Part shown: in pieces, positions 1-39,231 of the stretch
How positions within the stretch are numbered: position 1 is the first letter of the stretch
Layout: every line of letters starts with the position of its first letter
Assembly (NCBI GenBank): GCA_003132305.1
Contig: PKXJ01000026.1
Coordinates: 11,255 to 50,485 of the forward strand
Length of the DNA: 39,231 bases
Source: Acidimicrobiaceae bacterium
GTDB taxonomy: Bacteria; Actinomycetota; Acidimicrobiia; Acidimicrobiales; RAAP-2
Direction: 5' to 3'
Translations under genes and position numbers: made by a program
The notes under the pieces: generated by a model
The model's input: only the letters and a program-made list of their open reading frames with translations
Database searches by the model: none
What the model was told of the DNA's origin: nothing

Positions 1-414
1 CCCACGACGACGCCCACGACGACCACGACGACGCCCGGGGCAACCACCACCACGTCACCCAAGTCCACCGTTTCCTCGTCGGCGTCCACGACCCAGCCCG
101 CGACTCAAGGGACGCTGCTCGGCGCGGCGAGTCAAGTGCCGAAGAACGAAGCCGCGCTTTTCACGATTCCCTCGAGCGGTGACCCGGGCATCGTGATTCA
201 CACCGCCGCGGACGAGTTCGTGGGTTACGACGCCGTCTGTCCGCACACGGGTTGCACCGTGGGCTACTCCACCGTTGCCAAAGTCATCGTATGTCCGTGT
301 CACGGATCAGAGTTCGAGGTGAGTAACGGTGACGTTATCGTCGGTCCCGCGCCGCACGGACTAGCGAAGTTGAAGATAGTTGAAGGAGCCAACGGTAACC
401 TCTACTTGCAATGA
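1..414 (+). CDS. Rieske [2Fe-2S] domain protein, 5' end outside the window
   Basis: The reading frame is open from the first base of the window, so the N-terminus is missing. The visible part begins with a Thr/Pro/Ser-rich linker of about 40 residues encoded by repetitive ACG/ACC/CCC codons, and then a Rieske domain. The two cluster motifs CPHTGC and CPCHGS supply the two Cys and two His ligands, and the second Cys of each motif fits the disulfide of classical Rieske proteins. The linker suggests an exported, membrane-tethered protein whose domain sits outside the membrane on a flexible stalk. An internal GTG at 136 could act as a start but would discard the linker, so I read the gene as entering from the left. 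Its stop codon overlaps the ATG of the response regulator (ATGA), so the two are probably co-translated. It is likely an electron-transfer protein; the partner is not visible. Confidence 0.88.
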   Translation, partial: PTTTPTTTTTTPGATTTTSPKSTVSSSASTTQPATQGTLLGAASQVPKNEAALFTIPSSGDPGIVIHTAADEFVGYDAVCPHTGCTVGYSTVAKVIVCPCHGSEFEVSNGDVIVGPAPHGLAKLKIVEGANGNLYLQ

Positions 415-1097
415 GTGATGAACCTCTCCGAGTACTCGTTATCGAGGACGATTACGACCTGGCGAGTGCGGTGGCGGGCCTCTTGGTCGACGAAGGTTTC
501 GTCGTCGTGCAGCGTTACGACGGTGAAGCGGGCTTCGAAGAGGCGTTGCACGGAAACTTTGACGTCATTGTTCTCGACATCATGTTGCCCAAGCGAAGCG
601 GCTTTCGAGTCTGTCAAGACCTTCGCGCCGCGGGCTTGCAAACTCCACTGTTGATGCTGACCGCCAAAGAGGGGGATTGGGACGAAGTCGAAGGCTTGGA
701 CGTAGGGGCCGATGACTTTTTACGAAAACCCTTTGAGCGTGCGGTTTTCATGGCCCGACTCCACGCCCTTCTCCGACGTCAGGATCGAGGCCGTCCCCAA
801 GCGCTCAATCTCGGCACGGTCTCGCTCGACCCGATGAGTCGTCACGTCACGTCGCACGGACGAAGCGTGACCTTGACGCCACGCGAGTTTTCGCTGCTCA
901 AGTTCTTTATGAGTCGATCGAAGGTCACGCACACCAAATTGGAGATACTGAGCGCGGTGTGGGGCAGTGATTTCGACGGCGATCCGAACATTGTCGAGGT
1001 CTACGTGGGCTATCTTCGACGAAAGATCGACGTGGCGACGGAACCGTCAATCATTCATACGGTGCGGGGCGTCGGTTACTGCGCACGTGACGATTAA
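411..1097 (+). CDS. OmpR/PhoB-family response regulator
   Basis: This 228-residue protein has an N-terminal receiver domain (about residues 6-118) and a C-terminal winged-helix DNA-binding domain (about 130-226). The acidic pair D13/D14, phosphoacceptor D56, T84 and K106 are all in place. The second half has the usual OmpR-type pattern, with a TPREF motif before the recognition helix and a C-terminal hairpin ending in RGVGY. The start ATG overlaps the stop of the upstream Rieske gene, and the stop TAA shares a base with the ATG of the downstream kinase (TAATG). All three are therefore probably translated from one mRNA. The target promoters are unknown. The coupling to an exported Rieske protein suggests, but does not show, a redox or envelope signal. 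Confidence 0.96.
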   Translation: MSDEPLRVLVIEDDYDLASAVAGLLVDEGFVVVQRYDGEAGFEEALHGNFDVIVLDIMLPKRSGFRVCQDLRAAGLQTPLLMLTAKEGDWDEVEGLDVGADDFLRKPFERAVFMARLHALLRRQDRGRPQALNLGTVSLDPMSRHVTSHGRSVTLTPREFSLLKFFMSRSKVTHTKLEILSAVWGSDFDGDPNIVEVYVGYLRRKIDVATEPSIIHTVRGVGYCARDD

Positions 1098-2491
1098 TGG
1101 CTCGCGATCGTCAACTCTCGATTCGAGCCCGACTCACGCTCATCTTTGTTCTCGCGATCGCAGTTATCTTGACCTTCACCGGCGTCGCGCTCGTCAAGCT
1201 GGTCCACCGATCACTCCTTAATCAGGCGTCGGATCAAATCGACGCAGTGATGGACCAGACCCAAGAGCGTTTTGCCACGGCGACGGTCCCTTTGAAACGG
1301 GTGCTCGTTCTGGCGACCGTCGGCGACGTCGTGGTGCAGGTCACGAATACCAGCGACACGAAGGTCTGGGCGGCGAGTTCGGCCATCAAAGCCGCGCCGG
1401 TGCTCGCCGCCCCCGGGTCGGACGCGGCGGCGAGTGATCTCACTGTTCACTTCATCCGCAACGCGAGGACCGAAGCGACGCTCCCGGAACTCAGCTCCGG
1501 TGAGGTGTCCACCGTCACGACGACGCGGGGACCGGGCCTGATCTTCGCCTTCGTGTACGGCGGCGCCATTGAGCACAGCGTCCGGGTCCTCCTCGTCAGC
1601 CTGTTGATTTCATTTCCGTTGTTGCTCTTGATGTCGGGTGGCCTGATCTGGCTCGGTATCGGCCTCGCGCTGGCGCCCGTCGCGTCGATTCGCCGTCGCG
1701 TCGACGCCATCGCGGCCGAAGATTTGACCGAACGAGTGCCCGTCACGGGGGGCGACGACGAAGTCGCGCGCATGGCGCGAACGGTGAACGCCATGTTGGA
1801 CCGACTCGAATCGGAGTCGAAGTTTCAACAAGAGTTCGTCTCTAACGCCAGTCACGAACTTCGTAGTCCCCTCACGACGTTGCTCGCGACCACCGAACGA
1901 GCCGCGGTCGATCCCGACAACGCCAACTGGCCCGAGGTCGCTGACGTCATCATGCGTGAAGGTCGGCGACTGGACGGCATCATTGGCGACCTCTTTTGGC
2001 TGGCTCGACACGATGAGGATCACGCCGCCACCGAACGTGAGGACGTTGACTTTGATGATCTCTTGTACGAAGAAGCGACGCGCGTTCGCTCCATGAGCGA
2101 TCTGATTGTGGACACCTCAATGGTGCACCCCACGCGGGTCATCGGTGATCCGGCCATGTTGACGCGAATGATTCGTAACGTCGTCGACAACGCCATGCGC
2201 TACGCCCAGAGTGAGTTGCGCTTCGAGGCTCGTTACGACGGCTTCGAGGCGGTCGTCGTCGTGAGTGACGACGGCGAGGGCATCGACGTGGATCAGAGTG
2301 CGCGTTTCTTCGATCGCTTCACGCGGGCCGACTCGGCGCGCAGTCGCCAGTCGGGCGGGACGGGGCTGGGCCTCGCGATCGTCACCGAAATCGTCATCCG
2401 CCACGGTGGATCGGCCCGGTTCGTCAAAGTGGCGAGTGGCTCGACCATTGAACTGCGCGTGCGCGGTGGCGGACAGCGCCCCATCGCGTAG
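1097..2491 (+). CDS. Membrane sensor histidine kinase (HAMP-HisKA-HATPase)
   Basis: This 464-residue protein is the partner of the preceding response regulator. It has one transmembrane helix at about residues 13-34 and a second at about 161-188, which frame an extracytoplasmic sensor region of about 125 residues. A HAMP linker (about 189-240) follows, then the dimerisation and phosphotransfer domain with the phosphorylated His253 in the motif SHELRSPL. The ATP-binding domain shows an N box (NVVDNAMRYA), a G1 box (DDGEGID), an F box (FFDRF) and a G2 box (GGTGLGLAI). The sensor region has no family I recognise. The gene overlaps the regulator by one base and ends with TAG. Everything needed for catalysis is present, so I expect a functional kinase of the EnvZ/PhoR type; the ligand is unknown. 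Confidence 0.96.
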   Translation: MARDRQLSIRARLTLIFVLAIAVILTFTGVALVKLVHRSLLNQASDQIDAVMDQTQERFATATVPLKRVLVLATVGDVVVQVTNTSDTKVWAASSAIKAAPVLAAPGSDAAASDLTVHFIRNARTEATLPELSSGEVSTVTTTRGPGLIFAFVYGGAIEHSVRVLLVSLLISFPLLLLMSGGLIWLGIGLALAPVASIRRRVDAIAAEDLTERVPVTGGDDEVARMARTVNAMLDRLESESKFQQEFVSNASHELRSPLTTLLATTERAAVDPDNANWPEVADVIMREGRRLDGIIGDLFWLARHDEDHAATEREDVDFDDLLYEEATRVRSMSDLIVDTSMVHPTRVIGDPAMLTRMIRNVVDNAMRYAQSELRFEARYDGFEAVVVVSDDGEGIDVDQSARFFDRFTRADSARSRQSGGTGLGLAIVTEIVIRHGGSARFVKVASGSTIELRVRGGGQRPIA

Positions 2492-2526
2492 ACGACTCTT
2501 TAGCGTGGAGGCCTAGAGTCATCGTT

Positions 2527-3285
2527 ATGAACGCCGACGAACTCGCCACCCTGACGGCCGATCCCCTGCAGACGCTCGGCATGAGCTTCTACTCCGATCC
2601 GTTGACGGGCGAGCGCGGAAAAGAACACGGACTCAACATCTTAGAGTTTTACGGCCTGGGTCGAGGCGGCACGTTGGGCAACGTCGACACGCCCGCCGTC
2701 TACGAAGCCTTCACCTTTTTCAATCAGTCGACGATCGATTTTCTCTGGGCGACGGCGAAGACCAAAGCCGATCCCGTTTCCGCCGCCGCCGACTACCTCC
2801 TCGCGGCCTACGCCTTCGCCGATCGAACCTTCGGGGGGATTGAACTCACGGTCCTGGCGAACTTTGCCTCGGCCGCGCGCAAGGTCGTCGACGCCGAGCC
2901 CCGCGGTGTCTGTCCGCTTGTGGACGGCTACAAGAAGTTCTCGGCTCCGGCGAATCCAGTGCACGCGGCGTACCTAGGCACCATCTTCCTTCGAGAACTT
3001 CGCGGCGGCGTGCATATTCACGCGGTCCACGAAGCCGGTCTCGATCCGATCGCCGCGTGCTACCTACAAGATCCGAGCGTCTTCACTCGGCACGGCTACG
3101 CCGCCGACGAGGCGCCCGAGGTAACCGAAGAACTCGAACGCAAGAAGATCCAGGCCGAAGAACTGACGAGCGCCGCGATGGAGAAGTGTTTCGACGTGCT
3201 GAGTGACACCGAGCGTGACGCGCTCGCCGTGGGCACGCGCGCGATGTTCGAAGCACTACAAAACCCGGTTCCCGTCACTCGTTAG
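2527..3285 (+). CDS. SCO6745-family (SalK-like) helical protein
   Basis: This 252-residue soluble protein resembles the actinobacterial SCO6745/SalK-like family. The resemblance is in the early segment GMSFYSDPL, the FNQSTIDFLW stretch, and the later segment with HAAYLGTIFLRELRGGVHIHAV, which corresponds to the family's conserved ALWHAATLLREHRGDGH-like region. The family has no firmly established biochemical role. The protein is predicted to be all-helical and has no signal peptide. The C-terminal third is rich in Glu and Lys (about residues 198-225) and probably helical. It lies 35 bp after the kinase gene on the same strand and could share its transcript. The family assignment is from memory of conserved motifs, so moderately confident; the function is unassigned. 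Confidence 0.65.
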   Translation: MNADELATLTADPLQTLGMSFYSDPLTGERGKEHGLNILEFYGLGRGGTLGNVDTPAVYEAFTFFNQSTIDFLWATAKTKADPVSAAADYLLAAYAFADRTFGGIELTVLANFASAARKVVDAEPRGVCPLVDGYKKFSAPANPVHAAYLGTIFLRELRGGVHIHAVHEAGLDPIAACYLQDPSVFTRHGYAADEAPEVTEELERKKIQAEELTSAAMEKCFDVLSDTERDALAVGTRAMFEALQNPVPVTR

Positions 3286-3289
3286 TCCC

Positions 3290-3769
3290 GTGACTCACCG
3301 ACGCGCGCTGGGCACGACGCGCGATCGACTGTTGACCGCTCTCATTGCGGGCGCGGTCTTAGAGATTCTCTGGACGGTCTATCTCGGGTGGCAACTACCG
3401 CGTCACTACAACGCTCACCACTGGGACCTCGCGTGGGTCGGACTCGACGTCGCCGAGATCTTGATGCTCGTCGGTGCGGCGTGGGCCGCGTGGCGCCGAC
3501 GCGCGGTACTCATCTTGTTCGCGATCGCGTCGGCGACGTTGTTGTTGCTCGACGCGTGGTTCGACGTGACGACCGCGGGCCACGGTGGATTTCTCGAGAG
3601 CCTGCTCGTGGCGATCCTCGTCGAAGTGCCCTCGGCGCTGGCGTTGCTCTGGATTGCTCGACGCGCAGCCCACCGTCTGCTCACGACGCAGTTCACCACG
3701 GGCAACCTCGGTCGGTTGCCGATGAGAAAGGTACCGCTGACGCCCCAGAGTGACGACGACGTCGTCTAG
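3290..3769 (+). CDS. Small four-helix membrane protein, function unknown
   Basis: I start this gene at GTG 3290, four bases after the previous stop, which gives 159 residues. A longer frame exists but would run deep into the upstream coding sequence. There are about four hydrophobic helices (roughly residues 13-33, 46-64, 68-86 and 102-122). A conserved-looking stretch, LDAWFDVTTA, in the third loop is common in uncharacterised actinobacterial membrane proteins. The C-terminal tail is hydrophilic and ends in acidic residues. The close spacing suggests translation coupled to the upstream SCO6745-like gene. Its stop overlaps the stop of the convergent alkyltransferase by three bases. No enzymatic motif is visible. 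Confidence 0.72.
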   Translation: MTHRRALGTTRDRLLTALIAGAVLEILWTVYLGWQLPRHYNAHHWDLAWVGLDVAEILMLVGAAWAAWRRRAVLILFAIASATLLLLDAWFDVTTAGHGGFLESLLVAILVEVPSALALLWIARRAAHRLLTTQFTTGNLGRLPMRKVPLTPQSDDDVV

Positions 3770-4233
3770 TAGTGCACGCCTTCGAGGTCCAAGAGAAAAC
3801 GCTTGATCTGGTCGCCCCCGCCGTAGCCCCCGAGTCCCGTCGTTGACACGACGCGGTGACAGGGCACGACGATCGGCCAGGGATTCGCGTGATTGGCGTT
3901 ACCCACGGCGCGCGACGCGCGCGGTCGATCGACACTCTCGGCGACGTCGCCGTAAGTGCGAACTTCACCGTAGGGAATGTCCACGAGGGCGTCCCACACG
4001 TCACGTTGAAAGCCCGTCGCTTTGACGGACGCGAGCGGCACTTCAAAGCTTCGCCGCTTGCCCTCGAAGTACTCTTCGAGCTGTTTCGCCGCGCGCGCCA
4101 CCGCGCGCGGCGGCGTTCCCTTGGACGCTCGACGGCGTTGATTGGGCAGATAGATGGCCGTGATGGCCTCGGCCGTTCCCTCAACTCCCCACGGGCCGAC
4201 CGGTGAAGAGACGTTGGTGACAAAAGTTTCCAT
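3766..4233 (-). CDS. ogt: Methylated-DNA--protein-cysteine S-methyltransferase
   Basis: This 155-residue protein repairs O6-alkylguanine by transferring the alkyl group to its own cysteine in a suicide reaction. The active-site motif PCHRV holds the acceptor Cys125. It is preceded by the Asn-His-Ala-Asn-Pro segment (about 114-118) that supports the active site and by the RAVG turn with the probable base-flipping Arg108. The N-terminal half is the usual poorly conserved domain. The length matches short Ogt-type enzymes without an Ada regulatory part. The gene converges on the small membrane protein and is followed, divergently, by a broken hydrolase gene. All catalytic residues are present, so the enzyme should be active. 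Confidence 0.95.
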   Translation of the reverse strand: METFVTNVSSPVGPWGVEGTAEAITAIYLPNQRRRASKGTPPRAVARAAKQLEEYFEGKRRSFEVPLASVKATGFQRDVWDALVDIPYGEVRTYGDVAESVDRPRASRAVGNANHANPWPIVVPCHRVVSTTGLGGYGGGDQIKRFLLDLEGVHY

Positions 4234-4269
4234 GGCTCCGTTCTACTCCGTGGGTGTACGGTCACGTCG

Positions 4270-4565
4270 GTGGAGTCCTTGACGGCCCAAAGCGGCGACG
4301 TACGACTGCACGTCAATCTCCACGGTGAGGGCCCCCGGCTCTTCTCCTGCACGGCTGGCCGGACACCTCGGCGTTGTGGGATGACGTGGTGCCCGAACTG
4401 GTCGGAGTCGGTTTTCGTGTCGCCGTTCCCGACCTGCGCGGTCGCGGTCTCAGCGACAAACCGAGCGATTTGGCGAGTTACAAAGTGCACCACCTGATCG
4501 GCGACGTCGCGAGCATCATCGCGGCGTTGGGCGACGAGAAGGTCACGTTGGTGGGCCACGACTGA
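4270..4565 (+). pseudogene. Frameshifted, truncated alpha/beta-hydrolase remnant
   Basis: Two overlapping frames together spell the N-terminal third of an epoxide-hydrolase-like alpha/beta hydrolase. The frame from GTG 4270 encodes a start of the type MESLTAQSGDVRLHV followed by GEGP. The other frame, from about 4332 on, continues with LLLLHGWPDTSALWDDV (the oxyanion HGWP motif) and then PDLRGRGLSDKP. One missing base in the C-run at 4332-4336 would join them. The second frame then ends in VGHD followed by TGA at 4563, where the family normally has GHDWG with Asp as nucleophile. The cap domain and the rest of the active site are absent, because pntAA starts only 40 bp later. It cannot be an active enzyme. 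A sequencing error could explain the frameshift but not the loss of the remaining two thirds. Confidence 0.8.
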
Positions 4566-4605
4566 GCCGCGAAAGCGCGTGCGTCGAGCCTGGTAGAACA
4601 ATGAG

Positions 4606-5754
4606 GTGAAAATTGCGATTTTTAAAGAGTCGCGCCCTGGTGAGACTCGCGTCGCCCTGACGCCCGACGCGGTGAAGACGCTGGTTGCCGACGAGTGGCA
4701 GGTCGAGGTCGAGCGCGGGGCCGGAAATCTCGCGCACTACAGCGACGAGAGTTACCAGAGTGCTGGCGCCACGATCGTCGACGCCGCGTCGGGTGAGGTG
4801 AATCTGCGCGTGAACGCGCCCACCACCGAAGAGGCTTCGCGTCTCGCGGAAGGTTCACTGCACCTGTCGTTTCTTTCGCCGCTCCTGCAACTCGACGTCG
4901 TCAAGGCCCTGAACGACCGCAAGGTCACCATCATCTCCTTCGACTTACTGCCGCGCATCTCGCGCGCGCAGTACATGGACGCGCTCTCGTCGCAGTCCAC
5001 GGTCTCGGGGTACCGAGCGGCCCTCGCCGGCGCCACCTACTTGGACCGTTTCTTTCCCTTGCTCACGACCGCGGCCGGCACCATTCGCCCCGCGAAGGTA
5101 CTCGTGATGGGGGTGGGCGTAGCCGGTCTGCAGTCGATCGCCACGGCCAAGCGACTCGGCGCGAGAGTTCGCGCCTACGACGTGCGCTCGGCCGCGAAGG
5201 AAGAGGCCGAGTCCGCTGGCGCCACGTTCGTTCAACTCGGCGTGACGGCCGACGCGGCCGGAGGGTACGCGCGCGAACTGACCGACGAAGAGCGCCAGCA
5301 ACAACAAACCGCACTGTTGAGTGAAGTCGCTGGTTCGGACGTCGTGATCACCACGGCCGCGGTGCCCGGTCGAAAGTCCCCGATACTCGTGACGACCGCG
5401 ATGGTCGAGGCGATGGCCGAGGGGTCGCTCATCATCGACATGGCGGCCGACGGTGGGGGAAACTGCGAGCTGACCAAGGTTGGTGAAGTCATCGAGCACA
5501 GCGGAGTTCGCGTCGTGGGTATGTCGAATCCGCCGGCCGAGATGGGAACCCACGCGAGTTTCATGTACGCGAACAACGTCCTAAAGCTGCTCTCACTCTT
5601 TGGTTCGAAGGGCGAGTTGAGCCCCGATTGGAACGACGAGATCGTCATTGGGGTCACCGTGGCGAGAGATGGCGACGTCAATCACGCGCCCACGGCTGAG
5701 GCGCTCGGCGTGGCCCACGTAGCCATCACCCCCGTCGCGAAGGAGAGCGAATGA
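4606..5754 (+). CDS. pntAA: NAD(P) transhydrogenase subunit alpha part 1
   Basis: This 382-residue protein is the NAD(H)-binding domain I of the proton-translocating transhydrogenase, which uses the proton gradient to move hydride from NADH to NADP+ and so supplies NADPH. The N-terminus, KESRPGETRVALTP, is diagnostic, and the segment RISRAQYMDALSSQ near residue 123 is also conserved. A Rossmann nucleotide site with GVGVAGLQ lies at about residues 168-175. I use GTG 4606; the preceding ATGAGG could serve as a weak ribosome site. The stop overlaps the ATG of pntAB (ATGA). In this lineage the alpha subunit is split in two, as in Rhodospirillum-type enzymes, rather than fused as in E. coli. Confidence 0.97.
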   Translation: MKIAIFKESRPGETRVALTPDAVKTLVADEWQVEVERGAGNLAHYSDESYQSAGATIVDAASGEVNLRVNAPTTEEASRLAEGSLHLSFLSPLLQLDVVKALNDRKVTIISFDLLPRISRAQYMDALSSQSTVSGYRAALAGATYLDRFFPLLTTAAGTIRPAKVLVMGVGVAGLQSIATAKRLGARVRAYDVRSAAKEEAESAGATFVQLGVTADAAGGYARELTDEERQQQQTALLSEVAGSDVVITTAAVPGRKSPILVTTAMVEAMAEGSLIIDMAADGGGNCELTKVGEVIEHSGVRVVGMSNPPAEMGTHASFMYANNVLKLLSLFGSKGELSPDWNDEIVIGVTVARDGDVNHAPTAEALGVAHVAITPVAKESE

Positions 5755-6071
5755 GCAACGTGCTTTTGCAGTACGCCACCGTCTTGGTCCTGAGTGCCTT
5801 CGTCGGCACGGAGATCATCGCGAAGGTGCCGAGCATTTTGCACACGCCCTTGATGAGTGGGTCAAACGCCATTCACGGCGTCATTCTCGTCGGCTCGATG
5901 CTCATCTTGGGATCGGCGAACACGAACCTCGAAGAGGTATTGGGTTTCCTCGCGGTGCTGCTCGCGACGCTCAACGTCGTGGGCGGCTTTGTCGTCACCG
6001 ACCGCATGCTCGAGATGTTCAAAGGGCGTAAGCCCAAGCCCAAGGCCAAGTCCGATGAGGTCACGCCGTGA
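5751..6071 (+). CDS. pntAB: NAD(P) transhydrogenase subunit alpha part 2
   Basis: This 106-residue integral membrane protein has three to four hydrophobic segments and a short basic tail rich in Lys and Pro. It forms the alpha-side part of the proton channel (domain II) of the transhydrogenase. The segment with LMSGSNAIHGVI is typical of PntAB and of the corresponding PntA C-terminus. It overlaps pntAA by four bases and pntB by four bases, so the three subunits are translationally coupled, which suits a fixed-stoichiometry complex. Confidence 0.95.
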   Translation: MSNVLLQYATVLVLSAFVGTEIIAKVPSILHTPLMSGSNAIHGVILVGSMLILGSANTNLEEVLGFLAVLLATLNVVGGFVVTDRMLEMFKGRKPKPKAKSDEVTP

Positions 6072-7462
6072 GTCGCGAGACGCTGATTGACCTTCTGTAC
6101 CTCTTCTCCGCCACGACGTTCTTGGTGGCGTTAAAGGGGCTCGGTAGTCCCAAACGGGCTCGATACGGAAATATGGTGGCGGCCTTTGGCATGCTTGTCG
6201 CGGTCGTGGCGACGTTCTTTAAGTTCGTCGACGGTCACGCGCTGCACCACGTGGGGCTCATCTTGCTCGCCATGTTTATTGGCACGATCATTGCCGTGCC
6301 GACGGCTCGCTTCGTGGAGATGACGGCGATGCCCCAACTGGTGGCCATCTTCAACGGGGTCGGGGGCGGAGCCGCGTCGCTGGTGTCGATCACCGAGTTC
6401 GTGCACATCAAGTCCACGAACCCTGCGACCTACGTGACGCTCGAAGTTCTGCTCGGGGTCTTAATCGGCACGGTCTCGTTCTCGGGTTCGGCCGTTGCGT
6501 TCGCCAAGTTGCAAGAACTCATGACCGGGCGTCCCGTGACCTACCCCGGCCAACAGATCATTAACGCCATCGTGGGCGTCGTCGCGCTCGCCTTGATCGT
6601 GACGATCCTGGTGCAGGGCTCGACGACGTTGCTCTGGATCCTCTTAGTCGTCGCCTTCGTGCTCGGCGTCGCCTTCGTCTTGCCGATCGGTGGCGCGGAC
6701 GTGCCGGTGCTGATATCGCTGCTCAACGCCTTCACCGGTATCGCCGTGGCGGCGTCGGGCTTCACGCTCGGATCGAACCTCTTGATCGTGGCCGGAACCC
6801 TGGTCGGCGCCTCGGGTATCTTGCTCACGCGTCTCATGAGCAAAGCCATGGGTCGCAGTCTTTCGAACGTCCTCTTCTCGGCCTTTGGCTCGAACGTGAC
6901 GGCCACCGGCGCCAGTGCCATCGAGGGGCGCAGCGTGCGTTCGGGCTCGCCCGAGGACATTGGCGTTTTACTGGGTTTCGCGAGCAAGGTGGTCATCATC
7001 CCCGGCTACGGACTGGCCGTGGCGCAGGCCCAGCACGTGCTGCGCGAGCTCGCCGAAGAGCTCGAGGGCAAAGGTGTTCAGGTCTTCTACGCCATTCACC
7101 CCGTGGCCGGACGGATGCCCGGGCACATGAACGTGCTGCTCGCTGAGGCCAACGTGCCCTACGAGGACCTGCTCGAGATGGACGAGGCGAACACGGAACT
7201 TCAAACGGCCGACGTCGCGCTCGTGGTGGGCGCGAACGACACGGTGAATCCGGCCGCGGTGAACGACCCGGCTTCGCCGATCTACGGCATGCCAATCATT
7301 CACGCCGACCTCGCCGAGAACGTCATTTTCTTGAAACGCTCGATGCGCCCGGGCTTCGCCGGCATCGACAACGAGTTGCTCTACAATCCCAAGACGCTGC
7401 TGGTCTTTGGCGACGCGAAGGACACCCTGACCAAGGTCGTCGCCGTCGTGAAGGCGTCCTAG
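6068..7462 (+). CDS. pntB: NAD(P) transhydrogenase subunit beta
   Basis: This 464-residue protein carries the remaining transmembrane helices (up to about residue 265) and the C-terminal NADP(H)-binding domain III. Domain III shows GYGLAVAQAQ, then HPVAGRMPGHMNVLLAEA, and the nucleotide loop VVGANDTVNPAA, all standard for PntB. The length matches the family (about 460-480). The GTG start at 6068 overlaps the pntAB stop. Its stop TAG lies only three bases from the end of the convergent aldo/keto reductase gene. With PntAA and PntAB it makes a complete transhydrogenase that should keep the NADPH pool reduced. Confidence 0.97.
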   Translation: MSRETLIDLLYLFSATTFLVALKGLGSPKRARYGNMVAAFGMLVAVVATFFKFVDGHALHHVGLILLAMFIGTIIAVPTARFVEMTAMPQLVAIFNGVGGGAASLVSITEFVHIKSTNPATYVTLEVLLGVLIGTVSFSGSAVAFAKLQELMTGRPVTYPGQQIINAIVGVVALALIVTILVQGSTTLLWILLVVAFVLGVAFVLPIGGADVPVLISLLNAFTGIAVAASGFTLGSNLLIVAGTLVGASGILLTRLMSKAMGRSLSNVLFSAFGSNVTATGASAIEGRSVRSGSPEDIGVLLGFASKVVIIPGYGLAVAQAQHVLRELAEELEGKGVQVFYAIHPVAGRMPGHMNVLLAEANVPYEDLLEMDEANTELQTADVALVVGANDTVNPAAVNDPASPIYGMPIIHADLAENVIFLKRSMRPGFAGIDNELLYNPKTLLVFGDAKDTLTKVVAVVKAS

Positions 7463-7465
7463 CCC

Positions 7466-8386
7466 CTACGCGCTCAGACGATCGAGCTCCTCGAGTTGCG
7501 TCGGGTCTAGGTCCGTGACGGCGGCCACGTTGGCGCGAATCTGATCGGGCGAACTCGCACCGGCAATGACCGAAGAGACGCGCGGGTGGCTCAAGAGCCA
7601 CGAAAAGGCGAGCGAGAGTATGGGCACCTCGATGCTCTCGGCGTAGGAGAGAAGCGCCGCGACGCGCTGTTGGAACGCGTCGCTCAGCCAGTGCGCGCTG
7701 CGCTCGGGCGACATCAGCGCCAATCGCGTCCCCTCGGGGAGCGGCTCACCCGGGTGGACTTTCCCGGTGAGGAGCCCGTTCGCCAGCGGGTAGAACGGCA
7801 AGAATCCGAGCCCGAGTTCTTCGCAGGCTTCGAGCACGCCGTCTCTCTGGGGGCTGCGATCGAGCAGCGAGAACTGATTCTGCACCGAGATGAACGCCGG
7901 TCCGTCGCCGGCGGCCGTTTTCGCTTCGCGAAGTTGATCGGCGTTGAAGTTCGAACAGCCGATCTCGCGCACCTTGCCCGCGGCCACTAAGTCGCCCAGC
8001 GCGGCGAGCGTGTCGGCGATGGGCACCGTGGCGTCGGGGTAGTGCAACTGGTAGAGATCGATGTAGTCGGTGCCGAGGCGCCTCAGTGAGTCCTCACAGG
8101 CCGAACGAACGTAGTCCGGGCTCGCGCCCGAGCGCGTGTCGTCGAGGGGCATCCCGAACTTCGTGGCGATGACGACGTCGCGTCGTCGCTTACCCAGGGC
8201 TTCACCTAGAAAGACCTCGGACTTGGTGGCGCCGTAGGTGTCCGCGGTGTCAAAGAAGTTGACGCCCGCCTCGAGGGCCCCGTTCACGACGCTGGTCGCT
8301 CGCTCTTGATTCAGTCGAGTGCCAAAGTTGTTGCAGCCCAAGCCGACCACTGAGACTTGGAGCGAACCGAGTGCGCGCTGTTTCAT
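7466..8386 (-). CDS. Aldo/keto reductase
   Basis: This 306-residue NADPH-dependent oxidoreductase has the aldo/keto reductase barrel with the full catalytic tetrad: Asp46 and Tyr51 in FDTADTYG, Lys76 in ATKFG and His115 in YQLHYPD. The C-terminal half shows the GCSNF motif and the SVIAGASSPDQI stretch that belongs to the cofactor site. It resembles YajO- and Tas-type subfamilies rather than plant-type reductases. A good ribosome site, AAAGGA, lies six bases before the ATG at 8386. The substrate cannot be predicted. The neighbouring transhydrogenase could supply its NADPH, but the two operons converge, so a functional link is only a suggestion. Confidence 0.93.
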   Translation of the reverse strand: MKQRALGSLQVSVVGLGCNNFGTRLNQERATSVVNGALEAGVNFFDTADTYGATKSEVFLGEALGKRRRDVVIATKFGMPLDDTRSGASPDYVRSACEDSLRRLGTDYIDLYQLHYPDATVPIADTLAALGDLVAAGKVREIGCSNFNADQLREAKTAAGDGPAFISVQNQFSLLDRSPQRDGVLEACEELGLGFLPFYPLANGLLTGKVHPGEPLPEGTRLALMSPERSAHWLSDAFQQRVAALLSYAESIEVPILSLAFSWLLSHPRVSSVIAGASSPDQIRANVAAVTDLDPTQLEELDRLSA

Positions 8387-8479
8387 AACCGTCCTTTGTC
8401 ACGGACGAGCATACGCACGGTAAATGTCGCCGGTGCCGTGGCGAAGGGTCTCAACTACGATGAGTGTGAAGGAGGGCAT

Positions 8480-8671
8480 GTGAAGGTAAAAGTTGATTAC
8501 GACCTTTGTACGTCGAACGCTGTCTGCATGGGCATCGCGCCGGAGATTTTCGAAGTGCGCGACGACGGCTTCATGTACGTCTTGAACGAGAATCCCGGGC
8601 CCGAGTTCGACGAGCGTCTTCGCCAGGCGGTCGCGGGTTGTCCCAACGGCGCCATCGCCATCGAGGAGTAG
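8480..8671 (+). CDS. Short ferredoxin, probably [3Fe-4S]
   Basis: I place the start at GTG 8480 because GGAGGG at 8471-8476 sits just upstream; the nearby ATG at 8478 is followed at once by a stop. The 63-residue product begins MKVKVDYDLC. It has cysteines at positions 10 and 16 (C-x5-C) followed by IAPEIFEV, and a last Cys in GCPNGAI. The missing middle cysteine is typical of the single-cluster [3Fe-4S] ferredoxins that serve cytochromes P450 in actinobacteria. No P450 gene is present in this window. The gene is only three bases from the gltX start, so it probably shares a transcript with glutamyl-tRNA synthetase, with no obvious functional reason. Confidence 0.9.
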   Translation: MKVKVDYDLCTSNAVCMGIAPEIFEVRDDGFMYVLNENPGPEFDERLRQAVAGCPNGAIAIEE

Positions 8672-8674
8672 TTG

Positions 8675-10123
8675 ATGAGCGGGCCACGGGTGCGATTCGC
8701 CCCTTCGCCCACGGGCTACTTTCACGTGGGTTCCGCGCGATCGGCCCTCTTTAACTGGCTCGTCGCGCGCCAAGATCCCGCGGGCGTCTTCATACTGCGC
8801 GTTGAAGACACCGACGCCGAACGCAATCGTGAGGATTGGGTCGAGGGCATCTACTCAGCGATGGCCTGGCTCGGGCTCACGCTCGACGAAGGTCCCTTTC
8901 GCCAGAGTGACAACTTCGCCGCGCACGACAGCGCCGCGCAACTACTGCGTCGCAGTGGTTACCTCTACTACTGCGACTGCTCGCTCGCCCAGATTGAAAA
9001 GCGCAAGGGTCCCGGCGCCACGCCAGGCTACGACGGTTACTGTCGCGACCGCGGCGTGGAACGTGGAACGAAAACGGCGTTGCGATTTCGAACGCCGCAA
9101 GAGGGCGTCACGGTCGTACACGACCTCATTCGAGGCGACGTCGAGTTCGTTAACAACCTGATCGAGGACTTCGTCGTGGTGAGGTCCTCGGGCATCGTGC
9201 TCTACGCGCTCGCCAACGTGACCGACGACCGACACGATCGAATCACGCACATCATTAGGGGCGAGGAGCATCTCGCGAACGCGCCCAAGCAGATGATGCT
9301 GTGGGAGGCCCTCAACGCCGCGACGGGGGACGAGGTTCCCCTGGCGCTCTACGCGCACTTGCCGCTGCTCGTGAACGAACAGCGTAAGAAACTCTCCAAG
9401 CGAAAGGACCCCGTCGCGACGGAGACCTATCGCGACCAGGGCTACCTTGCTGAAGCCTTCGTGAACTACCTGGCGCTGCTCGGCTGGAGCCCGCGCGGCG
9501 ACGAGGAGATCGTGCCGCTCGCTACGCTCATCGAGCAGTTCCGACTGGAAGATGTTTCGCACTCGCCGGCCTTTTTCGACGTGAAGAAGTTGACGCACCT
9601 GAACGGGGAGTACCTGCGCGCACTTAGTCCCGACGAATTCGTCGAGCGCAGCAAGCCGTGGGTGCGGCCGTGGTCGAGCGCGTGGCAGCCCAGCGACCGG
9701 GAACCCCCGTGGCGCGAAGACCAGTTTGACAAGTACCTCTACGCGCGCGTCGCTCCCTTGGTGCAAGAACGCGTCGCGACCCTGGGCGAGATTCCCTCGA
9801 TGGTGGCGTTTTTCTTCCTCGATCTTGTCGAGCTCGACGAGGCGAGTTTCGCCAAGGTCATCAAGGACGATCCCTTGGGCCGAGACCTTCTTCGCGGCGC
9901 CGTGCGACGATTCGAACTGCTCGTGTCGTGGGACGCGGTAAGCCTGCACGACGCGACCGTCGAAGTCGGCGAAGAACTGGGTCTCACCCTTCGAAAGGCC
10001 CAGGCGCCCATTCGCTGCGCCGTCACCGGAACGCTCGTGGGGCCGCCGCTCTTTGAGTCGCTCGAACTGCTCGGTCGCAAGAAGTCCATCGAGCGACTTC
10101 GCGCCGCGTTGGAGCGAGTGTGA
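8675..10123 (+). CDS. gltX: Glutamyl-tRNA synthetase
   Basis: This class I synthetase of about 482 residues attaches glutamate to tRNA-Glu. The N-terminus shows RFAPSPTGYFHVGSARSALF, in which HVGS is the HIGH-type signature, and the KMSKS-type loop is KLSKRKDP near residue 250. The length and C-terminal anticodon-binding part are normal for bacterial GluRS. I choose ATG 8675; a TTG three bases earlier is also in frame. If, as in most actinobacteria, no GlnRS exists, the enzyme also charges tRNA-Gln with glutamate for later amidation by GatCAB. The tRNA-Gln and tRNA-Glu genes lie about 0.7 kb downstream. The stop overlaps the next gene (GTGTGA). Confidence 0.97.
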   Translation: MSGPRVRFAPSPTGYFHVGSARSALFNWLVARQDPAGVFILRVEDTDAERNREDWVEGIYSAMAWLGLTLDEGPFRQSDNFAAHDSAAQLLRRSGYLYYCDCSLAQIEKRKGPGATPGYDGYCRDRGVERGTKTALRFRTPQEGVTVVHDLIRGDVEFVNNLIEDFVVVRSSGIVLYALANVTDDRHDRITHIIRGEEHLANAPKQMMLWEALNAATGDEVPLALYAHLPLLVNEQRKKLSKRKDPVATETYRDQGYLAEAFVNYLALLGWSPRGDEEIVPLATLIEQFRLEDVSHSPAFFDVKKLTHLNGEYLRALSPDEFVERSKPWVRPWSSAWQPSDREPPWREDQFDKYLYARVAPLVQERVATLGEIPSMVAFFFLDLVELDEASFAKVIKDDPLGRDLLRGAVRRFELLVSWDAVSLHDATVEVGEELGLTLRKAQAPIRCAVTGTLVGPPLFESLELLGRKKSIERLRAALERV

Positions 10124-10800
10124 TCTTTGGTCCGATCAAACTGATCCTTCGTCTCTTCAGTTTGTTCATGACGGTGCTCGTGCTCTACTTCGCGGTGACC
10201 TTCGTGCAAATCTGGTGGCGCGGTCACGAACACACCGGCGCCTCGGCGCAGGCGATCCTCGTCTACGGGACCACTGAGGACAACGGCAAGCCGTCGCCGG
10301 AGTTGAGGGCGCGCCTCGATCAAGCCCTCACGCTGTACCGCGCGGGCAGAGCGCCGTGGATCGCGGTCACCGGGGGCAATCTGCCCGGCGACGTCTACAC
10401 CGAAGCGGGCGTGTCGGCCACGTACCTAAAGGATCACGGCGTGCCGGCGTCGCACATCTTGAAGGGTGCGGGCAACGACACTTGGCAGAACGTCGAGACG
10501 ATACTGCCCAAGTTAAGGAAGCACGACCTCAAGACGGTCATCACCGTGACCGATCCCTTTCACGAGTACCGCGCGATGGCCATCGCCTCCGCGCAGGGAC
10601 TGAAGCCCTACCCGTCGCCGGTGCGTAACTCGCCCACCATCAAACATCAGCTGTGGCGCTACTACCTGAAAGAGACGCTCGAAGTCGGTGTTGGTCGCGT
10701 TGTCGGCTACGGACGCCTGAGTTCGTGGACGACGACGGCATCCAAGATCCACGTGTCCAAGATCCACGCCCCCAAGGTCAACGTCCCGTCTGGCACTTGA
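10120..10800 (+). CDS. YdcF/SanA-like DUF218 envelope protein
   Basis: This 226-residue protein has one N-terminal transmembrane helix (about residues 8-28) and then a DUF218 domain. The domain shows AILVYGTT, the basic ELRARLDQALTLYRAG, AVTGGN, and later TVTDPFHEYRA, which contains the conserved His. The family includes YdcF, SanA and ElyC, linked to envelope polysaccharide metabolism and permeability, though the chemistry is not settled. The GTG start overlaps the gltX stop. The last 25 residues contain a short repeat of SKIHxxK type (SKIHVSKIHAPKVNV), probably a flexible tail. Its operon position behind gltX seems to reflect transcription rather than function. Confidence 0.88.
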   Translation: MIFGPIKLILRLFSLFMTVLVLYFAVTFVQIWWRGHEHTGASAQAILVYGTTEDNGKPSPELRARLDQALTLYRAGRAPWIAVTGGNLPGDVYTEAGVSATYLKDHGVPASHILKGAGNDTWQNVETILPKLRKHDLKTVITVTDPFHEYRAMAIASAQGLKPYPSPVRNSPTIKHQLWRYYLKETLEVGVGRVVGYGRLSSWTTTASKIHVSKIHAPKVNVPSGT

Positions 10801-10831
10801 GAACGCGACTCAGGTAAGATTGCCCAGCCCT

Positions 10832-10903
10832 TCGGGGGTGGTGTAATTGGCAACACAACTGGTTCTGGTCCAGTTATTCAGGGTTCGAGTCCTTGCCCCC
10901 GAG
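10832..10903 (+). tRNA. tRNA-Gln (anticodon CUG)
   Basis: A 72-nt cloverleaf folds with acceptor arm TCGGGGG (10832-10838) pairing with CCCCCGA (10896-10902) and a G at the discriminator position. The anticodon stem ACTGG/CCAGT closes the loop TTCTGGT, which gives anticodon CTG. The T arm is AGGGTTCGAGTCCTT. The CCA end is not encoded. It lies 32 bp behind the YdcF-like gene. Confidence 0.95.
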
Positions 10904-10936
10904 CGAATGAGTCAGCGGTGACGTTGGTTTTTTCAT

Positions 10937-11012
10937 GGTCCCATCGTCTAGTGGCCTAGGACATCACCCTCTCAAGGTGGAGACACGGGTTCAAATCCCG
11001 TTGGGACTGCCA
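10937..11012 (+). tRNA. tRNA-Glu (anticodon CUC)
   Basis: A 76-nt tRNA including an encoded CCA. Acceptor arm GGTCCCA (10937-10943) pairs with TGGGACT with a G-U first pair. The anticodon stem TCACC/GGTGG closes the loop CTCTCAA, so the anticodon is CTC. The T arm is ACGGGTTCAAATCCCGT. It lies 33 bp after tRNA-Gln, and unlike that gene it carries CCA in the DNA. Confidence 0.95.
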
Positions 11013-11067
11013 GTTGGCCTGAACCTCGTTGAGTGGACCACGCTCCGTGCCCGACGACACCACTTTC

Positions 11068-12300
11068 TCAGTCGGCGGCGACGTCGACGGCTGCGGGATC
11101 TACCTTCGGTCCGAAGTTCGGCTCGCCCTTCACGGGCAGCAAGAGGATGAGCGCCGAGAGTGCGACGACCACGGCGATGATCGTCAACTCACCGCGGTAG
11201 CCCAGCACCGAGATGAGCGCCGCGCCGACCGCGATAGAGATGGTCTGGGGCAGTGAAGCGATGAGGTCGAAGGCCGAGAACGCTCTTCCCTGCAGTTCGT
11301 CGGGGGTGCGTAGCTGCAAGAGCGTGAAGGCCCCGACCAAGAGCGGTGGCAGGGCCACCCCGAAGACGACGGCGCCCAGTAGCACGAGCGGGAGCGGTCC
11401 AGCTTCGATCAACAGTGATCCGACGACCACGAGGATGAGGCCGACGCCGCTGAGCCAGCGCTCACCGAGACGGCGCATCATCGGGGCGGAGAGGGGCCCG
11501 CCAATGATGGCGCCGACGCCCTGGACCGACATGATGACGCCGATGAAACTCGCGGTGCGATGAAGTTCGTTACTGACGACGGCAAATACTGCCGTCTCGG
11601 CGAAGCCGACGACACTCAGGGCCACCGCGAGGGCGATCACCATGCGACGAAGTACGGGCGTTGCAATGACGTGGCGAAAGCCACCGAGGAGTTCCTCCAA
11701 AAAGTGCGTGGGCGCTCGCGCGGGCCTCTCTTCGCGAACGTGCAGCGTGAGCACCGAGACACCCGCGATGACGAACGTCGCCGAATCAAGAACCGCGATC
11801 CAGTGTCCTCCGACAAGGACGAAGAGTCCCGCGCCCGCGAGCGGCGCGATCAGTCGAAGACCTTCGCGAACGGTTCGAAGAAAGGCGTTGGCGTCGCCGA
11901 GTTGATCGGCGGCCAGCAGCACCGTCAAGAACGCCGACTGCGCCGAGCCGATGAAGTTGCCGGCGAAGCCGTAGAGGAACATGGTCAGGTAGATGATCCA
12001 GACACCGCGCGAAGAGTGCACCGTGAGCAGGAGCAGTACACCGACGGCACTGATGAAGTTGACGATGACGAGCGTGGGGCGTCGTCGAACACGGTCGACC
12101 AACATGCCAGCGAGTGGTGAAAACAACGAAGCGAGTACGGCGAAGAAGAATGTCAGACCCGCGGCGGCGTTGGAGTGAGTGAGTTCCTTGGTCCAGATGC
12201 CGAGCGCCAAGAACATCGACGTGTCGCCAAAGAGAGAGAAACTCTGGCCGATGAGATAGACGCGCGCGTCTCTCGAAGACAACACTCCTCGCATCGTCAC
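11068..12300 (-). CDS. Major facilitator superfamily exporter
   Basis: This 410-residue membrane transporter has about twelve hydrophobic segments, with a basic loop MLVDRVRRRPTLV after the second to third helix that matches the family's conserved RxxGRR-type motif A. It resembles actinobacterial drug-efflux permeases of the enterobactin/macrolide exporter group. The GTG start at 12300 overlaps the stop of the ArsR-like gene by four bases, so the regulator is translated first and the pump second. This arrangement suggests a repressor-controlled efflux system. The substrate is not predictable. Confidence 0.93.
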   Translation of the reverse strand: MTMRGVLSSRDARVYLIGQSFSLFGDTSMFLALGIWTKELTHSNAAAGLTFFFAVLASLFSPLAGMLVDRVRRRPTLVIVNFISAVGVLLLLTVHSSRGVWIIYLTMFLYGFAGNFIGSAQSAFLTVLLAADQLGDANAFLRTVREGLRLIAPLAGAGLFVLVGGHWIAVLDSATFVIAGVSVLTLHVREERPARAPTHFLEELLGGFRHVIATPVLRRMVIALAVALSVVGFAETAVFAVVSNELHRTASFIGVIMSVQGVGAIIGGPLSAPMMRRLGERWLSGVGLILVVVGSLLIEAGPLPLVLLGAVVFGVALPPLLVGAFTLLQLRTPDELQGRAFSAFDLIASLPQTISIAVGAALISVLGYRGELTIIAVVVALSALILLLPVKGEPNFGPKVDPAAVDVAAD

Positions 12301-12929
12301 GTCGCACTGCCCGGAAGTTTGATGGGATAGGAAAACGTGAGCACTTCGACGGGCAGTGAGTCGGCCGGGCGAAGCGAAGCGTCCGAGAGACGATCGTGAA
12401 ATCGCGCCAGCGTCTCTACGAGCTCGGTGTTCACTTCTTTAAGTTCCTCGGGCGTCACAAAGAGAATGAATTCGCCGCTGTCGGCGGCCTCCCGCCACGA
12501 CTTGGGATAGTTCGACCTCGTGTCGAAGAAGTGTTGCAGTCGCGCGAAGCTTCGTTCGAAGAGAAGTCGCTCGAGACTCTTCGCGGCGACGTCTCGTTCG
12601 GGATCCTCGTCGACGGTGCTAATGCGCAGCCCGAGGTGAACGATCTTCCAGGGTCGTTGGCGACCAGTGCCACCGCCGGCCTCTTCCACGAAGCCGTACT
12701 TGGCGAGTTGGCGAAAGTGAAACGAACACGTGGTGGGCGACTCGCCAATCAGTTCACCGGCCTGGGTTGCGGTGAGTGGTCCTTCCAGAGCGAGCACTTC
12801 TAAGAGCGCGAGTCGTACCGGATGCGTCAGCGCGCGCATCGTCTTGGGGTCGGTGAGTTCGCGCAGTACTGGCTGGGTACTGCTCTTCGTCGCTTCCGAG
12901 GGTGGTGAGGTCGTTGGGTCTTGAGTCAT
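12297..12929 (-). CDS. ArsR-like winged-helix transcriptional regulator
   Basis: This 210-residue protein has a winged-helix domain at about residues 25-105, with the lead RALTHPVRLALLEVL and the recognition-helix region GESPTTCSFHFRQLAKYGFV. The long C-terminal part is helical with no metal-binding cysteine cluster, so it is more likely a ligand-responsive HTH_20-type repressor than a metal sensor. It is first in a two-gene operon with the MFS exporter. A pair of direct repeats just upstream (12947-12973) probably forms its own operator. I infer autorepression and derepression by an exported compound. Confidence 0.92.
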   Translation of the reverse strand: MTQDPTTSPPSEATKSSTQPVLRELTDPKTMRALTHPVRLALLEVLALEGPLTATQAGELIGESPTTCSFHFRQLAKYGFVEEAGGGTGRQRPWKIVHLGLRISTVDEDPERDVAAKSLERLLFERSFARLQHFFDTRSNYPKSWREAADSGEFILFVTPEELKEVNTELVETLARFHDRLSDASLRPADSLPVEVLTFSYPIKLPGSAT

Positions 12930-12946
12930 TCGTCGAGCGTACTCTA

Positions 12947-12973
12947 TCGAGAGATGTCTGTCGAGAGATATCT
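12947..12973 (-). promoter_or_regulatory. Probable operator: two direct repeats before the regulator-exporter operon
   Basis: Two 13-bp direct repeats, TCGAGAGATGTCT (12947-12959) and TCGAGAGATATCT (12961-12973), differ at one base and are spaced 14 bp apart. Each contains the palindrome AGATRTCT. They lie 18-44 bp upstream of the regulator's ATG, next to an AT-rich stretch (TTTAAAT at 12975-12981). This layout fits binding by the regulator to its own promoter. The assignment is by position and symmetry only. Confidence 0.55.
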
Positions 12974-13176
12974 ATTTAAATTGTCGTCCGGCTACCTGAT
13001 GGCCCATCTTCGTGATCTGAGCGCCGAAGCGTTCCAGCGAAAGGAACTTGAAGCCAAGGCACGAAGGCATGATTGAAAAGGGCACGGTGCTCGACCAACG
13101 GAACTTGCCCTCGGATTCATTCCGTGAACGTCAAAGCGCCATCGTGATTGCCCTCACCAGTCGCTTTTGTTGAGCG

Positions 13177-13509
13177 TCATTCGATGGTGGCGTCGCCGCT
13201 GTCACTTTCGAACGGCAAGTCCTCAGCGAACCAGGCCATCATCCCGCCCGAAAGATTCGCCACGTCAAAGCCGTTCTCTCCGAGAAACGTCGCGGCGCGA
13301 AGAGAGCGGCCTCCGGATCGGCACGTGCAGATAATGAGGCGGTCGCGCGGGAGTTCATCGAGGTGATCGGGTAGCTCGGCAAGGGGAATGAGTGAGGCCA
13401 TGGGAGCGTGCCCCGCTTCCCACTCGTTCTCTTCGCGCACGTCGAGAAGAATGGCGTCACCATCGAGAAGTTCGAACGCTTCGCTGGCACTGATTTCACT
13501 AATTGACAT
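13177..13509 (-). CDS. Single-domain rhodanese-like sulfurtransferase
   Basis: This 110-residue rhodanese moves sulfane sulfur as a cysteine persulfide. The domain starts with ISASEAFELL and LLDVREENEWEAGHAPMA, and the active loop is CRSGGRS with the catalytic Cys63. I choose ATG 13509 because GAGGTGA lies about eight bases upstream; a GTG at 13521 would add four residues. Small rhodaneses of this GlpE/PspE type act as carriers. The gene is divergent from the rhodanese-MBL fusion at 13629 across a 119-bp shared promoter region, so the two probably work in one sulfide/persulfide pathway. Confidence 0.93.
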   Translation of the reverse strand: MSISEISASEAFELLDGDAILLDVREENEWEAGHAPMASLIPLAELPDHLDELPRDRLIICTCRSGGRSLRAATFLGENGFDVANLSGGMMAWFAEDLPFESDSGDATIE

Positions 13510-13628
13510 GGAACTCGTCACCTCTTAACTCATTGTTCTTGCGGTCTTCGCGGCTTCACTTTGTGAATCTACTCCGTGACAGCGTCGCAGACTTCGACGA
13601 AAATGTCCGTCGCCATTAGTCTGGTGGG

Positions 13629-14723
13629 GTGCTGCACAAGGCGATCTCAACGATGAGTGGCGACGAGCTTTTGGCGCGACTCGAGGATCCCGAGCTTTAC
13701 CTCGTCGACGTGCGAGACCCCGACGAAGTGGTGGACTGGCAGATTCCCGGCGTGCACAACATTCCCCTGGCGTCGCTGGGATCACGCGTCGCAGAGCTAC
13801 CAGAGGATAAAGATCTCGTCCTCGTCTGCGCCAAAGGAACGAGGGCGCTTCAAGGGGCCGAACTCTTGGCCGAGCTGGGTGTCGAGAGTCGGGTGCTCGA
13901 GGGCGGCATGGCGACGTGGGGCTCAACCTACGACCAGGTCGCCGCTGACTTTGGCGGCGCGACCGTGGTCCAACTTCGTCGACGGGGCAAAGGGTGTCTG
14001 TCGTACGTCGTTGGTGCGGGCTCGAGAGCGGTAGTCATCGACCCCTCGCGCCAACTCGGTAAATATCTCGACGTCGCGCGCCACTATGGCTGGACCATCA
14101 CCCACGTCCTCGACACGCACTTGCACGCCGACCACCTCAGCGGCGCTCGCGAACTCGCGGCACAAAGTGGCGCGGCGTTGTGGCTCAATCCCGCCGATCC
14201 CTTCGAGTTTGACTTCGAAGCACTCGTGGACGGCAAGTCCATTGAACTGAAGCCCGGCGTGGACCTGCGCGTCTCGTCGGTGAGCGTGCCCGGGCACACG
14301 GAGGGCTCGACCATGTACCAACTCGGTGACGAGGCCATCTTTACTGGCGACACGCTCTTTTTAGAGAGCGTGGGGCGGCCGGACTTGGCCGATCAGGCGG
14401 AAGCCTTCGCGCACCACCTCTACCAGAGCCTCCACGAGCGGGTTTTGCCCTTGAGCGATGAAATCACGGTGTTTCCGGCGCACTTTGGCCCTGGCGTCGA
14501 GGTTCACGCTGGAAAGTTCGTAGCGCGAGAGCTCGGGTCGCTTCGTCACGCGCTGGCGGCACTGGACCTCAACGAGAGCGATTTTGTCGACTGGGCCGTA
14601 GCCAACGTCAAGGATCGGCCGGGGAACTATCAGCAGATCGTTCGAATTAATTCAGGTCAAGCCGAGATCAACGGTGACGCCGAGGACTTAGAGATGGGTC
14701 CCAATCGCTGCGCGATCGCGTAA
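13629..14723 (+). CDS. Rhodanese / metallo-beta-lactamase fusion, persulfide dioxygenase-like
   Basis: The 364-residue protein joins an N-terminal rhodanese domain (about residues 8-103, catalytic Cys67 in LVCAKGTRA) to a C-terminal metallo-beta-lactamase domain (about 110-355). The metal ligands are visible as H164-x-H166-x-D168-H169, H223, D241 and H285. This resembles ETHE1/SdoA persulfide dioxygenases, which oxidise glutathione or low-molecular-weight persulfides to sulfite, except that the rhodanese here comes first; in CstB-type fusions it follows. GTG 13629 is used; MSGD from ATG 13653 is an alternative start. Together with the divergent rhodanese it suggests a sulfide detoxification or sulfane-sulfur handling module. 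The substrate thiol is unknown. Confidence 0.9.
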   Translation: MLHKAISTMSGDELLARLEDPELYLVDVRDPDEVVDWQIPGVHNIPLASLGSRVAELPEDKDLVLVCAKGTRALQGAELLAELGVESRVLEGGMATWGSTYDQVAADFGGATVVQLRRRGKGCLSYVVGAGSRAVVIDPSRQLGKYLDVARHYGWTITHVLDTHLHADHLSGARELAAQSGAALWLNPADPFEFDFEALVDGKSIELKPGVDLRVSSVSVPGHTEGSTMYQLGDEAIFTGDTLFLESVGRPDLADQAEAFAHHLYQSLHERVLPLSDEITVFPAHFGPGVEVHAGKFVARELGSLRHALAALDLNESDFVDWAVANVKDRPGNYQQIVRINSGQAEINGDAEDLEMGPNRCAIA

Positions 14724-15292
14724 GTGCCCGCGCTGGCGATTTAACTTAGCTGCTCCTCTCGTAGTGGTTGACGTGTGTACACACTTGATGAGAATCGGGC
14801 GCGAGTACTCAAACACGACGTACTTTTCATCGTGGAGAACTCACCAGACGCGAGAGATTGTCTCATTAGTCGGGCCATAGTTTGCGCGCACGTCGGTGTT
14901 GTGAGTTGGTCAACTGGCGTGCTTCGTCGGGAAGAAAGTGAGTCCAAAGGACCGAGCAAAAGTCGCGAGAAATGGCTTAATCACTGGCTTACAATATGGT
15001 TACGATTTTTTCTGGTCTAACCAGGCACGACATGGTCATTCGCGATATATATTTTTTCGACCTTTTGACCAGGTATTTTGTGGCACCTATCGGATTTTGA
15101 TTTGTCGGCACCAACGTCTCAATTAATCCTGGGCTTCTCATCCTGGACTGTGGGCTTTACCTATACTTGGTTGTAAGGAAACGGTCGTGTCGTGTCACGA
15201 GGCGCTACCTTGTGATTGTTATCGCTGTGCCGCATGATCTAAAAAATTAAAGGTTGACGAAGTTCGACCCTTATGAATGGAGTGAATTGACC
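14724..15292. other. 569-bp leader region without a supported gene
   Basis: No convincing gene is present. A weak frame at 14775-15020 would give 81 residues with no recognisable domain. From about 14990 on the DNA becomes AT-rich, with ATATATATTTTTT at 15042-15054. The string TTTACCTATACTTGG at 15156-15170 contains a TATACT that could be a -10 box, and a similar TTACCTATGCT lies before the next secreted-protein gene. I read the stretch as promoter and a long untranslated leader for the secreted protein that starts at 15293. Confidence 0.5.
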
Positions 15293-17824
15293 ATGAATAA
15301 TCCACGACGGATACAACGCCACTTGGTAAAGGCACTTGCGGCTGGCGCTTTGCTGGCGGCTGCGGCGCTGCCAATGGCCATAGCAAGCGTTGCCGGTGCC
15401 GCGGGCGCGACCATCACCTCGGTGACTTTCGTACCAGCAGGCGCGACCCCGAACTCTTTCGGTACGGGTGCATCGGGATCGGCCAGCATTGCCGGCTCCG
15501 GTTTTGCCGCTGACGGTGGAACCTTCACGGTGACGTCGAACGCTCCTGGTTTGACCTTCTCTGGCGGCACGGAGGTTGCCGGTGGTGGGTCGATTACGGG
15601 TCTACATTTCGCATCGACCTCGGCAACGGTTGCTGGCTCGTACAGCCTTACGGTGACCGACGACAACGGCGTAGGGACGCTGGCTGGCGCCATAACTGTT
15701 GAAGGTAACGCAGGGGTGACTTCGGTTGCCCCAGCCGCTATTACTCAGGGCGCTCCTCCTGTAGCTCAATCGGTGGTCGTTACTGGCTCCGGCTTTGGTG
15801 CTGGTGCGACGGTGAACTTCGTCAACACGGCGAATGGCACAACGCTCGCGAGTTCTTCCACGAACCTATTCACTGGACCGCCCGCGGGTACGTCCACTAC
15901 TCAGGGAACTGCCACGGCCAACGTCGCCGGTACAACCTTGACTGAATTTGTCAGCCCCACCAACTCGATCACTGGAACTACGGCTACGGCTGGTACTTAC
16001 AACATTGTGGTCGTGAACTCCGACGGTGGAACGACAGTTCTTCCAGGCGCCTTCACTGTCATCGCTTACGGCGTGACTAACGTGAGTCCCTCGGCTTTGC
16101 CATTCGCCGCCACGGCGACTGACACCACAGTAACGATCGCCGGTGCTGGATTCGAGCCCGGTGCTCTCGTTAGCTTGACTGGCTGTACCTTCGGTTCTGT
16201 TGTCAGCTCATCAGTTGTCAGTGCGACCTCAATTTCCGCAGTCATCGCCGTGAACTCGGGTGTCATCGTCGTACCTCAACTGTGCGGCGTGACCGTTTTG
16301 AACCCCGATTCCGCCCACGGTGGCAATGGTGCTTCGTTTGCTCTCCCTGGTGCCCTTGGCATCGGTGAGGCCAGCACTGTTGCTGCGACCATCACCGCGA
16401 CGAGCGCCACCACGCCGATCAATCCTGGTGCCCCCGCGTCCACGGTTACGTTCACGGGTACCGGCTTTAGCCAGTACTCAACGGCTGCCGCGTTCGAAGG
16501 TACGGGCATTACACCCGCCGCTGGCGTCACCTTGAGTAACCCCTCGGGTAACACCGGAACCGCGGTCACGTTCAACGTCTCCGTCGCCGGAACTGGTGCA
16601 ACCGCTGGACCCGACAACGTGGTTATCTCGAACCAGGGTACTCCAAGCAACGCCTTCCCCGCTGGTATCTCAGTGGCCGGCCCAGTCATCACGTCACAGA
16701 CGCCTACAGGTCTCGCCGTTGGCGCCGCCGTTGGTACTGTGGTCACCTTGACCGGTACAGGCTTCACCAACACGACGTCCGGTTCTGTGGTGACAGCTGG
16801 CGGTACATTGCGCGGCATCGTCTCCTACGTGAGCGCGACGACCATGAACCTGGTCCTGACGGCTTCGCCGAATGGTGTCGACTTTACCAACCCGCCGTCG
16901 GTCGAACTCAGCCAGGTTGTTGCTGGTGGAACGGTGTCTTCGGCACCCTTCATGTTGACCATTGACCTCGCTCCATTTGTGACCAATTTGACCTACACGG
17001 TTGGCACCGATGTTGGTGTGGGCGCTACTGCCCAGCAGGTCGTCATCCACGGCTCAGGCTTCGCCGCCGGCGCCACCGTTGGCTCCTTCGTTAACGGTAA
17101 CGGCACGGCCGACCCTAACGTCACCGCCACGGTCACGAGCATCAACGCTGCCGGAACCACGATTACCGCGAGCATCGCCATCAAGACTGGTGACGTCAAC
17201 ATTGCGGACGGCTACACCGTTACCAACACTGACGGAGGCGTTGTTCACGTTCCCGCGACGCTGGTTGCGCTGGTCATCGGCGCCGGTCCCGCCATCACCG
17301 CCGTGACGCCTTCACCGGCTCTCGCGAGCGCCACGAACGCCTTCACCATTACTGGTACGGGCTTCCAGACGGGCGTGAATGTTACCGCGACGACGGATGG
17401 CACTTGTGGTTCGGCAACGGTCGTGAGCGCCACGTCGATCACGGTCTCCTGCACCCTCGGTGCTCTTCAGACAACGGCAGTCAGCTTGGTTGTTACCAAC
17501 GTTGACGGTGGCTCCGCCACCTCGCTGCCCGTCTTGACGCCGTCGACCACGAAGCCACCAGCGCCCTTCAGGGTGACTGGTGTTCACGGTCACGCTGTTG
17601 CCGGTAGGACAGTGACGTTGACGATCTCTGGTACTGGTTTCTACGGCCAGCCAAAGATCACCAGCAGCGCTGCTGGTACGAAGGCCAAGGTTTCCAAGGA
17701 CAGTGGCAAGTTGCTCACCGTCCGCGTGACGACCAAGTCAACGACCAAGCCTCGCAAGTACACGTTCACCGTTCGCTTGGCGAATGGCAAGCAGGGTAGG
17801 GCGAACTACTCAGTCGTAAAGTAA
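15293..17824 (+). CDS. Secreted IPT/TIG-repeat surface protein
   Basis: I start at ATG 15293, which follows GGAG at 15279-15282 and opens directly with a signal peptide (basic MNNPRRIQRH, a hydrophobic core to about residue 33, then GAAGA). The 843-residue protein consists of about eight beta-sandwich repeats of IPT/TIG type, each marked by a GTGF, GSGF or GAGF core. No transmembrane helix or LPXTG sorting motif ends the chain. The last 85 residues (nucleotides 17567-17821) match the C-terminus of the next secreted protein at about 39 percent identity and probably form a shared module. Codon choice is less GC-rich than in the housekeeping genes nearby, with many GGT and ACT. Low similarity to any enzyme; a cell-surface or S-layer-like structural role is an inference. 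Confidence 0.8.
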   Translation: MNNPRRIQRHLVKALAAGALLAAAALPMAIASVAGAAGATITSVTFVPAGATPNSFGTGASGSASIAGSGFAADGGTFTVTSNAPGLTFSGGTEVAGGGSITGLHFASTSATVAGSYSLTVTDDNGVGTLAGAITVEGNAGVTSVAPAAITQGAPPVAQSVVVTGSGFGAGATVNFVNTANGTTLASSSTNLFTGPPAGTSTTQGTATANVAGTTLTEFVSPTNSITGTTATAGTYNIVVVNSDGGTTVLPGAFTVIAYGVTNVSPSALPFAATATDTTVTIAGAGFEPGALVSLTGCTFGSVVSSSVVSATSISAVIAVNSGVIVVPQLCGVTVLNPDSAHGGNGASFALPGALGIGEASTVAATITATSATTPINPGAPASTVTFTGTGFSQYSTAAAFEGTGITPAAGVTLSNPSGNTGTAVTFNVSVAGTGATAGPDNVVISNQGTPSNAFPAGISVAGPVITSQTPTGLAVGAAVGTVVTLTGTGFTNTTSGSVVTAGGTLRGIVSYVSATTMNLVLTASPNGVDFTNPPSVELSQVVAGGTVSSAPFMLTIDLAPFVTNLTYTVGTDVGVGATAQQVVIHGSGFAAGATVGSFVNGNGTADPNVTATVTSINAAGTTITASIAIKTGDVNIADGYTVTNTDGGVVHVPATLVALVIGAGPAITAVTPSPALASATNAFTITGTGFQTGVNVTATTDGTCGSATVVSATSITVSCTLGALQTTAVSLVVTNVDGGSATSLPVLTPSTTKPPAPFRVTGVHGHAVAGRTVTLTISGTGFYGQPKITSSAAGTKAKVSKDSGKLLTVRVTTKSTTKPRKYTFTVRLANGKQGRANYSVVK

Positions 17825-17843
17825 CTCACTCCAAGTAGTGCAT

Positions 17844-17877
17844 AAGGAAGGCCCCCTCGAAAGAGGGGGCCTTCCTT
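17844..17877 (+). terminator. Rho-independent terminator after the IPT-repeat gene
   Basis: A perfect 15-bp inverted repeat, AAGGAAGGCCCCCTC, with a four-base GAAA loop, is followed by ATTTTC. It starts 20 bp after the stop codon. Such a strong hairpin suggests a highly transcribed single gene. Confidence 0.9.
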
Positions 17878-18081
17878 ATTTTCTCGAGAGTTCGTTTTGC
17901 GGATCAGCAAAGTCGATGGGCGCAACACATTTTGGTTTTTGTGTAGAGATTGTTGAAACGTCGATAATGCTCGTGTCGCTCGCAAATCGCCTACGAGCAC
18001 TCGCGTGTTGAAGCCATCGTGCAGTGGTTTCCCGACAGGGTGCACAAAAATTCGCGAACTGTAACACAACGGCAAAGGGAA

Positions 18082-18109
18082 TTGCACTCTTGCTTACCTA
18101 TGCTGTACT
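18082..18109 (+). promoter_or_regulatory. Candidate promoter for the second secreted-protein gene
   Basis: TTGCAC (18082-18087) and TGTACT (18104-18109) are separated by 16 bp, and a TGC precedes the second box as in extended -10 promoters. It lies 65 bp before the ATG. The intergenic interval 17881-18173 is otherwise without a supported gene. The same TTACCTATRCT string found before the upstream gene (15157-15167) occurs here at 18094-18104. The assignment is by motif only. Confidence 0.4.
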
Positions 18110-18173
18110 TAGTACCCATTAGGCACATGTTTAGGTATTCGAACCTGACGGGCAGTGCAAAGGCGGAAATCCC

Positions 18174-20087
18174 ATGAAGAACTTAGTGAGCCGTAAAGAG
18201 GGTGGGCGATTCCTTCGATCATCGTTGAAGTCGGTCATGGCCATTGGGGCGACGTCGGCTCTCATGGTGACCGGACTGGCGTTCGTGGCCGCGTCGCCAG
18301 CGTCGGCGGCGGGTGCGCCTAACAGGCTGCTCTATTCAACGTTGCCTCCAACGACGGCCAACGCGGGATCTCCACTCACGAGTTTCGGGGTTTCTGTCGA
18401 TGACAACACCCCCGCCGTAATTACGTCTGGTCCCGGCTCGACGGATACCATTGCCATCACTTCGAACTGCACGCTTACTGGAACTACGTCCGTAGCGGCG
18501 GTTGCTGGAATAGCAACGTTCAACGCGGTCACCATCACGACGGGCACGAACTGTACGCTCACTGCAGCCGACGTCTCGACGGGTGGTGTTACCACCGTGA
18601 CGAGTCCGGCGATAACCGTCACTCCAGCCGCGGCTGTCAAGCTCGCCTTTTCAACGGCCCCGCCTACAGCAGCCACGATCGGCGTGGCGATGGGAACGTT
18701 CAAAGTCTCTGTTGAGGACCAGTACGGAAACGTCAGAGCGACAGGCACCGGATCGGGGGACACTATTGTGGTAACGTCGTCGGCCGGATGCACTTTCAGT
18801 GTCGCCGCTAGCGCCGTAGCTGGCACCGGTGTGGCCACCTTCACGGGCGTCACCTTCACCGCGGGCACTTCAAGCTGCACTTTGACCGCGTCAGATACAA
18901 CAGCTGGCGATACTGGTTTCACTGTTGCGGTCGCGCCGGTGAATGTCGCCTCGAACACTCCTACGAAACTTGGATTTTCGACTGAACCGCCCACCAGCGC
19001 TGTTGCCGGAAGCGTCCTGGCTCCCTTCGCCGTTTCGGTCGAGGAGAGCAATGGCGTGCCAATTACCTCTGGAACTGGATCAACTGACGGGGTCGTTCTG
19101 ACGTCGTCGTGCACGCTGTCGGGTACCTTGACGGCAACAGCCGTCGGCGGTGTCGCCACGTTCACCACGGTCACCATCAAAACGGGAACCGCTTGCGTGT
19201 TGGTCGCCACGGACATAACGAGAACCCTCGCGACGGGTTCCAGCACGACGGTAAACGTCCTCGCGGGTGCCCCGACGCAAGTCGCCTTTTCGGTCGCTCC
19301 GCCTGCCAGCGTCACCACTGCTAGTTCCGTAGTGCCGACGTTTGCGGTTTCCGTCGAAGACGTCAACGGCAACGTGGTGACCACGGGAACCGGATCGACG
19401 GACACTATCGTGATCACGTCGACGTGCACTCTTGGTGGAACCACGTCAGTCATTGGCGTCGCCGGCGTGGCGACCTTCAGTGCCCTCACCATCAACGTGA
19501 CGGGAACCTGCGTGCTGACGGCCACGGACTCCACCAGAACACTCACCACCGCGGCACACACCACGGCGGTCGGTACACCCCAAGCAACGGTGACGGTGAG
19601 AACGCTTAAGGGAAGTGTGGGAACTACACTCAGGCTTTCGATCGCCGGAGGAACTGGTACCGGTGCGGTGACCTGGACCCTCGCGGCGGGGTCGTCAGCT
19701 GGTTGCAGTGTGTCGGGAAATGAATTGACCGCCCGGAGGGCGGGTGCATGCACCGTGACCTCGACGAAAGCCGGCGATACCACCCACCAGCCTGCTTCAT
19801 CAGCGGCGACGAAGGTGACGTTCGTACTACCTCTGAAGGCCATCCGCGTCATTGGCGCGGTGGTCGCTGGACGGACTTCGAGGATCACGATTACGGGCAC
19901 GGGCTTTAGTGGTCGACCCCGGATCATCGCCAACGTCGCGGGTGTCAGCGCCAGAGTGACCGGCGACACGGGTCGGGCACTCAAGGTGCTCGTCACCGTC
20001 AGGTCCGGTGTACGGACGGGTGTTCATACCTTCACGGTCATCCTGAGTACCGGTAAGCGGACCTCAGTGAAGTTCCACCTGATCTAA
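18174..20087 (+). CDS. Secreted Ig-like repeat protein with shared C-terminal domain
   Basis: This 637-residue protein has an N-terminal signal peptide ending near SPASAAG (about residue 46). Four repeats of about 95 residues follow, each opening with a pattern like LxFSTxPPT and FxVSVEDxxGN and each holding a pair of cysteines (for example NCTLTG...NCTLTA) that could form a disulfide. A fifth Ig-like domain lies at about residues 470-555, followed by the 80-residue C-terminal domain shared with the upstream IPT-repeat protein. No transmembrane anchor or sorting motif is seen. It lies 349 bp behind the first secreted gene with its own promoter candidate and terminator, so it is probably an independent unit. 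Function is unknown; surface layer or adhesion are possibilities. Confidence 0.8.
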   Translation: MKNLVSRKEGGRFLRSSLKSVMAIGATSALMVTGLAFVAASPASAAGAPNRLLYSTLPPTTANAGSPLTSFGVSVDDNTPAVITSGPGSTDTIAITSNCTLTGTTSVAAVAGIATFNAVTITTGTNCTLTAADVSTGGVTTVTSPAITVTPAAAVKLAFSTAPPTAATIGVAMGTFKVSVEDQYGNVRATGTGSGDTIVVTSSAGCTFSVAASAVAGTGVATFTGVTFTAGTSSCTLTASDTTAGDTGFTVAVAPVNVASNTPTKLGFSTEPPTSAVAGSVLAPFAVSVEESNGVPITSGTGSTDGVVLTSSCTLSGTLTATAVGGVATFTTVTIKTGTACVLVATDITRTLATGSSTTVNVLAGAPTQVAFSVAPPASVTTASSVVPTFAVSVEDVNGNVVTTGTGSTDTIVITSTCTLGGTTSVIGVAGVATFSALTINVTGTCVLTATDSTRTLTTAAHTTAVGTPQATVTVRTLKGSVGTTLRLSIAGGTGTGAVTWTLAAGSSAGCSVSGNELTARRAGACTVTSTKAGDTTHQPASSAATKVTFVLPLKAIRVIGAVVAGRTSRITITGTGFSGRPRIIANVAGVSARVTGDTGRALKVLVTVRSGVRTGVHTFTVILSTGKRTSVKFHLI

Positions 20088-20106
20088 CTTCAGCACTCAC
20101 AAACTG

Positions 20107-20144
20107 ATGTAGATGTCCCCTTCTTTGGAAGGGGACATCTACAT
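20107..20144 (+). terminator. Rho-independent terminator after the Ig-like repeat gene
   Basis: A perfect 17-bp inverted repeat, ATGTAGATGTCCCCTTC, with a TTTG loop, is followed by TTCTGAG and a T-rich stretch. It begins 19 bp after the stop codon. It may also stop transcripts from the convergent gene at 20187, since the arms are symmetric. Confidence 0.85.
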
Positions 20145-20186
20145 TTCTGAGATCGTTTTCTCTACGTTCGAGCTAAGAAGAATCGC

Positions 20187-21293
20187 TTAGTTCGCGCCGC
20201 CCAGTGACCACGTCGTTCCTTCGGGGCTGTCCTGGACGTCAATGCCCGCTTTGATGAGAGCGTCTCGAAGCTCGTCGGCGAGTTCATACTGTGCGTTGGC
20301 TCGCGCGGTCACTCGGGCGCTGAGGATACCTTCGACGAGCGGGGTGGGGTCGATGAAGCCTTCGCCTCCGGTGGTGGCGAGTTGCACCAGTTGCGCCAGC
20401 GCCTCGAGGCCGCGCTCACCGCCCGTCGCGGCGATCTCTCCCAACTCGACTGGTCGACTCGTCGCTGGTGTGGGCACGCTCGCCGCGGGTCGAGTCCGTG
20501 CAGGCACGAGCGTGCGAAGAGCAGCAAGACTCGTGGTCGTGGCGTTGGCGAGGACGGTGGTCTCGCCCCCGAGGCGCCAGTAGCCGCTCGAGCGGCCCTT
20601 CACCGAGACGGTATCGCTCGAGAGATCGAGAATCAGGGCCGTGTGTTCGTCGACGCCGAGCGTGGCGACACCCTCGGGGAGTTGGCCCTCGAGTTCGAGC
20701 AGTCGTTTTTCACCGAGGTAGCAGAACCTCGTGTCGTAGTTGCCCCCTTCGTTGTTGTCGAAGTGGGGAATGACCACGCAACTCAGTCCGAATGCCGCGA
20801 GCACGTTCAGTCCGTCACGCCACCGAGGTGCTTCGACACCCACTTTGTAGACCTCGTAGATGGGCGCCGTGTAGGCGCCGAGGGTGAGCGCCGCCGCGGA
20901 GGCGAAACAGACGGTGCCACCGTGGTCGAGCACCTCGAGTAGATCGTCGCCGAAGTGCAGCGGCGACCACTGTGAGAGCGCGTAGGTCGGACTACCGGGT
21001 CCGGCGAAGACGTAGTTGGCTTGTCGAACCTGTTGCTTGAAGAGGGTGCGTTCGAGTTCGCTGGCTTTGACGAAGGAGGAAAAGTGCAGCGTCGTGAGGG
21101 TGGTCTGCAGGGAGATTTTGAAGTACTCCTCGAGCTTCTCGCTCATCTGGGGGACGTTCAGTTGGAAGCCGTAGGCGGTGTCGAGATTGACCGCGTTGAG
21201 CGCAGTGATCGGTGCCAAAACTTCGCGGTGCACCTTGGTCATTCCCGGGGCCGTCTCACCCGAACCAAGTAACGCGAGGACGCCTCTGGACAT
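20187..21293 (-). CDS. Peptidase S51-like protein with CysRS-type C-terminal tail
   Basis: The 368-residue protein opens with GVLALLGSGETAPGM and has a class-I glutamine-amidotransferase-like fold of the peptidase S51/cyanophycinase type (about residues 1-235). Landmarks are FAGPGSPTYAL, a probable nucleophile Ser132 in FASAAAL, and VIPHFDNNEGG with candidate His177. Toward the C-terminus (about 330-366) it has ANAQYELADELRDALIKAGI followed by DSPEGTTW, which closely resembles the tail of cysteinyl-tRNA synthetases, and cysS in this window ends in the same way. I recall homologues carrying misleading 'cysteinyl-tRNA synthetase' names. The substrate is unknown. The gene converges on the secreted-protein gene and is not in an operon. 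Confidence 0.78.
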   Translation of the reverse strand: MSRGVLALLGSGETAPGMTKVHREVLAPITALNAVNLDTAYGFQLNVPQMSEKLEEYFKISLQTTLTTLHFSSFVKASELERTLFKQQVRQANYVFAGPGSPTYALSQWSPLHFGDDLLEVLDHGGTVCFASAAALTLGAYTAPIYEVYKVGVEAPRWRDGLNVLAAFGLSCVVIPHFDNNEGGNYDTRFCYLGEKRLLELEGQLPEGVATLGVDEHTALILDLSSDTVSVKGRSSGYWRLGGETTVLANATTTSLAALRTLVPARTRPAASVPTPATSRPVELGEIAATGGERGLEALAQLVQLATTGGEGFIDPTPLVEGILSARVTARANAQYELADELRDALIKAGIDVQDSPEGTTWSLGGAN

Positions 21294-21351
21294 TTCGCCA
21301 GCGTACCGTGGCGGCCGCCGAGAGAAACGAGAGATTCGCTAAGTTGGGGAC

Positions 21352-21789
21352 GTGAGCAGTGTTGTCATCCAGTACCGCGAGCGCGCTCGCGCCAACGTGT
21401 CGGCCCCGATGGTGCTCTGGGCTCTCGCGATGACCGTCATTCTCTTTCTCGAGGTCGTCGCCCCCTCCGCCCAAGTCACGTTGATCGGCTTTGGCGTGTC
21501 CGCGTTACTCGGTATCTACTTGGGCTGGCGTCGTCGAGTGGGTGCGGTCATCGTGGCTCCTCTCGTGAGCTGGCTCTTCGCGTGGTTTCCGTTGGAGATT
21601 GCTTGCATGATTCACTTCGGCATCCTCAAGGGATTCTTCGTGGGCCTCTTGATGATCACCTTTGGCTGGATCGGTATTGGCTTCGTCGAGTTCGTGTGGT
21701 TGGGAATGGTGGCGCTCTTGGTAAGGGCGATGCGCGGATCCTCGGGTCAAGATTCTGTGATCATCATGGGACCCGACGAGCGCCCCTAG
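21352..21789 (+). CDS. Small membrane protein, function unknown
   Basis: A 145-residue protein starting at GTG 21352 behind a TTGGGGA ribosome site. It has about four hydrophobic helices, including a Trp- and Phe-rich pair around residues 75-125 (WLFAWFPLEIACMIHFGIL and the stretch after it), and a polar C-terminal tail. It is divergent from the S51-like gene. No catalytic motif or known family is recognisable. Confidence 0.65.
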   Translation: MSSVVIQYRERARANVSAPMVLWALAMTVILFLEVVAPSAQVTLIGFGVSALLGIYLGWRRRVGAVIVAPLVSWLFAWFPLEIACMIHFGILKGFFVGLLMITFGWIGIGFVEFVWLGMVALLVRAMRGSSGQDSVIIMGPDERP

Positions 21790-21827
21790 CGTCGGCTCCT
21801 TCGCCTTAGCCAGGTCCGTTGAGGGGT

Positions 21828-22445
21828 CTAGGGGATGATCTTGGGCTTGGCGACGCTCAGCATTCGCAGGGCGCCTCGTAGCCAGTCACTTTGGCTATCC
21901 CAGTTGGACGAAAGGTCGTGAAAGGCCCGACTGAGCATCTGGCCCTCAAAGAAGATGGTCCACTGTCGTCCCGAGAGTTGGTCGCTCAAGAGTCCGCGCG
22001 CGAGCAAGTCCTCGTAGATGGCGTCCGCTCGTTCGATGTAGTGATCGTAGAGTTCCAAGAAGCCCGGGCGAATGCTCGGTCGAGCGAGAGCGGTCGCGGA
22101 CACTCGAAAGAACATCTGGCGCTGGCGCGTGACGCGTGCCTCGTGATCGGGGTCGATGAGCATTGCGTAGAGGGTGTCGACGAAGGAGCCCGTGGGATGC
22201 GAGCGCGCCGCCGCCGTTTCGGTGTAGTCGATGATCTCGTCAGTGACGATGGCGTAGATGTGCAAGAGGGACGCGTCGATGAGTCCTTGGCGAGAACGAA
22301 AGTGACTGTAGATAACACTGGTGCTGAGATTTGTCTCTTGGCAGATGTCCAAGATTCGAAGTTCGCTTTCGTCTTCGTTCCAGAGCCGACGAGACGTCGC
22401 TTCGATCAAGACATCGCGGGTTGAGTACTCGGGGGAAGAGGCCAC
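21828..22445 (-). CDS. TetR-family transcriptional regulator
   Basis: This 205-residue protein has the N-terminal TetR helix-turn-helix (about residues 10-56) with ILDICQETNLSTSVIYSHFRSRQGLIDASL, which includes the typical YxHFxSKxxL pattern. The rest is helical and forms the ligand-binding and dimer part. It starts at GTG 22445. It lies 119 bp after the LLM oxidoreductase gene on the same strand, so both may share a transcript or be coordinated. Ligand and targets are unknown. Confidence 0.92.
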   Translation of the reverse strand: MASSPEYSTRDVLIEATSRRLWNEDESELRILDICQETNLSTSVIYSHFRSRQGLIDASLLHIYAIVTDEIIDYTETAAARSHPTGSFVDTLYAMLIDPDHEARVTRQRQMFFRVSATALARPSIRPGFLELYDHYIERADAIYEDLLARGLLSDQLSGRQWTIFFEGQMLSRAFHDLSSNWDSQSDWLRGALRMLSVAKPKIIP

Positions 22446-22564
22446 GATTTGAAATTACTCGTTGGCGTGGTACTGCGTATCAAACCTGTTGATATTGTGC
22501 CCAGTTTGGCTAATCCGAACTCGACCGACGACCACGCGGCCTCGCGCGGCGTGAACCAATAATC

Positions 22565-23473
22565 TCACGAGTTTCCGACGATCGACGCGAGGCGGCGCCA
22601 CTCATCAAGAGGAACGGCTTGACGATCACTACCGAGTACCTGCAGACAGACGTGGTCCGCGCCGGCCTCGCGGTGCGCGTCAACGCTTATGCGAATCGCG
22701 TCTTCGTCACCGTGCGCGACGAGGGCGTCGCAGAGTCGGTCCGTTCCGCCACGCACGAAGTCCTCGTCGTTAAAGCCGAGACGGCGCCAACTGTTTTCGT
22801 AGTTCTCGAGACCGGTGTAAAAGGCCAAGTGCTCGTGGGCTCGGCGCAAGAACTCCTCACGACTCTGTCCGAGAACGACCGACTGCTCGACGGCCAAGAA
22901 CTTGTCGCCCAGCAGCGATCTCGCGGTGTGGGTGTGTTCGGGCGTCACCAAGTACGTAAGGGCGCCGTCGGCGAGCGACGCCGCGAGAGCGAGCATCTTG
23001 GGGCCTAGGGCCGCGATCACGCGCGCGACGCGCGTCGCGCCCTCCTCGGCGAACATCGGGGCCTTGTCCATGGCGAGGAGAAACTCCTTCATGGCGCTCA
23101 GCGGTGCGACGTACTCGTGGCCACGCAGGCGCTTCACCAAGGGCTCGTGACTGACGCCCAGGCCCAACACGAATCGTTCGCTGTGGGCGGCGGTGAGCGT
23201 CTTCGCACCGTTCGCGGCCGTGACGGCGTCGCGTCCCCAGATGTTGGCAATGCCGGTCGCCACCACGAGCGACGTCGTCGACGAGAGCAAGAGTGAGGCG
23301 TTCGTGAAGGCCTCGCGACCCCAAGCCTCGGGTATCCAGAGCGCGGGGTAGCCCAGCGATTCGAGCTGCGCGGCCATCTCTGCGCTCTTTCGAGGAGCGA
23401 GGGAGTCCAGCGCCAACGTCCAGAGGCCCACCGTACCTCGCAGTTTCTCGAGTGGCGCGGGCCAGGTCGACAC
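22565..23473 (-). CDS. LLM-class F420-dependent oxidoreductase
   Basis: I choose GTG 23473, which gives 302 residues; the longer upstream frame would overlap the divergent esterase gene and has no conserved sequence. The protein is a luciferase-like TIM barrel. It shows GYPALWIPEAWGREAFT, then TGIANIWGRDA, FVLGLGVSHEPL and, near the end, GADHVCLQVLGSD. This matches actinobacterial F420-dependent oxidoreductases of the mycobacterial TIGR03620-like group (recalled, not searched). Such enzymes reduce or oxidise small substrates with the deazaflavin F420; no F420 synthesis gene lies in this window. It is divergent from the esterase gene, with about 65 bp between the starts. Confidence 0.85.
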   Translation of the reverse strand: MSTWPAPLEKLRGTVGLWTLALDSLAPRKSAEMAAQLESLGYPALWIPEAWGREAFTNASLLLSSTTSLVVATGIANIWGRDAVTAANGAKTLTAAHSERFVLGLGVSHEPLVKRLRGHEYVAPLSAMKEFLLAMDKAPMFAEEGATRVARVIAALGPKMLALAASLADGALTYLVTPEHTHTARSLLGDKFLAVEQSVVLGQSREEFLRRAHEHLAFYTGLENYENSWRRLGFNDEDFVRGGTDRLCDALVAHGDEDAIRISVDAHREAGADHVCLQVLGSDRQAVPLDEWRRLASIVGNS

Positions 23474-23538
23474 GTTCTTGAGCCTAACGGGGGTGTCGAG
23501 GGCGACACGTTGGTGCGCCGAGCCGCCAGAATGTGGGG

Positions 23539-25167
23539 ATGGCCTACTTCGTCGCGCTCGCCAGCGCCTTTTTGGTCCTGTCGGCGGCCACGGCACTTCG
23601 ACCAGGTCGCCACGGCCTCTTCGCGGCGTTGGCCTACCCCGTGGGCTGGGCGGCCGGTGAGCTGGCGGGCCAGGGAATCGTTCTCGAGGCGCTGCTGATC
23701 GGGCTGCTCTGGTGGTGGGGCTGGCCGACGACCCACTGGCTGAGTGTGGTCGTGATCGCGCTCGCTGGCGTCGCCGTTCTCGAGAACCTCGCGTTGATCG
23801 TCATTCTCTTCCTCTCACGCGCCATCGTGCGTAAAGCAATGGAGTCCGCGCCGGATCGCCCGCTTCGCATTCCTCGTCCGAACGACGACGTCTTTGGCCG
23901 CTGGTGGCGTACCGCGCTGCTGGTCCCGTTTCACCCTCGCGACATGCAGCTCCATCGCAACTTGGTCTATGGTCCCTTGGACCGTCATCGTCTCGACGTG
24001 TGGCGCCTCTCCATCACGCCCACGGACGCCCCCGTCATCTACTACTTGCACGGTGGCGCGTGGACCTTTGGCGACAAACGTGAACAGGGTCGTCCGATGC
24101 TGCACGAGTTCGTTCGCCGCGGCTGGATCGTCGTCGCGAGTAACTACCGTCTTGCGCCGCGATTTCCTTGGCCCGCGCAGATCGAAGACGCGACGAGAGC
24201 GCTCGGTTGGATCAAGAAGAACATTGCGACCTACGGCGGGGACCCCGATCGCGTGGTCGTGGCGGGCGGCTCGGCCGGCGGCCACTTGGCCTCGCTCCTC
24301 GCGCTCAGCGCGAAGGACCCCTCCTGGCGACCGAAGGAGATGAGTGACGTCACGGACTGGACGGTGCGCGGCGCGCTCTCCTTCTACGGCGTGCTCGAGA
24401 TGACGGGCGACGAGGCGCACTGGGGCGGACTGGGCCGCGGCATTCGGCTCTTGTTAGAGCGTCGCGTCGTCCAAGTGCCCTACCAAGGTCACGAGAGTCT
24501 CTATCTCTCGCTCTCGCCCTACGAGCGCATCGCGCCCGACTCGCCGCCGTTCTTCGTCGTGCAGGGCGTGAACGACACCCTCGTGGAGGTTAACGTCGCG
24601 CGGGCCTTCGTCGCCAAGTATCGCAGCGTCGCGTTCGCGCCGGTGTACTACGTGGAACTGCCCTTCACCCAACACGCCTTTGACGTGACGGCGAGTCCGC
24701 GCACGTCCGCCACGACGCGCGCCGCGGTCGCCTTCGCGGAGTCGGTCGTAACGTCGCGCCCGGCTCTTACCCCACAACTCGTTGCGAACTATCAGGTCCC
24801 GCCGACGCGTCTCCTCGTTGCGGTCGACGAGAAGTGGCTCGACGCGAAAGAGGCGGCGTCCATCATCGGCCCGTTTTTCGTCGTTACCTCCGATAACCCG
24901 TTCTCCAGAGAGCTGAGTAGCGAAGAGAACGATGCACGTCGAGTGGCGCTGCGTTCGTTTCTTCATCGTCGTGGCGTCGATTACTTCGAAACCCTCGGTT
25001 GCGACCCACAAGGTCGCTGGCCCGATGAAGCGGGCGTGGCCTTGCGTGATCTCTCACGCGAGGACGTGCGCTCGCTCACGTGCGTCTGGGATCAGTTTGC
25101 CTTTTACGAAGTCAGCGAGGACTCGGTACTCGTGCGTGACGCCACGTCCGACGTCGCGCTGGCCTAA
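23539..25167 (+). CDS. Membrane-anchored esterase fused to a DUF3293-like domain
   Basis: From ATG 23539 (GTG 23533 is an alternative) the product has 542 residues in three parts. The first ~100 hold three to four transmembrane helices. Residues about 130-405 form an alpha/beta hydrolase of the HSL/carboxylesterase type with oxyanion motif HGGAW, nucleophile Ser245 in GGSAGGH, and probable Asp346 (GVNDTL) and His379 (TQHAFD). Residues about 438-535 resemble DUF3293, with TSDNPFSRELSSEEN, a CDPQGRWPDE stretch and DQFAFYEV. DUF3293 usually occurs as a stand-alone small protein of unknown role, so the fusion is uncommon as far as I know. The gene overlaps the end of convergent valS by four bases. 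Confidence 0.85.
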   Translation: MAYFVALASAFLVLSAATALRPGRHGLFAALAYPVGWAAGELAGQGIVLEALLIGLLWWWGWPTTHWLSVVVIALAGVAVLENLALIVILFLSRAIVRKAMESAPDRPLRIPRPNDDVFGRWWRTALLVPFHPRDMQLHRNLVYGPLDRHRLDVWRLSITPTDAPVIYYLHGGAWTFGDKREQGRPMLHEFVRRGWIVVASNYRLAPRFPWPAQIEDATRALGWIKKNIATYGGDPDRVVVAGGSAGGHLASLLALSAKDPSWRPKEMSDVTDWTVRGALSFYGVLEMTGDEAHWGGLGRGIRLLLERRVVQVPYQGHESLYLSLSPYERIAPDSPPFFVVQGVNDTLVEVNVARAFVAKYRSVAFAPVYYVELPFTQHAFDVTASPRTSATTRAAVAFAESVVTSRPALTPQLVANYQVPPTRLLVAVDEKWLDAKEAASIIGPFFVVTSDNPFSRELSSEENDARRVALRSFLHRRGVDYFETLGCDPQGRWPDEAGVALRDLSREDVRSLTCVWDQFAFYEVSEDSVLVRDATSDVALA

Positions 25168-27731
25168 CTCGACTCAAGCGTGATAGTGAAGCTCAGTTCG
25201 TTGGCATCGTTCACGATCATCTCTTGAACGTTGCCCGCCGCGACGAGGTCGTTCGCACTCACGCGCAGCGCCGCGGCGAACTCTTCGGGGGCGTGGACTA
25301 GAAAACTTGACACCCCGGCGCGTTGGGAAACCTTGGCGGTGCTTTTCTCACGGCGCAGGGCTTCCAGCGCGTCACACACGGGCCAGTAGATCGATCCGGG
25401 GTCCGCCGCGAGCGTGCCGAGTTCCTCGACGCTCGGCCACGAAGCGAGGTGCACGGAGTCGTCGTGCCACCAGTGCCACACCTCTTCGCTGACGAAGGGG
25501 AGTATCGGGGCGAAGAGACGCTGCAGTACCGAAAGGGCGATCTTCAACGTGGCGCGGGCCGACCTCGTCTCCGCGCTCTCGCCTTCGCCGTACGCGCGAA
25601 TCTTGACGAGTTCGAGATAGTTGTCACAGAACGACCAGAAGAACGATTCGGTGCGCTCGAGGACGCGCGCGTAGTCGTAGTTCTCAAAGGACGTGGTCGC
25701 GTCGCGCACCAGATCGGCGAGCAGGGCCAACAGGTCCCGGTCCAACGGTGCCGTGACGTCGTCGGCGCTGAGTGTCGTTTCGTCGAGGCGACCCAGGACG
25801 AACTTCGAGGCGTTCAGAATCTTGATGGAGAGTCGACGACCGATTTTCATCTGCGCCTCGTCGATGGCGGTGTCGGCGCCGGGTCGGCCCGAGGCGGCCC
25901 AGTAGCGAAGGGCGTCGGCGCCGTGTTGTTCCAGCAGCGGCAGTGGGGTGACGACGTTGCCGACGGACTTACTCATCTTCTTGCGATTCGGGTCGAGCAC
26001 CCAGCCCGAAATCAAGGCATTCTTGAAGGGCAGGCTGGCGTGTTGAAGGTGGCCGCGCACGACCGTCGAAAAGAGCCAGGTGCGAATGATCTCGTGGGCC
26101 TGGAGACGAAGGTCCATGGGATAGACGTGCTCAAAGAGCGACGTGCCCCAGTGACCGGCGATCTCGGGCGAGAGTGAACTCGTGGCCCAGGTGTCCATGA
26201 CGTCGGGGTCGCCCGCGAAGCCGAGGGGCCGGTTGCGCTGCGCCTCTTCGTAGCCGGGGGGCACGTCACTCGACGGGTCGAGGGGCAGTCGATCGAGTGC
26301 GGGCAGGATCGGCGAGTCGAAGTCGATCGCGCCCTGCTCGTCGATGGGGTACCACGCCGGGAAGGGCACGCCAAAGAAGCGTTGGCGAGAGATGTTCCAG
26401 TCGACGTTGAGGCCCTCAACCCACGAACGATAACGGTGCTTCATGAAGTCCGGGTACCAGTGGAGTTCTTCGCCGCGACGAAGGAGGGCCTCACGGTTCT
26501 CGAGCGTTCGCACGAACCACTGGCGCGAGGTGACGATCTCCAAGGGTCGCTCGCCGCGTTCGTAGAACTTGACGGGGTGGGTGATCTCACGAAGTTCGCC
26601 CACAAGATCACCCGAGGCGCGAAGCGTGTCCACGATCGTGGCGCGCGCCTGGTTGACGGTCCTTCCCGCTATCTCGGCGTAGACCGCGTTAGCGGCATGG
26701 GGATCTCTCGACGGGAAGGTTTCCGAATTGAAATCCGCGGGCAAGAACCTGCCGTCTCGTCCAATCAAGGCGCGCGTGGGCAGACTCAACTCACGCCACC
26801 ACGTCACGTCGGTCGTGTCGCCAAAGGTGCAGATCATGGCGATACCCGATCCCTTTTCGGGGTCGGCCAGTTCGTGGGCGAGGATTGGCACTTCGACCTT
26901 GAAGAGGGGCGTGACCACGAGAGAGCCAAAGAGTTCCTGGTAGCGCTCGTCGTCGGGGTGCGCGACGAGCGCGACGCAGCTGGCCAGCATCTCGGGGCGC
27001 GTAGTTTCGATCTCGACGGTGCCGTGGCCGTCGGCGCGCTGAAAGGCTACGCGGTGATAGGTGCCCGGACGTTCGCGGTCCTCGAGCTCGGCCTGGGAGA
27101 CGGCCGTTCGAAAGTCGATGTCCCAGAGCGTGGGCGCGACGCTGGAGTAGACCTCGTGGCGCGCCAGCATCTCCAAGAACCCGCGCTGGGAGATGGCCTG
27201 GGCTTCCGGCGAGATCGTCGTGTACTCGAGCGTCCAGTCCACGCTGATCCCCAGGTACCGCCAGAGCTTCTTGAACTCCTCCTCGTCGACGGCGGTTAAG
27301 AGGTGGCACAGTTCAACGAAGTTCCTCCTCGATATCGAGATCCTCTTCTCCGGCGCCTTTTCGGGCGTGGCGAAGTGGGCGTCGTAGGGAAGAGCCGGGT
27401 CACAGCGGACCCCGTAGAAGTTCTCGACGCGTCGCTCGGTGGGCAGTCCGTTGTCGTCCCAGCCCATGGGGTAGAAGACGTCCTTACCGCGCATGCGCCA
27501 AAATCGGGCCACGACGTCGCCCTGGGTGTAGCTAAAGACGTGGCCAATGTGCAGTTCACCCGAAACCGTGGGGGGCGGCGTGTCGATGCTGTAGACCGAC
27601 TCGCGGGTCGCCTCGCGGTCAAAGCGGTACGTAGACTCACTCTCCCAGCGCGCCAGCCACGTCTCTTCGAGGCCGTCCACGGTGGGCTTTTCGGGTACGG
27701 CGTGAGAGAAGGGCGTGGAAGCGTCGGGCAT
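25164..27731 (-). CDS. valS: Valyl-tRNA synthetase
   Basis: This 855-residue class I synthetase charges tRNA-Val. The HIGH signature is GELHIGHVFSY, followed by YPMGWDDNGLPTERRVENFYGV. The editing domain lies at about residues 190-400, and the KMSKS loop is KKMSKSVGNV near residue 590. The C-terminal anticodon-binding region contains SFFWSFCDNYLELVK. The length is near that of actinobacterial and archaeal-type ValRS, shorter than many bacterial forms. The gene is divergent from cysS with only 20 bp between the two start codons, so their promoters must overlap each other or the coding sequences. Confidence 0.97.
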   Translation of the reverse strand: MPDASTPFSHAVPEKPTVDGLEETWLARWESESTYRFDREATRESVYSIDTPPPTVSGELHIGHVFSYTQGDVVARFWRMRGKDVFYPMGWDDNGLPTERRVENFYGVRCDPALPYDAHFATPEKAPEKRISISRRNFVELCHLLTAVDEEEFKKLWRYLGISVDWTLEYTTISPEAQAISQRGFLEMLARHEVYSSVAPTLWDIDFRTAVSQAELEDRERPGTYHRVAFQRADGHGTVEIETTRPEMLASCVALVAHPDDERYQELFGSLVVTPLFKVEVPILAHELADPEKGSGIAMICTFGDTTDVTWWRELSLPTRALIGRDGRFLPADFNSETFPSRDPHAANAVYAEIAGRTVNQARATIVDTLRASGDLVGELREITHPVKFYERGERPLEIVTSRQWFVRTLENREALLRRGEELHWYPDFMKHRYRSWVEGLNVDWNISRQRFFGVPFPAWYPIDEQGAIDFDSPILPALDRLPLDPSSDVPPGYEEAQRNRPLGFAGDPDVMDTWATSSLSPEIAGHWGTSLFEHVYPMDLRLQAHEIIRTWLFSTVVRGHLQHASLPFKNALISGWVLDPNRKKMSKSVGNVVTPLPLLEQHGADALRYWAASGRPGADTAIDEAQMKIGRRLSIKILNASKFVLGRLDETTLSADDVTAPLDRDLLALLADLVRDATTSFENYDYARVLERTESFFWSFCDNYLELVKIRAYGEGESAETRSARATLKIALSVLQRLFAPILPFVSEEVWHWWHDDSVHLASWPSVEELGTLAADPGSIYWPVCDALEALRREKSTAKVSQRAGVSSFLVHAPEEFAAALRVSANDLVAAGNVQEMIVNDANELSFTITLESS

Positions 27732-27751
27732 GGTTGGCGTAGTTTAGAACA

Positions 27752-29143
27752 GTGATTCGCCTCTATGACACCGTCCGCGGCGAGGTTCGCGACCTCACCC
27801 TACGTAGCCCGGGTCGCGTCTCGATGTACGTCTGCGGGCCGACCGTCTACGACCTACCCCATCTGGGACACGGGCGTTTCACCCTGGTGTGGGACGTCGC
27901 GCGACGGTGGTTCACGTTTCAAGGACTGAGCGTTCACTACGTCTCCAATGTCACCGACGTGGATGACAACATCATCGCTCGCGCCAACCTCGAGTCGAGG
28001 ACCGAGTCCGACGTGGCCGCTCAGTACGAGAAGGAGTGGTGGGACGCCATGACGCGTCTCGGCGTGGCGCGTCCCGACGACACGCCGCACGCGACGCACT
28101 ACATCGAGGGAATGATCGACCTCATCGCGTCGTTTCTCGATCGTGACGTCGCCTACGTGACGAGTGACGGCGTCTACTTCGACGTGTCGTCGGTGCCCGA
28201 CTACGGCCTCTTGGCCGGTCAGCCCCTAGAAAGTCTCCGGGCCGGCGCGCGAGTCGAGGGCAGCGACGAGAAGCGTTCGCCACTCGACTTCGCGCTGTGG
28301 AAGAACGCGAAGCCCGACGAGCCGAGCTGGCCCGCGCCCTTCGGTGACGGTCGCCCGGGCTGGCACACCGAGTGCGTCGTCATGGCGCTCGATCTCCTCG
28401 GCGAAGGCTTCGATCTGCACACCGGCGGCTTTGACCTCAAGTTCCCCCACCACGAGAACGAACGCGCCCAGGCCGAAGCCGCGCATAAATCCTTCGCGCG
28501 ACACTGGGCCCACCACGGTTTCGTGATGGTCGGGGGCGAAAAGATGAGCAAGTCGCTCCACAATTTCACGTCGCTGACGGACTTACTGGACAAGACCGAC
28601 CCGCGCGCCTACCGCTTGCTGGTACTGCGCTCGCACTACCGATCGCCCATTGAGGTAACGCCCTCAATCATCGCCGACGCCGAACGGGCCCTTGACCGCC
28701 TCGACACGTTGGCGCGTCGTTTCCAACTCTCCGTCCTAGGGGGCGACAACTTTGAACTGGCGTCCTCGCACGCGTGGGAAGACGAGTCCCTCGAACTTTA
28801 CGAACGTGTCGTGGCCTCAATGAACGACGACCTCAACACGCCATTCGCCGTGGCCGAACTCTTCGAGGCGCTCACCGCCGCCAACCTCATGGCCGACGAG
28901 GGGCACGGGGCGTCGGCCCGTCGACTAGCCCAGTCGATCAACGCCCTCTTTGGCGCGCTGGGGCTCTCTTTACTCGCGGGTAGCCACGTCACCGACGAGG
29001 TCACGGAGAAGCTCGTTATCGAGCGCGACGCGGCCCGTTTGTCCAAGAACTGGGCCGACGCCGACCGAATACGTGACGAACTGGTCCAGCGGGGCTGGAT
29101 CGTGGAAGACGGGGCCTCGGGCACCGTCATTCGCCGCTCCTAA
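27752..29143 (+). CDS. cysS: Cysteinyl-tRNA synthetase
   Basis: The 463-residue enzyme charges tRNA-Cys. It has the zinc ligand Cys28 in CGPTVYD, the HIGH signature HLGH, a further zinc-site Cys in HTECVV and the HHENE segment, and the KMSKS loop EKMSKSLHNF. The C-terminus ends in NWADADRIRDELVQRGWIV and DGASGTV, the standard CysRS tail. A mycothiol ligase MshC was considered, because the two are homologous, but the length, tail and motif set fit CysS better. Start is GTG 27752, back to back with valS. Confidence 0.95.
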   Translation: MIRLYDTVRGEVRDLTLRSPGRVSMYVCGPTVYDLPHLGHGRFTLVWDVARRWFTFQGLSVHYVSNVTDVDDNIIARANLESRTESDVAAQYEKEWWDAMTRLGVARPDDTPHATHYIEGMIDLIASFLDRDVAYVTSDGVYFDVSSVPDYGLLAGQPLESLRAGARVEGSDEKRSPLDFALWKNAKPDEPSWPAPFGDGRPGWHTECVVMALDLLGEGFDLHTGGFDLKFPHHENERAQAEAAHKSFARHWAHHGFVMVGGEKMSKSLHNFTSLTDLLDKTDPRAYRLLVLRSHYRSPIEVTPSIIADAERALDRLDTLARRFQLSVLGGDNFELASSHAWEDESLELYERVVASMNDDLNTPFAVAELFEALTAANLMADEGHGASARRLAQSINALFGALGLSLLAGSHVTDEVTEKLVIERDAARLSKNWADADRIRDELVQRGWIVEDGASGTVIRRS

Positions 29144-29253
29144 TTACTCTTGTTCTCTAAGGCCACGACCAAGTAGCGTTAACCCTGAGGTTGCCGTTGT
29201 GGTTCCCTCCCAAAACCGGAGTTCCGGAAGTAAAAGTAATAAGGAGGCCCACA

Positions 29254-29454
29254 GTGGCTGCAGGAACCGTCAAGTGGTTCAACGACGAAAAGGGTTGGGG
29301 ATTCATCGCTGTCGATGGCCAACCAGACGTCTTTGTTCACTACTCGGAGATTCAAGGTGACGGGCGAAAGACGCTCGTCGAAGGTCAGGCCGTCGAGTTC
29401 GACATCGAACCCGGCGATCGCGGCCCGTTAGCTAAGCGCGTCATTCTTAACTAA
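29254..29454 (+). CDS. Cold-shock domain protein
   Basis: GTG 29254 follows a strong AAGGAGG (29241-29247). The 66-residue product is a single cold-shock domain with RNA-binding motifs KGWGFI and VFVHY. It binds single-stranded RNA or DNA and melts RNA structure. The leader 29144-29253 is noncoding, as is common for csp genes with regulatory 5' untranslated regions. It has its own terminator and is probably a monocistronic, highly expressed gene. Confidence 0.96.
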
Positions 29455-29471
29455 CGACCACTCTTCGTTTT

Positions 29472-29506
29472 AAACGGCCGCCGCCTTCGGGCGGCGGCCG
29501 TTTTTT
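29472..29506 (+). terminator. Rho-independent terminator after the cold-shock gene
   Basis: A 14-bp GC-rich stem, AAACGGCCGCCGCC with a stable TTCG loop, is followed by a run of six T (29501-29506). It lies 18 bp after the stop. Confidence 0.95.
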
Positions 29507-29573
29507 GTGCCGCGACGTGCTCTACGGTACGTTGGGTTACTAGCAAGTAACTTCTCCGACTCCAAGGTGCGAC

Positions 29574-30788
29574 ATGAGCGACTTTTCGATGGATCTCAAT
29601 GAGGACCAGATCACGCTGCGCGACTGGCTGCACGGTTTCGCCGAACAGCAGATGCGGCCCATCGCCGCCGAGTGGGACGAGCGCGAAGAGACGCCGTGGC
29701 CCTTTATCCAAGAGGCCGCCAAGCTCGGCGTGTACGGCCTCGACTTCTTGATGAACGTCATCAAGGATCCGACGGGTCTCTCCATGATGATCGCGCTCGA
29801 AGAGCTCGCCTGGGGCGACGCCGGGCTGTGCATGTCGATCATGGGCACGACGCTGGGCGTGGCGGCGATTGTCTCCAACGGCACGCCCGAGCAGCAGATG
29901 GAGTGGGTGCCGCGCTGTTTTGGCACGCCCGACGACATCAAACTCGCGGCCTTTGGCGTCTCTGAGCCCGACGCGGGCAGTGACGTCTCGGCCCTTCGCA
30001 CGCGCGCGATCTACGACGAAGCGCACGACGAATGGATCTTGAACGGCACCAAGACCTGGATCACGAATGGCGGCATCGCCAACATTCACGTCATCGTCGC
30101 GTCGGTCGACCCCAAGCTCGGCGGTCGGGGCCAGGCCTCGTTCATCGTGCCCGAAGGAACGCCCGGGCTGAGCATGGGTCAGAAGTTCAAGAAGATGGGC
30201 ATTCGCGCGAGTCACACCGCCGAAGTGGTCCTCGAGAACTGTCGAGTACCGGGCGGCTGTCTCCTGGGCGGCAAGGAGAAGTTGGACGAGAAGTTGGCGC
30301 GCGTTCGAGAAGGTAAGCGCGCCTCGGGCCAGGCCGCGATGGCGACCTTTGAGGCCACGCGACCAGCCGTGGGCGCCCAGGCGCTCGGCATCGCGCGAGC
30401 GGCCTACGAGTACTCGCTCGAGTACGCCAAGGAGCGCAAGCAGTTCGGCCGAGCCATCATTGAAAATCAGGCCATCGCGTTCAAACTGGCCAACATGAAG
30501 ATGAGCATTGACGCGGCGAGGCTGCTCGTCTGGCGCGCCAGTTGGATGGCCGCCACGCGAAAGCCCTTCACCAGTGGCGAGGGCTCGATGTCCAAGCTCT
30601 TCGCCAGCGAAGCCGCCGTCAGGGTCACCGATGAGGCGATCCAGATCCTCGGCGGGTACGGCTACGTGCGCGACTATCCCGTGGAGCGCTGGCACCGTGA
30701 CTCGAAGATCTACACGATCTTCGAGGGGACCAGTGAAATTCAACGACTGATCATAGCGCGTGCCATTTCTGGCGTGCAGATCAGGTAG
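29574..30788 (+). CDS. Acyl-CoA dehydrogenase
   Basis: This 404-residue flavoprotein oxidises acyl-CoA to enoyl-CoA in fatty-acid or branched-chain degradation and passes electrons to ETF. The middle part shows [12 protein letters not shown] and the FAD-binding stretch TKTWITNGG. The C-terminal helical bundle has the segment [11 protein letters not shown], the QILGGYGY motif and the catalytic Glu384 in [10 protein letters not shown]. All landmarks are present and the length is normal. It begins about 65 bp after the cold-shock terminator and ends with TAG. A diverged copy of its last 25 codons lies about 4.8 kb downstream (35596-35673), which may mark a rearrangement. The chain-length specificity is unknown. 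Confidence 0.96.
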
Positions 30789-31215
30789 TCCCAAGCCGCA
30801 AATTAGCAGGCTTTCGCGTTCCGCAGCTGCTAGCGGTGATCGTCCTCTGCACCTCCGCACACAGGTGTCCACGGACCCACGAATCGCGTTTGTGGGTCCA
30901 TTTGTGGGTCCATCTTTCTTCGTGATTGGTGTCGGCAGCGTGGCAGTAAGCCACTGGCGTGCGTCGTGACCTTCCCGTGGGTTAATTTAGGTAGTCGGTG
31001 GCGGATTTCCTTTGATGGTCTGCGGGAGTTGGTACACGCTGAGCAGGAGCACTAGGGCAAGACCCCCACTATCGGTGTTACCCCGAGCGCTTGACAATCG
31101 TGACTAATCGCACTTGGAACCAATTGACCAGCCACCGTAGGTACCGTGGCACGACACCATCAACAGCGGCTACTAATCAGCAACCTGGGACAAATTCGAA
31201 GCGCGTATTGCTGAA
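30789..31215. other. Noncoding stretch after the acyl-CoA dehydrogenase
   Basis: No gene is supported. GGACCCAC at 30873-30880 pairs with GTGGGTCC at 30892-30899, and that second arm recurs in the tandem repeat TTTGTGGGTCCA (30889-30900 and 30901-30912). The role is unknown. From here to the end of the window the coding density is much lower than before. Confidence 0.5.
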
Positions 31216-31386
31216 ATGTTCGAGGAACTTGGAAGTAATACCATCGACTCATCTGAGTACCTCGCGTACCTCGCGACGTTCATGCTTGAAAAACTGGGCG
31301 CTGTGTACACAGATAAGAAATACAGCATCGCTTTTGACTGCCTCGCGCGCGTACGCGGGATGAATCACGGAGGGGGCCGACCGTGA
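31216..31386 (+). CDS. Short frame of uncertain status
   Basis: A 56-residue frame starting MFEELGSNTIDSSEYLAYL has alternating hydrophobic and charged residues that look like a real helical protein, but there is no ribosome site and no known family. It may be a fragment of a decayed gene. The TGA at 31384 overlaps a GTG that opens only 20 codons. I give it low weight. Confidence 0.25.
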   Translation: MFEELGSNTIDSSEYLAYLATFMLEKLGAVYTDKKYSIAFDCLARVRGMNHGGGRP

Positions 31387-31473
31387 CCGACAAATTGACT
31401 CGCGAATCGTGCTTGTGGAGATTACGCCCTCAGTGGTTGGTGTGACTTGCATGAACTGATGTAGACGAACGAT

Positions 31474-31941
31474 ATGGTCTCCGAGGATCTCGACGCGGAA
31501 CTCGGCACTCCGACAGAATTCGCCCAGCGCATCTTTGGTTACCTGCCCAAACGGTCGCACTGGGCACAGGTGGTGGGTCCGGTCTACACAACTGCCCAGT
31601 TGGAGCAGATCCTCGGCGTCTCTCGCTAGGCAATCGCGGATCGCGTTCGGCGTCGCACAATGTTAGGTCTGCACACCCGAGATAACCACGTCGTCTACCC
31701 GCTGTTCTAGGTTGAGGGCATGCCGGTCATCGGTGGCTTGTCCGACGTGTTGCGTAGTGTCGTCGGCACCGTCGACGAGTGGACGCTCGCCTCATTGTTT
31801 CACTCAGTCAAGGAATCCGCTTGGGTGCGACCTTCGGCGAGCAGAGCCGCGAGCAACAAGCCGGCACGCCGAATCGCGAAAAAGTGGAGTGCAAGCCTCA
31901 ACGTCCGATTGAGACCGTTATGTCTTAATACGGTCATTTGA
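31474..31941 (+). pseudogene. Antitoxin/HTH-like gene with two in-frame TAG codons
   Basis: One reading frame of 156 codons runs from ATG 31474 to TGA 31939 and is broken only by TAG at 31627 and TAG at 31708. Read through, it spells a helix-turn-helix-like segment YTTAQLEQILGVSR[TAG]AIADRV, then TRDNHVVYPLF[TAG]VEGMPV and DEWTLASLF. From memory this resembles actinobacterial HTH proteins often encoded beside RES-domain toxins, in which glutamine sits at both interrupted positions (SRQA and FQ); each TAG is one C-to-T change from CAG. No RES gene lies beside it. TAG is used as a normal stop elsewhere in the window (for example ends of the kinase and acyl-CoA dehydrogenase genes), so decay is more likely than recoding. 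Family assignment is from memory and moderate. Confidence 0.6.
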
Positions 31942-31986
31942 GTTGATTCTCGCTCTTACAGATCCCACCTGTTTTATTGAGTTGGG

Positions 31987-32151
31987 ATGAACTGCCCTGC
32001 CGACAGCGCCGCTGAGGCCTGCATCTTCTATTTCACGCTCGGAAAAATACTGTCGAACCACACCGATGCTTTTCCCAACGCAATAACACAGGTGACGGAT
32101 TCAGTTTGGTCAGCGTACTACGGGCCTGATTGTGCTATGACTTCAGCGTGA
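31987..32151 (+). CDS. Short hypothetical frame, low confidence
   Basis: ATG 31987 follows GTTGGG and opens a 54-residue frame with three cysteines, MNCPADSAAEACIFYF and onward, ending 31 bp before the next gene start. No domain is recognisable and no homologue is known to me. It may be chance or part of the leader of the 907-residue protein gene. Confidence 0.2.
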   Translation: MNCPADSAAEACIFYFTLGKILSNHTDAFPNAITQVTDSVWSAYYGPDCAMTSA

Positions 32152-32182
32152 CTGGTGTTGTCAGTCTCCTAGGGGGTATTCC

Positions 32183-34906
32183 ATGAGAGTTTCTGGCCGC
32201 CGCATCATGAGTCGCATCGGCTTCGTCTTTCTTACCTGCGCCCTCCTCACCGGGATGATGGCGGCAGTGCCGGCCGGCGCCATTGGGACGACGACGTCCA
32301 TTTCTGGAACCGTTACGGCGGCGGTCGGTGGTGACCTCGCGGGCATCTGCGTGGGCGCGTCCCTCAACGGTACTGTAAGTACCATCGGAGTTACTACCGC
32401 CGCCGATGGCACCTACACGATCTCCGGGCTTGCGCCTGGCAGCTACGGCGTCGTGTTCCAGCCCGGATGTGGCAGCGGGGACTACGTAACGCAGTGGTAC
32501 AACGGTACGGCTTCGGGAACGCAGTCGGCGCCGGGTACCTTGGTCGCCGTCACCGTGGCTTCTCCGGCCACTGGCATCAACGCTGTTATGTCGGTTGCTA
32601 CGAGCATCTCCGGGACGGTGACTGCGGCGGTCGGTGGTGACCTCGCGGGCATCTGCGTGAACGCGTACCCCGTTGGCGGTGCCAATAGTACAGGCGGCGT
32701 AAGTGCGGCCAACGGGACCTACACAGTTGAAGGTCTCCTTCCCGGCAGCTACTACGTCGACTTCTTCGCGGGCCCGTGCGGGGGAAACTATATTCCGCAG
32801 TGGTACAACGGCACGGCGGCGGGTGCATCGTTAGAGTCGGGTGCCTTGGCCGTTGCGGTGACCGGGGCGTCACCGGCGACTGGCATCAACGCCGCGATGG
32901 CGCCAGGTACCTCGATCTCGGGAACCGTTACGGCTGCAGTTGGCGGGGCGCTCCTTGCTGGCGTGTGCGTGGAGGTTTTTTCATCCGGCGGCTCATTCGC
33001 GAGTGGGACCACCACCGCGGCTAACGGTACGTACACCATCACCGGTCTCGCGGTGGGTAGTTACGATATCCAATTTGATGCGGCGGAGTGTGGAGCTGGA
33101 AACTACGTGTCGCAGTGGTACAACGGCACGGCGGCGGGTGCATCGTCTGAGTCGGGTGCCTTGGCCGTTACGGCGTCACCGCCGACCGGCATCAACGCCG
33201 CGATGGCGCCCGGTGCCTCGATCTCGGGAACCGTCACGGCTGCAGTTGGCGGGGCGCTCCTTGCCGGCGTGTGCGTCACCGCTAGTTCATCCGGCGGCTC
33301 ATTTGGGAGTGCGGACACCGCGGCTGACGGGACCTACACCATCACCGGTCTCGCGGCGGGTAGTTACGATATAACTTTCGATGCGACGGACTGTGGAGCT
33401 GGTAACTACGTCACGGACTACTACAACGGTACGCCAGCTGGAACGTTGCAATACTCGGATGCCGTCGCGGTGCCCGTCACGGCGGGAGGGACTGCCAGCG
33501 CTATTGGCGCTGCGCTGGCCACTGGCAGCAGTATCTCGGGCACCGTCACCGCGGCGGCCGGCGGGGCCGCTCTCGCCGGCGTGTGCGTAAGTGCCTCGTC
33601 GCTGGATGGGTTGGCCTATTCGTATGCAATCAGTGCGTCCAACGGCACGTACACGCTCGCGGGGTTGGCGCCCGACAGCTACACGGTGCAGTTCTACTCC
33701 GGCTGCGAAGACGGCAACTTCGCGGAGCAGTACTACAACAACACGTCAACTGGAACCCCGCTAAAGTCGGGGTCCTCGGCCGTAGCGGTGACGGTGGCGT
33801 CACCGAGGACCGGCCTCAATGCTGTAATGGCCGCCGGGGCGACGATCTCAGGCACCGTGACCGCGGCCGCCAACGGGGCTGGCCTCGCCGACGTGTGCGT
33901 GAGCGCTACTTCCACTGACACGGGAGACACCGAAACCGCGACGACCGCGGCTGACGGCACGTACACGATCGACACGTTACCTGGGGACACCTACTCCATC
34001 GAAGCCGACCCCACCTGCCAAGGCTCCGTTACGTCGTCCTACGCAATCGTGCTTTCGAGTACTCCGCTGACCATCACTGCGGGATCAGCCATGAGCAACG
34101 AGAACTTCGCGCTCGTCGCGGCGGCGTCTGGTGGTGGCGGTGGTGGTGGTGGCGGCTCTCCTACCGGACCGACGAATGCGCCGCCACCTTCGGGTCTGCC
34201 GACCTCCGACTACGGGACGCCCATCTCCGGCACCGCGTCATCAACGACTGCCACGACCATAACGCTGAGCTCCGGCGGGGCGTCGGTGACCGTGACCGTG
34301 CCGGCGGGTGCGCTGCCGGCGGGCACGACGGTGAGCATCTATCCCATCACCGACACCTCGACGCTGACCGCCGACGTCCCGGCGGGCCAGTCCTACGTGC
34401 TCGCCTTCGCAGTGTCCTGGGAGACGCCAGGCGGCACCGCACCGACGGCGAGCACGCCCGTCACCATGACGATCACCGATCCGAGCATCAAGGCCGGTGA
34501 CAAGATCTACGCACTGACGTCAACCGGCCTGGTCGCGGTAGGAACCGCAACGGTCGACGGCTCGGCCACGGTCACGTTCTCGAGCGACCCTGTGTTCGTG
34601 GTCGCCGAGACCACCGTGGCGCTCGCCCTGCCCGCCCGGCCCTCGGCACTCACGGTGGCCTTTCACGCGAAGAGCTACGCGCTCAGCGCCGGTGCCAAGA
34701 AGACCCTACGGGCGCTCTCGAAGAAGTTGCTGCCGGGTGCGTCGGTGACTTTTACCGGCTACGCCAACGCCAACGAGACGTTGGCGAGGGACCGGGCCGA
34801 GGCAGTCGCCTACTACCTGGCGCCCAGAATTCACATCCACGTCAAGTTGGTATTCGTCACCCACACGACGACGAACAAAGCCACGGTCACGACGACCAGG
34901 CAGTAA
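32183..34906 (+). CDS. Secreted repeat protein with OmpA-like C-terminus
   Basis: ATG 32183 follows AGGGGGT (32171-32177). The 907-residue product has a signal peptide (about residues 1-34). Six repeats of about 100 residues follow (residue 38 to about 645), each starting ISGTVTAA and containing DGTY or NGTY, a PGSY-like turn and two cysteines. They fit the carboxypeptidase-regulatory-like (SdrD B-type) fold. After a run of nine glycines and a Pro-rich hinge comes a beta domain with TVTVPAGALPAGT, ZU5-like in style. The last ~90 residues resemble an OmpA-type peptidoglycan-binding domain (LSAGAKKTLRALSKKL, GYANANETLARDRAEAVAYYL), although the usual Asp after Thr in TD is missing (TGYA). Attachment to the cell wall by this domain is inferred. 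Confidence 0.78.
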   Translation: MRVSGRRIMSRIGFVFLTCALLTGMMAAVPAGAIGTTTSISGTVTAAVGGDLAGICVGASLNGTVSTIGVTTAADGTYTISGLAPGSYGVVFQPGCGSGDYVTQWYNGTASGTQSAPGTLVAVTVASPATGINAVMSVATSISGTVTAAVGGDLAGICVNAYPVGGANSTGGVSAANGTYTVEGLLPGSYYVDFFAGPCGGNYIPQWYNGTAAGASLESGALAVAVTGASPATGINAAMAPGTSISGTVTAAVGGALLAGVCVEVFSSGGSFASGTTTAANGTYTITGLAVGSYDIQFDAAECGAGNYVSQWYNGTAAGASSESGALAVTASPPTGINAAMAPGASISGTVTAAVGGALLAGVCVTASSSGGSFGSADTAADGTYTITGLAAGSYDITFDATDCGAGNYVTDYYNGTPAGTLQYSDAVAVPVTAGGTASAIGAALATGSSISGTVTAAAGGAALAGVCVSASSLDGLAYSYAISASNGTYTLAGLAPDSYTVQFYSGCEDGNFAEQYYNNTSTGTPLKSGSSAVAVTVASPRTGLNAVMAAGATISGTVTAAANGAGLADVCVSATSTDTGDTETATTAADGTYTIDTLPGDTYSIEADPTCQGSVTSSYAIVLSSTPLTITAGSAMSNENFALVAAASGGGGGGGGGSPTGPTNAPPPSGLPTSDYGTPISGTASSTTATTITLSSGGASVTVTVPAGALPAGTTVSIYPITDTSTLTADVPAGQSYVLAFAVSWETPGGTAPTASTPVTMTITDPSIKAGDKIYALTSTGLVAVGTATVDGSATVTFSSDPVFVVAETTVALALPARPSALTVAFHAKSYALSAGAKKTLRALSKKLLPGASVTFTGYANANETLARDRAEAVAYYLAPRIHIHVKLVFVTHTTTNKATVTTTRQ
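32294..34125 (+). repeat. Six tandem protein-coding repeats of about 300 bp
   Basis: The repeats encode the ISGTVTAA modules of the 907-residue protein. Copies 2-4 are still close at the DNA level: the block from 32798 to about 32975 recurs at 33113 to about 33281 with few changes (for example CAGTGGTACAACGGCACGG in both). Copies 1, 5 and 6 are more diverged. This pattern indicates recent duplication or gene conversion within the array. Confidence 0.85.
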
Positions 34907-34911
34907 GGTCT

Positions 34912-34959
34912 AGCACCGTTCACCTCGAGGGAGAGGTTCCTTTTCAGGTGACCGGTGCT
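34912..34959 (+). terminator. Hairpin after the 907-residue protein gene, possible terminator
   Basis: AGCACCGTTCACCT (34912-34925) pairs with AGGTGACCGGTGCT (34946-34959) with one mismatch, closing a 20-base loop. It starts 6 bp after the stop. No T-run follows, so termination is uncertain. Confidence 0.5.
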
Positions 34960-35595
34960 GGTGGACCGAGTCAAAGCGCGATGGGTGCCAGCGCCGCGCG
35001 GCTCCGTGACGTGCAGCTAGTCACATCGGAAGAGTACAGTCGCCATCGAGCAATCAGAACTCTGAGAGATGGAGCAAACCGACGAGATATTCGCGAAGGT
35101 AGGAGCCAACGGTGACGGTTGCGGAGGCTCAGCTTCAGTTACGCAACTATTTCTTTGTATTCATCGGAGAACGTGCGTCTGCTGACTTAGTGGAGTGCCG
35201 TCCATGGAACTTGCACACCAAGCGACGAACGAACGCCTCACCCTTCTCGGCCCGCACCGGCGAGACAACCAAGAAGATGACCAATAGCCAGCTCGTCAAG
35301 TTAACAACAACTCCGCCGCTGTCCGCGACAAGTGCAAGGTGAGCCGAAGCAAGAACTCTATCGATGACATAGGTGGCGATCGCCCCGAACAGGAGGGGCC
35401 GGTGTGGGTGTCGTTGGTTGTCTTCCTCATGTCCGTGATGCTGCCGACCATCTCCAGTTGTGCACGTGCGCGACCCACCAATCGGGTCCGGAACCGGGTC
35501 GAAACCGTCCCAAATGGGTCGTTTACTCCCATTCGCGCGTCTCTCCTTTTTGGAACAGCCCTATGATGAGGACATTTATGCGCCCCTCTTGCACC
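34960..35595. other. Region without a supported gene
   Basis: Frames at 35112-35342 (GTG with AGGAG upstream) and 35339-35566 lack any recognisable domain and read like chance. Nothing else structured was seen. The region ends at the acyl-CoA dehydrogenase remnant. Confidence 0.4.
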
Positions 35596-35673
35596 TACAC
35601 GATTTTTGACGGTACCAGTGAGATCCAGCGACTCATTATCGCGCGCGCTGTCTCGGGAGTTCATATTAAGTAA
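35596..35673 (+). pseudogene. 3' remnant of an acyl-CoA dehydrogenase gene
   Basis: The last 25 codons before TAA 35671 encode [15 protein letters not shown] and on, matching the C-terminus of the intact acyl-CoA dehydrogenase at 29574-30788 in 21 of 25 residues but only 57 of 78 bases, including the stop codon. Most differences are at third positions, so this is an old, once-selected homologue, not a fresh copy. The catalytic Glu is Asp here. The homology stops abruptly upstream of 35596, so only the end of the gene survives. Confidence 0.82.
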
Positions 35674-36304
35674 CTTTGACCGGAGCCTGGCGTGACCACG
35701 ATGGTCATCACCATACTTTCACCCGTGTCAAGGTGTTTCTTGAGAGAATCGATCGTATAACTGTGACTGGACTGCGCACAGGAGTGAGATCGTGACGGTG
35801 GCAAAAAGGCAAGGTTGCGTTAGACCGCATCTTCGGCCATATCGATAGTCAAGCTAACTGGAAAACCCGCCAACTGCTTTTACCTACGTCCGGAGCACGA
35901 AACGCCCCAAAAGTGTATGTACTCCTTTTTCGACAGTTACGCATGGTGTACGCGGTGGCGTTGCCTTGTGATGGTCATCGCTCTCGCTCGTGCGCTGCTC
36001 GTAACGAGCGGATCGGCGATCACTAATGGTCCGCGTGTAACTGCTCAAACGCCGTCGCAACCCCACTTGTCGCCAGCACAAGCGAGAAAATACTTTCAAT
36101 AGAAGATTGACTCTTCGCACTCGTTCTTCTATTACGTTTAGTGGTGCTCATCACAGCAGACCTGCCGTGTCGGAGGCCCGACGTGATCGATCTGCAACCC
36201 TTCACTGGCGACTCGGAGATATTCCAGATTGGCCGTCCCTGAAACAAGAAAGGGCTTAAGGTCATAGCGAGAAGGCCATTCACGTCTTCATTGAAGGGGG
36301 CTTC
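35674..36304. other. Region without a supported gene
   Basis: A perfect palindrome TGACCACGATGGTCA (35693-35707) lies 20 bp after the remnant's stop and could be an operator. A frame around 35815-36030 reads GKVALDRIFGHIDSQANWK but has no start codon and no recognised family; it may be decayed coding DNA. Nothing else is supported. Confidence 0.4.
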
Positions 36305-36988
36305 GTGTCTTCGATTTCAGGTGCAATCCTTGGGAGTAGTGCGGTGGTATTCATCGTGATCATGTTCCTGCTGCTCATTTCAAGCGCGGGATCGATTATG
36401 ACGTACGTCATCATCGTGATCGCCAACCGAGCAGACCCGGACCCTTCGGGCAAGCGGCCGATGGCGGCGTACCTGTTCGGCGGCTCGTTCCTCTCGCTGT
36501 GGATCACCTACATGGGCTCGATCATCGTCGTCGAGGCGTTAGTGAGCCTGATGCGCTCCAGCGCCCCCAGTACCAACACTGTTGCGCGAATCGTCGTAGT
36601 GGGCTTCCTCATGGTTCTGGTCGGCGGCGTCGCCCACATCATCCACCGGCAGCGGGGATTGGCCCTCTCCGATTCGGAAACAGATCCTTCCAGTCCGACC
36701 AAGCGGGTCATGCGGAGTTACGTGGCCGCAGTCAGCTTCATCTCGGTGCTCATCGCCCTCATCTCGGTCATGGTCCTCGGGTACCTGATCTTCCAGTTCG
36801 TGGCGCCGGGAGTCTTCGGGGCGACCGGATCACGTGTCGACACGCTGTCGTCGATCATCGATTCAGCGTACATAGTCGGTGCGACGGCGTTCGTCTTCTT
36901 CGCCCACCAGGCGCTGGCGCCGGCGCCCCTGCGACTCCTGCCGCGCGGTTCGTCGTTGCCGAGTGCCGCAGTAAACGTCGAAGACTAA
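36305..36988 (+). CDS. Five-helix membrane protein, function unknown
   Basis: GTG 36305 is preceded by GAAGGGGG. The 227-residue protein has about five to six transmembrane helices, with an RPMAAYLFGGSFLSLWITYMG stretch near residue 50 and a polar loop at about residues 116-137 rich in Ser, Asp and Thr. The C-terminus is soluble and proline-rich. No family is recognised. Its codon use and composition are like the normal genes of the window, in contrast to the surrounding poor DNA. No operon partner is evident. Confidence 0.72.
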   Translation: MSSISGAILGSSAVVFIVIMFLLLISSAGSIMTYVIIVIANRADPDPSGKRPMAAYLFGGSFLSLWITYMGSIIVVEALVSLMRSSAPSTNTVARIVVVGFLMVLVGGVAHIIHRQRGLALSDSETDPSSPTKRVMRSYVAAVSFISVLIALISVMVLGYLIFQFVAPGVFGATGSRVDTLSSIIDSAYIVGATAFVFFAHQALAPAPLRLLPRGSSLPSAAVNVED

Positions 36989-37479
36989 CGATGCCGGCGA
37001 CGTGGGCGCTATGTCACGGCGGTCGGGCTTCGCAGCGACCTCAGGCAAGGCGCTCGTTTCATTGAATTTGCCACCGCCTAGATGGCCGCTGCACCTGCCT
37101 TGATCGTTGACATTCATTAAGTGAGACCTACGCAAGGCTGCAAACTCGTGATGTCGGTGGCCCGACGTGGCAGAAGTGCAACCTCGCATTGGCGGCTACA
37201 GGACTGAGTAGGACCCCGGTTGGATCGACAATGTCACCAAGTACTGATTCATCAGAGATCTGTACATCTAGACCCAGTATGAAGTTGGGGGGTCTCTCGG
37301 TATCAAAGAGCCGATGCTACGAACTCCGGGACTGCTGAAGGTTTAGTTGACATCATGACCTGCCCACGATTTCTTTACTTGTTTCGGTCTTGAAATCAGG
37401 CGGTTTCGACGTGCTGGCGTTCCTCATGAAATCCAGTTTCGGCCGACTCTCTGTGTCAGGAAAGACTGCTCTACAGGAC
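36989..37479. other. Gap without a supported gene
   Basis: Neither strand shows a frame with recognisable content, repeats or clear terminators. It separates the membrane protein from the convergent diguanylate cyclase gene. Confidence 0.45.
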
Positions 37480-38448
37480 TCAGGTTGCCCGGCGTCCGCG
37501 CTTGGCCCGGTACATCGCCTCGTCGGCTCGCCGAAATAGTTCAGCTGCGGACTCGACGCCGTCCCACGTTGCTACCCCAACCGAGCATGAGACCCCGCCG
37601 GGCGTTATCTCTTGGAGCCGCTCCGCCAAGCGTTGAATTCCCAACTCGTTTGTGTTGGACGCGATAACCCCGAATTCGTCGCCGCCGAGGCGCGCTAGAA
37701 AGTCGCCACCTCGGCGGATCACGCCCCGCCACCCGTCGGCGAACTGACAAAGGAGGCGATCCCCCGCCTGGTGACCGTCACGGTCATTCACGGCTTTGAA
37801 ATCGTCGACGTCAAGTAGAGCGAACGATAACGTGGTCTTGTTGCGCTTGGCCCGCTCCAATTCCCCGTCGAGGCGATCATCCCAGGCTCGCCGGTTCGCC
37901 AGCCCGGTCAGCACGTCTTCGCGACTTGTGCTGCGCAGCATATTCACGAGGCCAATCGTGACCGCGCTCAACACGGCAGCCGAGCCGAATGTCGCCATCC
38001 ACGCAGTTATGGGGTTGGCGATGCTCGGACTGACCGTCAGCACGACGGCGTACGCCGCGCCGACGCCACCGAGGTGAAGAACTGCGAAGAAGGGCCGAAA
38101 GTAGAACGCGGCGAACACGGCTACCCAGATATAGAGAACCGCGAAGTTAACGTCCGCCCTAGGTTGAATCGAAATAATCACGCTGACAAGCACATCGCCG
38201 ACGAGGACATCAACGTGGAGGCTCCATGCGGGCGGCCGATTACCAAGAGCAAAGCGTGCGCCCGATACTGACAGTGCAATGGCAGCGACAATAAGCAACA
38301 TTACGATCGAGCGATGGGTGAAGTGCGAGAACGGCAGTGACATGAGTATCGCCCCGACGCCCGCCAAATAGAAGATCGCCGCAACCCTGTACGGCTTCAA
38401 CATAAGCGAGCCAAGACGACTGCGACGGTCGGAAACTGTTTTCGGCAT
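37480..38448 (-). CDS. Membrane-bound diguanylate cyclase (GGDEF)
   Basis: This 322-residue protein has about six transmembrane helices in its first 170 residues and a GGDEF domain (about 172-320). The catalytic motif is GGDEF at 255-259, and an RGGD inhibitory site lies five residues before it (246-249), so product inhibition by cyclic di-GMP is expected. The start of the domain, DVLTGLANRRAWDDRL, is typical. The membrane part resembles an integral sensor of unknown ligand. It makes c-di-GMP from two GTP, a second messenger for attachment and envelope changes. No EAL domain or effector is present in the window; a link to the surface proteins upstream is only speculative. Confidence 0.94.
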   Translation of the reverse strand: MPKTVSDRRSRLGSLMLKPYRVAAIFYLAGVGAILMSLPFSHFTHRSIVMLLIVAAIALSVSGARFALGNRPPAWSLHVDVLVGDVLVSVIISIQPRADVNFAVLYIWVAVFAAFYFRPFFAVLHLGGVGAAYAVVLTVSPSIANPITAWMATFGSAAVLSAVTIGLVNMLRSTSREDVLTGLANRRAWDDRLDGELERAKRNKTTLSFALLDVDDFKAVNDRDGHQAGDRLLCQFADGWRGVIRRGGDFLARLGGDEFGVIASNTNELGIQRLAERLQEITPGGVSCSVGVATWDGVESAAELFRRADEAMYRAKRGRRAT

Positions 38449-39030
38449 CGACGTATCGTAAACCTTTTATGGGCCCAAAACGAGGAGCAAGCTATGGTGC
38501 CCCCAATCGCGAGTAGCAACTGCCCTTGCTGATCTGCGTGGTTCCTCGAAAGATCAGCGGTTCACCTTGACGGTTTCCTTGCAAAGAGCTAACTCGTACT
38601 CCTTAGGACGACCTAATTGGCGTTGTGGACACAGCGCACATGATCCGCTGCGTGCACCGATGGTTGGCTCAGCCGTCTGAAATAGGGCTGGTACCGCCGG
38701 GGACGTCAACAATCCGAGTGGAGGATCAAGTCGTGGTTGGCGTGCTTCTGCCAAGCGACTGGAACTTGCGATGAGGGGCTCTAATGAACGAGGCCAAGAA
38801 GATCGGACTTCGAAGGATCGATTTGCGGCTCAACTGACGCTTCCAAGAGTGGTTGGCGTGCGCACGCCGTCCCCTCCCTACGTTTCCTGGCGGTCTAGTG
38901 CTGTGTCAGCCAACTTTTGTCGTGTCTCCGATCGGCCTCGTCGGGGACGGGCGTTCTGGCGCGCCATACGGCGCAAGGACGCAGCGCCGAACGGCAGTTA
39001 TGGCGCGGCTTCGGCCCACCGCTGGGTCGG
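38449..39030. other. Intergenic region with a GC-rich hairpin
   Basis: No gene is supported. A nested inverted repeat lies at 38960-39007: outer arms CGCGCCATA and TATGGCGCG, inner arms CGGCGC and GCGCCG. It sits just downstream of the minus-strand stop at 39031 and may end that transcript, although no T-run is visible. A short string TGGTTGGCGTGC occurs twice (near 38734 and 38851). Confidence 0.45.
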
Positions 39031-39231
39031 CTAGCTCACGTTCGTGGATCGTGCGCCGCCGCGGGGGCGTGCGCCGCTCGCTTCCTGTTTCGTTCCCACG
39101 ATGCACCGCGCCACGCCCGGAACCCGGACCATGCCGTCCTTCTCGAACGCGCTCACCTTCGCAATGGCGTTTGCTCGAATCCGCTCCCGCGCCGGTTCGT
39201 CGACCTGCTGAAGCGCCGCAACTGCGAGCGA
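39031..39231 (-). CDS. C-terminus of a probable SAM methyltransferase, 5' end outside the window
   Basis: The frame is open to the right edge and ends at TAG 39031, giving 66 residues. The segment ALQQVDEPARERIRANAIAK, followed by a MVRVPGVARCIVGTKQ-like strand, resembles the end of class I SAM-dependent methyltransferases of actinobacteria, in which a short helix leads into a final VPGVAxxxxG strand. The catalytic and SAM-binding parts are outside the window, so this remains a family-level guess. Confidence 0.5.
   Translation of the reverse strand, partial: SLAVAALQQVDEPARERIRANAIAKVSAFEKDGMVRVPGVARCIVGTKQEASGARPRGGARSTNVS

Follow-up and report, generated by a model that had tools for sequence, protein, structure and literature searches.

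A cationic C-terminal domain of predicted IPT fold on unlike exported proteins of one acidimicrobial genus, a candidate cell-wall anchor

Two neighbouring genes of an Acidimicrobiaceae bacterium encode exported-looking repeat proteins which are unlike in their upstream parts and end in the same domain (Table 1), and this raises the question of what the shared terminus does. The genes lie in a stretch of 39,231 nucleotides (contig PKXJ01000026.1), referred to here as the window. A sequence-only reading of this DNA had taken the two C-termini to be homologous at about 39 percent identity (27 of 69 ungapped positions). They are now found to align without gaps, with 35 of 85 residues identical and a two-sequence E value of 4e-21, and the GTGFxGxP core and TFTVxLxxGK strand that the reading picked out are present in both. 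It had also assigned the upstream repeats to different families, and this is borne out: the first protein contains four TIG stretches and matches NF058597, while the second has no Pfam or NCBIfam match at E ≤ 1. As it had further reported, the last 60 residues of both proteins contain neither an LPXTG-like motif nor a hydrophobic tail. The shared domain is referred to below as the CTD.

Table 1. Positions in the window of the two genes, their shared C-terminal domain and the flanking genes.
Feature	Position	Strand	Basis or remark
IPT/TIG-array passenger ORF (TIG, NF058597)	15254..17824	+	ORF list, Pfam, NCBIfam
IPT/TIG-array passenger start	ATG at 15293		signal-peptide-like, MNNPRRIQRHLVKALAAG...
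Ig-like repeat passenger ORF	18174..20087	+	signal-peptide-like start; no Pfam or NCBIfam match
CTD (C-terminal cationic domain of predicted IPT fold) copy 1, IPT-repeat protein	17567..17821	+	last 85 codons; stop 17822-17824
CTD copy 2, Ig-like repeat protein	19824..20084	+	last 87 codons; stop 20085-20087
Rhodanese + MBL-fold gene, left flank	13629..14723	+	name read from sequence
S51-peptidase-like gene, right flank	20187..21293	-	name read from sequence

The window's own genome (2.9 Mb) was searched with a two-row profile, which gave seven matches, the weakest at E 5e-13. Their ends lie 0, 0, 2, 2, 3, 1 and 13 residues from the stop, and the parts upstream of them look unlike each other. 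A 32-row alignment (A2) was then made from loci L007 to L035 and the window pair, leaving out the weak L024 and L025. Searched with this alignment at E ≤ 1e-6, 78 of the 99 genomes in the window's genus contain the CTD (278 matches), commonly in several copies and in up to eight per genome. The 73 genomes from the 20 other genera of the family gave one weak match (G179, 2.1e-7). No CTD was found outside the window's genus in a sample of the class (395 genomes, 183 genera) or of the phylum (396 genomes, 236 genera), where the 12 and 3 matching genomes respectively all belong to that genus; these two runs scored at most 13 first-look candidates per genome, so that weak copies may be missed. The relatives at the 41 loci studied are metagenome-assembled genomes titled Acidimicrobiaceae, Acidimicrobiales, Actinomycetes or Actinomycetota, many of them from palsa, bog or fen. 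Two are titled Acidobacteria, and are perhaps misassigned. No description of the CTD was found in the literature on TIG-domain anchors or on IPT surface proteins of Acidimicrobiia, in a search mostly of open-access papers.

The structure predicted for the CTD by AlphaFold2 is a confident all-β domain (pLDDT 93.6). Its fold matches include domains of quinohemoprotein amine dehydrogenase, CGTase, MET, plexin, EBF and NFAT (Z 9-12). Chains named IPT or TIG match at Z 8.5-10.2 with 83-92 residues aligned. Individual matches in this fold group are the EBF3 IPT domain (Z 10.2, rmsd 2.5, 84 aligned), MET (Z 10.6, 2.7, 87) and NFAT1 (Z 9.5, 2.6, 87). The CTD shares the GTGF core, and on the model its predicted fold is IPT/TIG. 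CWB2 and SLAP domains do not occur in the list of fold matches, an absence which excludes nothing, and a search of the PDB by sequence gave no credible relatives of the CTD. In sequence the domain stands apart from PF01833: the CTD scores 17.8-18.1 bits (18.1 and 18.0 for the two window copies), under the Pfam gathering cut-off of 20.9, and five of the 32 members match at E ≤ 0.01 (best 0.0033). It differs from ordinary IPT/TIG domains also in being C-terminal and strongly basic.

Per 85 residues, the net charge is +10.0 (sd 3.0) for the CTD against -1.4 (sd 1.9) for the part upstream, with the CTD higher in 90 of 90 pairs, in counts which ignore common descent. As a control, 14 further exported-like frames from the same loci, identified by a simple score and some of them maybe not real genes, carry on average +1.9 in their final 85 residues (range -10 to +13), compared to +10.6 for 23 frames with a CTD. 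Lysine or arginine occupies model positions 21, 37 and 60 in 83, 80 and 76 percent of copies, and position 52 is acidic in 86 percent.

A single cysteine is found at position 84 in 42 copies. This might suggest an assembly module, in which CTDs associate by strand swap or by a disulphide at Cys-84 into fibres or a layer, and S-layer SbsC domains do occur among the fold matches. However, 60 of 103 copies have no cysteine and the S-layer matches are no better than the other Ig-like ones, and we regard assembly as scarcely probable.

The proteins which carry the CTD are varied, and we call their upstream parts passengers. The sequence-only reading had proposed searching with a profile for occurrence on exported proteins: a hydrophobic stretch of signal-peptide type lies near a possible start in 55 of 61 complete non-redundant frames, as called by a simple hydrophobicity score rather than a trained predictor, with the other six undecided. 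A Pfam and NCBIfam scan of 54 of the 61 found TIG in 14, NF058597 in 18 and fn3 in 8, and single cases of RCC1, FG-GAP, a YncE/lactonase propeller, Big_3_5, He_PIG, neocarzinostatin and others. NF058597 (choice-of-anchor Z) describes the repeats of the first window protein; against this model the CTD in the window scores 22.4, below the cut-off of 30. Single linkage of 93 upstream parts gave eight groups, of sizes 36, 28, 17, 7, 2, 1, 1 and 1, the last (L064) being a doubtful frame. In 78 of the 93 cases the nearest CTD below 90 percent identity belongs to the same passenger group, which implies that inheritance is mostly vertical; some exchange may have occurred. The last 60 residues were screened in 63 frames (the 61 and the two window proteins): none has an LPXTG-like motif, and the two frames that passed the hydrophobicity limit did so both times within a CTD strand. 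The window's genome also encodes a secreted-like protein of about 125 residues which is nearly CTD alone (L007; L227 7974-8432). Such a protein could compete for binding sites or cap them.

These results bear on the possibility that the CTD is an ordinary terminal TIG cap which has been copied along with gene ends and has no sorting or binding role of its own. The sequence-only reading had set the case of an ordinary IPT repeat against its own proposal. In fold the CTD is indeed predicted to be a plain IPT/TIG domain; in position, charge and passengers it is unlike an ordinary IPT repeat. A mere cap would fit the mostly vertical descent, and the mid-protein matches of the CTD profile, which are weak and fall on TIG-like repeats. 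It fits less well with the CTDs on passengers that have no TIG match at all, with the domain's own conserved positions (K/R, D and GFYGxP), or with a secreted-like protein that holds little else. The charge, too, sets the CTD apart: over 26 weak matches of TIG-like kind, at 8-40 bits, with duplicates between loci kept and a few terminal ones among them, it averages +2.5 (sd 5.3). We therefore consider a cap without function decidedly improbable.

The CTD lies almost always at the very end of the protein. Among 103 distinct strong copies (at least 40 bits, taken among the matches listed, 32 of them profile rows), the number of residues left before the stop is 0 in 34, 1 in 51, 2 in 9, 3 in 2, and 6 and 10 in one each, so that the domain ends within two residues of the stop in 94 and within ten in 98. 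The expectation that profile matches would be C-terminal is thereby confirmed for strong copies, although the loci were chosen mainly for best matches and weaker copies are less covered. Of the five exceptions, three are inner copies in tandem doublets at the C-terminus (L050, L070, L233), and the other two have C-terminal extensions of 48 (L064) and 24 (L228) residues. Among the 98 near-terminal copies 35 end in R, 32 in K and 3 in H, and 80 have one of these three residues at the last or next-to-last position.

Such a strict position would be expected of a sorting signal read by dedicated machinery, analogous to the type IX secretion (T9SS) C-terminal domain: a terminal Ig-like domain would be recognised after Sec export, and the protein then moved or processed. 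The basic last residue (70 of 98), the many unrelated cargoes and the restriction to one genus all agree with this. The tandem doublets and the 24- and 48-residue extensions do not, and nor does the gene content: after clustering of 429 ORFs from 41 loci and the window, no shared neighbouring machinery was found near the genes examined. The neighbours that do recur (rhodanese/MBL, S51-like, valS and gltX) look like plain synteny, and the loci around the near-solo CTD gene and others, of which four of ten stretches were compared, had nothing obvious in common. NCBIfam holds T9SS sorting-domain models, and none of these was among the 18 families matched by the 32 CTD members at E ≤ 1. T9SS is an outer-membrane system of Bacteroidota. 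Its signal is likewise a conserved, C-terminal, Ig-like domain on many cargoes (PMC4804311). On this evidence a sorting signal is unlikely.

Extreme C-terminal position is also a hallmark of the 'rightmost' PxKF domain NF038114, seen in two PxKF records. The best CTD scores 20.6 bits against the cut-off of 35 for this model, however, and three of the 32 members match it at E ≤ 1. Comparison of the profiles with hhalign gave a probability of 0.8 percent on 18 columns, with a PxKF profile of only three rows, and the three PxKF domains are near-neutral in charge. Judged by score and profile comparison, the CTD is not a member of this family. A functional parallel may be SlpA of Lactobacillus, whose positively charged C-terminal domain binds teichoic acid in the wall (PMC11181022). 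SlpA differs in having two motifs in tandem, and no Pfam match to the Lactobacillus SLAP/TAB domain was found in the 32 CTD members at E ≤ 0.01, where three families were matched.

The most telling result is that one passenger occurs with two different terminal modules. This passenger, A5, is an exported domain starting GYDISFPQC (GYDISFPQC...WWLDVETGN; L234 4204-4953 and homologues) which has no Pfam match. All six copies in four CTD genomes have A5 and the CTD in one open frame. A profile of A5 gave 22 matches, of which 16 are outside these four genomes, and 15 of the 16 were read. Locus L267, which has a stop inside, was left out. Three of the 15, in G158, G161 and G183, which belong to two sister genera, match at E 6e-44 to 2e-42; in these, A5 is followed by some 300-390 residues that include three CWB2 stretches (Pfam E 3e-17, 3e-21 and 2e-38). 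The CTD is absent from these three proteins, and the three genomes gave no CTD match either. Most of the other 12 stop at the passenger with no added module; examples are those of G083, G070, G024 and G002, as well as additional copies in G161 and G158. The one in G102 runs into an fn3-like part and off the end of the stretch examined. The swap thus concerns one passenger family only. A5 may resemble GH25-type hydrolases (DxE motif). A PDB search found no sequence relatives of the A5-type protein, with A5 itself matching only at chance level, and an AlphaFold2 model of A5 was set aside (pLDDT 42).

In Clostridioides difficile, triplets of CWB2 (PF04122) bind the anionic polymer PSII and hold proteins on the wall (PMC4973711). 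CWB2 and the CTD are preceded by the same passenger family, but they are unrelated in sequence (no CWB2 match in the 32 CTD members at E ≤ 0.01), and CWB2 consists of three repeats which may be N-terminal, whereas the CTD is mostly single. As CWB2 can be N-terminal, strict terminality is not required of a pure wall binder, which counts against reading the CTD as an anchor. PF04122 was found in 28 of 172 genomes of the family, comprising 25 of 73 in other genera and, weakly, 3 of 99 in the window's genus, with none in the window's own genome. At the cut-off used it is present in 5 of the 20 other genera and absent from 15, and reaches 31 matches per genome. Three genera (g28, g30, g37) have very many CWB2 repeats, with 8 to 31 matches per genome among the matches listed.

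We hold at about even confidence that the CTD is a C-terminal, non-covalent cell-wall anchor derived from a TIG domain. The sequence-only reading had expected an anchoring, secretion or assembly signal of a terminal module shared by unlike exported proteins; the shared module stands, and we infer anchoring, rather than export or assembly, on the strength of the charge and of the CWB2 swap seen for one passenger family. Passengers would be exported by the general route, consistent with their computed signal-peptide-like starts. The last 85 or so residues are predicted to fold as a small IPT/TIG β-sandwich with about ten net positive charges, and these charges, including K/R at 21, 37 and 60, may bind an anionic cell-wall polymer, so that the CTD would tether to the cell a range of passengers resembling stalks, propellers or enzymes. 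In the window's genus it would take the role played in two sister genera by CWB2 triplets, as computed for one passenger family.

A strongly cationic domain could also face outwards as an adhesive tip, binding humic matter, DNA, mineral, other cells or similar polyanions while the protein is otherwise held or released. The stalk-like repeats upstream of the CTD would suit such a role, as would the origin of the relatives' records in palsa, bog and fen samples. Against it, neither window protein was seen to have a further known anchor, propeller-like passengers bear the CTD too, and the CWB2 swap points to the wall. An adhesive tip is rather unlikely. If the CTD is instead a wall anchor, it would mark the surface proteins of a mostly uncultured lineage, and the finding of the same passenger with different terminal modules in related bacteria makes the swap directly testable. 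A large survey of fibrillar adhesins recovered a known anchor in only 846 of 1,666 proteins, for which anchor domains as yet unrecognised were given as one possible reason (PMC9210967).

Strong sortase and strong CTD do not occur together in the window's genus. Strong PF04203 matches (E < 1e-25) occur in 12 members of the window's genus and in many sister-genus genomes. Of the members of that genus, none of the 71 whose CTD is strong (E < 1e-12) has such a match, against 12 of the other 28 (Fisher 3e-8, with descent ignored and both E-value limits set after the tables had been seen). A tree was built from valS with 84 tips, of which 68 are from the window's genus. A basal grade of 12 tips includes 11 with strong sortase and one, G013, without, while strong sortase is missing throughout a crown group of 56 tips, 46 of which have a strong CTD; the rerooted tree gives no support value for this crown node. 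The pattern therefore sits on one branch and represents a single event, and is only suggestive that the CTD would have spread in the part of the genus lacking strong sortase. Speaking against a causal link, 49 of the 71 strong-CTD genomes, the window's own among them, have a weaker sortase, and strong sortase is also absent from genomes that have no CTD (G013, and G180, G154, G149, G157, G158 and G161 of sister genera). Three basal members with strong sortase (G016, G062 and G114; loci L102, L104 and L107) have a diverged terminal TIG domain ending KGVTIK, which the CTD profile matches at E 8e-8 to 7e-7. This is possibly the ancestral form of the CTD.

If the CTD had directly replaced sortase signals, LPXTG tails would be looked for on the corresponding proteins of genomes without it. 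A set of 28 genomes chosen because they lack a strong CTD has 17 NF058597 matches, in eight of them, and taking the longest frame at each locus, some of them incomplete, no LPXTG tail was found in the C-termini of 14 loci from CTD-poor or sister genomes. Direct replacement of sortase signals is therefore unsupported, and as the sole cause it finds no support beyond the one branch. A fuller version would have a TIG domain made into a general C-terminal address label after loss of the main sortase, and read by dedicated, undescribed display machinery in a Gram-positive-type envelope; we consider this quite improbable.

Within the window, the two genes share a further feature: by eye, inverted repeats followed by T-containing stretches are seen 3' of both (17845-17882 and 20109-20148). 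A terminator scan of the gene pair found two candidates compared to 3.0 in shuffled sequence, and so gives no support for terminators. The last 40 or so residues of the S51-peptidase-like protein resemble what we take to be a cysteinyl-tRNA synthetase tail. The flanking genes were compared in 20 stretches taken from genomes whose CTD is weak or absent. An S51-like gene without a rhodanese gene beside it occurs in eight of these stretches, no S51-like gene was seen in another six, and none of the 20 contains an IPT or Ig-like match at E ≤ 1e-6. In the remaining six (G064, G011, G019, G101, G103 and G104) the rhodanese/MBL and S51-like genes lie 13-23 bases apart, measured between alignment ends. 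The flanks thus adjoin at an empty site in six genomes that lack the CTD there, and the window pair appears to be gained and lost as one unit.
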